From Thauera terpenica 58Eu (lineage in GTDB: Bacteria; Pseudomonadota; Gammaproteobacteria; Burkholderiales; Rhodocyclaceae): a stretch of DNA of 64,000 bases. The stretch spans positions 62,001 through 126,000 of the forward strand of contig NZ_ATJV01000092.1 of assembly GCF_000443165.1 (NCBI RefSeq), in the 5' to 3' direction. The first letter of the stretch is position 1. Every line of letters starts with the position of its first letter. The notes below the pieces were generated by a model, which was given only the letters and a program-made list of their open reading frames with translations, was not told the origin of the DNA and searched no databases. Shown in pieces: positions 1 through 64,000 of this stretch. Position numbers and translations under genes: made by a program.

Positions 1-684
1 GAGGATGGCGTGGGTGGTGCCCTCGCCTCGAACGAGCACGAGTTGCGCCTCGCCGGATGCGCCGCCAAATGCCTGCACGAGCGCATCCGCGCTGTCGGCA
101 AGAGGCGGGCCGGCCGGGTGCAGTCCGCGCGCCGCGAGGCTGGCTGAGAGCTGGCTCAGGTTGAGGCGCAGCGCGTGTGCGTTGATCAGCACGAGCTGGC
201 GCGAGGTGAGCGGTCCGTCCACCGATTCCATGTCGGAGAGTAGCTCGGAGCCGGCCGGCAAGTTGAAACCCAGTGGCCGGCTGCCGGCTTCGCGGGCGGC
301 GCGACTGTCGGCGATCGAGCTCAGCGCCTCGGTGTTGCCATCCGGCTGCGGTGTGATGGTGACCGTGATGAAGAAGTCGCCGCGCGCCTGTGCCAGCACA
401 TGGGCATGACCGGTGCGCGCGTGCGCCACCTGAGCGCCCAGCACCTGCTGGTAGTGAGAGAGCACGACAGCGGTCGGTGCCGGGCTGAGCACGCGCGCAA
501 TGCGCATCGGCACACCGTTGAGTCGGACCTGTTCGCCGATGGGCTCGATGCGAGCGTCTCGCGGATGCATGAGCTCAGGCCATGGGCTTGCAGCGGCGGC
601 GCTCATGAGAACACAGGGGAAGGTGGACAGGAGCAGCACGCGCAGTGTGAATGGCGCCAAGGGCAGGGTGAACGATGAGCTCAT
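1..684 (-). CDS. Secreted protein of the Tad-pilus locus, partial (C-terminus beyond window)
   Basis: I read this reading frame directly. It opens with an ATG that overlaps the stop of the TadE-like gene (ATGA overlap, 681-684) and stays open to base 1, giving 228 residues without a stop. The N-terminus looks like a Sec signal peptide: a hydrophobic stretch around residues 8-30 followed by AAAASPWPE. The rest is soluble, with no motif I recognise. The 4-bp overlap implies translational coupling to the TadE-like gene, so it probably acts in the envelope with the pilus proteins. The family is unknown to me and the missing end prevents a better call. Confidence 0.7.
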   Translation of the reverse strand, partial: MSSSFTLPLAPFTLRVLLLSTFPCVLMSAAAASPWPELMHPRDARIEPIGEQVRLNGVPMRIARVLSPAPTAVVLSHYQQVLGAQVAHARTGHAHVLAQARGDFFITVTITPQPDGNTEALSSIADSRAAREAGSRPLGFNLPAGSELLSDMESVDGPLTSRQLVLINAHALRLNLSQLSASLAARGLHPAGPPLADSADALVQAFGGASGEAQLVLVRGEGTTHAIL

Positions 685-1445
685 CGGATGCGGTCCTCGG
701 GGACGAACTCGGGATCGACGCGACCGATGTCGGGCAAGCGTGCCCCGTCCAGCACGCGGGGGATGAGCTTGAGGGGCGCGGCGAACAGCTCCAGCGCCCC
801 GAACGGGAAGGGGCCTGTGATATTCCAGGGCCCCCGCCTTAGCGCGGCGCGCACCGCTGCCGGCCCGGAGGCGGACCATGGATCGACCAGCAGCGTGGTG
901 TGGCGCTCGATCGACAGGCCAAGTGCATCGAAAGGCGCGAGACCGGCGACGTCTGCAAGGGCGATGCGGACTGCGCCGGTGTACAGCGTGTTCGCGTCCA
1001 GCCCCATGCCTGACGCGAACACCGCGCCCAGCGGCTGCGTCAGCGCCTCGCGCCGGCTGGTGGCATCGACATGGGTGTCAAACACTGGCAGCAGCGGCTC
1101 GCCACGGTGATCGGTCCACAGCGGGTTGCGATGCTCAGCGAAGTCGCCCACGCGCTCAGCGCTCTTGACCGGCGCGGTGCTGGTGCTGAAGAAGCGCCGC
1201 CGCACCTCATCGGCCAGCTCTGCATCGGACTTCCACGACTGCAGGCTGCTGCCGTGGTGGACCACGCCCTCGAAGGCAACATAGCGGCTGGCGCTGGCAG
1301 CGGTCTGCGCGATGTCGAGCTGCTTGCCCAGCAGCGGCACGATCAGAAACAGCGGCAGCAGCACCAGGGCCAGCACCAGGAACTCGACGGTGGACTGGCC
1401 GTGCTGGCGGTGCGCTCCCCCAACCCTGCTCATGCTGGCGTCCAT
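681..1445 (-). CDS. TadE-like pseudopilin / Tad minor pilin
   Basis: About 254 residues. Near the N-terminus sits a class IVb prepilin-type motif, GQSTVEF, followed by a hydrophobic helix (LVLALVLLPLFLIVPLL). Cleavage would follow Gly, with Glu at +5 and an aromatic at +6, as in TadE/TadF pseudopilins. The remaining part is a periplasmic domain with no enzymatic motif. The start at 1445 is chosen because it lies just outside the upstream TadG-like gene; 1433 (MSRVGG) is an alternative. It sits between a TadG-like gene and a secreted protein in one minus-strand unit. The likely role is initiation or tip of a Tad/Flp pilus. No tadA ATPase or prepilin peptidase gene is visible here. Confidence 0.7.
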   Translation of the reverse strand: MDASMSRVGGAHRQHGQSTVEFLVLALVLLPLFLIVPLLGKQLDIAQTAASASRYVAFEGVVHHGSSLQSWKSDAELADEVRRRFFSTSTAPVKSAERVGDFAEHRNPLWTDHRGEPLLPVFDTHVDATSRREALTQPLGAVFASGMGLDANTLYTGAVRIALADVAGLAPFDALGLSIERHTTLLVDPWSASGPAAVRAALRRGPWNITGPFPFGALELFAAPLKLIPRVLDGARLPDIGRVDPEFVPEDRIR

Positions 1446-1512
1446 GGCTGTGGTGCGCGCAGCGCCTGAAGCCTGTATGCGGTGTGCTGGACCATCGGTT
1501 TGTGCGCGCCCT

Positions 1513-2913
1513 TCATGGGAGCTGGGCGCTGTCCTGGCGCAGCTGGGCCTGGGCGCGGGCCGCTGCGGACACCGGCGCAAGGCGCGCCTGCCAGTAGGGG
1601 TTGAAAAGGCTGCCGAGTTCGCTGCGTCCAGGGTGACGCGCGTTGCCGGCATCCGGACGCTCGAAGAAGACCTCGACGCTCGATATCGCCGCACTTTGCC
1701 CGCCCGTCAGCCTGCCGTCGAAGAGCTGCAGGCGCCCAGCGGGCTTGACGCTGCTCGTGCCTCCCGAGAAGCGCTGTGCCGCAGCGGACTTGGTGACCCG
1801 AATGGTGAGCCGGGTGCTGGGTGCCTCCATTTCCAGCGCGCGATCCGACAGTTCGCGGAAGGCGGGGATGGCGCCGCCGCCGAAGGTGGCGGGTGGAAAC
1901 CCCTTGGCGACGCCCGCGGCAGAATCGGCAATCGCGCTCGCCCGTGGATTGGTGCCGCGCGAGCCGGCGTAGGCATAGGCCCCATCGGCCAGGTCATCGT
2001 CGGAAGCGGCGCTGCCGTAGCCGAGCGGCTGCTCGCTGCGCCGGCAACGCCAGCGCCGCACGCGGTAGTGATGTGCGGAGAGCGTGTCCATGGACTTCCA
2101 GCCATCGACGAGGTCGATGAGCTCGGTGCTGCCACGCTTGCGCAGCTCGATGCCGTGGCAGAGCACGACCAGACCGAAGTTCCAGTTGCGGCTGATGAGG
2201 AAGGCCTCGCGACTGTCATTGACCAGCCTGCCCATGCGGCGACGTTCGTCGCGTGTGGCGTACTCGCGGGTGAAGCCGGCGAAGTCGTCCGCGAGCGGAA
2301 CTGGATCGACGACAGCCTGTGGATCGTTGTCCTGGGCGACGTCTTTCATCAGCGCAAGACGGCTTGCCAGGGCAAGGGCGTCGGCTGGGCCGTGCATGAG
2401 TTTTTGCGACAGCGCCAGCGCCTGGATCGCCGCGTCGTGAAGGCTGACGGCGCCCGCCAGCGCAGGTGTGAGGCTGTCCATGATCGACTTGATGTGCCCC
2501 ATCGCCGTGGCGAGGGTGGTGCCGACTCCGGGAATGAGGTGCAGATAGGGGCCGATGTTGGTGGCCGATGTGCCCATGTATCGCGCCCACGATGCGATGC
2601 CCACCGCCTGCCCGATCGCGATCTGGTTGGCGATGATTGCGCGGTTGGTGTAGGCGTCGTAGTTCAGCATGCGAGCCTCGAACACGCCTGCACTGAAGGC
2701 GACCGCATCGGCGGTGTTGGTGAGGCGTAGCTTCTCCTGCACCAGTTGGCCGCTGTTGAACATGTAGAAGAGGATGGCTGCGACGGCGACGAGAAGAACG
2801 AGGGCCAGCGGCAGGACTTGTCCTGTCTGTTGTCTTTCGAATCCCGTGCGTGCATTGCCCCCGATCGCCTCCACGTCTGTTGTGCGGCGTGCTTGCCGTG
2901 ACGCGCTCGCCAC
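1513..2913 (-). CDS. TadG-like Flp pilus-assembly protein
   Basis: 466 residues. After a short polar N-terminus comes TGQVLPLALVLLVAVAAILF and an extended helix with SGQLVQEKLRLTNTADAVAF. This is the typical N-terminal membrane anchor of the Tad-like family (von Willebrand/TadG group): one transmembrane helix, then a long Ala-rich periplasmic region. The remainder has no VWA metal site that I can see. It lies between the Flp-like pilin gene and the TadE-like gene and is transcribed with them. The family is thought to anchor or help assemble the Tad pilus in the envelope. The plus-strand frames across this gene are shadows. Confidence 0.7.
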   Translation of the reverse strand: MASASRQARRTTDVEAIGGNARTGFERQQTGQVLPLALVLLVAVAAILFYMFNSGQLVQEKLRLTNTADAVAFSAGVFEARMLNYDAYTNRAIIANQIAIGQAVGIASWARYMGTSATNIGPYLHLIPGVGTTLATAMGHIKSIMDSLTPALAGAVSLHDAAIQALALSQKLMHGPADALALASRLALMKDVAQDNDPQAVVDPVPLADDFAGFTREYATRDERRRMGRLVNDSREAFLISRNWNFGLVVLCHGIELRKRGSTELIDLVDGWKSMDTLSAHHYRVRRWRCRRSEQPLGYGSAASDDDLADGAYAYAGSRGTNPRASAIADSAAGVAKGFPPATFGGGAIPAFRELSDRALEMEAPSTRLTIRVTKSAAAQRFSGGTSSVKPAGRLQLFDGRLTGGQSAAISSVEVFFERPDAGNARHPGRSELGSLFNPYWQARLAPVSAAARAQAQLRQDSAQLP

Positions 2914-2919
2914 GCGGGC

Positions 2920-3189
2920 CTACTTGCCGACCTGGTTCACGTAAGTGTCGAGGGTGTGCTTCTGGTCGCCGACCGTTTTTGCCTTGTCGGAAGCGGTCTG
3001 TGCTGCCGTCTTCGCCGCGGTGCCGTCCTTTCCGGATAGCTCCTGGGCGATGGCAGCGGTCTGGTTGCGCACGGTCTGGCCGAAGTACTGATATACCGCG
3101 ATGGCGGCGACCGCGATCATCGCGACGATGATGATGTATTCGGTCATGCCCTGACCGTGTTGGCTATTGCGTTTGGCAGGTGCTGACAT
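2920..3189 (-). CDS. Flp-type pilin (class IVb prepilin)
   Basis: 89 residues. The leader MSAPAKRNSQHG is followed by QGMTEYIIIVAMIAVAAIAVY: cleavage after Gly, Glu at +5 and Tyr at +6, the hallmark of Flp prepilins. The C-terminal half is Ala/Lys/Thr-rich and hydrophilic. Most Flp subunits are 50-70 residues, so this one carries a longer polar tail. The ATG at 3189 is chosen because it places the basic leader immediately before the cleavage motif; upstream in-frame codons run through an AT-rich promoter region. It is the first gene of the Tad-like unit, with only six bases between its stop and the TadG-like start. Confidence 0.8.
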   Translation of the reverse strand: MSAPAKRNSQHGQGMTEYIIIVAMIAVAAIAVYQYFGQTVRNQTAAIAQELSGKDGTAAKTAAQTASDKAKTVGDQKHTLDTYVNQVGK

Positions 3190-3220
3190 GATCGCGGTTT
3201 CCAGGTGAATAGTGGATATG

Positions 3221-3249
3221 ATGATGGCAAATGAAAAATGCATAGTCAA
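3221..3249 (-). promoter_or_regulatory. Candidate sigma-70 promoter of the Flp pilin unit
   Basis: Reading the minus strand, TTGACT (3249-3244) is followed after 17 bases by CATCAT (3226-3221), within the most AT-rich stretch of this region and about 30 bases ahead of the pilin ATG. The -35 box is good and the -10 box weak. This is inference from sequence only. Confidence 0.35.
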
Positions 3250-3302
3250 TATCCTTTTGTCATTAATGGATGGAGCCCCATTCATGTCTTGTCGAGGTCG
3301 AC

Positions 3303-3336
3303 GAAAAAGCCCGCTGCATCTGACTGCAGCGGGCTT
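3303..3336 (-). terminator. Rho-independent terminator (minus strand)
   Basis: A perfect 12-bp inverted repeat, AAGCCCGCTGCA (3307-3318) and TGCAGCGGGCTT (3325-3336), with a 6-base loop. Read on the minus strand it is followed by a run of five T (A run at 3304-3308 on the plus strand). It would stop leftward transcription before the pilin promoter, although no protein gene on the minus strand feeds it. Confidence 0.8.
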
Positions 3337-3473
3337 GGCTTGGGGTGGGGACCAGGGTGGGCTCCGTGCGACGCGGCGCAGGCTTGAGCGTTGACGATCT
3401 TGCTTCGGGTGCTGCTGAGGTGTGCCACGCACGGTAATTGCCTGCGCGCCCGGCGGTCACAGCTATGATGTGT

Positions 3474-3507
3474 ATCGAGCCCCATGCAGGAGGGCTCGAT
3501 TTTTTTC
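3474..3507 (+). terminator. Rho-independent terminator just ahead of the MFS start codon
   Basis: ATCGAGCCC (3474-3482) pairs with GGGCTCGAT (3492-3500) and is followed immediately by T6 (3501-3506). It is a strong plus-strand terminator ending only about 15 bases before the ATG at 3522. It may end an upstream small RNA or act as an attenuator in the MFS leader. Confidence 0.8.
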
Positions 3508-3521
3508 ATGGATAGGGCCGT

Positions 3522-4727
3522 ATGCGCAACTTGTCGATACTTTGTTTTGCCTATGCGATCAGTTTGTTTTATCGCGGCATGATTTCGGTGATTGCGCCGG
3601 AGATCTCGGCAGACCTGGCGCTGAACGAGAGTGGTCTGGGTCTGTTGTCGTCGACCTTCTTCATCAGCTTCGCCATCGCTCAGGTCCCTTGTGGTCTGGC
3701 GCTTGATCGGCTTGGCGCACGTTTGACCATCGGCCTGTTCATGTGGCTGGCGGTACTGGGTACCGTCCTATTTTCGATAGCCGAAACATCTTCCGTCGCG
3801 TTTGTTGGGCAGGTGCTGATTGGCGTCGGCTGTGCACCGATATTTACCGGTTCGATGCTGTTTGTCGGCCGCCATTACCCGCCCGAACGTTTTGCCTATA
3901 TCACCGCGCTGGTGATCGCGGTCGGCAGCATCGGCGATCTGCTTGGCACCACCCCCCTGGCTCTGGTAACCGAATGGCTGGGGTGGCGGTCTGCGCTGCT
4001 GCTCGTCATGGTCCTGGCGGCAGCGGCGGCCAGCTGCTGCCTGTTATGGCTGGAGCCGGACCGGCCCGTCGGCGAGCCCCAGTCGCTGACGGCGATGCTG
4101 CGCGGCATGGCACGGGTGACAACCGTGCGTGGCTTGTGGCCGATTGTCCCGATGTTTCTGGCCAGCTACGCGGTGCTGATGGCGATTCGCGGACTGTGGA
4201 GCGGCCCTTACCTGGCCGAGGTGTTCCAGCTCGATACCGGAGAGCGGGGCAATGTCATCTTTGCGATGTCGATTGCCCTGGGGGTGGGCACCTTCATGCT
4301 GGGGGTGCTGGACCGGTTTCTGAAAAACACGCGGCGGCTGGTGATCGTCAGTTCGGTGCTGACCCTGGTGCCGCTCTTGCTGTTGGCGATCTATCCATCC
4401 GAGGGGGCCAATTTCGCGATGTGGGCCTTCGTCGCGATCGGGCTGTTTGGCTTCAACTACCCCTTGTTGATGGCCCATAGCCGGAGCTTTCTGGCACCGG
4501 CCTACCATGGCCGCGGCATGGCCTTCCTGACGGCGCTGAGCTTCGTCGGCGTCGCGCTGATTCAAAGCATCAGTGGATGGATGATGGGGATGAGCTACGA
4601 AGCGCAAATGAGCCCGAGCGAGCAGTACCGGCTGCTGTTCATCCTGCTCGGAGGCGCGCTGGCGCTGGCCACCGTCGTGTACGGCTTCAGCGAAAGGCAG
4701 GGGCGCGGGACCGGACCACTCAAATAG
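3522..4727 (+). CDS. Major facilitator superfamily transporter
   Basis: 401 residues with about 12 hydrophobic segments. Between helices 2 and 3 is the MFS motif A-like stretch GLALDRLGARLTIG. The first helix begins directly at the N-terminus (LSILCFAYAISLFYRG). The family moves small solutes across the inner membrane by proton symport or antiport; the substrate cannot be read from sequence. A Shine-Dalgarno-like GGATAGGG precedes the start, squeezed between the terminator T-run and the ATG. It is convergent with ettA, and a small hairpin lies between them. Confidence 0.85.
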   Translation: MRNLSILCFAYAISLFYRGMISVIAPEISADLALNESGLGLLSSTFFISFAIAQVPCGLALDRLGARLTIGLFMWLAVLGTVLFSIAETSSVAFVGQVLIGVGCAPIFTGSMLFVGRHYPPERFAYITALVIAVGSIGDLLGTTPLALVTEWLGWRSALLLVMVLAAAAASCCLLWLEPDRPVGEPQSLTAMLRGMARVTTVRGLWPIVPMFLASYAVLMAIRGLWSGPYLAEVFQLDTGERGNVIFAMSIALGVGTFMLGVLDRFLKNTRRLVIVSSVLTLVPLLLLAIYPSEGANFAMWAFVAIGLFGFNYPLLMAHSRSFLAPAYHGRGMAFLTALSFVGVALIQSISGWMMGMSYEAQMSPSEQYRLLFILLGGALALATVVYGFSERQGRGTGPLK

Positions 4728-4754
4728 TGGCACGTCGCTGTCCCGACTGGCCTG

Positions 4755-4783
4755 GCAGCCGAACTGCATTGCGGCTCGGCTGC
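4755..4783. terminator. Hairpin between convergent MFS and ettA genes
   Basis: GCAGCCGA (4755-4762) pairs perfectly with TCGGCTGC (4776-4783). There is no T-run, so it is a weak or factor-assisted terminator at best. Its position between two converging genes supports the reading. Confidence 0.4.
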
Positions 4784-4791
4784 GGCCCCGG

Positions 4792-6456
<1,665 letters not shown>

Positions 6457-6625
6457 CGAACTGCCTTACAGAAGGAGCGGAAAGAGCGGCAGTTTACCCG
6501 ACTGGGTGCGAGCCGGCACGCTTGGGGCAGATGCGCGTCCACCGGACGCGGGGTGTGATGGCCTCAATGGACCCGGCGAGCGAGCACCGCGGGCTGCTTC
6601 GCGTCGGCGGGCCGTCGCGCTCAGC

Positions 6626-7108
6626 TCACAGCAGCGCTTCGATATCCTTCACCATGTCTGCCGGTTCCGTGGTCGGCGCAAAGCGCTCGACCGCGAGCCC
6701 CTCGCGGTCGACCAGGAACTTGGTGAAGTTCCACTTGATGGCTTCGGTGCCAAGCACGCCTTTGGCGTGCTGCTTGAGGTATTTGAAAAGCGGGTGTGCG
6801 TCGTCGCCATTGACCTCGACCTTGGCGAACATCGGGAAGCTGACGCCGTAGTTCTTCTCGCAGAAGGCCGTGATCTCTGCCGCGCTGCCAGGCTCCTGGG
6901 CGCCGAACTGGTTGCATGGAAAGCCGAGCACGACCAGGCCGCGTGCGGCGTAGTCCTTGTAGAGCTTTTCCAGGCCGGCGTAGTGCGGGGTCAGGCCACA
7001 TGCGCTGGCGGTGTTCACGATCAGCAGCACCTTGCCGGCGTACTCGCCGAGGGTGGTGCTGCCGCCTTTCAGGCGCTGGACTTCGATGTCATACAGCTCG
7101 GAAGACAT
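6626..7108 (-). CDS. Glutathione peroxidase family protein
   Basis: 160 residues. The peroxidatic Cys lies in NTASACGLTPHY, followed by the GFPCNQFGAQEPG motif with its catalytic Gln, and IKWNFTKFL with the catalytic Trp. Like most bacterial members it is a Cys rather than selenocysteine enzyme and has the second Cys in the CNQF motif, so reduction by thioredoxin or glutathione is possible. It reduces peroxides in the cytoplasm; no signal peptide is present. Same strand as fpr, separated by about 106 bases, so an independent promoter is likely. Confidence 0.92.
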   Translation of the reverse strand: MSSELYDIEVQRLKGGSTTLGEYAGKVLLIVNTASACGLTPHYAGLEKLYKDYAARGLVVLGFPCNQFGAQEPGSAAEITAFCEKNYGVSFPMFAKVEVNGDDAHPLFKYLKQHAKGVLGTEAIKWNFTKFLVDREGLAVERFAPTTEPADMVKDIEALL

Positions 7109-7214
7109 GCGGGGCTCTCCGTGGGTGTCGTTGTTGATGTTAAGGGTGCAGCAATGGACCGTGTCGGAGGCGCCCGAGTTTCCTGCGCTGAGGAAATTCT
7201 TGGCATTGAGCGCT

Positions 7215-7991
7215 CTATTTTTCGACGAAGGCGCGCTCGATCACGTAGTCCCCGGCCACGCCAATGCGCGGTGACATCGTGAACCCGCGCGCATCGAGCA
7301 GGTCGCAGCAGTCCTTGTTCATCGCCTGGCTGCCGCAGATCATCACCCGGTCATGCGCCGGATCCAGCGCCGGCAGGCCGATGTCGTCGAACAGTCTGCC
7401 CGTTTCCATCACATGAGTGATACGGCCGGTGTTGTGGAAGGGCTCGCGTGTCACCGTGGGGTAGTAGATCAGTTGCGCGCGCACCGCATCGCCAAAATAT
7501 TCGTTTTGCGGCAGCACGCGGGTGATGAAGTCGGTGTAGGCGAGTTCGGACACGAAACGCACGCCGTGCACCAGGATCACCTTCTCGAAGCGGGCGTAGG
7601 TCTCGGGGTCCTGGATCACGCTCAGAAAAGGTGCGAGGCCGGTGCCGGTGGCGAGCAGGTACAGATTCTTGCCAGGGTTCAGATCGTGCAGCACGAGGGT
7701 GCCGGTGGGCTTCTTGCTGACCACGATCGGGTCACCCTCGCGCAAGTGTTGCAGGCGCGAGGTGAGCGGCCCGTCCGCCACCTTGATGCTGAAGAACTCG
7801 AGATGCTCTTCGTGATTGGGGCTGGCGATGCTGTAGGCGCGGGTCAGGGGCTTGCCTTCGACGTCCAATCCGATCATGACGAACTGGCCGTTCTCGAAGC
7901 GCAGAGCCGGGCTGCGCGTGGTGCGAAAGCTGAACAGGGAGTTGTTCCAGTGATGAACACTGATGACGCGCTCGGTAAGCAGATTGCTCAT
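7215..7991 (-). CDS. fpr: Ferredoxin/flavodoxin--NADP+ reductase
   Basis: 258 residues, typical of bacterial FprA. FAD-binding motif RAYSIASPNHEEHLEFF near residues 51-67, the NADP-binding LLATGTGLAPFLSV around residue 113, and the C-terminal NADPH site VMICGSQAMN. It moves electrons between NADPH and ferredoxin or flavodoxin and supports oxidative-stress recovery and iron-sulfur metabolism. It is divergent from a LysR gene of the FinR type, the arrangement known from pseudomonads, where FinR activates fprA under oxidative stress. The shared 102-base intergenic region carries an inverted repeat at 8070-8087. Confidence 0.93.
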   Translation of the reverse strand: MSNLLTERVISVHHWNNSLFSFRTTRSPALRFENGQFVMIGLDVEGKPLTRAYSIASPNHEEHLEFFSIKVADGPLTSRLQHLREGDPIVVSKKPTGTLVLHDLNPGKNLYLLATGTGLAPFLSVIQDPETYARFEKVILVHGVRFVSELAYTDFITRVLPQNEYFGDAVRAQLIYYPTVTREPFHNTGRITHVMETGRLFDDIGLPALDPAHDRVMICGSQAMNKDCCDLLDARGFTMSPRIGVAGDYVIERAFVEK

Positions 7992-8069
7992 GACGGTGCC
8001 CTTGCAGGACGGATTGACGATGGCGTTGATTCTAGGTGGGTTGGCTTACCGATTTAGTGGATAATTTCG

Positions 8070-8087
8070 ATAACTCTTACCTGTTAT
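8070..8087. promoter_or_regulatory. Candidate FinR operator between fpr and finR
   Basis: ATAAC-N8-GTTAT, an inverted repeat of LysR-box type, located in an AT-rich stretch just six bases ahead of the finR ATG. The placement fits autorepression combined with activation of the divergent fpr gene. This is inference. Confidence 0.5.
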
Positions 8088-8093
8088 AGTGAT

Positions 8094-9020
8094 ATGCGAT
8101 TCACCTTGCGTCAGATCCAGGCTTTCGTCGCCATCGCCCGCAGCGACAACGTGTCGCGTGCCGCCGAGGCTTTGAGCCTGTCCCAATCCGCCACCAGCGC
8201 CGCGCTCGCCGAGCTCGAGAATCAGTTTGACCAGCAGCTGTTCGACCGCCATGGCAAGCGGCTGCGCCTTAATGAGCAAGGCCGGCTGGTGCTGCCCCAT
8301 GCGGTGGAACTGCTCGACCGCGCCGAGGAGATGGACGCCTTGCTGCGTGGCGAACGCGGCCTGGGCAGCCTGCGTGTGGGTGCGACGCTGACCATCGGCA
8401 ACTATCTGCTGCCGCTCATCGTTTCCGGCTTCCTGCAAAGCCATCCGGAAAGTCGGGTGAAGCTGCAGGTGTACAACACGAGCACGATTGCAGCGATGTT
8501 GCGCCGCTACGAGATTGATCTTGGCCTGGTTGAGGGGCAGGTGACCGATGTCGAACTGGAAGTGGAACATTGGGTCGAGGACGAACTGGTGGTGTTTTGT
8601 GCACCCGAGCATGCGCTGGCGGGGCGCGAGACCGTCAGCTTGGCCGAGATTGCCGACGAGCCCTGGATCATGCGGGAACGCGGCTCGGGCACGCGGGAAA
8701 CGCTCAACCAGGCCTTGCGCCATCGGCCGGGCGCCATGGTGCCGCGTCTGGAGCTGGAACACACGGAGGCGGTCAAGCGCGCGGTGGAAAGCGGCCTCGG
8801 TCTGGGCTGCCTGTCGCGGCTTGCTCTGCGTGATGCCTTTCGGCGTGGCAGCCTGGTGGCGCTGGAGACGCCAGAGCTCGATCTGCGCCGCAGCTTCAGC
8901 TTCGTGTGGCACCGCGGCAAGTACCACAGCGCCGCCATTCGCCGCTTTCTCGAGGATTGCCGGGCGTTCACGGCAGGCGCCGAGCGCAGTCACGAAATTC
9001 ACCTGCCGCTGGTACGCTGA
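8094..9020 (+). CDS. finR: LysR-family regulator, FinR/YeiE-like
   Basis: 308 residues. N-terminal winged helix-turn-helix (FTLRQIQAFVAIARSDNVS..AAEALSLSQSATSAALAELE), then the LysR effector domain with SLRVGATLTIGNYLLP. Overall it looks like the CysL/YeiE/FinR branch. The position, divergent from fpr, matches the finR-fprA pair of Pseudomonas, from which I infer the function. The ATG at 8094 gives the standard LysR N-terminus, yet there is no clear ribosome-binding site and the operator-like repeat ends six bases before it, so the message may be nearly leaderless. Confidence 0.8.
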   Translation: MRFTLRQIQAFVAIARSDNVSRAAEALSLSQSATSAALAELENQFDQQLFDRHGKRLRLNEQGRLVLPHAVELLDRAEEMDALLRGERGLGSLRVGATLTIGNYLLPLIVSGFLQSHPESRVKLQVYNTSTIAAMLRRYEIDLGLVEGQVTDVELEVEHWVEDELVVFCAPEHALAGRETVSLAEIADEPWIMRERGSGTRETLNQALRHRPGAMVPRLELEHTEAVKRAVESGLGLGCLSRLALRDAFRRGSLVALETPELDLRRSFSFVWHRGKYHSAAIRRFLEDCRAFTAGAERSHEIHLPLVR

Positions 9021-9176
9021 GCGTGCCGCCGCGGACGCGGGCGGGAACTTCCACCTCAACTGCGCTTCAGACGGGCTTGCGTGCTGAACGGTGGCGGGGT
9101 GGGTGCCCGACTCCGCAGCAGGCAATGCGTGTACTACACTCATCACCCCAACCGACTCCCTTCGCACGGTGCAGCC

Positions 9177-10358
9177 ATGAGCGTCATCGAATTCACTCGT
9201 CCTTTGCACGAGAAACTCACCGCCATTCGCCGTGACATCCACGCCCATCCCGAGCTCGCCTTTGCCGAGCACCGCACGGCCGAGATCGTCGCCCGTCACC
9301 TCGAGTCCCTGGGCGTCGAAACCCACCGTGGTATTGGCGTCACCGGGGTGGTGGGCGTGGTGCGCGGTGGCCGCAGCCTGCGTGCGATCGGCCTGCGCGC
9401 CGACATGGATGCGCTGCCGATCACCGAGCGCAACGACTTTGCGCACAGATCCACCGTTCAAGGCCACATGCATGCCTGTGGTCACGATGGTCACACGACG
9501 ATGCTGCTCGGTGCTGCCGAGGCGCTGGTGGGGATGGCCGCGCGCAAGGAGTTTGACGGCACGGTGTACTTGATCTTCCAGCCGGCTGAAGAAGGCGAGG
9601 GTGGCGCGCCGGCGATGATCGCCGATGGCCTCTTCGATCGCTTTCCGATGGAGTCCGTTTTTGGCATGCACAACTGGCCGGGCATGGAGGCGGGCAGCTT
9701 TGCCATCCACAGCGGCCCGGTCATGGCCAGCGCCGACCGCTTCGACATCCGCTTCACCGGCGTCGGCGCGCACGCTGCGATGCCGCACCTGGGCGTGGAT
9801 CCGGTGGTCGCCGGCGCAGCCTTCGTGCAGGCGGCGCAGACCCTGGTCAGCCGCGGGCTGGATCCGATCGACGCCGGCGTGGTGTCGGTCACCCAGTTCC
9901 ACGCTGGCGAGGCCTATAACGTGATCCCCGACCGTGCCGAGCTGTGTGGCACGGTGCGCACCTTCTGCCCCGCTGTGCGCGACCAGCTCGAGCGCGGCCT
10001 GCGCCAGATCGCCGAGGGGGTGGCCCAGAGCCACGGTGTCGAGCTCTGCTTCGAGTTTCGCCGCGGCTACCCGCCCACGGTCAATACCGCCGCCGAGGCC
10101 GCGCTGTGCGCCCAGGCCGCGCGTGCCGTGGCCGGAGAAGCGCGCGTGTTCACCGACCGCCGCCCGAGCATGGGCGCGGAAGACTTCGCGTATTTTCTGC
10201 AGGAAAAACCCGGCGCCTACGTCTGGATCGGCAACGGCCCGGGCGAGGGCGGCTGCATGTTGCACAACCCCCACTACGACTTCAACGACGCTGTGCTGCC
10301 CACCGGGGCAGCCTATTGGTGCCAGCTGGTGCGCACCCTGTTGTCGTCCGGGCGCTGA
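9177..10358 (+). CDS. M20 family amidohydrolase (hippurate/N-acyl amino acid hydrolase type)
   Basis: 393 residues from the ATG at 9177; the earlier in-frame ATG at 9081 adds a non-conserved leader. Metal-site motifs are present: RADMDALPI, HACGHDGHTTMLLGAA, the catalytic PAEEGEGGA and MHNWPG. The C-terminus has the MGAEDFAYFL motif of the M20D subgroup. The family hydrolyses N-acyl or N-aryl amino acids with two divalent metals in the cytoplasm; the exact substrate (hippurate, indole-acetyl amino acids, N-acetyl amino acids) is not decided by sequence. It is followed 12 bases later by ybbP. Confidence 0.9.
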   Translation: MSVIEFTRPLHEKLTAIRRDIHAHPELAFAEHRTAEIVARHLESLGVETHRGIGVTGVVGVVRGGRSLRAIGLRADMDALPITERNDFAHRSTVQGHMHACGHDGHTTMLLGAAEALVGMAARKEFDGTVYLIFQPAEEGEGGAPAMIADGLFDRFPMESVFGMHNWPGMEAGSFAIHSGPVMASADRFDIRFTGVGAHAAMPHLGVDPVVAGAAFVQAAQTLVSRGLDPIDAGVVSVTQFHAGEAYNVIPDRAELCGTVRTFCPAVRDQLERGLRQIAEGVAQSHGVELCFEFRRGYPPTVNTAAEAALCAQAARAVAGEARVFTDRRPSMGAEDFAYFLQEKPGAYVWIGNGPGEGGCMLHNPHYDFNDAVLPTGAAYWCQLVRTLLSSGR

Positions 10359-10370
10359 ACGGAAATATCG

Positions 10371-12866
10371 ATGAAAACCTTGCGTCTCGCTTTCCACATG
10401 ATGTTGCGCGACCTGCGTACGGGCGAATTGCACCTGCTCGGGCTGGCGATCGTCATTGCCGTGGCCAGCCTGACCAGCGTCGGCTTTCTTGCCGATCGGG
10501 TCGGGCGTGCGCTGGACCGCGAGGCCAACCAGCTCTTGGGGGGCGATCTGCTGTTGAGCGCCGATCGCCCCTGGCCCGCGCGTTTCATCGCTGCGGCGCG
10601 CGAGCGCGGCCTCACCAGTGCGGGCACGGTGCTGTTCACCAGCATGGCCAGCACCGCCGAAACCGCCATGCTGACCGGCGTCAAGGTGGTGGAGGAAGGC
10701 TATCCGCTGCGGGGTGAGATCCGTCTCGCCCCCGGCCCCAATCAGCCCGATGCCGCCGCCGGCAGGTCGCCCGCGCCCGGCGAGCTGTGGCTCGACGAGC
10801 GCCTGTTTGCCGATCTGGGGGTGCAGGTCGGTGACAGCGTGGGCCTGGGCGAAGTGACGTTTCGGGTGGGCGCGATGGTCAGCTTCGAGTCCGACCGCGG
10901 GGCCAATTTCTTCAGCCTGCTTCCGCGCGCGATCTTCAACCAGCTCGACCTCGCCGCCACCGGCTTGATCGCCGAAGGCAGCCGCGCCACCTGGCGCCTG
11001 CATGTGGCGGGAACGCCGCAGGCGGTGGAAGCCTATGAGCAGTGGGCACGCGCCAATCTAGAGCGGGGTCAGCGCGTGGAGACGGTGGAAAACGCCCGTC
11101 CCGAAGTGCGCGCCGCGCTCGACCAGGCGCAGCGCTTCCTGCGCCTGGCGGCCTTGCTGGCGGTCATTCTGGCGGCGGTGGCGGTGGGCCTGTCGGCCAG
11201 GCGTTTCATGGCGCGCCACCTCGACGGCTGTGCGGTGATGCGCGTGCTGGGGGCAGGCCAGGCGCAGGTGCTGGGCATCGTGGTCGGTGAATTCCTGTTC
11301 TTTGGCCTGATGGCGGCAGTGGCGGGCACGGCGCTGGGCTGGTCGGTGCAATGGGGTCTGGCGGGTGGTCTGCGAGAGATTCTCGCCACCGAGCTGCCGG
11401 CGCCCTCGATGTTGCCGCTGGCCCATGGGCTGGTGGTGGGCATGGCCTTGCTGGCCGGGTTCGTGTTGCCGCAATTGCTGCGCCTGGGCGGGGTCAGCAC
11501 GCTGCGCGTGCTACGGCGTGAGTTCGAGCTCACCGAGCCGGTGTCGGGCAGCGCCTGGGCGCTGGGCCTGGCGGCCTTGCTCGGTCTGATCTTCTGGATC
11601 GCCGCGGATGTGCGCCTGGGGGCGCTGGTCGCCGCGGGCTTTGCGCTCGCACTGGGCGTGTTTGCGCTCGCCGCCTGGGGGGCGCTGAGCCTGGCGGGCC
11701 AGCTCAAGGGCCAGGGCAGCCTGCGTGGTGGCGGCTGGCGCTATGGTGTCGCGTCGCTGGGGCGTCGCATGGGCGCGAGCGTGATCCAGGTGGCGGCGCT
11801 CGGCCTGGGCATGACGGCCTTGCTTCTGCTCACCCTGGTACAGGGCGATCTGCTCGACAGCTGGCGTGCGATGGCGCCGCCCGACGCCCCCAATCGTTTT
11901 GTGATCAACATTCAGCCTGAGCAGCGCGCTGGGGTCAGCGACCTCTTTGCCGACTCAGGCCTGCCGCGTCCCGTCATCCAGCCCATGATCCGCGGGCGCA
12001 TGGTGGCGATCAACGACGTCGCGGTTGCTCCCGCTGACTATGAGGACGAGCGCACCCGACGCCTGGCCGAGCGCGAGTTCAACCTGTCCTACACCGCCGA
12101 TCTGCCCAGCGGCAACGCGGTGCAAGCCGGGCGCTGGCATGGCAACGCAGCGCAGCCGCAGTTTTCGGTGGAGCAGGGCCTGGCGCAGACCTTCGGCCTC
12201 AAGGTGGGTGACCGCGTCGCGTTCGAGATTGCCGGCCGGCGCGTCGAGGCACCGATCACCAGCGTGCGCAAGCTGGACTGGGATTCGATGCGGGTGAACT
12301 TCTTCTTCATCGCCTCCGAAGGCGTGCTCGAGCCCTTCCCGGCCAGCCTCATCACCAGCTTCCACCTGCCGGCTTCCAGCCATGACTTCACCACCCGGCT
12401 GGTGGCGCAGTTCCCCAATCTGTCGGTGATCGACATCGCCGCGGTCATCGCGCAGGTGCAGGCGATGACCGACAAGCTCATCGTCGTCGTCCAGTTCGTG
12501 TTCGGCTTTGCCGTGCTCGCCGGTCTGGTCGTGCTCTACGCCGCGCTGCAGGCCACCCACGACGAGCGTGAATACGAGCTCGCCATGTTGCGCACCCTGG
12601 GTGCGCGCAACCGCCAGGTGCGCCAGGCCTTGCTCGCCGAGTTTCTGGTGCTGGGCGGGATCGCCGGCGTGCTGGCCGGCATCGGCGCCAGCGCGCTGGG
12701 CTGGGCGCTGGCCGGGCAGGTGTTCAAGATGGCTTATGTGCCGGCGCTGCTGCCGGTGCTGGTGGCGGTCTTGCTCGGTGCCGGCGGTGTGGTGCTGGGA
12801 GGCTGGCTGGGGACGCGCAAGCTCTTGTCGCGCCCGCCGCTGGCCAGCCTGCGTGCCTTGGCCTGA
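10371..12866 (+). CDS. ybbP: FtsX-like ABC transporter permease, YbbP type
   Basis: 831 residues. One N-terminal helix (LHLLGLAIVIAVASLTSVGF), a long periplasmic MacB-core-like domain, helices around residues 255-420, a second periplasmic domain, and a final FtsX unit with TLGARNRQVRQALLAEFLVLGG. This duplicated-FtsX architecture is that of YbbP, whose ATPase partner YbbA is normally encoded next door with the esterase TesA. Neither partner is next to it here, although a degenerate ABC-ATPase tail remains near 40803. Likely role is mechanotransmission or export of a lipophilic compound. Twelve bases separate it from the amidohydrolase gene and nine from rmuC, suggesting one operon. Confidence 0.85.
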   Translation: MKTLRLAFHMMLRDLRTGELHLLGLAIVIAVASLTSVGFLADRVGRALDREANQLLGGDLLLSADRPWPARFIAAARERGLTSAGTVLFTSMASTAETAMLTGVKVVEEGYPLRGEIRLAPGPNQPDAAAGRSPAPGELWLDERLFADLGVQVGDSVGLGEVTFRVGAMVSFESDRGANFFSLLPRAIFNQLDLAATGLIAEGSRATWRLHVAGTPQAVEAYEQWARANLERGQRVETVENARPEVRAALDQAQRFLRLAALLAVILAAVAVGLSARRFMARHLDGCAVMRVLGAGQAQVLGIVVGEFLFFGLMAAVAGTALGWSVQWGLAGGLREILATELPAPSMLPLAHGLVVGMALLAGFVLPQLLRLGGVSTLRVLRREFELTEPVSGSAWALGLAALLGLIFWIAADVRLGALVAAGFALALGVFALAAWGALSLAGQLKGQGSLRGGGWRYGVASLGRRMGASVIQVAALGLGMTALLLLTLVQGDLLDSWRAMAPPDAPNRFVINIQPEQRAGVSDLFADSGLPRPVIQPMIRGRMVAINDVAVAPADYEDERTRRLAEREFNLSYTADLPSGNAVQAGRWHGNAAQPQFSVEQGLAQTFGLKVGDRVAFEIAGRRVEAPITSVRKLDWDSMRVNFFFIASEGVLEPFPASLITSFHLPASSHDFTTRLVAQFPNLSVIDIAAVIAQVQAMTDKLIVVVQFVFGFAVLAGLVVLYAALQATHDEREYELAMLRTLGARNRQVRQALLAEFLVLGGIAGVLAGIGASALGWALAGQVFKMAYVPALLPVLVAVLLGAGGVVLGGWLGTRKLLSRPPLASLRALA

Positions 12867-12875
12867 GGCCCACGC

Positions 12876-14129
12876 ATGCCCTTGCTGATGCTGGCGGAGA
12901 TGACGCGCACCGAGCTGCTGCTCGCCGGCCTGCTTGCGGCCGCGCTCCTGCTCTTGCTGTGGCTGCTGCTGCGCAGCTTTGGCGCCGAGCGTGCCCTGCA
13001 CATGCGTCTGGCCGATGCGCTGGCCGAGCAGATGGACGAGCAGCTCCACGCCCAGCACCGCGAGCTGCTGCGCGATCTGCATGAAGGCCTGGCACGCCAG
13101 ACCGACCGCATCGGTGAGCACGCGCGCGCCGACCGCGATCTGCTGCAGCGTGGCCTCACTGCCGCGTCAATGCAGTTGTCGCGTGGCATGCAGACCTTGA
13201 CGCAGAGCGTGGATGGGCGCCTGGACACCTTGTCCGGCCAGGTCAGTCAGCGTCTGGACGAGGGTTTTCGCAAGACCAACGAGACCTTCGTCAGCGTGAT
13301 GGCGCGCCTGGCCACGATCGACGAAGCCCAGAAAAAGATCGACAGCCTGACCACCAACGTCGTCAGCCTGCAGGAGTTGCTCGGGGACAAGCGCGCGCGC
13401 GGTGCCTTTGGCGAGGTGCAGCTCGAGGCCCTGGTGCAGAACATGCTGCCGCCCGACGCCTTCGCCTTCCAGCATGTGCTGCCCAATGGCACCCGCGTCG
13501 ATTGCATGCTGACCTTGCCGGCCCCCACCGGGCTGGTGGCGGTGGACGCGAAATTTCCGCTCGAGAACTACCATCGCATGCTTGAAATCGGCGCCGGCGA
13601 ACATGATCGCCGCAGCGCACAGCAGGCTTTCCGCGGTGATGTGAAGCGCCATGTGGATGCGATCTCGAGCAAGTACATCCTGCCCGGCATCACCTCCGAT
13701 GGCGCGGTGATGTTCCTGCCTGCCGAGGCGGTGTTTGCCGAGATTCATGCCTATCATCCCGAGGTCGTCGCTCATGCGCAGCGCAAGCGGGTGTGGATCG
13801 TGTCGCCGACGACCTTGATGGCGGTGCTCAACACCGCGCGCGCGGTGATGAAGGACGTCGAGACCCGCAAGCAGATCCACGTCATCAAGGACGCGCTGGG
13901 CAAGCTCGCGAAGGATTTTCAACGCTTCGATGAACGCATGGCGGCGCTCGCGCGTCACATCGAGCAGGCCAGTCGTGACGTGCAGGATGTGCAGACCTCC
14001 AGTCGCAAGATCACAGCCCATTTCCACAAGATCGAGTCCGCCCGCCTTGATGAGGTGGATGAACTGGGGCTCGACCCTGAGGTCGTAGAGTTGACCACAA
14101 ACAGTTACAGCACCCGGCCTCCTGCCTAA
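12876..14129 (+). CDS. rmuC: DNA recombination protein RmuC
   Basis: 417 residues. An N-terminal membrane anchor (LLLAGLLAAALLLLLWLLLR) precedes a coiled coil to about residue 150 and the RmuC nuclease-like domain, with GDKRARGAFGEVQLE, LVAVDAKFPLENYHRM and FLPAEAVFAEI. RmuC limits DNA inversions at short inverted repeats; the domain belongs to the restriction-endonuclease-like fold. A GAGG ribosome-binding site overlaps the end of ybbP. A small zinc-ribbon protein gene follows 31 bases downstream. Confidence 0.93.
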   Translation: MPLLMLAEMTRTELLLAGLLAAALLLLLWLLLRSFGAERALHMRLADALAEQMDEQLHAQHRELLRDLHEGLARQTDRIGEHARADRDLLQRGLTAASMQLSRGMQTLTQSVDGRLDTLSGQVSQRLDEGFRKTNETFVSVMARLATIDEAQKKIDSLTTNVVSLQELLGDKRARGAFGEVQLEALVQNMLPPDAFAFQHVLPNGTRVDCMLTLPAPTGLVAVDAKFPLENYHRMLEIGAGEHDRRSAQQAFRGDVKRHVDAISSKYILPGITSDGAVMFLPAEAVFAEIHAYHPEVVAHAQRKRVWIVSPTTLMAVLNTARAVMKDVETRKQIHVIKDALGKLAKDFQRFDERMAALARHIEQASRDVQDVQTSSRKITAHFHKIESARLDEVDELGLDPEVVELTTNSYSTRPPA

Positions 14130-14160
14130 ACTCGGGCGCTCCACAGCGAAAGCGAAACCC

Positions 14161-14451
14161 ATGTCCAAACTTCTGCCCACACTTTTCCTCATGACGGTGT
14201 TCCTGATCGCCTGGTTAGTGCTGTATGCACACCAGCGCAATGAAAGGAAAAAGCGCGAGCTGCCGCTGCGCGAGGACTTCCTCGCCAGCCAGGGCAAGTC
14301 CGTTCCAGCCTGTCACGCCTGTGGCAAGGATGAGCTCAAGGACGACGGCCTGGCCTCGGGCAACGATGAGCAGCGTATCGTGTCCTGTGTGAGCTGCAAC
14401 ACCCTGCTTTATCGCTACGAGCGTGCGCCGGAGCCAGAGCCGGCCTCCTAG
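14161..14451 (+). CDS. Small membrane-anchored zinc-ribbon protein
   Basis: 96 residues. An N-terminal transmembrane helix (LFLMTVFLIAWLVLY) is followed by a basic juxtamembrane stretch (HQRNERKKREL), then two Cys pairs, CHAC and CVSC, about 30 residues apart, which would form a zinc ribbon facing the cytoplasm. The Pro/Glu end is disordered. I do not recognise a named family. It could act with RmuC, whose gene ends 31 bases before it, but this is only context. Confidence 0.65.
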   Translation: MSKLLPTLFLMTVFLIAWLVLYAHQRNERKKRELPLREDFLASQGKSVPACHACGKDELKDDGLASGNDEQRIVSCVSCNTLLYRYERAPEPEPAS

Positions 14452-14513
14452 AACGGCCGCGCCAGCGTCTGTCCGTTCAGCGCAACCAGGGCCTACGCGA
14501 AAAAGGAGAGATC

Positions 14514-14861
14514 ATGAGCCTTTCCCTGAAGCGAGCTTATGAGCCAGCGGACAAATCCGACGGGGTGCGCGTGCTGGTGGATCGGCTGTGGCCGCGCGGG
14601 GTGAAGAAAGCCGAGGCCAGCATCGACCTGTGGCGCAAGGAGCTGGCACCGTCGACCGAACTGCGCAAGTGGTTCGGGCACGATCCTGAGAAGTGGTCCG
14701 AGTTTCAGCAGCGCTATCGTGCCGAACTCAAGGACAACCCGGGCTTGGCAGAAATCCGTGCGCTGGTGCGTGAGGGCAAGGTGACCCTGATCTACGGCGC
14801 CAAGGACGAAGAACACAACCAGGCGCTGGTTCTCAAGGAAGTGCTCGAGCACGGCACCTGA
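14514..14861 (+). CDS. DUF488 family protein (YeaO-like)
   Basis: 115 residues, the usual length. The family signature VRVLVDRLWPRGVKK is at residues 18-32, with WFGHDPEKW and the C-terminal LIYGAKDEEHNQALVL. It is cytoplasmic and of unknown biochemical function; structural surveys place DUF488 near nucleic-acid or nucleotide-binding folds. A clear GGAGA ribosome-binding site precedes the ATG. It is convergent with the sulfatase-domain gene. Confidence 0.85.
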   Translation: MSLSLKRAYEPADKSDGVRVLVDRLWPRGVKKAEASIDLWRKELAPSTELRKWFGHDPEKWSEFQQRYRAELKDNPGLAEIRALVREGKVTLIYGAKDEEHNQALVLKEVLEHGT

Positions 14862-14898
14862 GCGAGCGCTTGTCGCATCTGCGCCTGCAGCGCGCAAC

Positions 14899-16518
14899 TC
14901 AGGGCTGTGCGAAGGCCTCGACCAGAAGCGGCGTCAGCGCCCGCATCGGCCCCAGAGCGGGGCCAGCGGGCAGCAATCCGGCCTTGAATCCGCGCGCCCT
15001 GAGCCGTTCCAGCACCGTTTCGTTGCGCGTGATGACATGCACCGGCACCTCCCAATTTGCACCCGGGCCGCTCACCGTGCCGATAGGCTGGTGATCGCCG
15101 ATGACGATCACCACCGCGTCGCGGGGCGCATGCTCCGCCAACCAGCCGGATAGCCAGTCGAACTGATAGCGCAGGGTGGCGAGATAGGCCGGGATGGGCT
15201 CATCCCAGCTCACCGGCGCGGCGCGCGCGCTCACCGATGCGGCGTCCGCATAGGCGTCTGCGCCGCGCACGGCGGCCCAGTCCGGCACATAGGGCGCGAG
15301 CGGGCGAAAAGGGGCGTGCGTGCTCATGGTCGGGAACACCACCAGCCGCGGCTGTCGGGTAGCGCCATCCGTGCCATCGGCGCCATCCAGTTCCTGGTGC
15401 TGGAGCTGCGCCATCGCAGCCTGGTCCGGGATGCGCCAGTAGCCGAAGGCGGGGCCGCGATAGCCGATAGCGTCGGCGTCGGCGATGCGTTCAAAGCCAT
15501 AGAAACGCCCCTCCGGCCAGGCGCGCTGGATGCCGGGCAGCCAGCCGACGGTACGATAGCCCTTGGCGGCAAAATGCCGGACCAGGGTGGGGCGCTTGGA
15601 CTTCAGCAGCAGCCGATAGGCGTTGGGGTCGTGCATGTCGAGGCCGGAGAGCAGCTCCGAGTGCGCCAGCCAGGAGCCTCCACCAAAGGTGGGCGAGCCT
15701 AGCCGAGCCGACACCACCTGACGTCCGCTGGCAGTGATGCTCGCATCGAAGCGGGCGCGCGATTGTTGCAGCGTGGCGGCGAACTCCGCGTTGTCGAGGG
15801 TGATCGCACCGTAGGCTTCGGCAAACACGATGATGACGTCGGCGCCGCCCAGTGCATCCAGGTTGGCGTCGAAGCGCGGGCTCGTGCCGAGCAGGGCTTC
15901 GTCGTCAGCGTGCCACAGCGCGCGCTCCAGCATGTCCGCCTGGGTGACGAGGAGCGCGCTGACCGAGGGTGCGAACGCAGCCTGCAGGGGCGGCGCAAAA
16001 CGCGGGGCCAGCGTCCCCAGCGCGAGCGTGAGCACGGCCATGCCGAGCACGCCCGCCCGCACGCCGTGATCCTGCAGGCCGGCGCCGAGCGCCACCACAC
16101 AGCGCCGGATCACTGCCTGCAGTGCGATCAGACCAAGCACGACCCCCAGCAGCGCGGCGGTGAGGCCCAGCAGGCTGCCGATCGAAGCATCGGCCGTGCC
16201 CATCTTCAGGACTTCCCACACGTGCTGCCCGTCCCAGTAGAAATCCAGCGTACGCCCCAGGATGGCAGGGGCGGTGATGTTGGCGTAATGCAATACGACG
16301 CAGGCGGTGAGGATGAGCGATGTGCCCACCACGACGGCGCGACGCAGCGCGCCGCGCAGGCTGAACAAGGACAGCGCAAGTGCGATTGCGGCGAGTTCGA
16401 TCGATATTCGCGCCGCGGGCCACGGCCACAAGCTCGGCCAGGCGTTGCCGAAGCTGAGCAATGTGTTCAGCACCAGCAGTGCGAGCGCGGCTTTGAGGAC
16501 GGCGGGAAGGGACTTCAT
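14899..16518 (-). CDS. Membrane sulfatase-fold (alkaline phosphatase superfamily) protein
   Basis: 539 residues. About five transmembrane helices fill residues 1-185, and a periplasmic sulfatase-fold domain follows. Metal and nucleophile signals are visible: VIIVFAEAYGAITLDN, the nucleophile region SPTFGGGSWLAHSE, MSTHAPF and the VIVIGDHQPI motif. This architecture resembles lipoteichoic-acid synthase and phosphoethanolamine transferases, which move phospholipid head groups onto glycans or lipids outside the membrane. It sits at the edge of the GTP-cyclohydrolase/glycosyltransferase cluster, so it may decorate that product. The substrate is not known. Confidence 0.8.
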   Translation of the reverse strand: MKSLPAVLKAALALLVLNTLLSFGNAWPSLWPWPAARISIELAAIALALSLFSLRGALRRAVVVGTSLILTACVVLHYANITAPAILGRTLDFYWDGQHVWEVLKMGTADASIGSLLGLTAALLGVVLGLIALQAVIRRCVVALGAGLQDHGVRAGVLGMAVLTLALGTLAPRFAPPLQAAFAPSVSALLVTQADMLERALWHADDEALLGTSPRFDANLDALGGADVIIVFAEAYGAITLDNAEFAATLQQSRARFDASITASGRQVVSARLGSPTFGGGSWLAHSELLSGLDMHDPNAYRLLLKSKRPTLVRHFAAKGYRTVGWLPGIQRAWPEGRFYGFERIADADAIGYRGPAFGYWRIPDQAAMAQLQHQELDGADGTDGATRQPRLVVFPTMSTHAPFRPLAPYVPDWAAVRGADAYADAASVSARAAPVSWDEPIPAYLATLRYQFDWLSGWLAEHAPRDAVVIVIGDHQPIGTVSGPGANWEVPVHVITRNETVLERLRARGFKAGLLPAGPALGPMRALTPLLVEAFAQP

Positions 16519-16751
16519 GAAGCTCGCCTTGTGCAGCGGCGGCGGAGGGCCTGATCCTTGTTTTTCAAGACGGTGCGCTGCAGCTGCCCGCGTGCAGGCG
16601 CAGCGGCGTTCGGCTTCAATGCGATGAGCTTCAATCCTGTCGCGTGCTTCGGCCCGGTATGCTGCGCAGGGCTGTGGAATGGACTGAGGGCTGAATGGGC
16701 CTGCGCCTGCCGATGCCCAGCCAGACGATTACCCGACATGAGAGAGTTTCG

Positions 16752-17579
16752 ATGATGAGCCCACAACAAGGAGCAGCGCGCGTGAGCCCCTGGTGGCAGG
16801 ACAGGACGCCGCAGGAAGTCGCCCGCATTGCGGCCGCGGGCGGGGTCGCGGTGCTGCCGCTGGCTGCGATCGAGCAGCACGGCGAGCATCTGCCGCTGTC
16901 GACCGATCTTGATATCGCGCTCGGACTGCTCGCCGCCGCCTTGCCGCAGCTGCGCCCGGAACTGCCCATCTGCGTGCTGCCCGCGCTGGCCGTGGGCCTC
17001 AGCCTGGAACACAGCGCCTTTGCCGGCACCCTGAGTCTGAGCCCGGAGACCGCGTTGGCGGTGGTGTCGGAGCTGGGTGAGCGCGTGGCAGCGGCAGGTT
17101 TCAAGCGCCTGGTGCTGTTCAACAGCCACGGCGGCAACAAGGCGGTGGTCGATCTGGCGGCGCTCAAGCTGCGCGCAGCGCATCGCATGCTCGTCGTGCG
17201 TGCCAACTATTTTCGTTTCACGCCGCCGGTCGATGTGCTGCCGGTAGATGAGCTGCGTCATGGCCTGCACGGTGGCGCGCTGGAAACCGCCATGATGTTG
17301 CATCTGGCGCCGACGAAGGTGCGCGTCGAGCGGATCGCGGATTTCGACTCGCTTGGTCGGCGCATGGCTGCGGCAGGAACACTGCTGGGGGCCGAAGGCG
17401 AAGCCGGTTTTGCGTGGATGGCTCAAGATCTGAATCCTTGCGGCGCCACCGGCAATGCGTGCCTGGCGAGCGCAGGGATGGGTGCGCGCCTCGTTACGCA
17501 CTACGCCCAGCAACTGGCGCGCCTGCTGCAGGAGACATACGATTTCGACCTGTCCTGTCTGCGCGATGAGATCGCTTGA
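16752..17579 (+). CDS. Creatininase-family amidohydrolase
   Basis: 275 residues. All expected metal ligands are visible: IEQHGEHLPLSTD (Glu, His and Asp), LFNSHGGNK and the HGGALETAM motif. Members include creatininase, the mycofactocin peptidase MftE and ArfB, which deformylates the formamidopyrimidine made from GTP in archaeal flavin synthesis. It lies beside a GTP cyclohydrolase II-like gene with which it is convergent, so an ArfB-like amide hydrolysis is a reasonable guess, but it is a guess. The start MMSPQQG is preferred because the upstream in-frame region is not conserved-looking. It is divergent from the sulfatase-domain gene. Confidence 0.85.
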   Translation: MMSPQQGAARVSPWWQDRTPQEVARIAAAGGVAVLPLAAIEQHGEHLPLSTDLDIALGLLAAALPQLRPELPICVLPALAVGLSLEHSAFAGTLSLSPETALAVVSELGERVAAAGFKRLVLFNSHGGNKAVVDLAALKLRAAHRMLVVRANYFRFTPPVDVLPVDELRHGLHGGALETAMMLHLAPTKVRVERIADFDSLGRRMAAAGTLLGAEGEAGFAWMAQDLNPCGATGNACLASAGMGARLVTHYAQQLARLLQETYDFDLSCLRDEIA

Positions 17580-17582
17580 GCG

Positions 17583-17625
17583 ATGCCGAGCACTGCCGCG
17601 TTCGTGCTGTGGCAGTGCTCGGCAT
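17583..17625. terminator. Bidirectional hairpin between creatininase and ribA-like genes
   Basis: A perfect 15-bp inverted repeat, ATGCCGAGCACTGCC (17583-17597) and GGCAGTGCTCGGCAT (17611-17625), with a 13-base loop, starting four bases after the creatininase stop. No T-run. Its position between convergent genes suggests it ends transcription in both directions. Confidence 0.65.
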
Positions 17626-17630
17626 GGTGA

Positions 17631-18788
17631 TCAGCTGCGCGCTGCGGTCGCGGGCGCGGGCAGGCATTCCGGCCCATCCGAGGCGGGCTCGCCCTGTTCA
17701 TTGAGGAGTTCGTGCAGCCAGTGACCATGGCGGTTGGCCTTGGTGGTCAGATAGCGCTGGTTCTGCTCGGTGACCTCGCCATAGATCGCCTGGCGTGCGG
17801 TGACGTTGATGCCCGCGCGCTGCAGGGCTGCGACCTTGCTCGGGTTGTTGGTCAACAGCAGGATGCGTGACACGCCAAGTTGTTCCAGCATCTCGTGCGC
17901 AACGCGAAAGTCGCGCTCGTCCTGGGAGAATCCGATGATCTGGTCGGCGTCGATGGTGTCCAGGCCCTCGTCCTGCAAGCCGTAGGCGCGCAGCTTGTTG
18001 GCCAGCCCGATGCCGCGGCCTTCCTGCGACAGGTAAAGCAGAACACCGCCGCCTTGGGCGTGAATCGCTGCCACGCCGCGGCGCAGCTGCTCGCCACAGT
18101 CACAGCGCAGGCTGCCGAACAGATCGCCGGTGAGGCAGGACGAATGCAGGCGCACCGGCACATCCGCTGGCCATGCGCCCGGATCGCCGATGACGATGGC
18201 GACATGTTCGCGAATGCCGTCGGGTTCGCGGAACAGCACGAAACGACTCTCCTCGGCATCGATCAGCGGAACGCGCGCCTCGCTCACGCGACTCAAGCCG
18301 CCCGGACCGCTGGCGCAAAGCTGCAAGGCTGTGTCGGCCTCGACCGCCAGCAGCTCGCCACTGGCAAGCGCGGCCGCGACCGCTGCCGACTGCGCGGGCG
18401 TGACCACGCAGCTCACCGCTGCCGGCAGCAGCTGGGCCCGTGACAGCAGTCGGATGGTGGCCTGGCCGGCCTTGTCGGCAGCGGCCTGGGGTGTGCCTGG
18501 CGGCAGTTGCACGCCGCGCTGGGCGGCGAACTCGCGCAGCCGGACGCTGTCTGGTAGCGGTGCCAGGCAAAGTGTGACCGGCGTCTTGACCTCGCTGAAG
18601 CCGAGCGCCGCCATGCGGTGGCTGGACAGCACCAGGCAGGCGGGCGAGCCGCTCAGCGCCTGCAGCGCTGCCAGTGCGCTGTCGTTCAGCCCTTCAACGG
18701 CCTGGACGAGCGTGTCGCTGCCGTTGTTGCGCACGAGCACGGGAAGGCCGCGTCGCAGATCGAAAATTGCGCGTTCGGCTTGGCGCAT
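17631..18788 (-). CDS. GTP cyclohydrolase II-like protein with N-terminal RibB-like remnant
   Basis: 385 residues from the ATG at 18788, which has a GGAGA ribosome-binding site. Residues 175-360 are a GTP cyclohydrolase II domain: zinc Cys 218, 229 and 231 in CLTGDLFGSLRCDC, the QEGRGIGLANKLRAYGLQ block, the catalytic Arg 292 in DERDF, and LLTNNPSK. The usual RQEGR is SQEGR here (Ser 254). Residues 1-170 resemble a degenerate 3,4-dihydroxybutanone phosphate synthase fold that lacks the acidic catalytic loop. Canonical members open the GTP imidazole ring to give a diaminopyrimidinone. Context with a creatininase, a RibD-type reductase and a PTPS-like protein suggests a specialised pathway rather than riboflavin supply. 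Confidence 0.82.
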   Translation of the reverse strand: MRQAERAIFDLRRGLPVLVRNNGSDTLVQAVEGLNDSALAALQALSGSPACLVLSSHRMAALGFSEVKTPVTLCLAPLPDSVRLREFAAQRGVQLPPGTPQAAADKAGQATIRLLSRAQLLPAAVSCVVTPAQSAAVAAALASGELLAVEADTALQLCASGPGGLSRVSEARVPLIDAEESRFVLFREPDGIREHVAIVIGDPGAWPADVPVRLHSSCLTGDLFGSLRCDCGEQLRRGVAAIHAQGGGVLLYLSQEGRGIGLANKLRAYGLQDEGLDTIDADQIIGFSQDERDFRVAHEMLEQLGVSRILLLTNNPSKVAALQRAGINVTARQAIYGEVTEQNQRYLTTKANRHGHWLHELLNEQGEPASDGPECLPAPATAARS

Positions 18789-18883
18789 CGGTTGTTCTCC
18801 GGTCGGGTGTTCAGGTTGTTGTAAGCGCGCGCTCCCCGCCGTGTGGCGAGGGGGACGCAAATCGAATCAATGAGGGGTGCGCA

Positions 18884-19831
18884 ATGTCTGGCGGAAATTT
18901 TTCTGCAAATTGGGGCTGGGACTGCATTTTGCAAGCCCACGCCCACGATTGGGCCCTTTATCCGCTCACAAGGTTCCACGCCGGAGATCTTTTGCTCGAG
19001 GTCGAGCTTGGCGGAGCCTGGCGTTGTGAACATGCGCTGAGCGCCGAAACGATTGATCTGCTGAACCTTTTCCTGCCGCTCGTGGCGCGCATGGAGACCC
19101 TGGCGATCGCTCAGCTGGGGCAAAGTCTGGACGGCCGCATCGCTACCGAGAGCGGCGCTTCGCACTATATCAACGGGCTGCAGGCCCGTACCCACCTGCA
19201 CCGCCTGCGTGCGCTGGTCGATGCGGTGGTGGTGGGGGTGGGGACGGTCAATGACGATGACCCCTTGCTGACCGTGCGTCATGTCAAGGGCAGGAACCCG
19301 GTTCGGGTGGTGCTCGATCCGCGCGCGCGCATGGGCGGGGATCGTCGGCTGGCGTTCGACGGTGCGGCGCTGACCATACAGCTGGTGGGGCCAGGCTGCG
19401 CTACGAAGGCACCGCCAGGCGTGCGCCGGATCTCTTTGCCGACGACGGCAGAAGGTGGATTCGATGTGCTGGCGGTGCTGGACTGGCTGCATGCCCAGGG
19501 CTTGCGTCGGGTGTTGATCGAAGGCGGCGGGGTGACGATTTCGCGCTTCATGCAGGCCGGAGCGCTGGATCGCATGCATTTTCTCATTGCGCCGCTGCTC
19601 ATCGGATCCGGTCGTGCGGGCTTGCAACTGCCGCCGGTGCTGAGTGTGCATGAGGCGCGGCGCCCGCGCTGTCGGGTCTTTGCTTGTGGCGAGGATACGA
19701 TCTTCGATCTCGATCTGCGCCTTGCTGCGCATTCCGCGCACGATGCGCGCGCTGACGCCGACGCTCATGTCCCGCGCCGCATCAGCACCCAGGCGCCGGG
19801 CAGCGTCGATGTCAGCACCACCATGCCGTAG
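18884..19831 (+). CDS. RibD C-terminal-domain reductase
   Basis: 315 residues. The first 72 or so match nothing I know. The rest is the RibD reductase / dihydrofolate-reductase-like fold: QSLDGRIATESGASHYING, LHRLRALVDAVVVGVGTV, DDDPLLTVR, PVRVVLDPRARM and the RRVLIEGGG motif. The deaminase domain of bifunctional RibD is absent. Family members reduce the ribosyl side chain of pyrimidine intermediates with NADPH. The start at 18884 follows an AGGGG ribosome-binding site. It is divergent from the cyclohydrolase gene (95 bases between them), and its 3' end overlaps the convergent flippase-like gene by 67 bases. Confidence 0.85.
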   Translation: MSGGNFSANWGWDCILQAHAHDWALYPLTRFHAGDLLLEVELGGAWRCEHALSAETIDLLNLFLPLVARMETLAIAQLGQSLDGRIATESGASHYINGLQARTHLHRLRALVDAVVVGVGTVNDDDPLLTVRHVKGRNPVRVVLDPRARMGGDRRLAFDGAALTIQLVGPGCATKAPPGVRRISLPTTAEGGFDVLAVLDWLHAQGLRRVLIEGGGVTISRFMQAGALDRMHFLIAPLLIGSGRAGLQLPPVLSVHEARRPRCRVFACGEDTIFDLDLRLAAHSAHDARADADAHVPRRISTQAPGSVDVSTTMP

Positions 19832-20799
19832 GCAATCGAGATCGCCACGCCCTGGCTCACGTCCAGCCCCGCGGCCGCCCACAGCACTGCCGCCGCACCT
19901 TCACGCAGGCCCCAGCCTGCCATCGACAGCGGGATGGCCATCGCCAGCAATACCCAGGGGATGAGCGCAAGCAGTAGCGGGGCCGGGGTGTCGATGCCGA
20001 GCATGCGTGTGCAGCAGAAATAGACCGCGATGTAGCTCGTTGCCAGCGCAAGCGAGCTCAGCAGCTGGCGCCACAGCAGCGCAGGTGCGAGCAGGGCAAG
20101 CCGCACTGCGCGGGCGAAGGTGCGCAGCAGCCGGCTGCCGCGCAGGACCAGCACCAGCAGCACGCCGACGCTCAGGCCCAGCGCAAGTTGGGCGGGGCCA
20201 AGGCCCGGCTCCTGTGTACGCCCGGGCAGCGCGCCGAGCACGTGGGCGATGGTGGGCGAGAGCAGCAGGGTCGCCAGTGCGCACAACAGCATCGCCACCT
20301 GGCCCGAGCTGCGCTCGAGCAGTACCGCCAGCCAGGCGCTGGAGCGCGTGCCTGCGGCCGATTCTGCGCTGAAACCCGAACCTGAGCCGGAATCTGCACC
20401 GGAAGCCGGGCGCGCGCGCGTCCCGAGCTTTGCGCCGAGCGCGCGATTTGCGGCGAGCGGGCGACGGGCGTGGCGCCGGGCGCGGTTGGCGTCGCCGATC
20501 ACCCCGCCGGGCAGCACCTGGTTGAGAAAGCTGCCCAGGTAGTACTCGGCGAAGGCATGGCGAAAGGGCAGCGGCGCATCCAGGCTGGCTGCAGTCAGTT
20601 GCCAGCGCCAGGCCGACAGCGCCATCTGCGGCACGCTCAGCGCCAGCGCCAGTGCCAGCCATGGTGGCGAGGGGGCGGCGAAGGCGGCGCGCAAGGCCGC
20701 GATATCGAGCTGCGCAAGCAGCGCTGCCAGCAGGCCCAGGCTGAACAGGGCGGGCAGCAGGCGCGCAAGCAGCCGGCGGCGCGGGCTGCGGGCCTTCAT
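19765..20799 (-). CDS. Flippase-like membrane protein (lysylphosphatidylglycerol synthase TM / UPF0104 family)
   Basis: 344 residues, about eight transmembrane helices. The family signature YYLGSFLNQVLPGGVIGDA is at roughly residues 86-104, preceded by the conserved Arg-Trp in SAWRWQL. A Gly/Ser-rich low-complexity linker (GADSGSGSGF) interrupts the cytoplasmic loop. Relatives move lipids or lipid-linked sugars across the inner membrane. It is the last gene of a minus-strand operon with the methyltransferase (4-bp overlap), glycosyltransferase, PTPS-like and MDR genes, consistent with moving their product across the membrane. Its stop codon lies inside the convergent reductase gene. Confidence 0.8.
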   Translation of the reverse strand: MKARSPRRRLLARLLPALFSLGLLAALLAQLDIAALRAAFAAPSPPWLALALALSVPQMALSAWRWQLTAASLDAPLPFRHAFAEYYLGSFLNQVLPGGVIGDANRARRHARRPLAANRALGAKLGTRARPASGADSGSGSGFSAESAAGTRSSAWLAVLLERSSGQVAMLLCALATLLLSPTIAHVLGALPGRTQEPGLGPAQLALGLSVGVLLVLVLRGSRLLRTFARAVRLALLAPALLWRQLLSSLALATSYIAVYFCCTRMLGIDTPAPLLLALIPWVLLAMAIPLSMAGWGLREGAAAVLWAAAGLDVSQGVAISIAYGMVVLTSTLPGAWVLMRRGT

Positions 20800-21821
20800 C
20801 GACGGTGAGGGCTGTTTGCCGAGGGCGGGGAGGGATCGTGCGTGGGCGTGAGCGCGGCAGGGGGTGGCAGCGCGAGCAGATCAAGATGGCCCAGGGTGAT
20901 GTTGAGCCGTCCTTGTGTTCGCGCCGCTTGCGCCAGTGCGTTCTGGCGGCGCTGATGCCAGCTATCGATGCGGGTGCGGGCCTGCGGGCGCTGCTCGAGC
21001 GCGGCGTCGCGCCAGCCGCTGATCAGCGCGCGGGCGAGTGCGGCCTGGCTGGGAACGGCGGCCGACAGCTGCCACGGGCTGGGTGCCAGCTCCACCACAA
21101 AGCCGCGCGCCTGCAGCAACTCGGCCAGCCGCGCGGCGGCATCCGGGCCGAGTGCGCGTGCCCCCCCTTTGGCACGGTGCTGGTGTTCGTTGAAGATCGC
21201 GCGCACGAAATCGTCGTCCGGGTCTGTATCGGCGCCAGGGGTGGCGCCTGCGCCGCCCACCCCTCCGCTGTCGATGTGCCAGCGTCCGTCCACGCTCAAG
21301 GTGATCAGCACCGCGCAGCCGATGCCCAGGCAGATGTCAGCGAAGCCCTCCAGCCAGCTGGCGTCGACCAGGTCGAGCATGGCCGAAGCCGTGATCAGGT
21401 CGCTGTTGGCGAGCGCTGCGGCGTGTACCGTGCGCAGATCGACAAGCTCGGTCTCGGCGCTGATCGGCTGCCCATCGCGATCACATAGCGCAAGACAGTG
21501 CTGGCGCGCGTGCTCCAGCAAGCGTGGGTCGTGATCAAACAGGTGCCAGCGTTGTGGGCCGGGCAGACGGGGGGCGAGATAGCGTGGGTTGGCGCCGCTG
21601 CCGCTGCCCAGGTCGCTCAGCCGCAGTGCTCGCGTGCGGCCTGGAGCGCGTTGCGTCAGCCAGGCCGCGAGGCGGGCGGTGAGCGCCGCGCTGCGTGCCC
21701 GGGTGTCGGCTGCGCTGCGCAAGCTCAGCCAGTCGGCATCGAACACGGTGTCGGGGTGAGGCTGGGTTGGCACTGGGCCGGGGGCATCAGGACTGGCGGA
21801 GTCAGGGCGATGGGCGGGCAT
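20796..21821 (-). CDS. SAM-dependent methyltransferase
   Basis: 341 residues. Class I methyltransferase motif I is LSDLGSGSGANPRYLAP at about residues 68-84, followed by the acidic LFDHDPRLLEHAR and LITASAMLDLVD. Both ends are Pro/Asp-rich and probably disordered, and there is a Gly/Ala/Asp-rich insert around residue 190. It overlaps the flippase-like gene by ATGA and starts six bases after the glycosyltransferase stop, so all are co-transcribed. The acceptor is unknown; a sugar, a pterin-like ring or a lipid head group would all fit the cluster. Confidence 0.82.
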   Translation of the reverse strand: MPAHRPDSASPDAPGPVPTQPHPDTVFDADWLSLRSAADTRARSAALTARLAAWLTQRAPGRTRALRLSDLGSGSGANPRYLAPRLPGPQRWHLFDHDPRLLEHARQHCLALCDRDGQPISAETELVDLRTVHAAALANSDLITASAMLDLVDASWLEGFADICLGIGCAVLITLSVDGRWHIDSGGVGGAGATPGADTDPDDDFVRAIFNEHQHRAKGGARALGPDAAARLAELLQARGFVVELAPSPWQLSAAVPSQAALARALISGWRDAALEQRPQARTRIDSWHQRRQNALAQAARTQGRLNITLGHLDLLALPPPAALTPTHDPSPPSANSPHRR

Positions 21822-21827
21822 GGGGAC

Positions 21828-22904
21828 TCAGGGGCCGGAGGGTGTGGACAGGCGCTCGAGGGCGACGGCAAACTGGCGGCCGGCTTGCACCCAGTCGGTG
21901 AGCTGCGGGCGCGCACGGCGGGCGCCGTCGCGCAAGGCGAAGCGTGCCTCGGGGTGGCTGAGCAGATGGCGCAGGGCGGCCGCGAGGGCTGGTACATCGC
22001 CCGCGGGGACGGCGATGCCGGCTTCAGGCGGCAGGGTGTGGCGCAGCGCGCCGCCGGTGGTGCACAGCACGGGCAGGCCAGCGGCCACGGCCTCGGTGAT
22101 GACCATGCCATAGCCTTCGTAGTGCGAGGGCAGCACGAACAGATCGGCGGCGGTATAAGCGGCATGCAGCGCCGCATCGTCGAGCTCGCCCCACAAGTGG
22201 ATGCGCTCGCCCAGACCGTGGTGCGCGATGGCGCCGCGCACACGCTCGGCATGTTCGACATCGCGCGTGAGGCTGCCGATACAGTCGCACTGCCAGTCGA
22301 GCTCGGCAACCAGGGACAGCGCTTCGACCAGCAGGTCGTGGCCCTTGCGCGGGGTCAGGCTGGCGACGCACAGCAGGCGTGCTGGGCTGTGATCGGCCGC
22401 CGCGAGCGGACGCGCCTGCACGCCCGGCTCGACCACCTCGATGCGGACGTCGGCAAGCCCCATCCGGGCGACGCGGCGCGCGCTGAAGTGGCTGGTGGTG
22501 ATCACGCCGCGCATCGCGCTCAGGGCTTCACGCTCGAGCGCTTCGACGCGCAGCTGCTGCGCTGGGGCGAGTCCGCCTTCGTCGGCCAGGGGGTGATGCA
22601 CGAGCGCGAGAAGGCGCAGTCGCCTGGCGTGCGGCACGACCACTTCGGGCAGACCACCCAGGGCCAGGCCGTCGATGAGGACGAGGCTGTCCTCCGCCAG
22701 CGTCGACAGAGCGGCATCCATCGCCTGCCGTGCCTGCGCATCGACGGCGGGGAAGTGGCCAGCCAGCCCCTTGACCGTGAGCTGCCAGCCCAGGCGGCGC
22801 AATTGGGTGACGATGTGGGCGTCGTAGAGATAACCGCCAGTGCGCTGGCCGGGGTCGCCGGCGACGATGAGGTGCAGTTCGGGATGCGCAATCAGAGCGC
22901 TCAC
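21828..22904 (-). CDS. GT4-family glycosyltransferase
   Basis: 358 residues with the GT-B double Rossmann layout. N-terminal glycine loop [13 protein letters not shown], central [16 protein letters not shown] that starts the nucleotide-sugar-binding half, and the EX7E-type motif [20 protein letters not shown]. These are cytoplasmic retaining enzymes that use NDP-sugars. The start overlaps the stop of the PTPS-like gene (ATGA, 22901-22904). Pairing of a PTPS-like and a glycosyltransferase gene recalls pteridine glycosides known from cyanobacteria, but transfer to a lipid is equally possible. Confidence 0.88.
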
Positions 22905-23299
22905 AGCGCGCCTTCGTAGCTCGCCCAGGCGATGTGGGATTCGTGCAGGGTCACCTGCAGGTACTCGAGACCGCGTCCGCCTTCGCCCAGGCGGCCATCC
23001 TTGATCGCCGCCGCCATGTGCTCGAAGATCACCCGTGCCATGAACTCGGTGGTGGTGTTCTTGCCGGCGAAAGCCGGTTCGTCGTCGAGGTTGCGGAAGT
23101 TGAGCCCGGCCAGCACGCTGCGCAAGGCCTCGCTTGCGAGGCCGATGTCGACCACCAGAGCGTCTGCGTCCAGTTCGCTGCGCTTGAAGCAGGCGTCGAT
23201 GAGGTAGGTCGCACCGTGGAGGCGTTGGGCCGGGCCGAAGACTTCGCCCTTGAAGCTGTGGGCGATCATGATGTGGTCGCGAACGGTGAGTGCGTACAT
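22901..23299 (-). CDS. 6-pyruvoyl-tetrahydropterin synthase/QueD-like protein with degenerate active site
   Basis: 132 residues, the normal size for the fold. His 14 and His 28 of the zinc site remain, but the canonical HGH triplet is HGA (Ala 30). The catalytic Cys four residues before the HGH is Ala 24, and the Asp-His pair of LDHHxLN is replaced by LNFRNL (Asn 67, Phe 68). The pterin-anchoring Glu (LHESH, Glu 120) and the TTTE pocket are kept. It may therefore bind a pterin or pyrimidine without the classical chemistry, or catalyse something else. It sits between MDR dehydrogenase and glycosyltransferase genes in one operon. Confidence 0.82.
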
Positions 23300-23352
23300 G
23301 CGGGGTTCTCGCAGGGCTAGTGAATCAGGGGTGAGGGGTCAGGCGTGCTAAG

Positions 23353-24354
23353 TCAGGCGTAACGGATGCGGTGACAGAGCGCGCCCGCGGGTGCGCTGGA
23401 CAGGCGCTGCAAGGTGTCGGGCAGGCTGGCGAAGTCGCTCTCGCCGCTGATCAAGACATCAGGCAGGCTATCGACGAGCAAGGACAGCGCAAGTTCCATA
23501 CGCCGGCGGTAGGTCCAGCGTGGCGCCTGGCGCGGCGGCAAGCGCCCGACCTGGCTCGAGCGCAGCGTCAGACGGCGGGCATGAAAGGCCTCGCCCAGCG
23601 CCAGCGCCACGCTGCGCTGGCCGTACCAGCTCATTTCCAGCACCGTGGCTTCGTCGCCGGCGAGCTCGAGCGCGCGCGCCAGCCCGGCCGGCGCGCCGCT
23701 GGCGTGGATGACGAGGTCGCAATTGCCACGCGCGCCGTCGGGCAGGGCGAAGCCTGCGCCCAAGGCCGTGGCCAGCGCCGCGCGTGAGGGGTCGAGGTCG
23801 ATCAGCTCCACCTCGGTACCGGGAATGCGCGCGCACAGCCACGCCACCAGCGCACCGAGCACACCGCTACCGACCACCGCGATGCGATCGCCGAGTGTGG
23901 GTGAGGCGTCCCAGACCGCGTTGATGGCGGTCTCGAGGTTGGCGGCGAGCACCGCGCGTGCGCTCGGTACGGCGTCGGGCAGTGCCACCACCGCGGTGGC
24001 GGGCACGACATAGGCTTGCTGATGCGGGTACAGGCAGAACACACGCCGCCCGACGAGGGCTTGGGCCTGCGCGCCGCAGCCGGCCTCGACCACGCCGACG
24101 TTGATGTAGCCGTACTTCACCGGCGCCGGAAAGTCGCCCTGCTGAAAGGGCGCGCGCATGCGTTGATATTCACTGGGCGGCACCTCGCCGCGGAACACCA
24201 GGCTCTCGGTGCCGCGGCTGATGGCGCTGTACAGGCTGCGCACCAGGACATCTCCGTCGCGCAGCGGCGGCAGCGTCTCACGGCGCAACTCGCCGCGGCC
24301 GGGAGCGACGGTCCAGAATGCGAGGGGGTCGGAGAGGAGCTTGGAAGTGCGCAT
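23353..24354 (-). CDS. Medium-chain dehydrogenase/reductase family protein
   Basis: 333 residues from MRTSKLL at 24354; the upstream in-frame extension is antisense to the CDP-alcohol transferase gene and is discarded. GroES-like N-terminal half (LYSAISRGTESLVFRG), then a Rossmann fold with IAVVGSGVLGALVAWL and VELIDLDPSR. The Cys/His-Glu catalytic zinc ligands and the four-Cys structural zinc loop are missing, so it is a zinc-independent member, closest in style to BchC-like dehydrogenases. It is the first gene of the five-gene minus-strand operon and probably oxidises or reduces the cluster's intermediate with NAD(P). Confidence 0.8.
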   Translation of the reverse strand: MRTSKLLSDPLAFWTVAPGRGELRRETLPPLRDGDVLVRSLYSAISRGTESLVFRGEVPPSEYQRMRAPFQQGDFPAPVKYGYINVGVVEAGCGAQAQALVGRRVFCLYPHQQAYVVPATAVVALPDAVPSARAVLAANLETAINAVWDASPTLGDRIAVVGSGVLGALVAWLCARIPGTEVELIDLDPSRAALATALGAGFALPDGARGNCDLVIHASGAPAGLARALELAGDEATVLEMSWYGQRSVALALGEAFHARRLTLRSSQVGRLPPRQAPRWTYRRRMELALSLLVDSLPDVLISGESDFASLPDTLQRLSSAPAGALCHRIRYA

Positions 24355-24411
24355 GCAGGAGATCCGGGAAAATTGTCGAAACCTGCATCGTGGCAGACGG
24401 TCCGAGCGAAG

Positions 24412-25197
24412 ATGAACAAGCATAACGTGTCTCCGCCCGGCACTGTCCCCGCTCGCCCCGTCGCCGCGCGCGCCAGCGCTATTGCGCCCGTTCGGTTCGA
24501 ACTGGCGGTCGGCATGGTGGTGCTGGCCTTGGTGCTGGCCGCTCTGGTGGTGGTGATCGGATTGCCCGGCCTGAGTGTGATGTGGGCAGTGCTCGTCTAT
24601 GCTGGGATGGTCGTGCTGCTCCTCAGGCACTGGCCGGACCAGAGTCAATCCTTGGGCGTGGCCAATCGCATCACCCTGGGGCGCGCGCTCGTGGTGGCGG
24701 TGCTGGCCGGGGCCAGCGCCGGGTTCCCGGCGCTGGCGCCCCACACCGGGGTGTTGGCGCTGATGGCGCTGGTGGCGCTGGTGCTGGACGGCGTCGATGG
24801 CTGGGCGGCGCGGCGCTGGCGGTGCGTGAGCGAGTTCGGCGCGCGCTTCGACATGGAGCTCGACGCCTTTCTGATCCTGGTCTTGTGTGCCTTGCTGTGG
24901 GTGCTGGACAGGGCGGGGGTGTGGGTGTTTGCGATCGGCGCCATGCGTTACCTGTTCGTGCTGGCCATGCGGCCGTGGCCGTGGCTGGCCGCGCCCCTGC
25001 CGCCCAGCCAGCGGCGCAAGGCGGTGTGCGTGTGGCAGGTCGGAAGCTTGCTGGTGTGCCTGCTGCCCGGGGTGCGCGGCGGCTTTGCGCTGTTCTTGTT
25101 GTGGGCCGCACTGGCGCTGCTGGTGTGGTCGTTCGCGCTTGATGTGCGCTGGCTGCATCGTCAGCGCGCAGTGAGCGCCGTCGGATCATTTCCTTGA
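24412..25197 (+). CDS. CDP-alcohol phosphatidyltransferase family membrane protein
   Basis: 261 residues, with about six transmembrane helices. The complete CDP-alcohol phosphotransferase signature DGxxARx8GxxxDxxxD is present at about residues 126-148 (starting DGWAARRW and ending FDMELD). Members join an alcohol to CDP-diacylglycerol or CDP-activated head groups at the inner membrane. The start MNKHNV at 24412 is preferred because the upstream frame is antisense to the MDR gene. It is divergent from the MDR gene with 57 bases between, so shared control with the PTPS-glycosyltransferase operon is likely. A lipid-linked product is suggested. Confidence 0.87.
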   Translation: MNKHNVSPPGTVPARPVAARASAIAPVRFELAVGMVVLALVLAALVVVIGLPGLSVMWAVLVYAGMVVLLLRHWPDQSQSLGVANRITLGRALVVAVLAGASAGFPALAPHTGVLALMALVALVLDGVDGWAARRWRCVSEFGARFDMELDAFLILVLCALLWVLDRAGVWVFAIGAMRYLFVLAMRPWPWLAAPLPPSQRRKAVCVWQVGSLLVCLLPGVRGGFALFLLWAALALLVWSFALDVRWLHRQRAVSAVGSFP

Positions 25198-25211
25198 TGG
25201 AGGCTTGAACC

Positions 25212-25832
25212 ATGCATGCAGCACAGTGTTTTTCCCGTCCGCGCCGTGGCGCGCTGGTCGGCATTGCAAGCGCGCTGGTCATGTTGGCCGGTGCCGGCAG
25301 CGCTCACGCCGAGCCGCACACCTACCAGATTGATGCGGAGCACTTCGGCATCTCCTTCAGCATCCGCCATCTGGGATTCGCGGATACCCTGGGGCTCTTC
25401 CTCAAGGCGCGCGGCAGCTTTGTGTACGACGAAAAGACGCGCGTGCTCAGTGCAGGGCGGGTGGTGGTTGACGCGAAGAGCGTGTTCACCAACCACGACG
25501 CGCGCGACAAGCATGTGCGCGACGACGACTTTCTTGCGGCAAAAGCCCACCCGGAAATCGTCTTTGTGGCCGACGCCTTCGAGCCTACTTCGGACCAGGG
25601 CGGGCGCCTCGCGGGCAAGCTGACACTACGCGGACAGACGCATCCGGTGGTGCTTGATGTCGTCCTCAACAAGGCCGCTGACTACCCCATGGGTCACGGC
25701 AAGCACACCCTTGGGGTGTCGGCGAGCACGACGATCAAGCGCAGCCAGTGGGGCATGAGCTACGCCGTCGAGCCGCCCATGGTGGGCGATGAGGTCAAGC
25801 TGGTGTTCGAATTCGAGGCCAATCGGGAATAA
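25212..25832 (+). CDS. YceI-family periplasmic lipid-binding protein
   Basis: 206 residues with a clear signal peptide ending SAHAEPH. The mature part starts YQIDAEHFGISFSIRHLG and has the family motifs SFVYDEKT, TNHDARDKHVRDDDFLAAKAHPEI and LTLRGQTHPV. YceI proteins are small lipocalin-like barrels that bind polyisoprenoid or amphiphilic ligands in the periplasm. It begins 14 bases after the CDP-alcohol transferase gene on the same strand, so it may be co-expressed with it and bind a lipid product. Tandem 13-bp repeats run over its stop codon. Confidence 0.9.
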   Translation: MHAAQCFSRPRRGALVGIASALVMLAGAGSAHAEPHTYQIDAEHFGISFSIRHLGFADTLGLFLKARGSFVYDEKTRVLSAGRVVVDAKSVFTNHDARDKHVRDDDFLAAKAHPEIVFVADAFEPTSDQGGRLAGKLTLRGQTHPVVLDVVLNKAADYPMGHGKHTLGVSASTTIKRSQWGMSYAVEPPMVGDEVKLVFEFEANRE

Positions 25833-25863
25833 GGCAGGGGAATAAGGCAGGGGAGCAGGGCAG
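25825..25863 (+). repeat. 13-bp tandem repeat across the yceI stop codon
   Basis: GGGAATAAGGCAG occurs at 25825-25837 and 25838-25850, with a degenerate third copy GGGAGCAGGGCAG at 25851-25863. The first copy carries the TAA stop of the YceI gene. Confidence 0.75.
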
Positions 25864-25872
25864 GGTTTTCGC

Positions 25873-25904
25873 GGCAGCGGGCAGACGTGCGTCTGCCCGC
25901 TGCC
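25873..25904. terminator. Hairpin between convergent yceI and moaA
   Basis: A perfect 14-bp inverted repeat, GGCAGCGGGCAGAC and GTCTGCCCGCTGCC, with a GTGC loop. There is no T-run on either side, but the strong stem between converging genes suggests a bidirectional terminator. Confidence 0.65.
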
Positions 25905-25948
25905 CTTGCGTCACGACCGGACGGCGCTCGAACCCGCGGTGCGCGCAC

Positions 25949-27028
25949 TCAGCCGCCGATGTAGGACATCTCTATTTTCTGCCGTGCTGCCGTTTCTGCG
26001 GTGCGGATCTCGGAGTAGCGGTCATCGCGGTTTTGCCACACCTGAGCGATGGCCGCGTCCACTGCAGCGTCATCCGCACCGGCGCGCAGCAGGCTGCGCA
26101 AGTCGTGGCCGTGCTGAGCGAACAGGCAGGTGTAGAGCTTGCCTTCGGTCGACAGCCGGACGCGGGTGCAGGTGGCGCAGAAGGCCTGGGTGACGGAAGA
26201 GATGACACCGATTTCGCCGCCGCCGTCCCGGTAACGCCAGCGCTCGGCGACTTCCCCGCTGTAGTTGGGGTCCACCGCTTGCAGCGGGTAGAGGCGGTCG
26301 ATGCGGGTGATGATGTCCTGCGAGGGCAGCACCTCGCCCATGTTCCAGCCGTTCGATGCGCCCACGTCCATGAACTCGATGAAACGCAGAATGTGGCCGC
26401 TGTGGCGAAAATGACTTGCCATCGCCTCGATGTCGCCATCGTTGGTGCCGCGCTTGACCACCATGTTGACCTTGATCGGCCCTAGGCCGGCCGCGTGCGC
26501 GGCGGCGATGCCTTCGAGCACCTTCGCCACCGGATAGTTGGCGTCGTTCATGCGGCGAAACAGCGCATCGTCGAGCGCATCCAGGCTCACCGTGACGCGC
26601 TGCAGGCCGACATCCTTGAGCGTGCGCGCCATTTTGGGCAGCAGCACGCCGTTGGTGGTCAGTGTCACCTCCACGCCGTCGAGGCGAGCGAGCATCTCGA
26701 TCAGGCGTTCGATGTTCTTGCGCAGCAGCGGTTCGCCGCCGGTGATGCGGATCTTCTTCACCCCACGATCCACGAACAAGCGTGCAACGCGCAATATTTC
26801 CTCGAAGCTGAGCAGCTCGCGCCGGTTCAGGAAGTTGTAGCTGTCATCGAACACCGCGCGCGGCATGCAGTACACACAGCGAAAGTTGCAGCGATCCGTC
26901 ACCGAGATGCGCAGGTCGCGCAGGCCGCGACCGCGGCGGTCAAAGAAGGCTTCGCCAGCACCCGGGATGTGCGTCGTCGCAGCGCCGTGGATCGGGGCAG
27001 CGAGCTCGTGGATGGGGATCACTTTCAT
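25949..27028 (-). CDS. moaA: GTP 3',8-cyclase MoaA
   Basis: 359 residues. Radical SAM cluster motif CNFRCVYC, the SAM-binding GGEP in [12 protein letters not shown], a second iron-sulfur site [18 protein letters not shown], and the essential C-terminal Gly-Gly (SYIGG). MoaA with MoaC converts GTP to cyclic pyranopterin monophosphate, the first step of molybdenum cofactor synthesis. It seems to stand alone here. It is another GTP-to-pterin enzyme close to the pterin-like cluster, but it is a standard housekeeping gene and does not need to be part of it. Confidence 0.95.
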
Positions 27029-27228
27029 GTTCGGCCAGCATGTGGAGTGGGAGGATTATCGGCAGCAGCACCGGCTGATGCAATAACACAGGTCAAGGAA
27101 TGCCATTTGCCATCGCCGCGCGTACGTGCTTCTTCGACCATCAGCGCTGAGCATGGTGCCCGGGGCGCCCGGAGCCGCGGTGTATCATTCGCCTCCGGAT
27201 CGAACCCGGCTTCTGGAGAACAACAACG

Positions 27229-29670
27229 ATGGCCGAACCCGTGGCCCTGCCGGCATCGGCACTGCGTACTTACTGCGACCCCAGCTGCTTCAGCTTCGAC
27301 AGCACCGACTCCCTTCACGACCCCAGCGGTGGCCATGCCGGCGACCTCGGTCAGGCGCGGGCGGTCGAGGCGATCAAATTCGGTCTCGCCATGGGCCACA
27401 GTGGTTATCACGTCTTTGTGCTCGGCGAGCCGGGCAGTGGCAAGCATGCCACCACCTTTCGCCTGCTGCGCGAGCGCGCCAGCACCGAGCCGGTGCCGCC
27501 GGACCTGTGCTACCTGCACAACTTCGTCGAGGCGCTCAGGCCCAGGCTGCTGACCCTGCCCGCGGGGCGGGGCATCACCTTGCGTGCCCACATGCAGACC
27601 TTCATCCGCGAACTGGGTCCGGCACTGGGTGCGGCGCTGGACAGTGATGCGCACGCCGATCGCGTCGAGGCCCTGCAAAATGCGCACAAGACGCGTGAAG
27701 AAGCCGCGCTGCGCGAAATCGGTGAAGGCTGTGCGGCCGAGGCCATCTCCCTGCTGCAGACTCCCGAGGGTTTCGTGTTTGCGCCCACACGGGAAGGCGA
27801 GGTGATGTCGCCCGAGGCCTTCGAGGCGCTGCCCGCAGACGAGCGTGCCGCCATCGAGGCGCGTGTCACGGTGTGGAGCGAAAAGCTCGAAGACCTGCTC
27901 AACGACTTCCCCGGCTGGCGCAAGGCGGTGCGCGAATCGATCGAGCGTGCCGAGACCGAGGTGCTCGGCCCGGCGCTGTCGCACCTGCTGCGCGAAGTGC
28001 GCGAGGTCCACGCCGACCTGCCCGAGGTGCTGGCCTTTCTCGATGCGGTGGAAAAGGACGTGCTGGACAGCGCGATCCGCGGCACCATGCTCGACGAAGA
28101 GGACGAGGACAGCACCGAGGCTGAAGAGACCTCGCGCTATCAGCGCTATCAGGTCAAGCTGCTGGTCGACCATTCCGCCTCGCAGGGGGCGCCGGTGGTG
28201 TTCGAGAACAACCCCGGCTATGGCAACCTGATCGGCCGCATCGAGCACGTCGTGCATCAGGGCAATCAGGTCACCCACTTCAACTTGATCCGCGCGGGGG
28301 CGCTGCATCGCGCCAATGGCGGCTATCTGGTCATCGATGCCGAGCGTCTGCTCACCCAGCCTTACGCCTGGGAAGGGCTCAAGCGCTGCCTGCGCGCGGG
28401 CGAGATCCGCATCGAGCCACCAGCCGAGGCACAAAGCTGGAGTGGCACGCTGACGCTGGAGCCCGAGGCGGTGTCGAGTGCGCTGAAGGTGGTGCTGGTC
28501 GGCGATCGCGACATGTATTACCTGTTGATGGACAACGATCCCGAGTTTGCCGAGCTGTTCAAGGTGGCGGCCGATTTCGATGACGATCTGCCGCGTACAC
28601 CGGAAAATGAATGTGACTATGCGCGTCTGATGGCCTTGCTGGTGCACAGCGCCAAGCTGCTGCCGATCGACCGCAGCGGCGTGGCGCGTCTGGTGGAAGA
28701 GGCTTCGCGGCTGGCTGAGGACGCGGGCAGGCTGTCGCTGAACACGCGCATGTTGTCGGACCTGATGCGCGAGGCCGACCACCATAGCCGCCTGAAGGGG
28801 CTGGCGATGACGGGCAAGCTTGAGGTCGAGACCGCGCTCGAGGCGCGCGCGCGCCGCTCCAGCCGTTACCCCACCCGGGTGCGTGAATCCATTCTCGAAG
28901 GCACGACGCTGATCTCCACTGAGGGCGAGCGCGCTGGCCAGATCAACGGTCTGGTGGTGGTCGAACTCGCGGGCGAGCGTTTTGGCCACCCGGTGCGCAT
29001 CACGGCCACGGTGCGCCTGGGCGAGGGCGATGTGGTCGACATCGAGCGTGAGACCGAGCTCGGTGGCGCCATCCATTCCAAGGGCGTGCTCATCCTGTCG
29101 GCCTTTCTCGCCTCACGCTATGCGCGCCACCAGCCGATGTCCTTGTCGGCAAGCCTGGCATTCGAGCAGTCCTATGCGCCGGTCGAGGGTGACTCCGCTT
29201 CACTGGCGGAGTTGTGTGCGCTGCTCTCGGCGCTGACGCAGATCCCCATCCAGCAACGCTTTGCGATCACCGGCTCGGTGAACCAGTTCGGCGAGGTGCA
29301 GGTGATCGGCGGCGTCAATGAGAAGATCGAGGGCTTCTACGAACTGTGCAAGGCGCGTGGGCTGGATGGCAGACATGGTGTGGTCATCCCCGCCGCCAGC
29401 GTGCGCCACATGATGCTGCGCGAGGACGTGGTGCAGGCCGCGGCCGCGGGGCTGTTCCACATCTATGCGGTGAAGACCGTCGATGACGCGATGACCGTGC
29501 TCACCGGTGTGCCCGCGGGCGAGCCCGATGCGAAGGGGGTCATCCCGAAAGGCACGCTCAACCACAAGGTGGCCACCGTGCTCGCGGAGATGACGGCAGC
29601 ACGTCACGCCCATGCCGATATCGAAGGCTTGGCCGGATCGCGCCAGCATAGACGGCGTCACGGCGCCTGA
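27229..29670 (+). CDS. Lon-related ATP-dependent protease (AAA plus S16 domain, AsrA/LonB-like)
   Basis: 813 residues. An N-terminal AAA region has the atypical P-loop LGEPGSGKHATT (His where Ser/Thr is normal) and the GGYLVIDAERLL strand. The C-terminal Lon S16 protease domain has the catalytic Ser in VEGDSASLAELCALLSA and the Lys in IGGVNEKIEGFYE. The length and order match the Lon-like family that includes Pseudomonas AsrA (heat-shock/aminoglycoside response), not housekeeping Lon, which has an N-terminal LON domain. It probably degrades damaged or regulatory proteins in the cytoplasm. It diverges from moaA with 200 bases between, and a GGAG site precedes the ATG. Confidence 0.88.
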   Translation: MAEPVALPASALRTYCDPSCFSFDSTDSLHDPSGGHAGDLGQARAVEAIKFGLAMGHSGYHVFVLGEPGSGKHATTFRLLRERASTEPVPPDLCYLHNFVEALRPRLLTLPAGRGITLRAHMQTFIRELGPALGAALDSDAHADRVEALQNAHKTREEAALREIGEGCAAEAISLLQTPEGFVFAPTREGEVMSPEAFEALPADERAAIEARVTVWSEKLEDLLNDFPGWRKAVRESIERAETEVLGPALSHLLREVREVHADLPEVLAFLDAVEKDVLDSAIRGTMLDEEDEDSTEAEETSRYQRYQVKLLVDHSASQGAPVVFENNPGYGNLIGRIEHVVHQGNQVTHFNLIRAGALHRANGGYLVIDAERLLTQPYAWEGLKRCLRAGEIRIEPPAEAQSWSGTLTLEPEAVSSALKVVLVGDRDMYYLLMDNDPEFAELFKVAADFDDDLPRTPENECDYARLMALLVHSAKLLPIDRSGVARLVEEASRLAEDAGRLSLNTRMLSDLMREADHHSRLKGLAMTGKLEVETALEARARRSSRYPTRVRESILEGTTLISTEGERAGQINGLVVVELAGERFGHPVRITATVRLGEGDVVDIERETELGGAIHSKGVLILSAFLASRYARHQPMSLSASLAFEQSYAPVEGDSASLAELCALLSALTQIPIQQRFAITGSVNQFGEVQVIGGVNEKIEGFYELCKARGLDGRHGVVIPAASVRHMMLREDVVQAAAAGLFHIYAVKTVDDAMTVLTGVPAGEPDAKGVIPKGTLNHKVATVLAEMTAARHAHADIEGLAGSRQHRRRHGA

Positions 29671-29700
29671 GGGGGCTGATCCTGGGGTTGTTCCAATAAG

Positions 29701-29738
29701 GACAGTGCCGCGATACGCAGGTCGATCGCGGCACTGTC
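29701..29738. terminator. Hairpin between Lon-like and yjdF-like genes
   Basis: A perfect 14-bp inverted repeat, GACAGTGCCGCGAT (29701-29714) and ATCGCGGCACTGTC (29725-29738), with a 10-base loop, followed by GTTTGTG. It lies between convergent genes and is a likely bidirectional terminator. Confidence 0.65.
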
Positions 29739-29752
29739 GTTTGTGCACACCC

Positions 29753-30382
29753 TTACCGGTTCCTCGCCTTCTGCATCCGTGCCAGTTGTCTGTCGTGCCA
29801 GGGGCCGAGCAAGGCCTGTGCGGCGAGCGCTCCCAGGAGTGCCATCATCATGTCGGCCTGGGCGTCCCATGGGTCGCCCTGCATGCCAAGGAACTCCACC
29901 GAGCCGTCGCCCCAGAACACGGCGGCTGCCCATTCCACCAGTTCGTAAATGGCGCTGATGCCCAGGCAGCTCAGCGTCACGACGCAGAAGAGCCATTTTC
30001 CAGGCCGCAGTGGCGAGGTGCGCAGCAACAGTTCGCGACCGAGGATGGCGGGTGTGAGGCCCTGAAAGAAGTGGCCAAAGCGGTCGTAAGGGTTGCGCGC
30101 CAGTTCGAACATCTCTTGCACGACGGCGCCGAGCGGCACGCGCGAATACGTGTAGGCACCGCCCATGATCAGGATCAGTGAAAAGAAGGCGATCAGAGCG
30201 TAGCTGAGGGGTGTGAGTGGAAAGCGACGGGCGGTGGCGACCAGGATGGGCAGGGCGATCAGCACCGGCATCACCTCGGCCCACCATATCCCGCGGTCGT
30301 GGGGCGCGAGACTGGACACGGCGAGCGCGGCGAGGACGAGGGTCAGCAGGGCGACGCGCAAGCTCATCGGGAAACCCGTCAT
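29753..30382 (-). CDS. DUF2238 inner membrane protein (YjdF-like)
   Basis: 209 residues from MTGFPMSLRV, exactly the length of E. coli YjdF. There are about six transmembrane helices; the loop NPYDRFGHFFQGL and the stretch EFLGMQGDPWDAQADMM are typical of the family. The function is unknown. The start overlaps the stop of the 2H-phosphoesterase gene by ATGA (30379-30382), so the two are translationally coupled. The in-frame extension upstream of this ATG is antisense-like and discarded. Confidence 0.82.
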   Translation of the reverse strand: MTGFPMSLRVALLTLVLAALAVSSLAPHDRGIWWAEVMPVLIALPILVATARRFPLTPLSYALIAFFSLILIMGGAYTYSRVPLGAVVQEMFELARNPYDRFGHFFQGLTPAILGRELLLRTSPLRPGKWLFCVVTLSCLGISAIYELVEWAAAVFWGDGSVEFLGMQGDPWDAQADMMMALLGALAAQALLGPWHDRQLARMQKARNR

Positions 30383-31068
30383 GGCCAGGAAAACGGCAGT
30401 ATGCCCGTCTGCTGCGTGAGCAGCGCGGGTGGCGTGGTGGCGAAGTCGAAATCGGCGACCCGCGTCAAGCGGCCGCCGATCTGTGCGCTGGCGTAGGCGA
30501 ACAGGCTGAGGCGCGAGACCTCGACACGGAGTGGTGCGCCCGGCGCGAAGCGGGCCAGCTCGGCCTCGATCTGCGCCAGGGACCAGGCATCGGCATACAG
30601 ACCAATGGTGACGTGGGGCCGGTAATCGGTGCGCGCAAGCGGATGTGGGCACAGGTCCAGGCTGGTGCGCAGGCGCTCGATGTGCCCGCCGTCGTCGGCC
30701 ACGCTGAGGTAGGGCGCGGAGCTGAAGCCGTCCAGGGCGCCGATCGCTATCGTGAACGCTTGTGGGCGCAGCCGATGCAAGGCCTCGATCTGCTGGTGCA
30801 GGATTTCGGCACCGAAGTCATCGAGCTGGCGCGGAGCCGCGCTCGGAAAGCCGCACAGGCTGAGGGTGATGTGAGGCTCGCGCACGTAACCGGCGAGCAG
30901 CCGCGTGGACAGGTGACGCTGCGCCGCCGCCACGCGCTGGCGTACGGGTTCCAGGTCCACATCCAGCGCCCACAACAGATAGTGCGGCCGGCCGAGGTGC
31001 CACTCGGGGAAGTCGCGCTGAACGTTGCGGATGGTTTTGGCGCTGGATGGGCTGAGGGTGTCTTGCAT
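30379..31068 (-). CDS. 2'-5' RNA ligase-like 2H phosphoesterase
   Basis: 229 residues. The two catalytic HxT motifs of the 2H superfamily are present: EPHITLSLCG at about residue 64 and RPHVTIGLY at about residue 149. Members hydrolyse cyclic phosphodiesters of nucleotides or RNA ends (ThpR-type cyclic phosphodiesterase activity). Soluble and cytoplasmic. It is coupled by a 4-bp overlap to a YjdF-like membrane protein, an unexplained partnership. I leave the symbol empty because the N-terminal part (residues 1-40) is longer than in ThpR. Confidence 0.8.
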   Translation of the reverse strand: MQDTLSPSSAKTIRNVQRDFPEWHLGRPHYLLWALDVDLEPVRQRVAAAQRHLSTRLLAGYVREPHITLSLCGFPSAAPRQLDDFGAEILHQQIEALHRLRPQAFTIAIGALDGFSSAPYLSVADDGGHIERLRTSLDLCPHPLARTDYRPHVTIGLYADAWSLAQIEAELARFAPGAPLRVEVSRLSLFAYASAQIGGRLTRVADFDFATTPPALLTQQTGILPFSWP

Positions 31069-31150
31069 GGCTGCCTGGATGGGCCGCGGCTTCGTTCATG
31101 GACAAAAGTCTTCCATTCGCAGCGCTTGAGCAGGCGCCGCCATGCGATGC

Positions 31151-32017
31151 TTATCGTGCCTGCGGCGCCTCTGCGCCATCCAGCGCCTTGGCATGGTGAC
31201 GCAGGTGATCGTCGATGAAGCTGGCGATGAAGTAGTAGCTGTGATCGTAGCCGGGTTGCATCCTCAGCGTCAGCGGGTGGCCGGCGGCGGCGGCGGCGGC
31301 CCGGAGCAGCTCGGGCTTGAGCTGTTCGGTGAGAAAGCCGTCCTTGTCGCCCTGGTCGATCAGCAGCGGCAGGCGCTCGCTGGCGGTGGCGATCAATTCG
31401 CAGGTATCCCATTGTTGCCACTGGCTGCGGTCTTCGCCGAGATAGTGGGAGAAGGCTTTTTCGCCCCAGGGGCAGTGCATCGGATTGACGATGGGCGAGA
31501 ACGCCGAGACCGACTGGTAGCGCCCGGGGTTGCGCAGGGCGCAGACCAGCGCGCCGTGTCCGCCCATCGAGTGCCCGCTGATGCTGCGTTGGTTGGTGGC
31601 GGGAAAGTTGGCTTCGATCAGTGCGGGCAGTTCATGCACCACGTAGTTGTACATGTGGTAGTGCTTGGACCATGGTGCCTGCGTCGCATTGACATAAAAG
31701 CCTGCGCCCAGACCAAAGTCCCAGGCGCCTTCCGGGTCGTCGGGCACGTCGGGGCCGCGCGGGCTGGTGTCCGGCGCCACCAGGATCAGGCCTAGCTCGG
31801 CGGCCAGGCGTTGCGCCCCGGCCTTTTCGATGAAATTCAGGTCGGTGCAGGTCAGACCGGACAGCCAGTACAGCACCGGCCGCTCCTCACCCTGCGCTAC
31901 CTGCGGCGGCAGGTAGATGGAGAAGGTCATGTCGCAGTCCAGCGTGTCGGCGCGATGACGAATGCGCTTCAATTCGCCGTCAAAACAGCGCGTTGTGCTC
32001 AGGGTTTCAAAGTTCAT
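31151..32017 (-). CDS. fghA: S-formylglutathione hydrolase
   Basis: 288 residues. Serine hydrolase (esterase D) with the nucleophile elbow GHSMGGHGA, the acid in [10 protein letters not shown] and the His in [10 protein letters not shown]. It splits S-formylglutathione into formate and glutathione, the second step of glutathione-dependent formaldehyde oxidation. It follows the formaldehyde dehydrogenase gene by 54 bases, with a strong hairpin in between that may tune relative expression. Confidence 0.94.
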
Positions 32018-32034
32018 GACGAAGCTCCATTGAA

Positions 32035-32066
32035 GGCTGCAGGGGCCTTGCAGCCCCCCTGCAGCC
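32035..32066 (-). promoter_or_regulatory. Intercistronic hairpin between frmA and fghA
   Basis: GGCTGCAGGGG (32035-32045) pairs perfectly with CCCCTGCAGCC (32056-32066). No T-run follows on the minus strand, so an mRNA-stabilising or partial-termination element inside the operon is more likely than a full terminator. Confidence 0.5.
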
Positions 32067-32071
32067 GTGCA

Positions 32072-33199
<1,128 letters not shown>

Positions 33200-33287
33200 T
33201 TAAAAAAGGTGTGCGCAGTGGGTGCGCGGCGTTGTGCAGTATTGCAAGACTGATTGATCCAATAAATGAATTGTTTTTGATTTTAGA

Positions 33288-33304
33288 ATTCCATTTTATG
33301 GAAT
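33288..33304. promoter_or_regulatory. Palindromic operator between frmA and LysR gene
   Basis: ATTCCAT-TTT-ATGGAAT, a perfect 17-bp palindrome in a very AT-rich divergent intergenic region, about 34 bases ahead of the LysR ATG. Suggested binding site of that regulator. Confidence 0.6.
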
Positions 33305-33337
33305 ACTCGCTGAACCTCCTGTAGTTGGAAAAGCCTG

Positions 33338-34252
33338 ATGTTGAACCGCCTGGAAATGTTGAGAATCTTTTGCACCGCAGCCGAGGCGCGCAATTTCAAG
33401 GAAGCCGCGACCCGTCTCGGCGTTTCGCCGCAGGCGGTGACGCGGGCGGTGAAGGAGCTTGAAGGGCATGTCGGCGAACTGCTCTTCCATCGTAATACGC
33501 GGCACACCCGAATTACAGAATTTGGCGAGCAACTGGCGCTGCGGGCACGGATCGGCCTGCGCACGGTGGACGGGCTCTTTCTCAAGAGCGGGCAGGAGCA
33601 GGACAGCGGCTTGTCCGGACTGGTCCGTATTACCGCGCCGCGGGCACTGGAGCAGGACTATCTGATTCCGGCTCTGGCCAGAATCTGTGGCCAGCACCCC
33701 GGCTTGCAGCTCGATCTGCGCCTGTCCGACCAGTTTGCCGATGTCGTGGATGAGCAGATCGACATCGGTATCCGCGTCGGCTTCATGCGCGACAGTCGTT
33801 TCGTTGCGCGTGCGGTCGCGCAAGTGCCGTTTTACATCGTGGGCTCGCCCGCCTTGATCGCCCGCGTGGGTGAGCCGCACACGCTGCAGGCGCTGGCCGA
33901 GCGGCCGACCACCGTCGCCATCGATCCCAACACCGGCAGGCCCTGGGCCTGGTTTCTCAGCCGCGGGCAACAATGGCTTGCACGCACGCCGGCCTTTGCC
34001 ACCGACGATACGCGCGCCGAAGCCGATGCCGTGGTGGCGGGTATTGGCTTCGGCCAATTGGCCGCCTTCCTCGCCAACCCGCATCTGCGCGCAGGGCGGC
34101 TTGTCGAAGTGCTGCCTGAACTGCGGCCCGAGCCCTGGAGCCTGTCGGTATATCGACCCCAGCGCGGCCCGGTCGCCGCGCGCATTCGCTTGGTGTTCGA
34201 TGGCTTGGTGGAGCATCTGTCCGCCGCTGCGCCAAGCTTTTTGCAGCGCTGA
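33338..34252 (+). CDS. LysR-family regulator next to formaldehyde detoxification genes
   Basis: 304 residues. Winged HTH: LNRLEMLRIFCTAAEARNF, then KEAATRLGVSPQAVTRAVKELE. The effector domain belongs to the CrgA-like branch (GLVRITAPRALEQDYLIPAL, IDIGIRVGFMRDS). Divergent from frmA, so it is probably the formaldehyde or aldehyde-responsive regulator of frmA-fghA. A GGAAAA ribosome-binding site precedes the ATG. The effector is not known from sequence. Confidence 0.85.
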   Translation: MLNRLEMLRIFCTAAEARNFKEAATRLGVSPQAVTRAVKELEGHVGELLFHRNTRHTRITEFGEQLALRARIGLRTVDGLFLKSGQEQDSGLSGLVRITAPRALEQDYLIPALARICGQHPGLQLDLRLSDQFADVVDEQIDIGIRVGFMRDSRFVARAVAQVPFYIVGSPALIARVGEPHTLQALAERPTTVAIDPNTGRPWAWFLSRGQQWLARTPAFATDDTRAEADAVVAGIGFGQLAAFLANPHLRAGRLVEVLPELRPEPWSLSVYRPQRGPVAARIRLVFDGLVEHLSAAAPSFLQR

Positions 34253-34348
34253 TCGGGAGCGGCGTCGCCTGGCAATCTCCAGGCAGAAACGAGTCCTTGC
34301 GGCGCGGACTCCAGTTCTGGCGATCACCAACAGCGGGCGGCTACGATC

Positions 34349-36493
34349 TCACCCCCGACGCCAGCCATGGAAGCGCTCTACCCAGGCCAGCAATCTCTGC
34401 GGCGCATGCGCCTTCTTCCAGTTGCCCGCGACGTACTTGTTGGCCTCGGCCAGCGTGGGGTAGATGTGGATGGTGCCGAGGATCTTGTTGAGCCCGATGC
34501 CGTGCTTCATCGCCAGCACGTATTCGGCGATCAGGTCAGCGGCGTGTTCGCCAACGAGGGTCACGCCGAGAATCTTGTCCTTGCCGGGCACGGTCAGCAC
34601 CTTGATGAAGCCATGTGCCTCGCTGTCGGCAATCGCGCGGTCAAGCTCGTCGATGCCGTAGGTCGTCACTTCGTAGGGAATGTCTTTTTCCTTCGCTTCC
34701 AGTTCGTTCAGGCCAACGCGCGCGACCTCCGGCTCGACGAAGGTGGCCCACGGGATCACTGAGTAGTCGGCCTTGAATTTCTTGAAGGGATCAAACAGCG
34801 CGTTGACCGCGGCATACCAGGCCTGATGGGCGGCGGTATGGGTGAACTGGAAAGGACCGGCAACGTCGCCCGCGGCGTAGATGTTCGGATAGTTGGTCTG
34901 CAGAAATTCGTTGGTGTCCACGGTACGAGCGGTCGGAATGCCCAGTTCTTCCAGACCGAAGCCTGTGAGATTGGCGGCGCGGCCAACGGCCACGAGCACG
35001 GCATCGAAGGCAATCCGCACATCCTGTCCTTCGTGTTCAGCAATCAGGATCTTCTCGCCCTTGTCGATGATGAACTGCTTGGCGCGGTGATTGAGCAGTA
35101 CCCCGATCCCTTCCGCACGGAAGCGTTGGGTGACCAGTTCGGAAACTTCCGGGTCTTCTCGAATCAGGATGCGCGGCGCCATTTCCACCTGCGTGACCTT
35201 GGCGCCGAGACGTGCAAACGCCTGGGTCAGTTCCGCACCAATCGGACCCCCGCCCAGGACCACCAGGCGCTTGGGCAGCTCGCGCAAATCCCACACATCG
35301 TCCGAGGTCAGATAGCCGACTTCTTCGATACCGGGGATGGGTGGCACGAAGGGCCGTGCGCCGGTCGCGATCACGATGCTGCGCGTGGTCAGGCGCTGGA
35401 TGTTGCCGCCTTCCTGGGTGATGTCGACCTCCCAGGGCGAGACGATTTTCGCGCTGCCGTGCACCACATCAACACCCAGTTCGGTGTAACGCTCGGCCGA
35501 ATCATGGGGTTCGACGGTCTTGATCACCGCCTGTACGCGCTCCATGACATCGGAGAACGCGTACTGGACGCTGGCTGAGGCGATGCCGAATTCCTGCGAG
35601 CGGGTGACATGCGACAGGAACTTGGCCGAGCGAATCAGTGCCTTCGAGGGGACACAGCCGGTGTTCAGGCAATCGCCACCCAGTATGTGCTTTTCGACCA
35701 GGGTGACCTTGGCCTTGACCGCGGCAGCGATGTAGGACGTGACCAGGCCGGCGCTACCGCCGCCGATGACGACGATGTTGCGCTCGAAGCGCGCCGGCTT
35801 TTTCCACTTGGCGAATACCTTGTTCATGCGCACGATCTCCACCAGCCTGCGCGCAATCAGCGGAAAGAAGCCGAGCAGGGCAAATGAGCCGAGCAGGCCT
35901 GGCGAGAGAATGCCGGACAGGGAGTCCAGCTTGGCCAGTTGCGTGCCGGCATTCACGTACACCACGGTGCCAGCCAGCATCCCGACCTGACTGGTCCAGT
36001 AGTAGACCTGTGTCTTCATGCCGGTGAGGCCGAACAGCAGGTTCACCAGGAAGAAGGGAAAGGCCGGCACCAGTCGCAGGGTGAACAGATAGAAGGCGCC
36101 TTCGCGCTTCACGCCCTCGTCGATTGCCGCCAGGCGCTGACCAAAGCGCCGGCTCACCCAGTCGCGCAGCAGAAAACGCGACATCAGAAAGGCGAGGGTG
36201 GCGCCGATGCTGGAGGCGAAGGAGACAATCACCGTGCCCCACAGCAGCCCGAACATCGCACCACCGGCGAGCGTGAGCAAGGCCGCACCGGGAAAGGAGA
36301 GGGCGGTGACGATGACGTAGACGACAAAGTAGATCGCTACGCTGCTCAGCGGATTGTTTGCCTGAAAGGCCTCGATGGCGGCGTGTTGATCCTTGAGCGT
36401 CTGGAGATTGAGGTATTGCCCGAGATCGAAGGCGAAGAAGGCGGCGATCGCCAGTCCGATCGTCGTCATCAAGGCCAGCTTGCGAAACGGCAT
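34349..36493 (-). CDS. Fusion of TVP38/DedA-type membrane domain with flavin disulfide oxidoreductase
   Basis: 714 residues from MPFRKLAL at 36493, which has a GGAG ribosome-binding site; 36547 is an alternative. Residues 1-230 are a SNARE-associated/TVP38 membrane domain (LSFPGAALLTLAGGAMFGL and LVPAFPFFLVNLLFGL). From about residue 238 a complete class I pyridine nucleotide-disulfide oxidoreductase follows: VVIGGGSAGLVTSY, redox pair GGDCLNTGCVPSKALI, NAD motif LVVLGGGPIGAELTQ, FAD motif IYAAGDVAG, and the HIYPTLAEA His-Glu site. It lacks the N-terminal heavy-metal domain and C-terminal Cys pair of mercuric reductase. It may link membrane quinone or lipid processes to thiol redox; the substrate is unknown. 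Confidence 0.88.
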   Translation of the reverse strand: MPFRKLALMTTIGLAIAAFFAFDLGQYLNLQTLKDQHAAIEAFQANNPLSSVAIYFVVYVIVTALSFPGAALLTLAGGAMFGLLWGTVIVSFASSIGATLAFLMSRFLLRDWVSRRFGQRLAAIDEGVKREGAFYLFTLRLVPAFPFFLVNLLFGLTGMKTQVYYWTSQVGMLAGTVVYVNAGTQLAKLDSLSGILSPGLLGSFALLGFFPLIARRLVEIVRMNKVFAKWKKPARFERNIVVIGGGSAGLVTSYIAAAVKAKVTLVEKHILGGDCLNTGCVPSKALIRSAKFLSHVTRSQEFGIASASVQYAFSDVMERVQAVIKTVEPHDSAERYTELGVDVVHGSAKIVSPWEVDITQEGGNIQRLTTRSIVIATGARPFVPPIPGIEEVGYLTSDDVWDLRELPKRLVVLGGGPIGAELTQAFARLGAKVTQVEMAPRILIREDPEVSELVTQRFRAEGIGVLLNHRAKQFIIDKGEKILIAEHEGQDVRIAFDAVLVAVGRAANLTGFGLEELGIPTARTVDTNEFLQTNYPNIYAAGDVAGPFQFTHTAAHQAWYAAVNALFDPFKKFKADYSVIPWATFVEPEVARVGLNELEAKEKDIPYEVTTYGIDELDRAIADSEAHGFIKVLTVPGKDKILGVTLVGEHAADLIAEYVLAMKHGIGLNKILGTIHIYPTLAEANKYVAGNWKKAHAPQRLLAWVERFHGWRRG

Positions 36494-36786
36494 GGAGTGC
36501 TCCGTGTGTTCTTGCAACCAGGGCTGAAGGATTGCCGGCGTGTTCATGGGTCGAGCAGAAAGCCGATTTCTTGGATCGGTCTTCACGATTGCCTTGGGCA
36601 GCGGCGAGCGGAGGCGTGTATCCACGCCTGATCGCCGACTTGCGCCCAGCGCGCGCACCGTCGAGCGGCTGCGACCGATGATATTGCACGGGTCAAAGGC
36701 GTTCTGAAGCCAGAAACCCGTGCAATACTTGCCAGCACGCGCTTGAACTTTCCATCTGATTCATTTCCTATCCGTCCATCCGGCTC

Positions 36787-37500
36787 ATGAAGATATTTGC
36801 GCTGCTGCCCTGGATCGACTGGCTGGCGCTGGTCGCTTTTCTGGCCTTGTGGGTGGGCTACGGGCGCTTCTCTCGCGAACTCGGCAAACGCCGCCCCTCG
36901 CTCGCCTCCACCACCGACCGCTACCGTGTCTACTGGATGCGTGAGGCCGCTGCGCGCGACCCGCGCATGCTTGACGGCCTGATCAATCAGGCGCTGTCAC
37001 AAACACCTTCGTTTTTTTCCTCGACCTCGATCCTGGTGATCGGTGGCCTTTTTGCGCTGCTCGGCACGGCCGACAAGGCCACCGAGATCGTCAGCGAAAT
37101 ACCCTTTGCCCAGGCCACCAGTTCCTTCATTTTCGAGTTCAAGGTTCTGGTGCTGATCGGCATCTTTGTGTTCGCATTCTTTCGCTTTTCCTGGTGCATG
37201 CGCCAATACACCATCGTGGCGCTGGTGATCGGTGCCATGCCACCCCCGGGCGACTTCGTGTCGGGGAAATTCGATTTGCGCACCTACGCCGATCGCGCCG
37301 CCGAGATGGTCAAGGCCGCCGCCGAGAGCTTCCATGACGGGCTGCGGGCCTACTATTTTTCATTTGCGGCCATGGCCTGGTTTCTCTCACCCCTGGCCAT
37401 GCTGGTTGCGTCCCTGGTCGTGGTGGTGGTGCTTTACGGTCGGGAGTTTCACGGCGATGTGCTCAAGATCCTGGGCGAAGACAAGAAGCCGCTCGCCTGA
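36787..37500 (+). CDS. DUF599 family membrane protein
   Basis: 237 residues with four transmembrane helices (about 10-26, 80-98, 116-137 and 195-218). The motifs VYWMREAAARDPRMLDGL, TPSFFSSTSILVIGGL and FRFSWCMRQYTIVALVIGA are typical of DUF599. The function is unknown. It diverges from the DedA-flavoprotein fusion gene with about 290 bases between start codons. Confidence 0.8.
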   Translation: MKIFALLPWIDWLALVAFLALWVGYGRFSRELGKRRPSLASTTDRYRVYWMREAAARDPRMLDGLINQALSQTPSFFSSTSILVIGGLFALLGTADKATEIVSEIPFAQATSSFIFEFKVLVLIGIFVFAFFRFSWCMRQYTIVALVIGAMPPPGDFVSGKFDLRTYADRAAEMVKAAAESFHDGLRAYYFSFAAMAWFLSPLAMLVASLVVVVVLYGREFHGDVLKILGEDKKPLA

Positions 37501-37615
37501 GGCGATTCGCTTTCGACTCGGGCCACGCTGCTGTCTGTGTCAAGGGCATCTCTGCGGAGCAGAGTTATCCGGGTATGGCTGAAATGGGGGCAGCTCACGT
37601 TGAGCCAGTGATCGC

Positions 37616-38251
37616 TCAGTTTTTCTCTTGCCATACCTGCTTGACGCGCGCATCACGGCCGCAACTCGTCCGGTAGTAGCCATAGCGCAGCGGGTTTTTC
37701 TTGTAATAGTCCTGGTGGTATTCCTCCGCCGGCCAGAAGGTGGTGGCGGGCAGCACTTCGGTGTGGATCACCGGGAAGCGCGCGCTTTTCAGCAAGGCGT
37801 CGCGGCTGGCTTCGGCAACTTTCTGCTCGACTTCGCCCTGCCAGTAGATGCCGCTGCGGTACTGGCTGCCGACATCGCAGAACTGGCGGTCCTTGACCGT
37901 GGGGTCGATGTGGCGCCAGAAATACTCGACCAGTTGCGCGTAGCTGACTCTGTTCGGGTCATAGAAGACGCGCACAGCCTCGGTATGGCCTGTGCTGCCG
38001 GCGCTGACCGTTTCGTAAGTCGGGTTGGGGGTTTTTCCGGCGGTATAGCCCGATTCAGCCTCGATCACGCCCGGGAGCTTTTCGAAGTCGGCTTCGATGC
38101 ACCAGAAACAGCCGCCGGCAAAGATGGCGCTGGCCTTGGCGGTGTTCGAATCGGTAGTTGGGTTGGCGGCAGGGTCGGCGGCAGGCGCCAGAAAACTCGC
38201 AGCGCACAGCCCCATTGCCACGCTCAAACGGGAAAAGTGAGCAGTTTTCAT
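37616..38251 (-). CDS. msrA: Peptide methionine sulfoxide reductase MsrA, exported
   Basis: 211 residues. An N-terminal signal-peptide-like stretch (LSVAMGLCAASFLAPAAD) is followed by the catalytic GCFWCIEADFEKLPGV and HTEAVRVFYDP. A C-terminal Cys (RTSCGRD) could resolve the disulfide. It reduces the S epimer of methionine sulfoxide in periplasmic proteins. The start overlaps the msrB stop by ATGA, giving an msrB-msrA operon that covers both epimers outside the cytoplasm. Confidence 0.92.
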   Translation of the reverse strand: MKTAHFSRLSVAMGLCAASFLAPAADPAANPTTDSNTAKASAIFAGGCFWCIEADFEKLPGVIEAESGYTAGKTPNPTYETVSAGSTGHTEAVRVFYDPNRVSYAQLVEYFWRHIDPTVKDRQFCDVGSQYRSGIYWQGEVEQKVAEASRDALLKSARFPVIHTEVLPATTFWPAEEYHQDYYKKNPLRYGYYRTSCGRDARVKQVWQEKN

Positions 38252-38745
38252 GTTCTTAAGGCCGGTAGTGCATCGCCCTCAAGGACGAACTTCAGGGCAA
38301 CACCATTGTTGCAGTAGCGCTTTCCAGTGGGCTTGGGGCCGTCGTTGAAGATATGGCCCTGATGCCCGCCGCAGTGCGCGCAGTGATACTCGGTGCGCGG
38401 GTAGATGAGCTTGAAGTCGGTCGAGGTGCCGACCGCATCAGGCAGAGGCTGCCAGAAGCTGGGCCAGCCGGTGCCGCTGTCGTACTTGTGGGCGCTGTCG
38501 AACAGCGGCTGATTGCAAGCCGCACAGATGAAGGTGCCGGTGCGCTTTTCGGCATCCAGCGGGCTGCTGCCGGCGCGCTCGGTGGCCTCTTCAAAGAGCA
38601 CGGCGTAAGCCTCAGGCGCCAGCAAACGCTTCCATTCCGCCCGGCTCTTGTTCAACGGAAAAGTGCCGGCCGCGGTGGCGCGCAAGGGCAGGGCGCTGGC
38701 GGCAATCAGCCCGGACATGCGGGCAATCCAGTGGCGGCGGTTCAT
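38248..38745 (-). CDS. msrB: Peptide methionine sulfoxide reductase MsrB, exported
   Basis: 165 residues from MNRRHWIARM at 38745. The leader has an RR pair and a short hydrophobic stretch ending ATAAG, possibly Tat-dependent. Zinc Cys pairs CAAC and CAHC, the GGHQGHIFNDGP block and the catalytic Cys in RYCNNGVALKF are present. It reduces the R epimer of methionine sulfoxide. Translationally coupled to msrA. The longer in-frame extension is rejected because it lacks a ribosome-binding site and would bury the export signal. Confidence 0.92.
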   Translation of the reverse strand: MNRRHWIARMSGLIAASALPLRATAAGTFPLNKSRAEWKRLLAPEAYAVLFEEATERAGSSPLDAEKRTGTFICAACNQPLFDSAHKYDSGTGWPSFWQPLPDAVGTSTDFKLIYPRTEYHCAHCGGHQGHIFNDGPKPTGKRYCNNGVALKFVLEGDALPALRT

Positions 38746-38877
38746 GATCTCTCCTCTTGTTCTTGATGCAGGTATGGAGTGGGTTTGCAATGAATCGTTT
38801 CCCTTGCAGGAAAAATACTGAACGCCCGGCGCCTGGCCGGACGATGGCGCTCTTTTTGGCAGCAACTGCCGCGTCGA

Positions 38878-39495
38878 CTACAGCACGTAACGCAGGATCG
38901 TCACATAGTGGGCTGCGCTGCCGGCGATCACGAACAGATGCCAGATGCCATGAGCGTGGCGCAGGCGGGTGTCGAGCACATAGAAGATGATGCCCACCGT
39001 ATACAGCAGTCCGCCCGCCACCAGCCACGCAAAACCGATCGTCCCCAAGCTGTCCTGCAGCGGACCCAGCGCTGCCAGCGCCGCCCAGCCCATCAGCACG
39101 TAGATCACCACCGAGAGGATGCGTGCGCCATCCTTCAGCCACAGTTCCTGCAGGCTGCCAAGCAGCGCCAGCCCCCATACCGCGCCAAACAGCGACCAGC
39201 CCCAGACGCCGCGCAGGGTGACCAGACAGAACGGGGTGTAGCTGCCGGCGATGAGCAGATAGATGCTGTGGTGGTCGAACTCGCGCAGGACATTCTTCGC
39301 CCGCCCGCGCACGCTGTGGTAAAGGGTCGAGAAGCTGTAGAGCAGGACCAGGGTCAGGCCGTAGATCGAGACGCTCACCACTTTCCAGGGATCGCCCACC
39401 AGCGCCGCCTGCACGATGAGGACGACGCCCCCCGCGAGCGCCAGCACCGCTCCGACCAGGTGCGTCCAGGCGTTGAACCTTTCTCCGTAATACAT
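38878..39495 (-). CDS. Hemolysin III family (PAQR-like) membrane protein
   Basis: 205 residues from MYYGERFN at 39495. Seven transmembrane helices. The family signatures YSFSTLYHSV, DHHSIYLLIAGSYTP and HGIWHLFVIAGSAAHY contain the conserved Ser, Asp and His residues of the zinc-dependent PAQR/alkaline-ceramidase superfamily. The cellular role in bacteria is unsettled (lipid hydrolysis or membrane homeostasis). It appears monocistronic. Confidence 0.87.
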   Translation of the reverse strand: MYYGERFNAWTHLVGAVLALAGGVVLIVQAALVGDPWKVVSVSIYGLTLVLLYSFSTLYHSVRGRAKNVLREFDHHSIYLLIAGSYTPFCLVTLRGVWGWSLFGAVWGLALLGSLQELWLKDGARILSVVIYVLMGWAALAALGPLQDSLGTIGFAWLVAGGLLYTVGIIFYVLDTRLRHAHGIWHLFVIAGSAAHYVTILRYVL

Positions 39496-40018
39496 CGACC
39501 AGCACCTTCCCTCGGTTGAGCAGCAAGAAAGGCTTGGGACAGCCCGGCGCGGGCAGCGTTCCGAAGGCGGCATGAATGCGGTGCTTCATTGTGTCAGGGG
39601 AAATGCAACAGGGCTGGGGCAACTGCATCCAAGCCATGCACAGCGTGCGCGGTCCCATCAGCGCTGTAACGCCTTCCTGACGGCTTTCCTGGAGGGCAGT
39701 CTGATTGCGCGCAAGCTTGCGGCTACACTGCGCAGCGGCGCGTTTGTGCCCGTGTGCGCGTGAGTTGCACCGACCACCGTCGCGGCCCCACACTCACGCG
39801 CGGCAAGGAGCAAAGACGGGCGCATGGCGCCGCCACGCCATGCGCGCTGTATGCGCTCGGTGCCTCGCTGACGCGCTACAGCCTGGGCAGCAATCTGCGC
39901 GAGCCGGCGCTGTTGGTCGCGCTGAAGATGATGGCGCAGCCCCTGCTGATGTGGCTGCTGTTTTTGTTACGACCCTGAGGGCGGCAGTGCGGTGCTTGGC
40001 GATTCTTGGCCGACGGGT
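39496..40018. other. 523-base stretch with no intact gene
   Basis: Upstream region of the hemolysin III gene on one side and the end of the CopD-like gene on the other. Its only recognisable content is a remnant of an auxin-efflux-carrier-type permease near 39850-39978. Short frames at 39572-39763 show no domain, composition or ribosome-binding site that supports a gene. Confidence 0.6.
39850..39978 (+). pseudogene. Remnant of an AEC-family (auxin efflux carrier-like) permease
   Basis: A plus-strand frame reads TPCALYALGASLTRYSL, then EPALLVALKMMAQPLLMWLL. This matches the pattern of the second half of AEC permeases (small-residue GASL helix, then a Lys-x(4)-Pro-Leu helix). There is no plausible N-terminal half upstream and the frame stops at 39978, after which a shifted frame (AAVRCLAILG) still looks like the next helix. 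It is a degraded fragment; the family call is from pattern memory. Confidence 0.45.
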
Positions 40019-40495
40019 TCAACTCGTCCACGGCATCAGCGTCACCAGCAAGATCAGCACGCCCAGGCCGAGGTTGATCGAGACCCATGTGCGGATCTGT
40101 GCCATGGCGGCCCCGCCGGCGGCCCACTCGGACGCCGCCACGGCGCGGCTGAATCGCTTGTAGAGCGCGAAGCGGATGTGCAGGAAGATCGCGACCATCA
40201 CCACGCCCAGCGTCGCCATGATGGTCCACGACAGCGGCATGTCGAAGCTGCCACCGGACTGCACCACCTCCCTGGCCACCCGGCCCAGCATCCAGACCCC
40301 GCTGGCCAGCGTCAGCAGCGCGGCGATGAGCACGGCGCGGAAGAAGCGCCCCAGCACATCGTGCATGAGTCGCAAGCGCACTGGAGGTTCGATCTGGGCG
40401 AGGGCGGGGCGCAGGAAGAAGTGTGCAAACACCATGCCGCCGATCCACACAATGATGGACAGCACATGCACCGTCTTGAGGGTCGCGTAGATCAT
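40019..40495 (-). CDS. CopD-domain-like integral membrane protein
   Basis: 158 residues, four transmembrane helices. The first helix carries KTVHVLSIIVWIGGMVFAHF, with the His and Trp residues typical of CopD/YebZ-like proteins, and a second His sits in FLHIRFALYKRF. The family is thought to bind copper or heme in the inner membrane, but many members are uncharacterised. No copper-binding partner (CopC) is adjacent. Confidence 0.75.
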   Translation of the reverse strand: MIYATLKTVHVLSIIVWIGGMVFAHFFLRPALAQIEPPVRLRLMHDVLGRFFRAVLIAALLTLASGVWMLGRVAREVVQSGGSFDMPLSWTIMATLGVVMVAIFLHIRFALYKRFSRAVAASEWAAGGAAMAQIRTWVSINLGLGVLILLVTLMPWTS

Positions 40496-40802
40496 CGAAA
40501 AGCCTATTCAAATACCTGATTGACAAGGGTGAGCAGCCCGGCCGGCAAGCCTGGGCCCTGAGGTGAAACCGTGGCGAGGGAGCGAGTCCAGTTTCAGCCT
40601 GTCCTCCTGAGTTCGACAGTTACGCACGCAAGTATCTGTTTTTGCAAGGGCGCACTTTCAAAAATGCCACCACAAGGGCGCCCACTGCGGCGCCAGCGCT
40701 GGCTCTTCGATTTTTACGGCATGAAGTCTCTCGGCCTGCTCGGTGCTGATTGTCGTCCCCGACTGCGCTGTCCCTGGTCACGGCTTCCACTCGCCGGGCG
40801 AC

Positions 40803-40950
40803 TCACGGAGACGAGGCTGTGCCGCCCCTCTCGGCCAGGCCATGCAGGGTATCACTCACGATCCGACCATCCACCAGATCGATCCGCGAGCGCTTGCGCC
40901 TGCTCCCGTGTCTTGGGGTGCATGCCCGGCAACGCGTTGCCCACCAAGGT
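40803..40950 (-). pseudogene. Frameshifted remnant of a MacB/LolD-type ABC ATPase C-terminus
   Basis: Minus-strand frames read HPKTREQAQALADR and then, after a one-base shift, RIDLVDGRIVSDTLHGLAE ending at a stop at 40803. Joined, they follow the usual ATPase tail pattern (TH-x-A-x-ADR-I-x-L-x-DGRIVSD). The rest of the ATPase, including both Walker motifs, is gone. The call is based on this short pattern only. Confidence 0.4.
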
Positions 40951-41073
40951 GGCGGTGGTGGAATAAAAGCAGGCGTTTGCGCGCTTGGTGTGGAAACACC
41001 CACAGCAGGCTTGCCGCCAGTACGGCGCCGACAAGGCATGAAGTAAGGCAGGGGCGAAACAGCAGGGAAAATC

Positions 41074-41103
41074 TTGCATTAAAAGAGACGATCAGTCTAA
41101 TAT
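41074..41103 (+). promoter_or_regulatory. acuR promoter with operator in the spacer
   Basis: TTGCAT (41074-41079) and TAATAT (41098-41103) are 18 bases apart. Between them lies GAGAC-GATCA-GTCTA (41085-41099), an inverted repeat of the TAGAC-N5-GTCTA type, ideally placed for repression. The predicted start of transcription is at or next to the acuR ATG, so the acuR message may be leaderless. Confidence 0.6.
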
Positions 41104-41110
41104 ATTTCCC

Positions 41111-41749
41111 ATGGAAGCAGAGCAGATCGTTGTCCGCAGACGTGGGCGCCCTCCCAAGCGGCCCGAACATTCGCTCGAGACGCGTGAACTGTTGTTGCGT
41201 GCCGGGCTTGAGGTGCTTACCGAGAAGGGCTTTTCATCCACGGGAATCGACGAAATTCTCAAGCGCGTGGGTGTGCCGAAGGGATCCTTCTACCATTACT
41301 TTGATAGCAAGGAAGCCTTCGGGGCCGCGCTGATCGAACGTTACGCGCGCTATTTCGCTTACAAGCTGGAGCGTCACTTCGGTGACTCGTCCAAGCAACC
41401 GCTCGCGCGCCTGTGGGCCTTTGTCGAAGATGCACGGACAGGCATGGCGCGGCACGAGTTTCGCCGAGGTTGTCTGATCGGCAACCTCGGTCAGGAAATG
41501 GCGGCCTTGCCCGAAAGTTATCGGGCGAGCCTCATCGCGGTGTTTCACGACTGGGAGTCGCGCTTGGCGCGCTGTCTTGAAGCGGCGCAGCACCGGGGGG
41601 AGATTCCCGCGTCGGTGGACTGTGAGCAGGCGGCCGCCTTCTTCTGGATCGGCTGGGAGGGTGCGGTCTTGCGGGCGAAGCTCGAGCGCAGCGCCAAACC
41701 TCTCGATGTCTTCGCGCTTGGGTTTTTCGCTGGGCTGCACAAGGCGTAA
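41111..41749 (+). CDS. acuR: TetR-family regulator AcuR
   Basis: 212 residues. After a basic arm ([12 protein letters not shown]) comes the TetR helix-turn-helix, with the recognition region [19 protein letters not shown]. The C-terminal ligand domain is of TetR_C_16-like type. The gene next to it is acuI, the arrangement of AcuR in Rhodobacter, where AcuR represses acrylate-metabolism genes and is released by acrylate. It has operator-like repeats ahead of both itself and acuI. No DMSP lyase gene is nearby, so the trigger here may be acrylate or a related electrophile from another source. Confidence 0.85.
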
Positions 41750-41764
41750 TTTTTTCACTTCATG

Positions 41765-41779
41765 TAGACGAGCGGTCTA
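41765..41779 (+). promoter_or_regulatory. Operator ahead of acuI
   Basis: TAGAC-GAGCG-GTCTA, a perfect inverted repeat between acuR and acuI. It sits between weak promoter boxes TTCACT (41754-41759) and TCTAAA (41776-41781), and is followed by a strong AGGAGGAG ribosome-binding site. Confidence 0.65.
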
Positions 41780-41796
41780 AAAAGGAGGAGCAAAGC

Positions 41797-42780
41797 ATGT
41801 TCAAGGGAATTCTGATCGAGAAGGATGAAGCCGGTTATCGCGCCAGCGTCAAGGACATCGACGAAGGACAGTTGCCCGAGGGTGAGGTCACGGTCCGCGT
41901 CAGCCACTCGACGCTCAACTACAAGGACGGCCTTGCAATAACCGGCAAAGGGCCAGTGGTTCGCCGCTTTCCGATGGTGCCGGGGATCGACCTGGTGGGT
42001 ACCGTCGAGTCGAGTACTTCGCCCGACTGCAAGCCTGGCGACCGTGTGATCCTGAACGGCTGGGGCGTTGGCGAGGGGCATTGGGGCGGACTCGCGCAGA
42101 AGGCGCGTCTGAAGGGGGATTGGCTCGTGCCGCTGCCCGAGCAGTTTTCCCCGCAGCAGGCGATGGCGATCGGGACCGCCGGCTACACCGCAATGCTCTG
42201 CGTGCTCGCACTGGAGCGCCATGGCGTGACCCCGGCGCAGGGCGAAATCGTCGTCACCGGCGCAGCGGGCGGCGTGGGCAGCGTGGCCACTGCAGTGCTC
42301 GCAAAGCTCGGCTATACCGTGGTCGCAGTTAGCGGTCGTGCCGAGGAGACCGACTATCTCAAGCGCCTGGGCGCCAGCGAAGTGCTCAGCCGCGCACAGT
42401 TCGCGACACCGGGCAAGCCGCTGGGCAAGGAACGTTGGGCCGGCGCGGTCGATGTCGTCGGCAGCCACACCCTCGTGAATGTCTGCGCCACCACCAAGTA
42501 TCGGGGCGTCGTCACGGCGTGTGGGTTGGCCGGTGGAATGGACTTTCCGGCCACGGTTGCGCCCTTCATCCTGCGCGGGGTGACGCTTGTCGGCATCGAC
42601 AGCGTCATGTGCCCGCGTGCCGAGCGCCTCGAGGCCTGGCGTCGACTCGGCGCCGACCTCGACATCTCCAAGCTCGAAATGATCAGCACCGAAATCTCGT
42701 TGGGCGAGGCGATCCCGACGGCATCGAAGCTGATCAACGGCGAGATCCGCGGCCGCGTGATCGTGGACGTCAATCGCTGA
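41797..42780 (+). CDS. acuI: Acrylyl-CoA reductase (NADPH) AcuI
   Basis: 327 residues, zinc-free MDR of the YhdH/AcuI group. N-terminal [15 protein letters not shown] and [13 protein letters not shown]; nucleotide-binding [23 protein letters not shown]-terminal [16 protein letters not shown]. The enzyme reduces the toxic electrophile acryloyl-CoA to propionyl-CoA. It follows acuR by 47 bases with its own operator and an excellent ribosome-binding site. Confidence 0.93.
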
Positions 42781-42794
42781 TCCAAGCAGGACAA

Positions 42795-42817
42795 TGCACA
42801 GCCGACGCGGCTGTGCA
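42795..42817. terminator. Hairpin downstream of acuI
   Basis: TGCACAGCCG (42795-42804) and CGGCTGTGCA (42808-42817) form a perfect 10-bp stem with a 3-base loop, 15 bases after the acuI stop. No T-run. It lies between convergent acuI and atpG. The following 190 bases to 43005 show no gene. Confidence 0.55.
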
Positions 42818-43005
42818 GCTCCCCTGCGGGCGGCAAGGTCGTGCAATCCGGTGACAAGGTGGTTTGCGAACTGCGTGACTGGGAGCCCTGATTCGGTCAA
42901 GGGGTGGGGCGGCGGCCGCAAAGGCACGGCAGCGGCGCAAGTTACATCAATCACGATGGACGCTGCTCACTCCGAGCGCGCCCCCTGCCCGGTAAGGCTC
43001 TCGCC

Positions 43006-43893
43006 CTATTCCAGATGCCCGATGATCACATCCATCAATTCGTTGGTGATTTCAGTCTGACGGACCGATCGCATCTCGGCTTGTACCTCTTCCAGACGCT
43101 CATCGACCGATTGTTCCGCTTGCTGCATCAGCGCCAGGCGGGCGGCGTTTTCGGTGACCATGGCTTCGGCTGAGGCGCGAAATACGCTGGCAAAGATGTG
43201 GCTGCGGATGAGGGACGCGAGCAAGGCGTCGGCGCTCATGCTGTAGTCGGGCAGGCTGCGCGAATGCCAGCGCCGCTCGCGCTGCAGCAAGCTGGGTTGC
43301 AGGGGCAGCAGGCGGCGGGTGACCGGCTCGCGCAGGCCGTGCTCGCCGCGTCGGGTGAACGCGAGGGTGACGCCAAGCCGGTGCAGGGCCTGGCCGTGGC
43401 CGAGCCTGGCGAGCCGGGTGACGATGTCGCCGGCCAGACGACCAATGCCCTCGGCAGAGGCGGGGGGGAGCAGGACCGCTTCGGGCGCCAGACCCTGGTC
43501 GCGCAGCGCATCGTTCATTTGTGCGCCGATGCAGAGCAGGCGCGGAGGGGGGCCGGTTTGGGGTCCGGTTTGGGGTCCGGTTTGGTCCTGACAGTGGCTG
43601 GCCACCTTCTCGGCGAGGATTTCGTTGTAGCTGCCGCACAAGCCGTGGTCGGAGCCGAAAACCACCAGGAGCTGTTCGCGCACGTCCTCCGTGTCCAGGG
43701 CAATGCCGCCGCTGCGGTGAGCGAAGGTGGCAAAGCCTTGCAGGATGGTCCGGTGATAGGCCTTGATCGAGCGCGCCGCTTGCTCATACGGTGCGGCGTT
43801 GATTGCCGACAGCGTCTTCATGGTGTGGACGATGCCGCGAATGCTGCCCAGGGTATTGTTCTGGCGTGACAGGTACTCAAGCGTTTGCGCCAT
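43006..43893 (-). CDS. atpG: N-type ATPase gamma subunit
   Basis: 295 residues from [11 protein letters not shown] at 43893; the longer start at 43923 is possible. It overlaps the atpA stop by 17 bases. The central rotor stalk: N-terminal helix [20 protein letters not shown], the [15 protein letters not shown] block and the C-terminal helix ending [14 protein letters not shown]. Compared with standard F1 gamma it is divergent, as in N-ATPases. A Pro-rich insert ([14 protein letters not shown]) encoded by a 12-bp tandem repeat interrupts the head region. Last gene of the operon. Confidence 0.9.
43553..43585 (-). repeat. 12-bp tandem repeat inside atpG
   Basis: CCGGTTTGGGGT (plus strand) occurs at 43553-43564 and 43565-43576, with a partial third copy CCGGTTTGG to 43585. 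On the coding strand it adds Thr-Gly-Pro-Gln units in frame. Confidence 0.85.
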
Positions 43894-45493
43894 CACCGCC
43901 CTCGTTTGCCTTTGCCTTGCCATCGATGCGCGTGCGAGCGCTGGCCAATGCCTTGGTGGCGACCTCGGTGATCAGCACACGATCTTCCGCACGCAGGGAC
44001 TGGTTTGCGGCGATGCGTTCAGCGATCGACTCCAGTTCGGTGTGTGCGGCGACACGCACGACCGCGAGGGCGGCGACGACTTTCTGTTCGGCCAGGTCGT
44101 CAAACAGACCCGCCATCGCGGCGACCAGCACCGCCAGCTGTTCCAGCGCCGGCATGGGGTCGCGCTCGGCCTGGCGCAGGGCGGCGCGCACTGCGGCGCC
44201 ACGGCTCAGGCGCGCACGGGTGACATCGTCAAGGCGCGTGCCAAAGCGCGCAAAGTCTTCCAGCTCTTCAAACTGCGACAGCGTGACGCGCAGGTTGGCG
44301 GCCACTTCACGCAGCGCGCGATCCTGCGCCTTGCCACCGACGCGGGACACCGACAGGCCCAGGTCCACCGCCGGAAACTGGTTTCTGCGCACCAGGCGCG
44401 GCGACAGGTAGATCTGCCCGTCGGTGATCGAAATCAGGTTGGTGGGGATATAGGCGGAGAGGTTTTCGGCCTGGGTTTCCACCACCGGCAGGGCGGTGAT
44501 CGATCCGCCGCCCGCGTCCGCGGTGAATTGCCCGGCGCGTTCGAGCAGGCGCGCATGCACATAGAAGATGTCGCCCGGGAAGGCCTCCCGCCCGGGTGGC
44601 CGGCGCAAGAGCAGGGACAGTTCGCGGTAAGCGCGGGCGTGGTGGGTGAGGTCGTCAAACACGACCAGCACGTCCTGTCCCTGATTGGAGAAGTACTCGG
44701 CCATCGTCATCGCGGCATAGGGGGCGATGTAGGCCAAGCCGGGCGGGTCTTCGTCACCGACTGTCATCACCAGGGTACGCGCCATCATGTCGCCCTTCTT
44801 GAGCGCGCCGATCACGCGCGATACGGCGTCGCCACGCTGTCCAATGGCGCAGTAGATGCAGGTGAGCCTGGAGCGTACCTGGTTGAGGATGGTATCGACC
44901 GCGAGCGAGGTCTTGCCGGTCTGGCGATCGCCGATGATGAGCTCACGCTGACCCAGGCCCACCGGCACCGCAGCATCGATGGCCTTGATGCCGGTGGCGA
45001 GCGGGCGGACGATGGGCGCGCGGCTGAGAATACCCGGTGCTTCGGCTTCGACGGGGTGTTCGGCCACCGCCGCGATCGGGCCCAGTCCATCCAGGGGGCG
45101 GCCCATGGCATCGATGACACGGCCCAGCAGTGCGGGGCCGACGGGCACGCTGACCACCTTGCGCGTGCGGCGCACGTCCTCGCCCAGGGTGATGAGCTCG
45201 GACGGCCCCAGCAGGATGACGCCGAGCCGCTCCGGCGCCAGATCGAGCACGATGCCTTGCACACCGCACTCGAACTCCAGCAATTCGTCCGCCAGCGCGC
45301 GCGCCAGGCCGGAGACCACGGCCACACCATCGCCGACTTCGGTGACTTTGCCGATCTCGGTGAGCAGGGGCGTGGGGGAGGGAGTGGCCAGCAGCTCCGC
45401 AACCCAGCCCTTGAAGGCGTCCTCAAGGGCCTCGTGCGGCAAGGGCTCGTGTGGCAAGGATTGGGGTGGCAGGCTGTGAGCGGTATCCGTCAT
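43877..45493 (-). CDS. atpA: N-type ATPase alpha subunit
   Basis: 538 residues from MTDTAHSL at 45493, eight bases after atpF; the upstream in-frame ATG at 45553 lies inside atpF. P-loop [13 protein letters not shown], the alpha-subunit [14 protein letters not shown] block and [12 protein letters not shown]. The N-terminus is extended with Pro/His-rich sequence. It forms the non-catalytic nucleotide sites of the F1 head with atpD. It belongs to the second, N-type ATPase operon found in some proteobacteria alongside the normal F-ATPase. Confidence 0.95.
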
Positions 45494-45500
45494 GGCGTGT

Positions 45501-46271
45501 TTATCCACCACTGCTTCGCATCCGACCCGAGGCGCCTGCCCCCAGGCGGTCATTCAGGAGCGCGTCGAATTCATCGGTGTAGCTGTCGACGGTCCACGCC
45601 ACCTGGGCGCCGCCGATGCGCAGGATGAGGCCGGGAGCCTGCTGTGGATTGGTTTCGAAGCGCAGGGCGGTATGCGGCAGTAGTTTCTTGATGTCCGCCT
45701 GGAGCTGGGCCTGGGCGGCTTCAGGCAGCGCATCACGGGTGCTGGCAAGCGCCTCGGTGCTGTCGCCGGCCGCCTGGGACAGCTCGTCGGCAATGGCGTG
45801 CAGGCGGGTGCCCACATTGCGCACGATGGCCGCTTCCAGTGTTTCGTCGGCCAGCTCGCGCAGCGCCTTGCGCGTCAGCTCGAGCAGGGTTTCCGCTGCG
45901 GCTCTTTGCAGCTGCGCGGTGAACTGCTCGCGTTCGCGCTGCAGATGCTTGTGCCAGTCCTGCTGCTCTTGTTCCAGTTTGGCGCGCGCCGCGGCGAGCA
46001 GGGCGTCGCGTTGGGTTTCTGACGCCTGCAGTGCCTTGTCGACCAGGGTGTCGCGGTCGGCGTGCAGCTGCGCCTGCTGCGCGCGGTATTGGGCTGCGGC
46101 CGCTTCCGCTTTCTGCTGCGCCTTGCCGGCCTCGGCCATCGACCGGGCAATTTCGGCCTCGCGCGCGTCGATGCCATCGAGGATGGGGCGATAGAGAAAG
46201 CGTTTCAGCAACCACACGAGCACCAGAAAGTTGGCGATCTGGGCGATGACGGTAATCCAGTCAATGGACAT
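45501..46271 (-). CDS. atpF: N-type ATPase b subunit, long form with delta-like end
   Basis: 256 residues, about 100 longer than a standard b subunit. One N-terminal membrane helix ([18 protein letters not shown]), a long charged coiled coil (residues 35-150), then a C-terminal domain ([27 protein letters not shown]) that resembles the delta subunit. No separate atpH is present, as is usual for N-ATPases, so this protein probably does both jobs as the peripheral stalk. It is separated from atpE by 49 bases. Confidence 0.92.
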
Positions 46272-46320
46272 GGGCAGTACTGTTTCCTTGATCGACGGTC
46301 ACGACATGGGGGCGGATGAA

Positions 46321-46605
46321 TCAGCTGCCGACAAGGGCTGCCGCCTTGACGGTGTCCCAGAATGGATTGGCAAAGATGAGAATCATCGCCACCACGAAAC
46401 AATAGATCGCGGTCGATTCGATCATCGCCAGGCTGACAAACAGGGTCCGTGACAAGGTGGGGGCGGCATCCGGTTGCTGGGCGATCGCGCTGATGGCGGC
46501 GGCGGCTGCGCGCCCTTCACCCAGCGCCGGCCCGAGGGCGCCGAATGACACGGTGAGGCCTGCGGTGAAGATGGAAACGGCCGCAATGAGTGCGAGATCT
46601 GTCAT
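46321..46605 (-). CDS. atpE: N-type ATPase c subunit
   Basis: 94 residues, two helices joined by the polar loop AQQPDA. Helix 2 carries the ion-binding Glu in MIESTAIYCF (Glu-Ser-Thr-x-x-Tyr). Helix 1 has a second Glu in GPALGEGRA, at the position where the sodium-binding Ilyobacter c subunit has Gln. This double-carboxylate arrangement is known from N-ATPase rotors; whether it carries sodium or protons cannot be settled from sequence. ATGA overlap with atpB. Confidence 0.94.
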   Translation of the reverse strand: MTDLALIAAVSIFTAGLTVSFGALGPALGEGRAAAAAISAIAQQPDAAPTLSRTLFVSLAMIESTAIYCFVVAMILIFANPFWDTVKAAALVGS

Positions 46606-47300
46606 GACTTATCCTCTTTATTGACGCTGGCTTGTGGGTCTGCGGTCGCGGACGAAATATAAACGGTGGCCAGGATGGCAAAAATGTAGGCCTGGATCAG
46701 GCCGGTCAATAGCCCCAGCATATCCATCAGCACCGGGAAAAAGAACGGCGCCACCCCGAGCAGGATGGCTGCGATCACGCCGCCGCTCATCACGTTGCCG
46801 TAGAGGCGGATGGCGAGCGAGATGCCGCGCGAGAACTCGCCGATGATGTTGAAGGGCAGCATCACGATCGAAGGTTCGATATAAGCCTTCAGATAGCGCC
46901 CCAGGCCCTTGCTGGAAATGCCGAACAAGGGCACTGCCACCAGCACCGACAAGGCGAGCGCCACCGTGGTGGAAAGCGAGGAGGTCGGCGGCATGAAGCC
47001 GGGGATCACCAGCATCAGGTTGGACAGCGCAATGAACAGAAACAGCGTGCCGGCAAAATACATGACGTGGCGCGCCGACTTCTGCGTGATCTCTTCAATC
47101 TGGCCCTGAATGGTCTTGACGATCACTTCGAGTGCGGTGCGCCAGCGATCGGGTGGAACGTCGGCGCGCAGATTGCGCGTGACCACCATGGAGACCCCCA
47201 CCAGCAGCGCCATCACGATCCAGGTGTTGACGATGGTGGAATTGAACTTCAGGCCCCAGGCGGAAAAGACGATGACTTCATCGGGTGTCATCTGCATCAC
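46602..47300 (-). CDS. atpB: N-type ATPase a subunit
   Basis: 232 residues with five or six transmembrane helices. The essential stator Arg lies in SLAIRLYGNVMSGG. It also has FIALSNLMLVIPGF and the final helix LIQAYIFAILATVYIS. It forms the ion half-channels against the c ring. It overlaps atpR and atpE by 4 bp on each side, part of an unbroken chain of translational coupling from atpD to atpE. Confidence 0.95.
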   Translation of the reverse strand: MMQMTPDEVIVFSAWGLKFNSTIVNTWIVMALLVGVSMVVTRNLRADVPPDRWRTALEVIVKTIQGQIEEITQKSARHVMYFAGTLFLFIALSNLMLVIPGFMPPTSSLSTTVALALSVLVAVPLFGISSKGLGRYLKAYIEPSIVMLPFNIIGEFSRGISLAIRLYGNVMSGGVIAAILLGVAPFFFPVLMDMLGLLTGLIQAYIFAILATVYISSATADPQASVNKEDKS

Positions 47301-47620
47301 GCACCTCCTTGCTCAGGCGCGGCCGAGGAGCCGGGGTTCGGCACCCTGCGGGCGCGCGCAACGGCGAGCACGCGGACGAGGAAAAAAGCCAGCGCGTAGC
47401 CGGCCAGCGGCCAGGCCTTGCTGGCCGCTGCACTCACCCAGTAGCCGACCCCCAGCAGCGCCGCAATCCGCAGCGCGGCGCTGAGCAAAAGCAGCATGGT
47501 CGGCTGCCTTGAGCGCAGCGCCAGGCGCATGCCCCAGGCCAGGCCAGCAAAAAACAAGACGCTGACGGGCAAACCCCACACAAACCCCCGCAGCAGCGCA
47601 TCCCAGTCCATCGACATCAA
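47297..47620 (-). CDS. atpR: N-type ATPase-specific membrane subunit AtpR
   Basis: 107 residues, three transmembrane helices with Arg residues buried at their ends (WGMRLALRSRQ, AALRIAALL, FFLVRVLAVARARR). AtpR is found only in N-ATPase operons; the Arg residues are proposed to meet the c-ring carboxylates during assembly. Its presence between atpQ and atpB is diagnostic. 4-bp overlaps on both sides. Confidence 0.88.
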   Translation of the reverse strand: MMSMDWDALLRGFVWGLPVSVLFFAGLAWGMRLALRSRQPTMLLLLSAALRIAALLGVGYWVSAAASKAWPLAGYALAFFLVRVLAVARARRVPNPGSSAAPEQGGA

Positions 47621-47957
47621 GGTTCATCTCCTTTGTGCGCTGCTTCGTGTTCTCGCGCATCCCGATCGGCGCGCTCGCGATCCTCGATTTCCTTGCTCAC
47701 CCAGCTCCACGCGATCATGCCGCCGATGGCGGCGCCGCCCAGGATGAGGGCAATCGGCCAGGAAAAGTCCTGTGGTGCAACGCGATTCAGCCATAGGCCC
47801 AGAAACGCACCGCCTACCGTGGGCACGGCGATCGACCAGCCGATCATGCCAAACGCACCCAGTCCGCGCAGGGGGCTGGCGCCCGGGCCACGGCGGGCGC
47901 GCTGCATGCGCTCGGCGGTGTGGCGGATGTGTTCGGCCGAGCGGTCCTTTCTCGCGT

Positions 47958-47961
<4 letters not shown>
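47617..47961 (-). CDS. atpQ: N-type ATPase-associated AtpI-like protein AtpQ
   Basis: 114 residues, two transmembrane helices (GMIGWSIAVPTVGGAFLGLW and WPIALILGGAAIGGMIAW) with charged ends. It resembles the AtpI assembly factor of F-ATPases and probably helps build the c ring or supply magnesium. Its place after atpC in the operon matches AtpQ. ATGA overlaps with atpC and atpR. Confidence 0.88.
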
Positions 47962-49885
<1,924 letters not shown>

Positions 49886-50072
49886 TCACATCGGTGACTG
49901 CGTGAGCAAGGCTGTGCAAGCCCATTTGAAACACCAGCGTTTCATGCCGACCATCATAACATCCGCAGAAATCCGCTCTGTCCGGCGGCGCTCACAACGC
50001 GCTGAGGCTGCGCCTGAATGCGCTCTTGCCTTGTCGAGGGCGTACTGCTCAAACCTTGCGGCCTGCCTGGTC

Positions 50073-50919
50073 TCAGCCGAAGCGGTAGCCCGACAGTGAA
50101 ATCCCCATGCAGCGCTCGGCGTATACACGCTGGCCTGCGTCGTCCGCGGCGGCGCCGGCGACCACCATCAGCGGCAGCAGATGCTCTTCGGCATTAGGGG
50201 GATGGCACAGGCGTGCGCCCGGTGCGCTTTCCCAGTCGGACAGCGCGGTATTGCGGGCCGCTGGCGGGGATTGCACGGTCGTATTCAGCCAGGCGTCGAA
50301 TGCCTCCGCGACCGGAACGAAGCGTGCATCGCTTTGCGCGCGCATGTTGTGAAAGCTCATGCCACTGCCCACGATCAGGACGCCTTCGTCGCGCAGTGGC
50401 GCCAGGGCAGCGCCGGCCGCCAGGTGAGCCTTGGGCTCGGGGTTGTGGCGCAGCGACAGCTGCACCACCGGTATGTCTGCCGCGGGGAACATCAACATCA
50501 GTGGGATGAAGGTGCCATGGTCGAAGCCGCGTTCGACGTCTTTCGTGCTGGGCAGGCCGGCGTCGTGCAGGAGCCCGGCGATGCGCTGCGCCAGGGCCGG
50601 ATCGCCGGGTGCGTCGTAGCGCAAGGTGTAGGTGTGCGGCGGAAAGCCGTGATAGTCATACAGCATGGCCGGTTGCCGACTGCTGCCGACTGCTGCCGAC
50701 GGTGAAGGCGGGCGCCTGCCAGTGCGCCGTCACCACCACGATGGCGCGCGGGCGCTGCGGCAGCATGCTCGGGATGGCGCGCAGGAAGTTGCCCATCGAG
50801 TCCCACACCCCGGGTGGATCCCAATCCATGAAGAAGCACGGCCCCGCACCGTGCGGAACGAAGAAGCTTGGCATGCGCCGGGCGTTATGCCTGGAGGCGG
50901 GTGTGATCGTGTCGGACAT
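50073..50919 (-). pseudogene. LigB-type extradiol dioxygenase (YgiD-like), frameshifted by a tandem duplication
   Basis: Two frames give one protein. The N-terminal part starts MSDTITPASRHN at 50919 and reads MPSFFVPHGAGPCFFMDW and VVVTAHWQAPAFTVG. The rest continues in another frame from MLYDYHGFPPHTYTLRY to the end at 50073, with NAEEHLLPLMV. The metal ligands of the family (first His in PHGAG, His in TAHW, His in NAEEHLLP) are all still encoded. The break is exactly at a 10-bp tandem repeat (50674-50700). Removing one unit restores a 278-residue frame. Intact relatives cleave catechol-type rings (4,5-DOPA dioxygenase). It could be a recent mutation, a phase-variable site or a sequencing error. 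Confidence 0.85.
50674..50700. repeat. 10-bp tandem repeat that breaks the dioxygenase frame
   Basis: TGCTGCCGAC at 50681-50690 and 50691-50700, preceded by the partial copy TGCCGAC at 50674-50680. The unit is not a multiple of three, so a copy-number change switches the reading frame. Confidence 0.9.
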
Positions 50920-51123
50920 GGCGTTCTCGCTGTCGTGGCAAAGGCGAATACTGTGAAATATAGAGCTCATCGGCGAGGCTGCCACCCTGGTATGTAGGGT
51001 GTTGTGTCGGCCGCGACTCAAGGCTCGGTTTCCTTCAATCGCTCCGGCTCAGGCATCATGTCGCCCCTGATTGCTTCGCCCCTGAGCACATCCCTGATCA
51101 ACTCACTGGCAACAAGGCCACGC

Positions 51124-51612
51124 ATGTACCCCATTCACGATACCGACGCCCAGTTGCTGCTGGCTACCCTGATCGCTGCCAAAAGGCGGCCGGCCACGCT
51201 GCAGGAGATCGTGGCCGCAGCCGAGTTCATCGGCTGCCCGGTCACCGCGCCCAAGGCCTGGGAGACCGCTTTCGAGCGCTTGTCCACCCATGGCCTGCTG
51301 GTGGCCGAAGGCGAGGGCTTTGCGCTCACGCCGGCCGCACAGGCGATGGTCACCGGTTTGCCAAAAAAGGCGGAGACTGATGAGCGCGTGTTTCTGGTGC
51401 GCGAGAAGCTGACGCTGCACAAGCCGGCGGCCACCGTCGCTGCAGTCGCGATGACGGCCGAGCAGCTCGATGTGGCGCTGACAGCCCATGGTGCCCTGGC
51501 TCAACAAGGCGGCAAGAACCTGCTCATGCCCAAGCCCAAGCGTGAAGAGGACAACTACCCGCGCGGTCCGCAGTCGCGGCGGCCGTTCGGTAACCCCCGG
51601 CGTTATTCGTGA
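51124..51612 (+). CDS. Conserved small protein, possible winged-helix domain
   Basis: 162 residues from MYPIHDTDAQL at 51124. Residues 1-80 alternate helices in a pattern like a winged helix (LLLATLIAAKRRPATLQEIVAAAE, then AFERLSTHGLLVAEGEGFALTPAAQAM). The tail is basic and disordered (KPKREEDNYPRGPQSRRPFGNP). It may bind nucleic acid; I do not recognise the family. The next gene starts 31 bases later on the same strand. Confidence 0.6.
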   Translation: MYPIHDTDAQLLLATLIAAKRRPATLQEIVAAAEFIGCPVTAPKAWETAFERLSTHGLLVAEGEGFALTPAAQAMVTGLPKKAETDERVFLVREKLTLHKPAATVAAVAMTAEQLDVALTAHGALAQQGGKNLLMPKPKREEDNYPRGPQSRRPFGNPRRYS

Positions 51613-51643
51613 TCAGCGAAAGCGTGCACGAGAACGCAGGTTG

Positions 51644-52057
51644 ATGATGTCTTCCCCCGCGCCCCCACCCCCTGCCGATGGTCGCGGACCGCGCGCGGCG
51701 CTGGTGTTTGCGCTCACCGCCGAGCGCCTGTCGATCTGGTACGAACACGGCCAGTGGCCGACCGAAGCCCAGGGCGCCAGTCTGGCGGCGGACTGGCTGT
51801 CGCGCACCAAGCGCAGCCTGCCTTTGGCCCAGCGCCGCCACCTGTCTGATCTCAGCGACCAGCTCGCCCGCCAGATCGCCGGCTCACTGTCGCGCGAGGC
51901 CGGACTTTACACAACGCACGAAATGATGGAAGCGCTCGATCCGAAGCATGAATCGGAGCTGACCCAGTCGCTGATGGCCGAATGCGAGCGCTTGCTCGAT
52001 GCCGAGTCTGCTGCTGACGCCAGCCCCGACGCCGACGTCGCTCAGCCCGCGCGGTAG
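51644..52057 (+). CDS. Small soluble protein of unknown function
   Basis: 137 residues from the first of two adjacent Met codons. Pro-rich start, then a helical region (LVFALTAERLSIWYEHGQWP, WLSRTKRSLPLAQRRHLSDLSDQLARQ) and an acidic Ala/Asp end. No known motif. Its last 16 bases overlap the convergent old yellow enzyme gene. Probably co-transcribed with the gene before it. Confidence 0.55.
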   Translation: MMSSPAPPPPADGRGPRAALVFALTAERLSIWYEHGQWPTEAQGASLAADWLSRTKRSLPLAQRRHLSDLSDQLARQIAGSLSREAGLYTTHEMMEALDPKHESELTQSLMAECERLLDAESAADASPDADVAQPAR

Positions 52058-53139
52058 CGCTCCAGCCAGTGCGCATAGGGTGCGGGCAGCACCCAGGTCG
52101 GGCGCTCGACGTTCAGCGCGCGTGCGGCCTGCAGCGGCCAGTGCGGGTTGGCGAGGTGGGCGCGGCCGATCATGACGAGATCGAGCTGGCCGTTGGCGAC
52201 CGTGCTGTCGGCGAGCTGGGGCGTGTCGATCCCCCATGCCGCGGCCACCGGCAGGCCCGCTTCCTGGCGCACGCGGGCGGCGATCGGCGCGAGAAAGGCC
52301 GGTGCCCAGGGCACCTTGGCCTGCAGCGTGGAGAAGCCGACGCTGACGCTCAGCAGGTCCAGCCCGCCGCGCTTGAAATTGCGCGTGAGTTCGATCGATT
52401 CGGCCAGTGTCTCTTCGTCTCGACCGTCGTATTCGATGACGCCGAAACGGGCGGTGAGCGGAAGGTGTTCCGGCCACACTTCGCGCACGGCAGCGAGCGT
52501 CTCGAGCAGGAAGCGGCTGCGATTGTCAAAACTGCCGCCGTAGGCGTCGTCGCGCTGGTTGGCGTGCACCGAGAAGAAGCTCTGGCCCAGATAGCCGTGA
52601 GCGAAGTGCAGCTCCAGCCACTCGAAACCGGCGTCGCGCGCACGCTTGGCGGCGGCGACAAAGTCGGCGCGAACGCGGGCGATGTCCTCGAGCGTCATGG
52701 CCTTGGGGACTTGCGGCAGGTTGGCGCCGAACGCGAGCGCCGAAGGCGCGATCGTGGCCCAGCCGCGCGCATCACTTTCGGCGATGTGGTCGTCGCCTTC
52801 CCATGGACGGTTGGCGCTGGCCTTGCGTCCGGCGTGGGCGAGCTGGATGCCGGGCACGGCACCCGCGGCCTTGATGGCTGCGGCGATGGGGGCGAGGGCC
52901 TCGGCCTGAGTGTCGTTCCACAGCCCGGTGCAGCCCGGGGTGATACGGCCTTCGGGCGAGACCGCGGTGGCTTCGACGATGAGCAGGCCGGCGCCGCCGC
53001 GCGCCAGCGCAGGGTAGTGCACCTGGTGCCAGTCATTGACCATGCCGTCGATGGCCATGTATTGGCACATGGGCGGGACGGCGATGCGGTTGCGAAGGCT
53101 GAGGTCCTTGAGTTTGAAGGGCTGGAAAAGCGCAGACAT
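52042..53139 (-). CDS. Old yellow enzyme family NADPH:flavin oxidoreductase (YqjM/XenA type)
   Basis: 365 residues from MSALFQPFKLKDL at 53139. FMN-barrel enzyme with the thiol-sensing Cys in RIAVPPMCQY that marks the YqjM/XenA class, the LAHAGRKAS loop, the substrate-binding His pair region LELHFAHGYL, and VMIGRAHLANP. It reduces activated double bonds, quinones and nitro compounds. It follows yqhD and a NemR-like regulator gene, an arrangement like E. coli nemR-nemA plus yqhD, so it is probably part of a reactive-electrophile response. Confidence 0.92.
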   Translation of the reverse strand: MSALFQPFKLKDLSLRNRIAVPPMCQYMAIDGMVNDWHQVHYPALARGGAGLLIVEATAVSPEGRITPGCTGLWNDTQAEALAPIAAAIKAAGAVPGIQLAHAGRKASANRPWEGDDHIAESDARGWATIAPSALAFGANLPQVPKAMTLEDIARVRADFVAAAKRARDAGFEWLELHFAHGYLGQSFFSVHANQRDDAYGGSFDNRSRFLLETLAAVREVWPEHLPLTARFGVIEYDGRDEETLAESIELTRNFKRGGLDLLSVSVGFSTLQAKVPWAPAFLAPIAARVRQEAGLPVAAAWGIDTPQLADSTVANGQLDLVMIGRAHLANPHWPLQAARALNVERPTWVLPAPYAHWLERYRAG

Positions 53140-53211
53140 GTTTGGATTCCCTGTTCGTGTTGGTGCCGGGTCGTGTCGGTGAGTCGGATGGCCGGATGCG
53201 GGGGCGTGCGT

Positions 53212-53235
53212 GCAGGCAGGCTTACAGGCAGGCTT
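53212..53235. repeat. 12-bp imperfect tandem repeat at the yqhD stop
   Basis: GCAGGCAGGCTT (53212-53223) followed by ACAGGCAGGCTT (53224-53235). It spans the yqhD stop codon (53222-53224). Confidence 0.75.
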
Positions 53236-54379
53236 CAAGGATGCGACGGCTGGTGGCGAGATCGATGTCGCGATGCTCGCCGAGTCGGGTCCTGCCGTGG
53301 GCTTCGAGCTGGGCGACGATGCGGTCTACCGCCTCGGCGCCGATGCCATAGCCGGAGAAGCTGGTCTTGACGCCGAGGGACTCGAAGAAGGCGCGTGTTT
53401 GGGCGATGGCCGCATCGATGCGTTCGTCCTCGCTGCCGCTGTGCAGCTTCCACACGCGCGCTGCAAATTGCAACAACTTGGCGCGCTTGGCGTCACGGCG
53501 CAGGTGGAGCAGCTGGGGCAGCACGATGGCCAGGGTCTGTGCGTGGTCCAGCCCGTACAGCACGGTGATCTCATGGCCGATCATGTGGGTGGCCCAGTCC
53601 TGCGGCACGCCGGCGCCGATCAGGCCGTTGAGTGCCTGGGTCGCGCTCCACATCAGGTTGGCACGCACGTCGTAGTCTTCGGGCGTGGCCAGTGCCTGGG
53701 GCCCGACTTCGATCAGGGTCTGCAGCAGGCTTTCGGCGTAGCGATCCTGCACCGGGGCGTTGACCGGGTAGGTGAGGTATTGCTCGATCACGTGCACGAA
53801 GGCATCGACCGCGCCGTTGGCGATCTGGCGTGGGGGCAGGGTGAAGGTCTTGACCGGGTCGAGCACCGAGAACTGCGGGAACACCAGCGGGCTGGCGAAG
53901 CTGAGCTTGGCCTGCAGCGACTTGCGGGTGACCACCGCCAGACAGTTCATCTCCGAGCCGGTGGCGGGCAGCGTCAGCACGCAGCCCATCGGCAGCGCCT
54001 GGCTGACATGCTTGCCGCTGGTCTCGAGGATGTCCCAGGGCTCACCCGCGTAATTGACCGCGGCGGCGACGAACTTGGTGCCGTCAATCACCGAGCCCCC
54101 GCCCACGGCGAGCAGGAAGTCGAGCTTTTCGCGGCGCACTTGTTCGACCGCGCCCATCAGGGTCTCGTAGGATGGATTGGGTTCGATGCCGCCGAAGCGT
54201 TGCAGGGTGCGCGCACCCAGCGCGGCCTCGACTTCGGCCAGTGTGCCATTGCGCTCGGCGCTGCCGCCGCCGTAAAGGATCAGGACACGCGCATTGGCCG
54301 GAACGAGTTTGTCAATGCGGGCGATGCTGTCCTTGCCGAAGACGATGCGGGTGGGGTTGTAGTAGTCGAAATTCAACAT
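53222..54379 (-). CDS. yqhD: NADPH-dependent aldehyde reductase YqhD (iron-containing ADH family)
   Basis: 385 residues, and closely matching E. coli YqhD as I remember it: NPTRIVFGK at the start, YGGGSAERNG, FGGIEPNPSYETLM, LLAVGGGSVIDGTKF, the metal-site NGAVDAFVHVIEQY, and HMIGHEITVLYGLDHAQTLAIVLP. It reduces short-chain and lipid-peroxidation aldehydes with NADPH in the cytoplasm. It is first in an operon with the old yellow enzyme gene; a degenerate operator (54455-54469) lies about 76 bases upstream. Confidence 0.94.
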   Translation of the reverse strand: MLNFDYYNPTRIVFGKDSIARIDKLVPANARVLILYGGGSAERNGTLAEVEAALGARTLQRFGGIEPNPSYETLMGAVEQVRREKLDFLLAVGGGSVIDGTKFVAAAVNYAGEPWDILETSGKHVSQALPMGCVLTLPATGSEMNCLAVVTRKSLQAKLSFASPLVFPQFSVLDPVKTFTLPPRQIANGAVDAFVHVIEQYLTYPVNAPVQDRYAESLLQTLIEVGPQALATPEDYDVRANLMWSATQALNGLIGAGVPQDWATHMIGHEITVLYGLDHAQTLAIVLPQLLHLRRDAKRAKLLQFAARVWKLHSGSEDERIDAAIAQTRAFFESLGVKTSFSGYGIGAEAVDRIVAQLEAHGRTRLGEHRDIDLATSRRILEACL

Positions 54380-54454
54380 GTCGTTTCCTGTGTTGATGTT
54401 GTTGTGTCGGATGTGGGGGGCGAGGCTTGAGACCGGATGTTCATCTCAAGCTAT

Positions 54455-54469
54455 TGGACTGGTCGGCTA
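54455..54469 (-). promoter_or_regulatory. Degenerate NemR-type operator ahead of yqhD
   Basis: TGGAC-TGGTC-GGCTA matches TAGAC-N5-GTCTA with two mismatches. It lies between the nemR-like gene and yqhD, where control of the yqhD-old yellow enzyme operon is expected. Confidence 0.5.
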
Positions 54470-54504
54470 GTTAGTGGGCAAAAATGAATCGTGGGCAAAA
54501 ATGA

Positions 54505-55110
<606 letters not shown>

Positions 55111-55131
55111 GGCGCTATTGTAAGCGTCAAA

Positions 55132-55146
55132 TAGACCGGTCGTCTA
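55132..55146. promoter_or_regulatory. NemR-type operator ahead of nemR
   Basis: TAGAC-CGGTC-GTCTA, a perfect inverted repeat. On the minus strand it overlaps a plausible -35 box (TAGACG) 18 bases from TACAAT, giving a near-leaderless nemR message. It also lies in the divergent region to the MFS gene at 55261 and may control both. Confidence 0.7.
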
Positions 55147-55260
55147 GTGCGGCGTCTTGATGACTGTTGAGCGCTGCTCCTGGCCTGCGCCGGAGTGGCG
55201 GGACGAGCGCTGCGTTACGCGCTACAGTTCGCCCCTGCATCGGAAAACAAGAAGCGGCTC

Positions 55261-56448
55261 ATGAAGAAGAATCTGTGGTTACTGGCGATCGCCCAGGGCC
55301 TGTTCCTGTCGAACAACGTGGTCTTCATCGCCATCAATGGCCTGGTCGGGCTGACGCTGGCGCCTGCGGCGTGGATGGCGACCTTGCCGGTGATGGGCTA
55401 TGTCGTGGGCGGGGCGCTATCCACCGGGCTGGTGGCGCGCACCCAGAAACGCTGGGGGCGCAAGACCTCCTTTCAACTCGGGCTGGTGGTGGCGCTGCTC
55501 ACCGCGCTGCTGTGCGCCTTTGCGCTGACGACGCGCAGCTTCTGGCTGCTGGTGACGGGCACTTTGATAGCGGGTTACTACAGCGCCAACGGCCAGCTCT
55601 ACCGTTTTGCCGCCGCTGAACTGGCGCCGCCATCCTTTCGCGAGAAAGCGGTGTCGCTGGTGTTGGCGGGCGGTCTGATCGGGGCGGTGGTCGGTCCCAA
55701 TCTGGCGAACTACACGCGCGAGAGCATGAGCACGCCCTTTCTCGCGTCCTATCTGGCGCTGTCGGTGCTGGCCCTGGTGTCGATGGCGGTGATGGCGGGC
55801 ATCCAGTTTGCGCCCGAGCCGGTGAAGGCGGGGGGTGCCAGCGCTGGCCGGCCACTGCGCGAGATCATGCGCCAGCCGGTGTTCATCGTGTCGACCGTGG
55901 GTGCGGCGATGGGCTATGGCGTGATGAACCTGCTCATGGCCGCAACCCCGCTGGCGATGGATGTGTGCGGCATGCCGTTTTCGGATGCCGCGCTGGTGCT
56001 CGAATGGCATGTGATCGGCATGTTCGCGCCGGGCTTCTTCACCGGTCACCTGATCAAGCGCTTTGGCGTGCTGCAGATCATGGCGGTGGGCGTGGTCCTC
56101 AACCTGGTGTGCATCGCGGTGGCGTTGTCCGGGCAGGATCTGCACCAGTTCCTGATCGCGCTTTTCCTGCTGGGTGTGGGCTGGAACTTCCTGTTCACCG
56201 GCAGCACCACGCTGGCGATGGAGGCCTATCGGCCTGAGGAGAAGGACAAGGCACAGGCCGCGATCAACTTTTTCGTGTTCGCGACCATGGCGGTGACCTC
56301 CTTTGCATCCGGCGCGCTGGTGACCACGCAGGGGTGGGCGCTGCTCAATATGGGCTCGCTGCTGCCGGTGGCGCTCACCGGCGCCGCGCTCGCCTGGCTG
56401 TGGGTGCGCCGGCGGCGTGAGGCTGCTGCTGCCCCCGCCGGGGTCTGA
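55261..56448 (+). CDS. Major facilitator superfamily transporter
   Basis: 395 residues from MKKNLWLLAIAQG at 55261. About 12 helices; motif A-like segment GLVARTQKRWGRKTSFQ between helices 2 and 3, and YRPEEKDKAQAAINF in the loop between helices 10 and 11. It resembles YfcJ-like exporters with no assigned substrate. Divergent from nemR, with the perfect operator between them, so it could be an electrophile-induced exporter. Confidence 0.87.
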   Translation: MKKNLWLLAIAQGLFLSNNVVFIAINGLVGLTLAPAAWMATLPVMGYVVGGALSTGLVARTQKRWGRKTSFQLGLVVALLTALLCAFALTTRSFWLLVTGTLIAGYYSANGQLYRFAAAELAPPSFREKAVSLVLAGGLIGAVVGPNLANYTRESMSTPFLASYLALSVLALVSMAVMAGIQFAPEPVKAGGASAGRPLREIMRQPVFIVSTVGAAMGYGVMNLLMAATPLAMDVCGMPFSDAALVLEWHVIGMFAPGFFTGHLIKRFGVLQIMAVGVVLNLVCIAVALSGQDLHQFLIALFLLGVGWNFLFTGSTTLAMEAYRPEEKDKAQAAINFFVFATMAVTSFASGALVTTQGWALLNMGSLLPVALTGAALAWLWVRRRREAAAAPAGV

Positions 56449-56470
56449 AGGCTGCAGAGCCAGCCCGGCC

Positions 56471-57604
56471 CTACATATTGCCGATGGTGCTGCGCAGGCG
56501 CTGAAGGGCGAGCCCGAAGAAGGCGGCGCCGATGAGCGCAACCATGAGGAACTCCGGCCACACCACCTCGATACCGGCGCCGCGGAAGAGCACGCCCTGA
56601 CCCAGGCTGACGAAGTGCGTGGTTGGCGCCAGCGACATCAGCCAGCGCACCACCTCGGGCATGCTTTCGCGTGGGGTCAGCGCACCCGACAGGATCTGCA
56701 GCGGTAACAGCACGAGGATGGTCATCAAGCCGAACTGCGGCATGTTGCGTGCCAGCGTGCCCATGTAGATGCCGATCGAGGCAGCGGCAAACAGGTAGAG
56801 CAGGGTGGCCATCGCGAACAGCAGGATGGATCCCGGCACCACCACACCGAGTGCGCCCTTGACCACGAACTGCAATGAGAATGTGGACGCCAGCAGCACC
56901 ACCACGCCCATCGACCAAACTTTGGAGAGCATGATTTCCAGTGGTGTCACCGGCATCACCAGCAGGTGCTCGATGGTGCCGTGCTCGCGTTCGCGGATCA
57001 GCGCCGCGCCAGTGAGCAGAATGCCGAGCATGGTGATGTTGTTGATGATGGCGGTGACCGCGGCAAACCAGCTCTGGTTGAGGTTGGGGTTGAACATCGC
57101 GCGCGTGACCAGATTGACCGGCTGCGCGGGCGCGGCGCGATAGCGCTGCATGAAGGCGCGGATCTCGTCGTTGACGATGTTCTGGATATAGCCGGTGCCG
57201 GTCTGCGCCTGGCTCTGGCGCGTGGCGTCGACGTTGAGCTGAACGGCCGGCGAGCGCCCGGCGAGCACGTCGCGCTGGAAGTTGGGCGGGATGTTGAGCA
57301 CGAAGGTGTGCAGGCCGGCGTCCATGCTCTTGTCGATGTCGGCCAGCTCGACATGCTGGGGCGTGATGAACTGCGGTGGGCGCAAGGCATCGATGATGCG
57401 AGCCGAGAGCTGGGAACGGTCCTCGTCGGCCACGGCGATCGAGGCCCGGTGCAGGCTCTCTGGCTTGGCGCGGGCGTCGGCATAGACCGAGATCGTGAAC
57501 ATGAACACGATCAGGAACAGCATCGTCCAGTCGCCGAGCAGGCTGTGGAATTCCTTCATGCCCAGGTGCCAGGTGTTGTGCAGCAAGCCCTTGTTGGAAC
57601 TCAT
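56471..57604 (-). CDS. yhhJ: ABC-2 type permease, YhhJ-like
   Basis: 377 residues. One N-terminal helix (WTMLFLIVFMFTISVYADA), a periplasmic domain to about residue 170, then five helices with the ABC-2 signature REREHGTIEHLLVMPVTPLEI and PLQILSGALTPRESMP. Third gene of the yhiI-rbbA-yhhJ operon. It should pair with the permease half of RbbA to form the export channel; the substrate is unknown. Confidence 0.88.
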   Translation of the reverse strand: MSSNKGLLHNTWHLGMKEFHSLLGDWTMLFLIVFMFTISVYADARAKPESLHRASIAVADEDRSQLSARIIDALRPPQFITPQHVELADIDKSMDAGLHTFVLNIPPNFQRDVLAGRSPAVQLNVDATRQSQAQTGTGYIQNIVNDEIRAFMQRYRAAPAQPVNLVTRAMFNPNLNQSWFAAVTAIINNITMLGILLTGAALIREREHGTIEHLLVMPVTPLEIMLSKVWSMGVVVLLASTFSLQFVVKGALGVVVPGSILLFAMATLLYLFAAASIGIYMGTLARNMPQFGLMTILVLLPLQILSGALTPRESMPEVVRWLMSLAPTTHFVSLGQGVLFRGAGIEVVWPEFLMVALIGAAFFGLALQRLRSTIGNM

Positions 57605-57617
57605 TTGCGCTCTCCCA

Positions 57618-60419
57618 TCAGCGTGCCTGCTTCTTGAGCAGCAGCACCGACGCCAGCGTCAGCACCGGAATTGCGATCAGCAGCGGAATGAAGGCGGCGC
57701 TCAGGTCGCCAAAGTCCAGCGCCTTGGAGAAAGTGCCGCGGCTGATGGTCAGAAAGTGGGTGGTCGGGTAGATCTGGCCGATGAATGCACCCACGCCTTC
57801 GAGCGAGGACACCGGGTCGAGCATGCCGGAGAACTGGATGGCCGGCAGCAAGGTGCCGATCGAGGTGCCGGCCATGGCCGCCACCTGGCTGTCGGTGAGG
57901 GTTGACATCAGCAGCCCGAGGCCGGTGGTGGCGGTGACGTAGATCAGCGCACCGACGAAGAACGCCAGCAGGCTGCCCTTGAAGGGCACGCCGAAGAGGG
58001 TGATCGCGATCACGAACATGAGCACGAAGTTGAGCATCGACAGCCCGATGTAGGGCAGCTGCTTGCCAAGCAGAAATTCCAGCTTGGTCACCGGCGTGGT
58101 GTAGACGTTGAGGATGGAGCCCAACTCCTTTTCGCGCACCACGCCCAGCGCGGTGAGCATGGAAGGGATGAACACCAGCAGCATCGGGATCACCGCCGGC
58201 ACCATGGCGATGAGGCTGCGCATGTCCGGGTTGTAGCGGTAGCGCACGGCAATGTCGGCCGCAGGCACGGGCCTGGCGCCGGTGCTTGCGGTGATGGCTT
58301 CGCTCAGTGTCTGTGCATGCACACCCAGCACGTAGCTGCGGGCGACTTCGGCGCGCATCGGCATCGCACCGTCCAGCCACACGCCGATCTCGGGTCTCGC
58401 GCCGCGGGCGAGGTCGCGGCCAAAACCGGGCGGGATCTCCAGCGCCATCGCCAGTTCGCCCGCGCGCATGCGGTGGTCGATGTCGGCATGACTCTCAAGG
58501 GGTGCCTGCTCGAGGAAGTAGCGTGAGCCGGAAATATTGAGGGTGTAGCTGTCGCTCACCGTGCTGCGATCGAGGTCGAGCACCGCGTAGTTGAGGTCTT
58601 CCACGTCGGTGCTGATGCCGTAGCCCATCACCAGCATGAGCATGACGGTGCCCAGCAACGCGAGGGTGAGGCGGAAGGGGTCGCGTCGCAGCTCGGTGGC
58701 CTCGCGCATGCTGAAGCTGAGCAGGCGGGCGAAGCTGAAATGGGCGACGCGTGAACCCGAGGACGACGTCGCTGCATCGGCGCTGAGCAGCGCTGGGTCA
58801 GCATCAGGTATGGTGCTGCCTGAGTCCTGCGCGGGCTCATCGACGATCCCCAGCGTCACGCCGCTGGCTTCGGCCAGATAGTCGACAAACACATCTTCCA
58901 GCGTGCCGCTGCCGCGCGCTGCCACCATGGCCTCGGGCGTGTCGCTGGCCAGGATCTTGCCCGCGTGCATCAGCGAGATGCGGTCGCAGCGCTGGGCTTC
59001 GTTCATGAAGTGGGTGGTGATGAAGATCGTCACGCCGTCCTTGCGCGACAGGTCGATGATCAGCTCCCAGAAGTGGTCGCGCGCCACCGGGTCCACGCCC
59101 GAGGTGGGTTCGTCGAGGATCAGCACGTCGGGGCGGTGGAGGACGGCGACGGCCAGTTGCAGGCGCTGGCGTATGCCCAGCGGCAGCGCGTCGGGCAGCG
59201 CCTCCATCACCGGCACCAGATCGAAACGCTGGGCGAGTTCGGCAATGCGGGCGTCGCCCTCGTCGTGCGACAGGTTGAACAGGCGCGCGTGAAGCTGCAG
59301 GTTGCGCCGCACCGACAGTTCGCCATACAGGGAGAAAGCCTGGGACATGTAGCCCACGCGGCGGCGGGTGTCGATGTTGCGGGCGTCGAGCACTTCGCCC
59401 AGCAGGCGGGCCTCGCCACGGCTGGGTGGCAGCAGGCCGGTGAGCATCTTCATGGTGGTCGACTTGCCGCAGCCGTTGGAGCCGAGGAAGCCGAAAATCT
59501 CCCCGCGCCGAACCTGCAGATTGACGTCGTCCACGGCGATGAAATCGCCAAAGCGCATCTGCAGGTCGTGGGCTTCGATCACCACCTCGCCCGCAGTGAG
59601 CGGAGGGATGTGCAGCGGCGCGTGCTCGCCCCGGCGCTCGGGCGGCAGCAGGGCGAGAAAGGCTTCTTCCAGTGTCCTGGTGCCGGTGCGCTCGTGCAAT
59701 TGCGCAGGCGTGCCAGTGGCCAGCACCTGGCCCGCGTCCACCGCGACCAGCCAGTCGTACTGCTCGGCTTCTTCCATGTAAGCCGTGGCAACGAGCACGC
59801 TCATGTCCTTGCGTCGGCTGCGGATGCGCTTGATGAGTTCCCAGAACTGGCGCCGTGACAGCGGATCGACGCCGGTGGTGGGCTCGTCGAGGATGAGCAG
59901 ATCGGGGTCGTGAATGAGCGCGCAGCACAGGCCGAGCTTTTGCTTCATGCCGCCAGACAGCTTGTTGGCCGGACGGTCGGCGAAGTCGGTGAGGTCGGTG
60001 GAGGCGAGCAGATCAGCGATGCGGTGCGCACGCTCGGCGCGCGACTGGCCGAACAGGCGGCCGAAGAAGTCGATGTTCTCGAACACCGACAGCGTGGGGT
60101 AAAGATTCTTGCCCAAGCCTTGTGGCATGTAGGCGATGCGCGGGCACACTGCGCTGCGGTGACGCGCGCTCGCCATGTCGCCGCCGAGTACTTCAAGTCG
60201 GCCGCCTTGCAGCTTGCGTGCGCCGGCAATCAGACCCAGCCAGGTGGATTTGCCTACGCCGTCAGGCCCGATGAAGCCAACCATGCAGCCGGCCGGAACA
60301 TCGAGGCTGACACGGTCGGCTGCGAGCGTGTCGCCATAGCGGTGCTCGAGCTCGACGAGGCGGGCGACAGGCTGGGCGGCAGAGCGGACGACGGGTGCCG
60401 CGCCCTGACCGGGGGTCAC
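57618..60419 (-). CDS. rbbA: RbbA-type protein: two ABC ATPases fused to an ABC-2 permease
   Basis: 933 residues. First ATPase (about 20-255): Walker [10 protein letters not shown], signature [11 protein letters not shown], Walker [14 protein letters not shown]. Second ATPase (about 285-515): [10 protein letters not shown], an altered signature [25 protein letters not shown]. The permease (from about 570) has a periplasmic loop and helices with [23 protein letters not shown]. coli RbbA has the same order and about the same size and binds ribosomes. It overlaps yhiI by 4 bp and precedes yhhJ. Export of a toxic compound is the usual interpretation. Confidence 0.92.
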
Positions 60420-61483
60420 GGCAGCCTCACCTGCAAGGCCTCGGGCCAGGGCGTGCTCTGATCGAGACGCACATGGGCGATGCCCGGCAGGCCGGTCTTG
60501 ACGTGCTCGGGGTATTTGGCGAGCAGCTCCGGATCGACGCGGGCCTTGACGCGGAACACCATCTTCTGGCGCTCACTCTGGGTTTCCACCGACTTCGGGG
60601 TGAATTGGGCGACGCTGGCCACGTAAGACACCTGCGCCGGGATCACGTAGTGCTGAGCGGCATCGAGCACAATGCGCGCCTCGGTGCCCATCCCCACCCG
60701 GCCCGCGGCCATCTCGGGCAGGAAGAAGGTCATGTACACGTCGCCGATGTCCACCAGGCTGAGGATCTTGCCGCCACCGGCCACCACTTCACCTGGCTGT
60801 ACGACGCGGTACTGCACCCGGCCATTGCGTGGCGCACGCAAGGCACCGTCCTCGAGTTCGGTCTGCAGGCGGACCACCACTGCATTTGCCGCTTCGATGG
60901 CAGCGACGGATTGGTCGATCTCGGCTTCGGCCGCACGTACGGCGGCCTGGGCAGCGGTGATCTGGGCGCTGGCAACGTTGACGCTGGCCTCGCCGTTGCG
61001 CACGCGCGCGGCATTGTCGTCGGCGATCTGCTCGGAGATCGCGCGATCGGCACGCAGCGCCTGCGAGCGGGCACTGGTCTTGCGCGCGAGGTCGAGCTCC
61101 GAGCGGCGCTGCACCAGCACGGCTTCGGCCATCACGACATCGGCCTTGCGCTGCGCCAGCCGGGCACGCGCAGTCTCGCGGCCGCTGATGGTGTTGGCGA
61201 CCTGGGCGCGGGCCTGGGCTAGCTGGGCTTCGGTGGACTTCATGTCCATCTGGGCGACGATGTCGCCCGCGTTCACGAAGTCGCCTTCGTTCGCCATGAT
61301 GTCCTGCACGCGCCCGGGTGCCTTGGCGGCGACGTCGATCTCGGTGGCTTCGATGCGGCCATTGCCGGTGACGAAGTTGTTATTCTGTGCGGCGGGCTGC
61401 AGCCACTGCCAGGCTGCGCCTGCGCCAAGGGCAAGCACAGCGGCGACAATCCATACCATCTTGTTGGTGTTCTTGGTCTTCAT
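60416..61483 (-). CDS. yhiI: HlyD-family periplasmic adaptor YhiI
   Basis: 355 residues from MKTKNTNKM at 61483, the same length as E. coli YhiI. One membrane anchor ([20 protein letters not shown]), the lipoyl half-motifs [21 protein letters not shown] and [20 protein letters not shown], and a coiled-coil hairpin between. It connects the RbbA/YhhJ exporter to the outer membrane or periplasm. First gene of the operon, divergent from a TetR gene with an operator-like repeat between. Confidence 0.92.
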
Positions 61484-61610
61484 GACAATTCCCGATGCAG
61501 TTGCCACGGCGTGCTGTCCGTTGGCGGGGCTGCCGCAAGCGTGCGGCGGCAGGCGTGTCCGGTGTGTTGAGCGGCGGTGCAGGAAATTGATGCTGCACTG
61601 CACTTGTATT

Positions 61611-61624
61611 CCAACATGTGTTAG
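61611..61624. promoter_or_regulatory. Candidate operator between yhiI and the TetR gene
   Basis: CCAACA-TG-TGTTAG, an imperfect palindrome (one mismatch) with a perfect AACATGTGTT core, in an AT-rich part of the divergent region. Likely TetR-binding site. Confidence 0.5.
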
Positions 61625-61716
61625 ATATCATTGTCAAGGCGATGTGCTGGGCGCGTCGCGCAAGGCCGTGAGTGTGCTCTCGGCCCGCACGGATAACACC
61701 ATGGAATGAGAGATGG

Positions 61717-62451
61717 ATGATGACAGACAATAGTGCGTCACGTCGTCGCGGCCGCGGCCGGCCCAAGGCACAGGCTATTGAGCAGGACAGGAATTGCCAG
61801 AAGCGTCTTCTGGATGTCGCGGTCCAGGCCTTTGCGGTGCGCAGCTACGATGGGGTCAGTCTGCGCGCGCTGGCGGCTGCGGCAGATTGCGATGTTTCAA
61901 TGGTTGCGCATCACTTTGGTTCCAAGCAGGATCTGTGGCTCGCCACCGTGGAGCACATGCGTGCGCGGGCGCTGATGTACTGCGAAGAAGTTGCTGTGCT
62001 GCAGCAGTCGCCGCTGCCGATCGAGACCCGGTGCCTGCAGGCGATGGAACATCTTTGCGAGACAATGGCGGGCGAGGATGAGATGGTGAGGTTCATGATG
62101 CGCGAGCGGGCTGAGGGCTCGGAGCGCTTCGCGCATCTCCACGCCCGCGTCATCAGACTCCTGTTTGCCGCCTATCGCCCGATCTGGCAGGAGGCGATCG
62201 ACGGTGGCGTGCTCAAGCTGAGCCCGCCCGCGCTCGTGCATACCCTGCTCTCCGGGGCGATCGCGTTCGCGCTGACATCGCCGCCGCTTGCGATGCAGGT
62301 GGAGGGCAAAGCGGACGAGGGCAGGGGCGAGAGCGCCGGAAGCGCAGGAGACGGTGTGCTGGCACGGGGGGAGGTGAAGCAGCTTGTACGTGGACTGTTT
62401 GCGCAACTGGGCGGCATTGGCTCACGCCCATTGGAACAAGGGGATTCATGA
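61717..62451 (+). CDS. TetR-family regulator (CerR/DUF1956 type)
   Basis: 244 residues from the first of two Met codons at 61717. Basic arm SRRRGRGRPKAQ, HTH with VSLRALAAAADCDVSMVAHHFGSKQDLW, and a C-terminal domain with MVRFMMRERAEGSERF and YRPIWQEAI typical of regulators beside yhiI/rbbA-type exporters. It probably represses the divergent exporter operon. Its stop overlaps the next gene's start (ATGA, 62448-62451), so it is also co-translated with an MlaE-type permease. Confidence 0.85.
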   Translation: MMTDNSASRRRGRGRPKAQAIEQDRNCQKRLLDVAVQAFAVRSYDGVSLRALAAAADCDVSMVAHHFGSKQDLWLATVEHMRARALMYCEEVAVLQQSPLPIETRCLQAMEHLCETMAGEDEMVRFMMRERAEGSERFAHLHARVIRLLFAAYRPIWQEAIDGGVLKLSPPALVHTLLSGAIAFALTSPPLAMQVEGKADEGRGESAGSAGDGVLARGEVKQLVRGLFAQLGGIGSRPLEQGDS

Positions 62452-63587
62452 GCGGTTCAAGCGTGGGAAGCGCCGAATTGGCGAGCCTTGAAGGCGAAAA
62501 CCGGCTGCAGCTCGGCGGTGACTGGACGCTCGCACATTACCGGGCGCTCGCCGCACGGGTGGCGGTGCTGGCACCGCGGCTCGATCCCGGCACGCGCGTC
62601 GAGGTCGATGGGCTGGGCGCGCTCGATACCGCTGGTGTCGCCTTGCTGTACGAGCTGCTCGGTCGCGAGCGCCTGGCCGAGCTGGCGGCACAAGGCAGTG
62701 CGCTGGGCGCAGAGCGCCGTGCGCTGCTGCAGGCGGTCAGCGCCGCCCTCGACACCGAAACGCCGGTGCCCGCCAAGCCGGGTCATGCACTGGGTGATGT
62801 GCTCGAGCACGTCGGCCAGACCACGCTGACTTTCGGTCGTCACATGCGCGGCATCGCCGGCTTCATCGGCATCACGCTGCAAACCGCGCTTGTCGTGATG
62901 CTGCAGCCCCGGCGCTGGCGCATGACTGCGCTCGTCGCCAATCTCGAGCGCACCGGGCTTGACGCCGTGCCCATCGTCGCCTTGCTGACCTTTCTCATCG
63001 GTGCGGTGGTGGCCTTTCTTGGCGCCACCGTGCTGGCGGAGTTCGGCGCCAGCATCTTCACCGTGGATCTGGTCGTCTATTCCTTTTTGCGCGAATTCGG
63101 CGTGCTGCTCACCGCCATCATCGTCGCCGGCCGCACCGCCAGTTCATTCACTGCGCAGATCGGCTCGATGCGGGCGAACGAGGAGGTCGACGCCATCCGC
63201 GTGCTCGGCCTCGATCCGGTTGAACTGCTCGTGCTGCCGCGCGTTGCGGCGCTGCTGCTGGCGCTGCCGATGCTGACTTTCGTGGCGATGATCTCCGGCA
63301 TTGTCGGCGGCATGCTGGTGTGTGCGATCACGCTGGACATCTCGCCGACGATGTTCATTTCGGTGATGGAGAACAATGTCGGGCTCAGACACTTTGTCAT
63401 CGGCATGGCCAAGGCGCCGATCTTCGCCTTCCTGATCGCGGTGATCGGGTGCATGGAAGGTTTTCGGGTCAGCGGCAGTGCACAGTCGGTGGGCGAGCAC
63501 ACGACCTCAGCGGTGGTGCAGTCGATCTTCGTCGTCATCGTGGTCGATGCGGTGGCGGCGCTGTTCTGTATGGAGATGGGCTGGTGA
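62448..63587 (+). CDS. MlaE-family permease with N-terminal STAS-like domain
   Basis: 379 residues. Residues 10-105 form a STAS-like domain (LQLGGDWTLAHY, VEVDGLGALDTAGVALLYEL), fused to an MlaE/YrbE permease from about residue 130, with TFLIGAVVAFLGATVL, GRTASSFTAQIGSMRANEEVD (a conserved cytoplasmic loop, quoted in part) and FVIGMAKAPIFAFLIAVIGC. In the Mla lipid transporter the STAS protein (MlaB) is separate; here it is fused to the permease. It likely moves phospholipid or another hydrophobic compound with the ATPase that follows. ATGA overlap with the TetR gene before it and GTGA overlap with the ATPase after. Confidence 0.9.
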   Translation: MSGSSVGSAELASLEGENRLQLGGDWTLAHYRALAARVAVLAPRLDPGTRVEVDGLGALDTAGVALLYELLGRERLAELAAQGSALGAERRALLQAVSAALDTETPVPAKPGHALGDVLEHVGQTTLTFGRHMRGIAGFIGITLQTALVVMLQPRRWRMTALVANLERTGLDAVPIVALLTFLIGAVVAFLGATVLAEFGASIFTVDLVVYSFLREFGVLLTAIIVAGRTASSFTAQIGSMRANEEVDAIRVLGLDPVELLVLPRVAALLLALPMLTFVAMISGIVGGMLVCAITLDISPTMFISVMENNVGLRHFVIGMAKAPIFAFLIAVIGCMEGFRVSGSAQSVGEHTTSAVVQSIFVVIVVDAVAALFCMEMGW

Positions 63588-64000
63588 CGGGGGGGCTGGT
63601 GACCCGGGGGCTGCTGAGCGCGGAAAAGGTGGAGGCGCACGCCGAGAACATCATCGAGGTGCGCGCGGTGCGCAACCAGTTTGGCAGCCAGGTGGTGCAC
63701 GAGGCGCTGGACCTGGACGTGCGTCGGGGCGAGATCCTGAGCGTGGTCGGTGGCTCGGGAACAGGCAAGTCGGTGCTGCTGCGCACCATCGTCGGCCTGA
63801 ATCGTCCCGCGCGCGGTGCCGTGAGCGTGTTTGGTGAGGACCTGCTCAGCCTGCCGGCGGCGCAGCGCAGTCGGGTCGAACGTCGTTTTGGCGTGCTGTT
63901 CCAGAAAGGCGCCTTGTTCTCCTCGCTGACCGTGATCGAGAACGTGGCCTTGCCGCTCATCGAGCACGCCGGCCTCGGTGCTGGCGATGCGGCGCGCCTG
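63584..64000 (+). CDS. MlaF-like ABC transporter ATP-binding protein, partial
   Basis: Read directly; begins with GTG at 63584 overlapping the permease stop and runs 139 codons to the window edge without a stop. Contents: IIEVRAVRNQFGSQVVHEAL, Walker A GGSGTGKSVLLRTI, and FGVLFQKGALFSSLTVIENV, the Q-loop region typical of MlaF. The signature and Walker B motifs lie beyond the window. ATPase of the MlaE-type transporter encoded just before. Confidence 0.88.
   Translation, partial: MTGGLVTRGLLSAEKVEAHAENIIEVRAVRNQFGSQVVHEALDLDVRRGEILSVVGGSGTGKSVLLRTIVGLNRPARGAVSVFGEDLLSLPAAQRSRVERRFGVLFQKGALFSSLTVIENVALPLIEHAGLGAGDAARL

Follow-up and report, generated by a model that had tools for sequence, protein, structure and literature searches.

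The PTPS-IV type of COG0720 is functionally unsettled. It has been associated in print with PF00925 and RibD_C neighbours (PMC5445326) and, as unpublished work, with archaeal F420 synthesis (PMC5041015). The accessible passages of these two papers mention no GT4, methyltransferase, MDR, flippase, CDP-alcohol transferase, creatininase or MdoGH neighbours. Its one solved relative is SCO6650 (3d7j) of Streptomyces coelicolor, from the run SCO6650-SCO6655, in which SCO6655 is labelled GTP cyclohydrolase II (GCHII) in the accessible part of PMC2853524. In Sinorhizobium, the creatininase-family formamidase BrbF removes formate, and its authors did not find the AFRPP-forming enzyme, according to the available text of PMC9478397. 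A pterin is the product of the pepteridine cluster of Photorhabdus, a biosynthetic cluster with a PTPS homologue (PMC5384830).

We analysed a window of 64,000 nt (the whole stretch of DNA, from Thauera terpenica 58Eu) that holds a ten-gene cluster with likenesses to these systems. With the PTPS-IV subfamily it shares the FGPAQ signature and the PF00925 and RibD_C neighbours; part of the neighbourhood was therefore already known from the accessible text of PMC5445326. The BrbF / ArfA-ArfB-ArfC riboflavin route (PMC9478397, as far as its available text goes) is similar in its creatininase-family formamidase, a role only putative here, in its stand-alone RibD_C reductase and possibly in a split GTP cyclohydrolase step, but in our cluster no deaminase was found, the ArfB model is not reached, and glycosyl, methyl and lipid genes are added. 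The pepteridine cluster differs in using GTP cyclohydrolase I and an NRPS-like E2 fusion, and the term glycosyl is absent from the accessible text. The likeness to SCO6650-SCO6655 lies in the PTPS protein; the order seen in a Streptomyces tendae locus (PTPS, GT4, methyltransferase, flippase, creatininase, GCHII) fits that run only by gene count and by the SCO6655 label in the available part of PMC2853524. Streptomyces loci have a GCHII with Met at position 105 and, in 30 of 31 cases, no RibD_C in the cluster, whereas the window has Tyr105 and RibD_C. We found no description of the full cluster in the accessible text of the open-licence PubMed Central literature, and the available part of PMC13118837 holds nothing on it.

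Gene content, spread and the PTPS-IV protein

Each of the ten genes is an open frame at its stated position (14899..25197), and the gene content proposed by the first-pass annotation was borne out by open frames, Pfam matches and predicted structures. Pfam scores of the ten proteins lie above Pfam's own cut-offs, except for the methyltransferase and the MDR protein. The same annotation had described a tight MDR-PTPS-GT4-methyltransferase-flippase operon with 4-bp overlaps; such overlaps exist at two of the four junctions (flippase/methyltransferase and GT4/PTPS), and the other two are gaps of 6 bp (methyltransferase/GT4) and 53 bp (PTPS/MDR). The RibD_C and flippase genes are convergent and overlap by 67 bp. 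No riboswitch was matched in the whole window at Rfam gathering scores.

Four of these genes make up the core of the cluster. The MDR-superfamily (BchC-like) dehydrogenase (23353..24354, minus strand) has no Pfam match at E 0.001 and is assigned by alignment and by NCBIfam matches to BchC and alcohol dehydrogenase, the best of which (BchC, 55.6 bits) falls below cut-off. The GT4 glycosyltransferase (21828..22904, minus strand; PF00534 Glycos_transf_1, 104.5 bits) has E263 and E271 spaced eight apart, and its nearest solved structures include MshA, PimB and PimA types. A GT4 paired with a CDP-alcohol transferase is typical of PimA/PimB/MshA-type pathways, but no inositol gene occurs among the families that we scored. 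The class I SAM methyltransferase (20796..21821, minus strand) belongs to a family without a Pfam model of its own and gives only a sub-threshold match to Methyltransf_25 (22.2 bits); its assignment comes from an invariant DLG.G.G in the alignment and from a predicted structure (pLDDT 88.7) whose PDB fold matches are SAM methyltransferases. Reading a substrate from this fold was given up, as the matches are generic only.

The fourth core member is the PTPS protein (22901..23299, minus strand; PF01242, 78.9 bits), which aligns to 3d7j over 132 of 132 residues (E 5.1e-56). Among 107 cluster PTPS proteins (the window and 106 other loci), FGPAQ occurs in 106, and RibD_C and PF00925 are neighbours in 22 and 11, respectively, of the 26 unselected loci defined below; by its signature, the cluster PTPS belongs to the published PTPS-IV type. 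The zinc-binding HxH was found in none of the 107, HGA or HGE replaces the zinc HGH in every one, and the catalytic PTPS/QueD zinc motif (CxxxHGH, CxxxxxHGH or ExxHGH) is absent throughout. NTTTE or NTSTE is present in 98 of the 107, and E120-S121 is invariant in an 18-row alignment. A glutamate of the pterin-anchor type is retained, which makes PTPS-IV a putative pterin binder. Since the catalytic residues are lost, this putative ring binding rests on few retained residues, a point against the pathway proposed below.

The PTPS profile matched 27 of 398 sampled Pseudomonadota genomes, about 7 per cent, with the window's own genome counted. We scored the neighbourhoods of all 26 non-own matches (the unselected set) and of the 80 best PTPS matches (the selected set, named loci), the latter from Streptomyces, Micromonospora, Amycolatopsis, halomonads, Methyloversatilis, Nisaea, Marinobacter and others. 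In the unselected set, MDR accompanies PTPS in 26 of 26 loci, GT4 in 25, methyltransferase in 24 and RibD_C in 22, and all five occur together in 19. The remaining genes are less regular there: CDP-alcohol transferase 12, flippase and GCHII 11 each, creatininase 6. Corresponding counts for the selected 80 are MDR 80, GT4 80, methyltransferase 79, CDP-alcohol transferase 75, flippase 71, GCHII 65, creatininase 62 and RibD_C 44; both sets pooled, with the window left out, give MDR 106, GT4 105 and methyltransferase 103 of 106. The core is thus MDR, PTPS, GT4 and methyltransferase, to which a stand-alone RibD-type reductase is usually added. Because the block recurs in Pseudomonadota and Actinomycetota, with order and strands largely kept, this gene set is more than a chance assembly of neighbours, and it is common to many soil and salt-loving bacteria. 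The suggestion that these genes are kept together is upheld far past the window genome, so the objection foreseen in the first-pass annotation, a lack of co-conservation elsewhere, fails. In a tree of the four core proteins the actinomycetes form one clade (support 0.63), no direction of gene transfer is clear, and methyltransferase distances are unreliable because several halomonad matches were fragments. Further Streptomyces neighbours (FAD oxidoreductase, saccharopine dehydrogenase, beta-lactamase-like and others) were judged to lie outside the cluster.

Lipid module and periplasmic-glucan genes

We read this patchy but well conserved cluster as leaving the riboflavin route for a 2-amino-4-oxo-pyrimidine or pterin that is methylated and glycosylated and carries a ribityl (ribitol-type) side chain, and consider this reading about as apt to be right as wrong. 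A compound of this kind, attached to or exported through the membrane, had been suggested in the first-pass annotation. A methylated glycoside of a GTP-derived pyrimidine or pterin agrees with the gene set, but not every locus has the lipid part. The CDP-alcohol phosphatidyltransferase (24412..25197, plus strand; PF01066 CDP-OH_P_transf, 61.4 bits) has an intact DxxDGxxAR...GxxxDxxxD motif, with D126, D129, G130, A133, R134, G143, D147 and D151 invariant in 18 rows. It forms a lipid module with the LPG_synthase_TM / flippase-like membrane protein (19765..20799, minus strand; PF03706, 116.4 bits) and probably with a YceI-like protein (25212..25832, plus strand; PF04264, 133.8 bits), whose gene starts 14 bp behind that of the transferase and lies directly downstream on the same strand in 10 other loci (match distance at most 139 bp). 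These lipid genes belong to some lineages only, and given their counts in the unselected set, membrane attachment may hold in some lineages only. Against the pathway reading, 12 of the 13 more divergent loci (L192-L204) lack the lipid module.

The sulfatase-fold membrane protein (14899..16518, minus strand; PF00884 Sulfatase, 29 bits) is an accessory member, present in 15 of 80 selected and 5 of 26 unselected loci, and a predicted phospho-headgroup transferase. It has no PDB match by sequence search. Its predicted structure (pLDDT 83) has LtaP and LtaS as top PDB matches, at a TM of 0.33-0.36 of the query, with sulfatases and phosphatases lower in the list. E234, S282, H401, D475 and H476 are invariant in a 12-row alignment; these may be metal-site residues of the LtaS-like type, with Ser standing where LtaS has Thr.

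These genes invite a different explanation, namely that the cluster modifies a cell-envelope glycolipid or periplasmic glucan, with the PTPS fold binding a sugar or nucleotide, the GTP-pathway genes supplying a cofactor, and no pterin in the product. MdoH lies near 12 of the 26 unselected loci, MdoG near 6 and either near 14 (for MdoH, binomial p 2e-21 under random placement, relatedness ignored), and an FkbM methyltransferase near 8. In halomonad-type loci MdoG accompanies the sulfatase-fold protein, whose LtaS/LtaP-like model points the same way, as does the kinship of the GT4 to MshA, PimA and PimB types. This explanation does not readily account for a RibD_C that is near-core and tracks PTPS within the genus, nor for the pterin-type anchor residues kept in PTPS-IV. 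Moreover, MdoG was not found in the window genome (the E. coli positive control was), and neither MdoG nor MdoH occurs in any of the 37 actinomycete loci. We regard it as a rather unlikely alternative.

GTP-derived pyrimidine genes

The stand-alone RibD_C reductase (18884..19831, plus strand; PF01872, 125 bits) matches PF01872 alone in Pfam, with no deaminase domain found. Across 29 genomes of the genus, all 15 with PTPS have this gene, against 1 of the 14 without PTPS (p 2e-7). The creatininase-family hydrolase (16755..17579, plus strand; PF02633, 204.7 bits), an accessory member and candidate AFRPP formamidase in a BrbF-like role, follows PTPS less strictly (14 of 15 versus 4 of 14, p 5e-4). 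Its best NCBIfam match is MftE (110.7 bits, below cut-off). It is not ArfB: model NF033501 gives 12.4 bits against a cut-off of 180, and four relatives score 38.3, 36.5, 26.9 and 19.1.

GCHII behaves differently. The window gene (17631..18788, minus strand; PF00925, 185 bits) keeps the zinc Cys triad and the E. coli Tyr105. No second intact GCHII was found in the genome, as the sole other PF00925 gene, a RibBA copy, is without the zinc cysteines. In the genus, 26 of 29 genomes have a GCHII of this type, with or without the cluster, including 12 of 14 that are PTPS-negative (Fisher p 0.6). Its placement as a cluster-specific member therefore did not survive: being the sole intact copy and indifferent to the cluster, it is probably a housekeeping RibA serving riboflavin. 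Elsewhere, GCHII lies inside the cluster locus in 9 of 15 host genomes examined, and all nine have another copy with the cysteines and Tyr105, so the cluster copy is extra there. The extra N-terminal domain, of about 165 aa, was tried as a degenerate RibB and rejected, there being no Pfam match at E up to 10 in three proteins. The Leu of the GLDT motif was likewise discarded as the catalytic position, since the 2bz0 alignment puts E. coli Tyr105 in the RAY motif.

Could GCHII, creatininase and RibD_C simply be riboflavin genes adjoining an unrelated glycosylation operon? The genus-wide GCHII and the cysteine-less RibBA of the window genome suggest so for GCHII, and here one half of the doubt already voiced in the first-pass annotation, that the RibA- and RibD-like proteins merely serve riboflavin, is very probably justified. 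It does not extend to RibD_C. The window genome has a longer RibD-family gene (a 415-aa frame) and a ribE-ribBA-ribH operon elsewhere, and the cluster-type RibD_C was not found in 13 of the 14 PTPS-negative genomes, and on these grounds riboflavin was rejected as the whole explanation. The second canonical GCHII of other hosts and a neighbourhood conserved across phyla argue in the same direction, and we judge this explanation improbable. An F420-related pathway, following the unpublished assignment of PTPS-IV in the accessible text of PMC5041015, draws some support from two CofH homologues over cut-off in the window genome. But of 14 cluster genomes only 5, the window genome among them, have a CofH over cut-off; it falls short in Methyloversatilis, three halomonads, Nisaea, Kiloniellales, Thiohalocapsa, Xenophilus and Marinobacter. 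F420 was rejected as the pathway, and a related route is very improbable. Chance neighbours or an annotation artefact, for which nothing speaks but the low scores that the methyltransferase and MDR genes obtain in Pfam, are refuted by the neighbourhood counts and by an order and strands largely alike in two phyla, and have a negligible probability.

A candidate pathway

The most likely product of the cluster would be a methylated, glycosylated ribityl-aminopyrimidine or pterin, often destined for the envelope; we infer its reactions from gene content. GTP would first be opened by GCHII. RibD_C would then reduce the ribosyl group to ribityl with no deamination beforehand, which is the order of archaea and fungi. 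The zinc-free PTPS-IV may hold the 2-amino-4-oxo ring by its retained glutamate and, with the MDR enzyme, rework the ring or side chain, after which GT4 would glycosylate the compound and the methyltransferase would methylate it. In most of the beta- and gammaproteobacterial and actinomycete loci seen, the lipid module (CDP-alcohol transferase, flippase, at times YceI or the LtaS-like transferase) could load the product or its phosphate onto a phospholipid and bring it to the outer face. The absence of RibD_C from 30 of 31 Streptomyces loci speaks against this pathway.

The first step may vary. In 30 copies from Streptomyces and Amycolatopsis, the cluster GCHII has Met at the catalytic Tyr105 position, and a creatininase accompanies it in 30 of 30 loci, versus 0 of 4 for the Tyr-type actinomycete GCHII. 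Here GCHII would go no further than the formylamino compound, from which the creatininase-family enzyme would take off formate, as BrbF does in Sinorhizobium. Against a Met105-specific link, Tyr-type GCHII is also accompanied by a creatininase in 30 of 35 loci; against the pathway, the link is confined to the one clade of Streptomyces plus Amycolatopsis.

An unlikely but more specific reading is that the cluster makes envelope lipids of a new class, phospholipids with the methylated, glycosylated ribityl-aminopyrimidine or pterin as head group. The CDP-alcohol transferase would couple the 5'-phosphate of the ribityl compound with CDP-diacylglycerol, the flippase would turn the lipid over, and periplasmic glucans (MdoGH in halomonads) would receive the phospho-head group from the LtaS-like enzyme. 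For Streptomyces, this reading has Met105 GCHII and the creatininase formamidase feed the route together as a bacterial split GTP cyclohydrolase, and Met105 GCHII would be a candidate for the sort of AFRPP-forming enzyme not found in Sinorhizobium. The pairing of Met105 GCHII with creatininase in Streptomyces and Amycolatopsis, the MdoG/MdoH linkage and the LtaS-like model of the sulfatase-fold protein are new. SCO6650 and PTPS-IV, a structure without a function, thereby gain a genomic home and a testable pathway, GTP-derived pyrimidine chemistry may be tied to envelope glycans and lipids, and split GTP cyclohydrolase chemistry gains a bacterial candidate. This PTPS type is present in easily grown Streptomyces and Halomonas, so its product can be sought with deletion strains and mass spectrometry.

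Recurrence of the cluster

All ten genes that the first-pass annotation had listed at 14899-25197 as a pterin/pyrimidine-plus-glycolipid cluster match our assignments, and a YceI gene lying 14 bp behind the CDP-alcohol transferase gene is probably a further member. The window genome is 4.1 Mb and an estimated 100 per cent complete. We searched public genome contigs with the window PTPS-like protein, which returned at least 509 relatives, and scored the best 80 of these as loci with HMMs. The counts are partly circular because the HMMs came from those very loci, which were selected by similarity, include several short contigs and are mostly Streptomyces or halomonads by title (61/80): MDR dehydrogenase and GT4 glycosyltransferase 80/80, methyltransferase 79/80, CDP-alcohol transferase 75/80, flippase 71/80 (72 at a different cut-off), GTP cyclohydrolase II (GCHII) 65/80, creatininase 62/80, the stand-alone RibD_C reductase 44/80, sulfatase-fold protein 15/80 and YceI 9/80.

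As a selection-free sample, a PTPS profile was run against 398 Pseudomonadota genomes, giving 27 matches including the window genome. We scored all other 26, two of which (L199 and L214) are cut by a contig end. MDR was present in 26/26, GT4 in 25, methyltransferase in 24 and RibD_C in 22, and these four occurred jointly with PTPS in 19. CDP-alcohol transferase was found in 12, flippase and GCHII in 11 each, creatininase in 6, sulfatase-fold protein in 5 and YceI in 4. The same HMMs gave two MDR matches of 34 bits and no others above 25 bits in the remaining window.

PTPS is rare in the wider order (4/120 genomes, window genome counted) and present in 15 of the 29 genomes of the window's genus, several of them fragmentary. 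Cluster-type RibD_C accompanies it in 15/15 PTPS-positive versus 1/14 PTPS-negative genomes (Fisher p 2e-7) and creatininase in 14/15 versus 4/14 (p 5e-4); GCHII does so in 14/15 versus 12/14 (p 0.6). Co-conservation of the cluster genes, the absence of which would have counted against the first-pass annotation, holds. In one locus, L110 (G134:C139), the cluster seems to have decayed: matched creatininase and GCHII are followed by a RibD_C stub (residues 6-48) and directly by GT4 (residues 195-340, up to the edge of the sequence stretch), with flippase and methyltransferase missing in between and PTPS not found in the genome.

A short contig titled Natrialbaceae archaeon (L043, PWMF01000113.1) carries a halomonad-like copy; it groups among Halomonas loci in the tree, so its archaeal label is probably a binning error. 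The cluster genes of L086 (AP019514.1) are each broken up into many fragments, which suggests that the record contains frameshifts or sequencing errors.

GTP cyclohydrolase II, RibD_C and creatininase

The objection that the RibA- and RibD-like proteins simply serve riboflavin synthesis holds for GCHII in the window's genus, but not for RibD_C. The window genome has two PF00925 genes, and the zinc cysteines are missing from the one that belongs to the ribE-ribBA-ribH operon; cluster-type GCHII (63-79 per cent identical) occurs in 12 PTPS-negative relatives, 8 of them without this creatininase type; hence the objection stands there. RibD_C escapes it because the window genome has a longer RibD-family gene elsewhere and the short one was not found in 13/14 PTPS-negative relatives. 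The cysteine-less GCHII half of RibBA is at L002 (G000:C35:68940-69392), and similarly low-scoring matches recur across the genus. Among 31 Streptomyces loci, only L076 (Streptomyces sp. NBS 14/10) bears RibD_C within the examined stretch, with Met-type GCHII and creatininase.

Cluster GCHII copies are of two types, Tyr and Met, at the position of E. coli Tyr105, the Y of the RAY motif (2bz0 alignment). In nine of 15 host genomes the cluster locus includes a GCHII, and all nine encode a further copy with intact cysteines and Tyr105, copies being told apart by motif and position; the cluster copy there therefore looks dedicated. The other six had no GCHII in the cluster stretch examined. The window GCHII (17631-18788) begins with a domain (residues 1-165) common to NCBIfam PRK08815-type proteins, with no Pfam match, and its BLAST matches to all 30 Met-type and the four Tyr-type actinomycete copies start only at residue 159-194.

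SCO6655, with Met replacing Tyr, reportedly gives a formylamino compound, according to work from the SCO6650 structure group. A Met-type enzyme stopping at that stage and needing a formamidase would be expected to co-occur with creatininase, as seen in 30/30 Met-type loci, a link that follows clades rather than many independent cases. This idea leaves the creatininase beside Tyr-type copies (30/35 loci) unaccounted for. The five Tyr-type loci lacking one are the three from Micromonospora, that of Planosporangium and one short contig. Among 13 more divergent loci (L192-L204), all seven GCHII copies belong to the Tyr type, and a search for creatininase found none. MftE is the NCBIfam model closest to the window creatininase, which falls below the ArfB model. 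According to PMC9478397, the creatininase-family protein BrbF performs the formamidase step in Sinorhizobium, and the partner forming its formylamino substrate is described as still to be found.

The PTPS-like protein and a proposed pathway

In the PDB, the window PTPS has a single relative at E 0.001: 3d7j, entitled 'Uncharacterized protein SCO6650'. A 2008 structure paper reportedly found neither zinc nor a catalytic triad nor PTPS activity in SCO6650. The zinc HGH position reads HGA or HGE in 107/107 PTPS sequences and NTTTE or NTSTE occurs in 98/107. E120-S121, residues of a kind that anchors the pterin ring, are invariant in an 18-row alignment. FGPAQ, present in 106/107, is the published mark of the PTPS-IV subfamily (PMC5445326). 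PTPS-IV has been ascribed to archaeal F420 synthesis, as unpublished work, in PMC5041015. CofH exceeds its cut-off in only 5/14 cluster genomes, including the window genome. In that betaproteobacterial genome, two CofH homologues lie outside the window over the curated cut-off (G000:C67:26810-27850 and G000:C48:281483-282520); an 802-aa frame contains one of them together with a second, weaker match.

The GT4 protein is of the E-x7-E type (E263 and E271), nearest in the PDB to 6kih and also to MshA, PimB and PimA types. The methyltransferase model (pLDDT 88.7) resembles many SAM methyltransferases, none of which suggests a particular substrate. In the well-conserved MDR protein, SRGTE occupies the position of the zinc cysteine of zinc-type MDR enzymes.

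From the observed gene content, order and motif states we infer each reaction of a pathway that would open GTP and reduce its ribosyl chain with no deamination step. PTPS-IV and MDR would remodel the ring or the side chain, glycosylation and methylation would follow, and some lineages would then link the product to lipid and envelope. We give this general reading an even chance.

Two published hints on expression in Streptomyces coelicolor fit a late product. SCO6652, the methyltransferase by gene order, is tabulated among strongly changed unknown genes, with log2 values for second versus first mycelium of 0.8 (substrate, 24 h), 4.3 (aerial, 48 h) and 4.1 (spore-stage, 72 h) (PMC3610822). SCO6655 is listed as anticorrelated with predicted flux (-0.61), along with another GCHII, SCO2687 (-0.52), and most genes of that list are said to rise in stationary phase (PMC2853524). 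The second of these hints extends beyond the cluster's own GCHII.

Lipid and envelope genes

The lipid genes are nearly constant in actinomycete and halomonad loci (CDP-alcohol transferase in 36/37 and 30/30, flippase in 35/37 and 29/30), but each occurs in 1/13 of the more divergent L192-L204. The YceI gene sits immediately behind that of CDP-alcohol transferase both in the window and in ten further loci, which span several lineages. The sulfatase-fold model weakly resembles LtaP and LtaS (TM 0.33-0.36, normalised by query), followed by sulfatases and phosphatases; the protein occurs in 0/31 Streptomyces loci.

MdoH or MdoG lies inside the examined stretch of 14/26 unselected loci and an FkbM methyltransferase in 8/26. 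MdoH alone is in 12/26 (p 2e-21 under random placement, relatedness ignored). A search of the window genome found no MdoG, which excludes glucan decoration as the general function. We consider the lipid-and-glucan version of the pathway improbable. In eight halomonad-type loci (L029, L034, L045, L056, L070, L074, L208 and L210), MdoG lies near the sulfatase-fold gene and no MdoH was found in the part examined, an arrangement that looks like substitution of MdoH by the sulfatase-fold gene.
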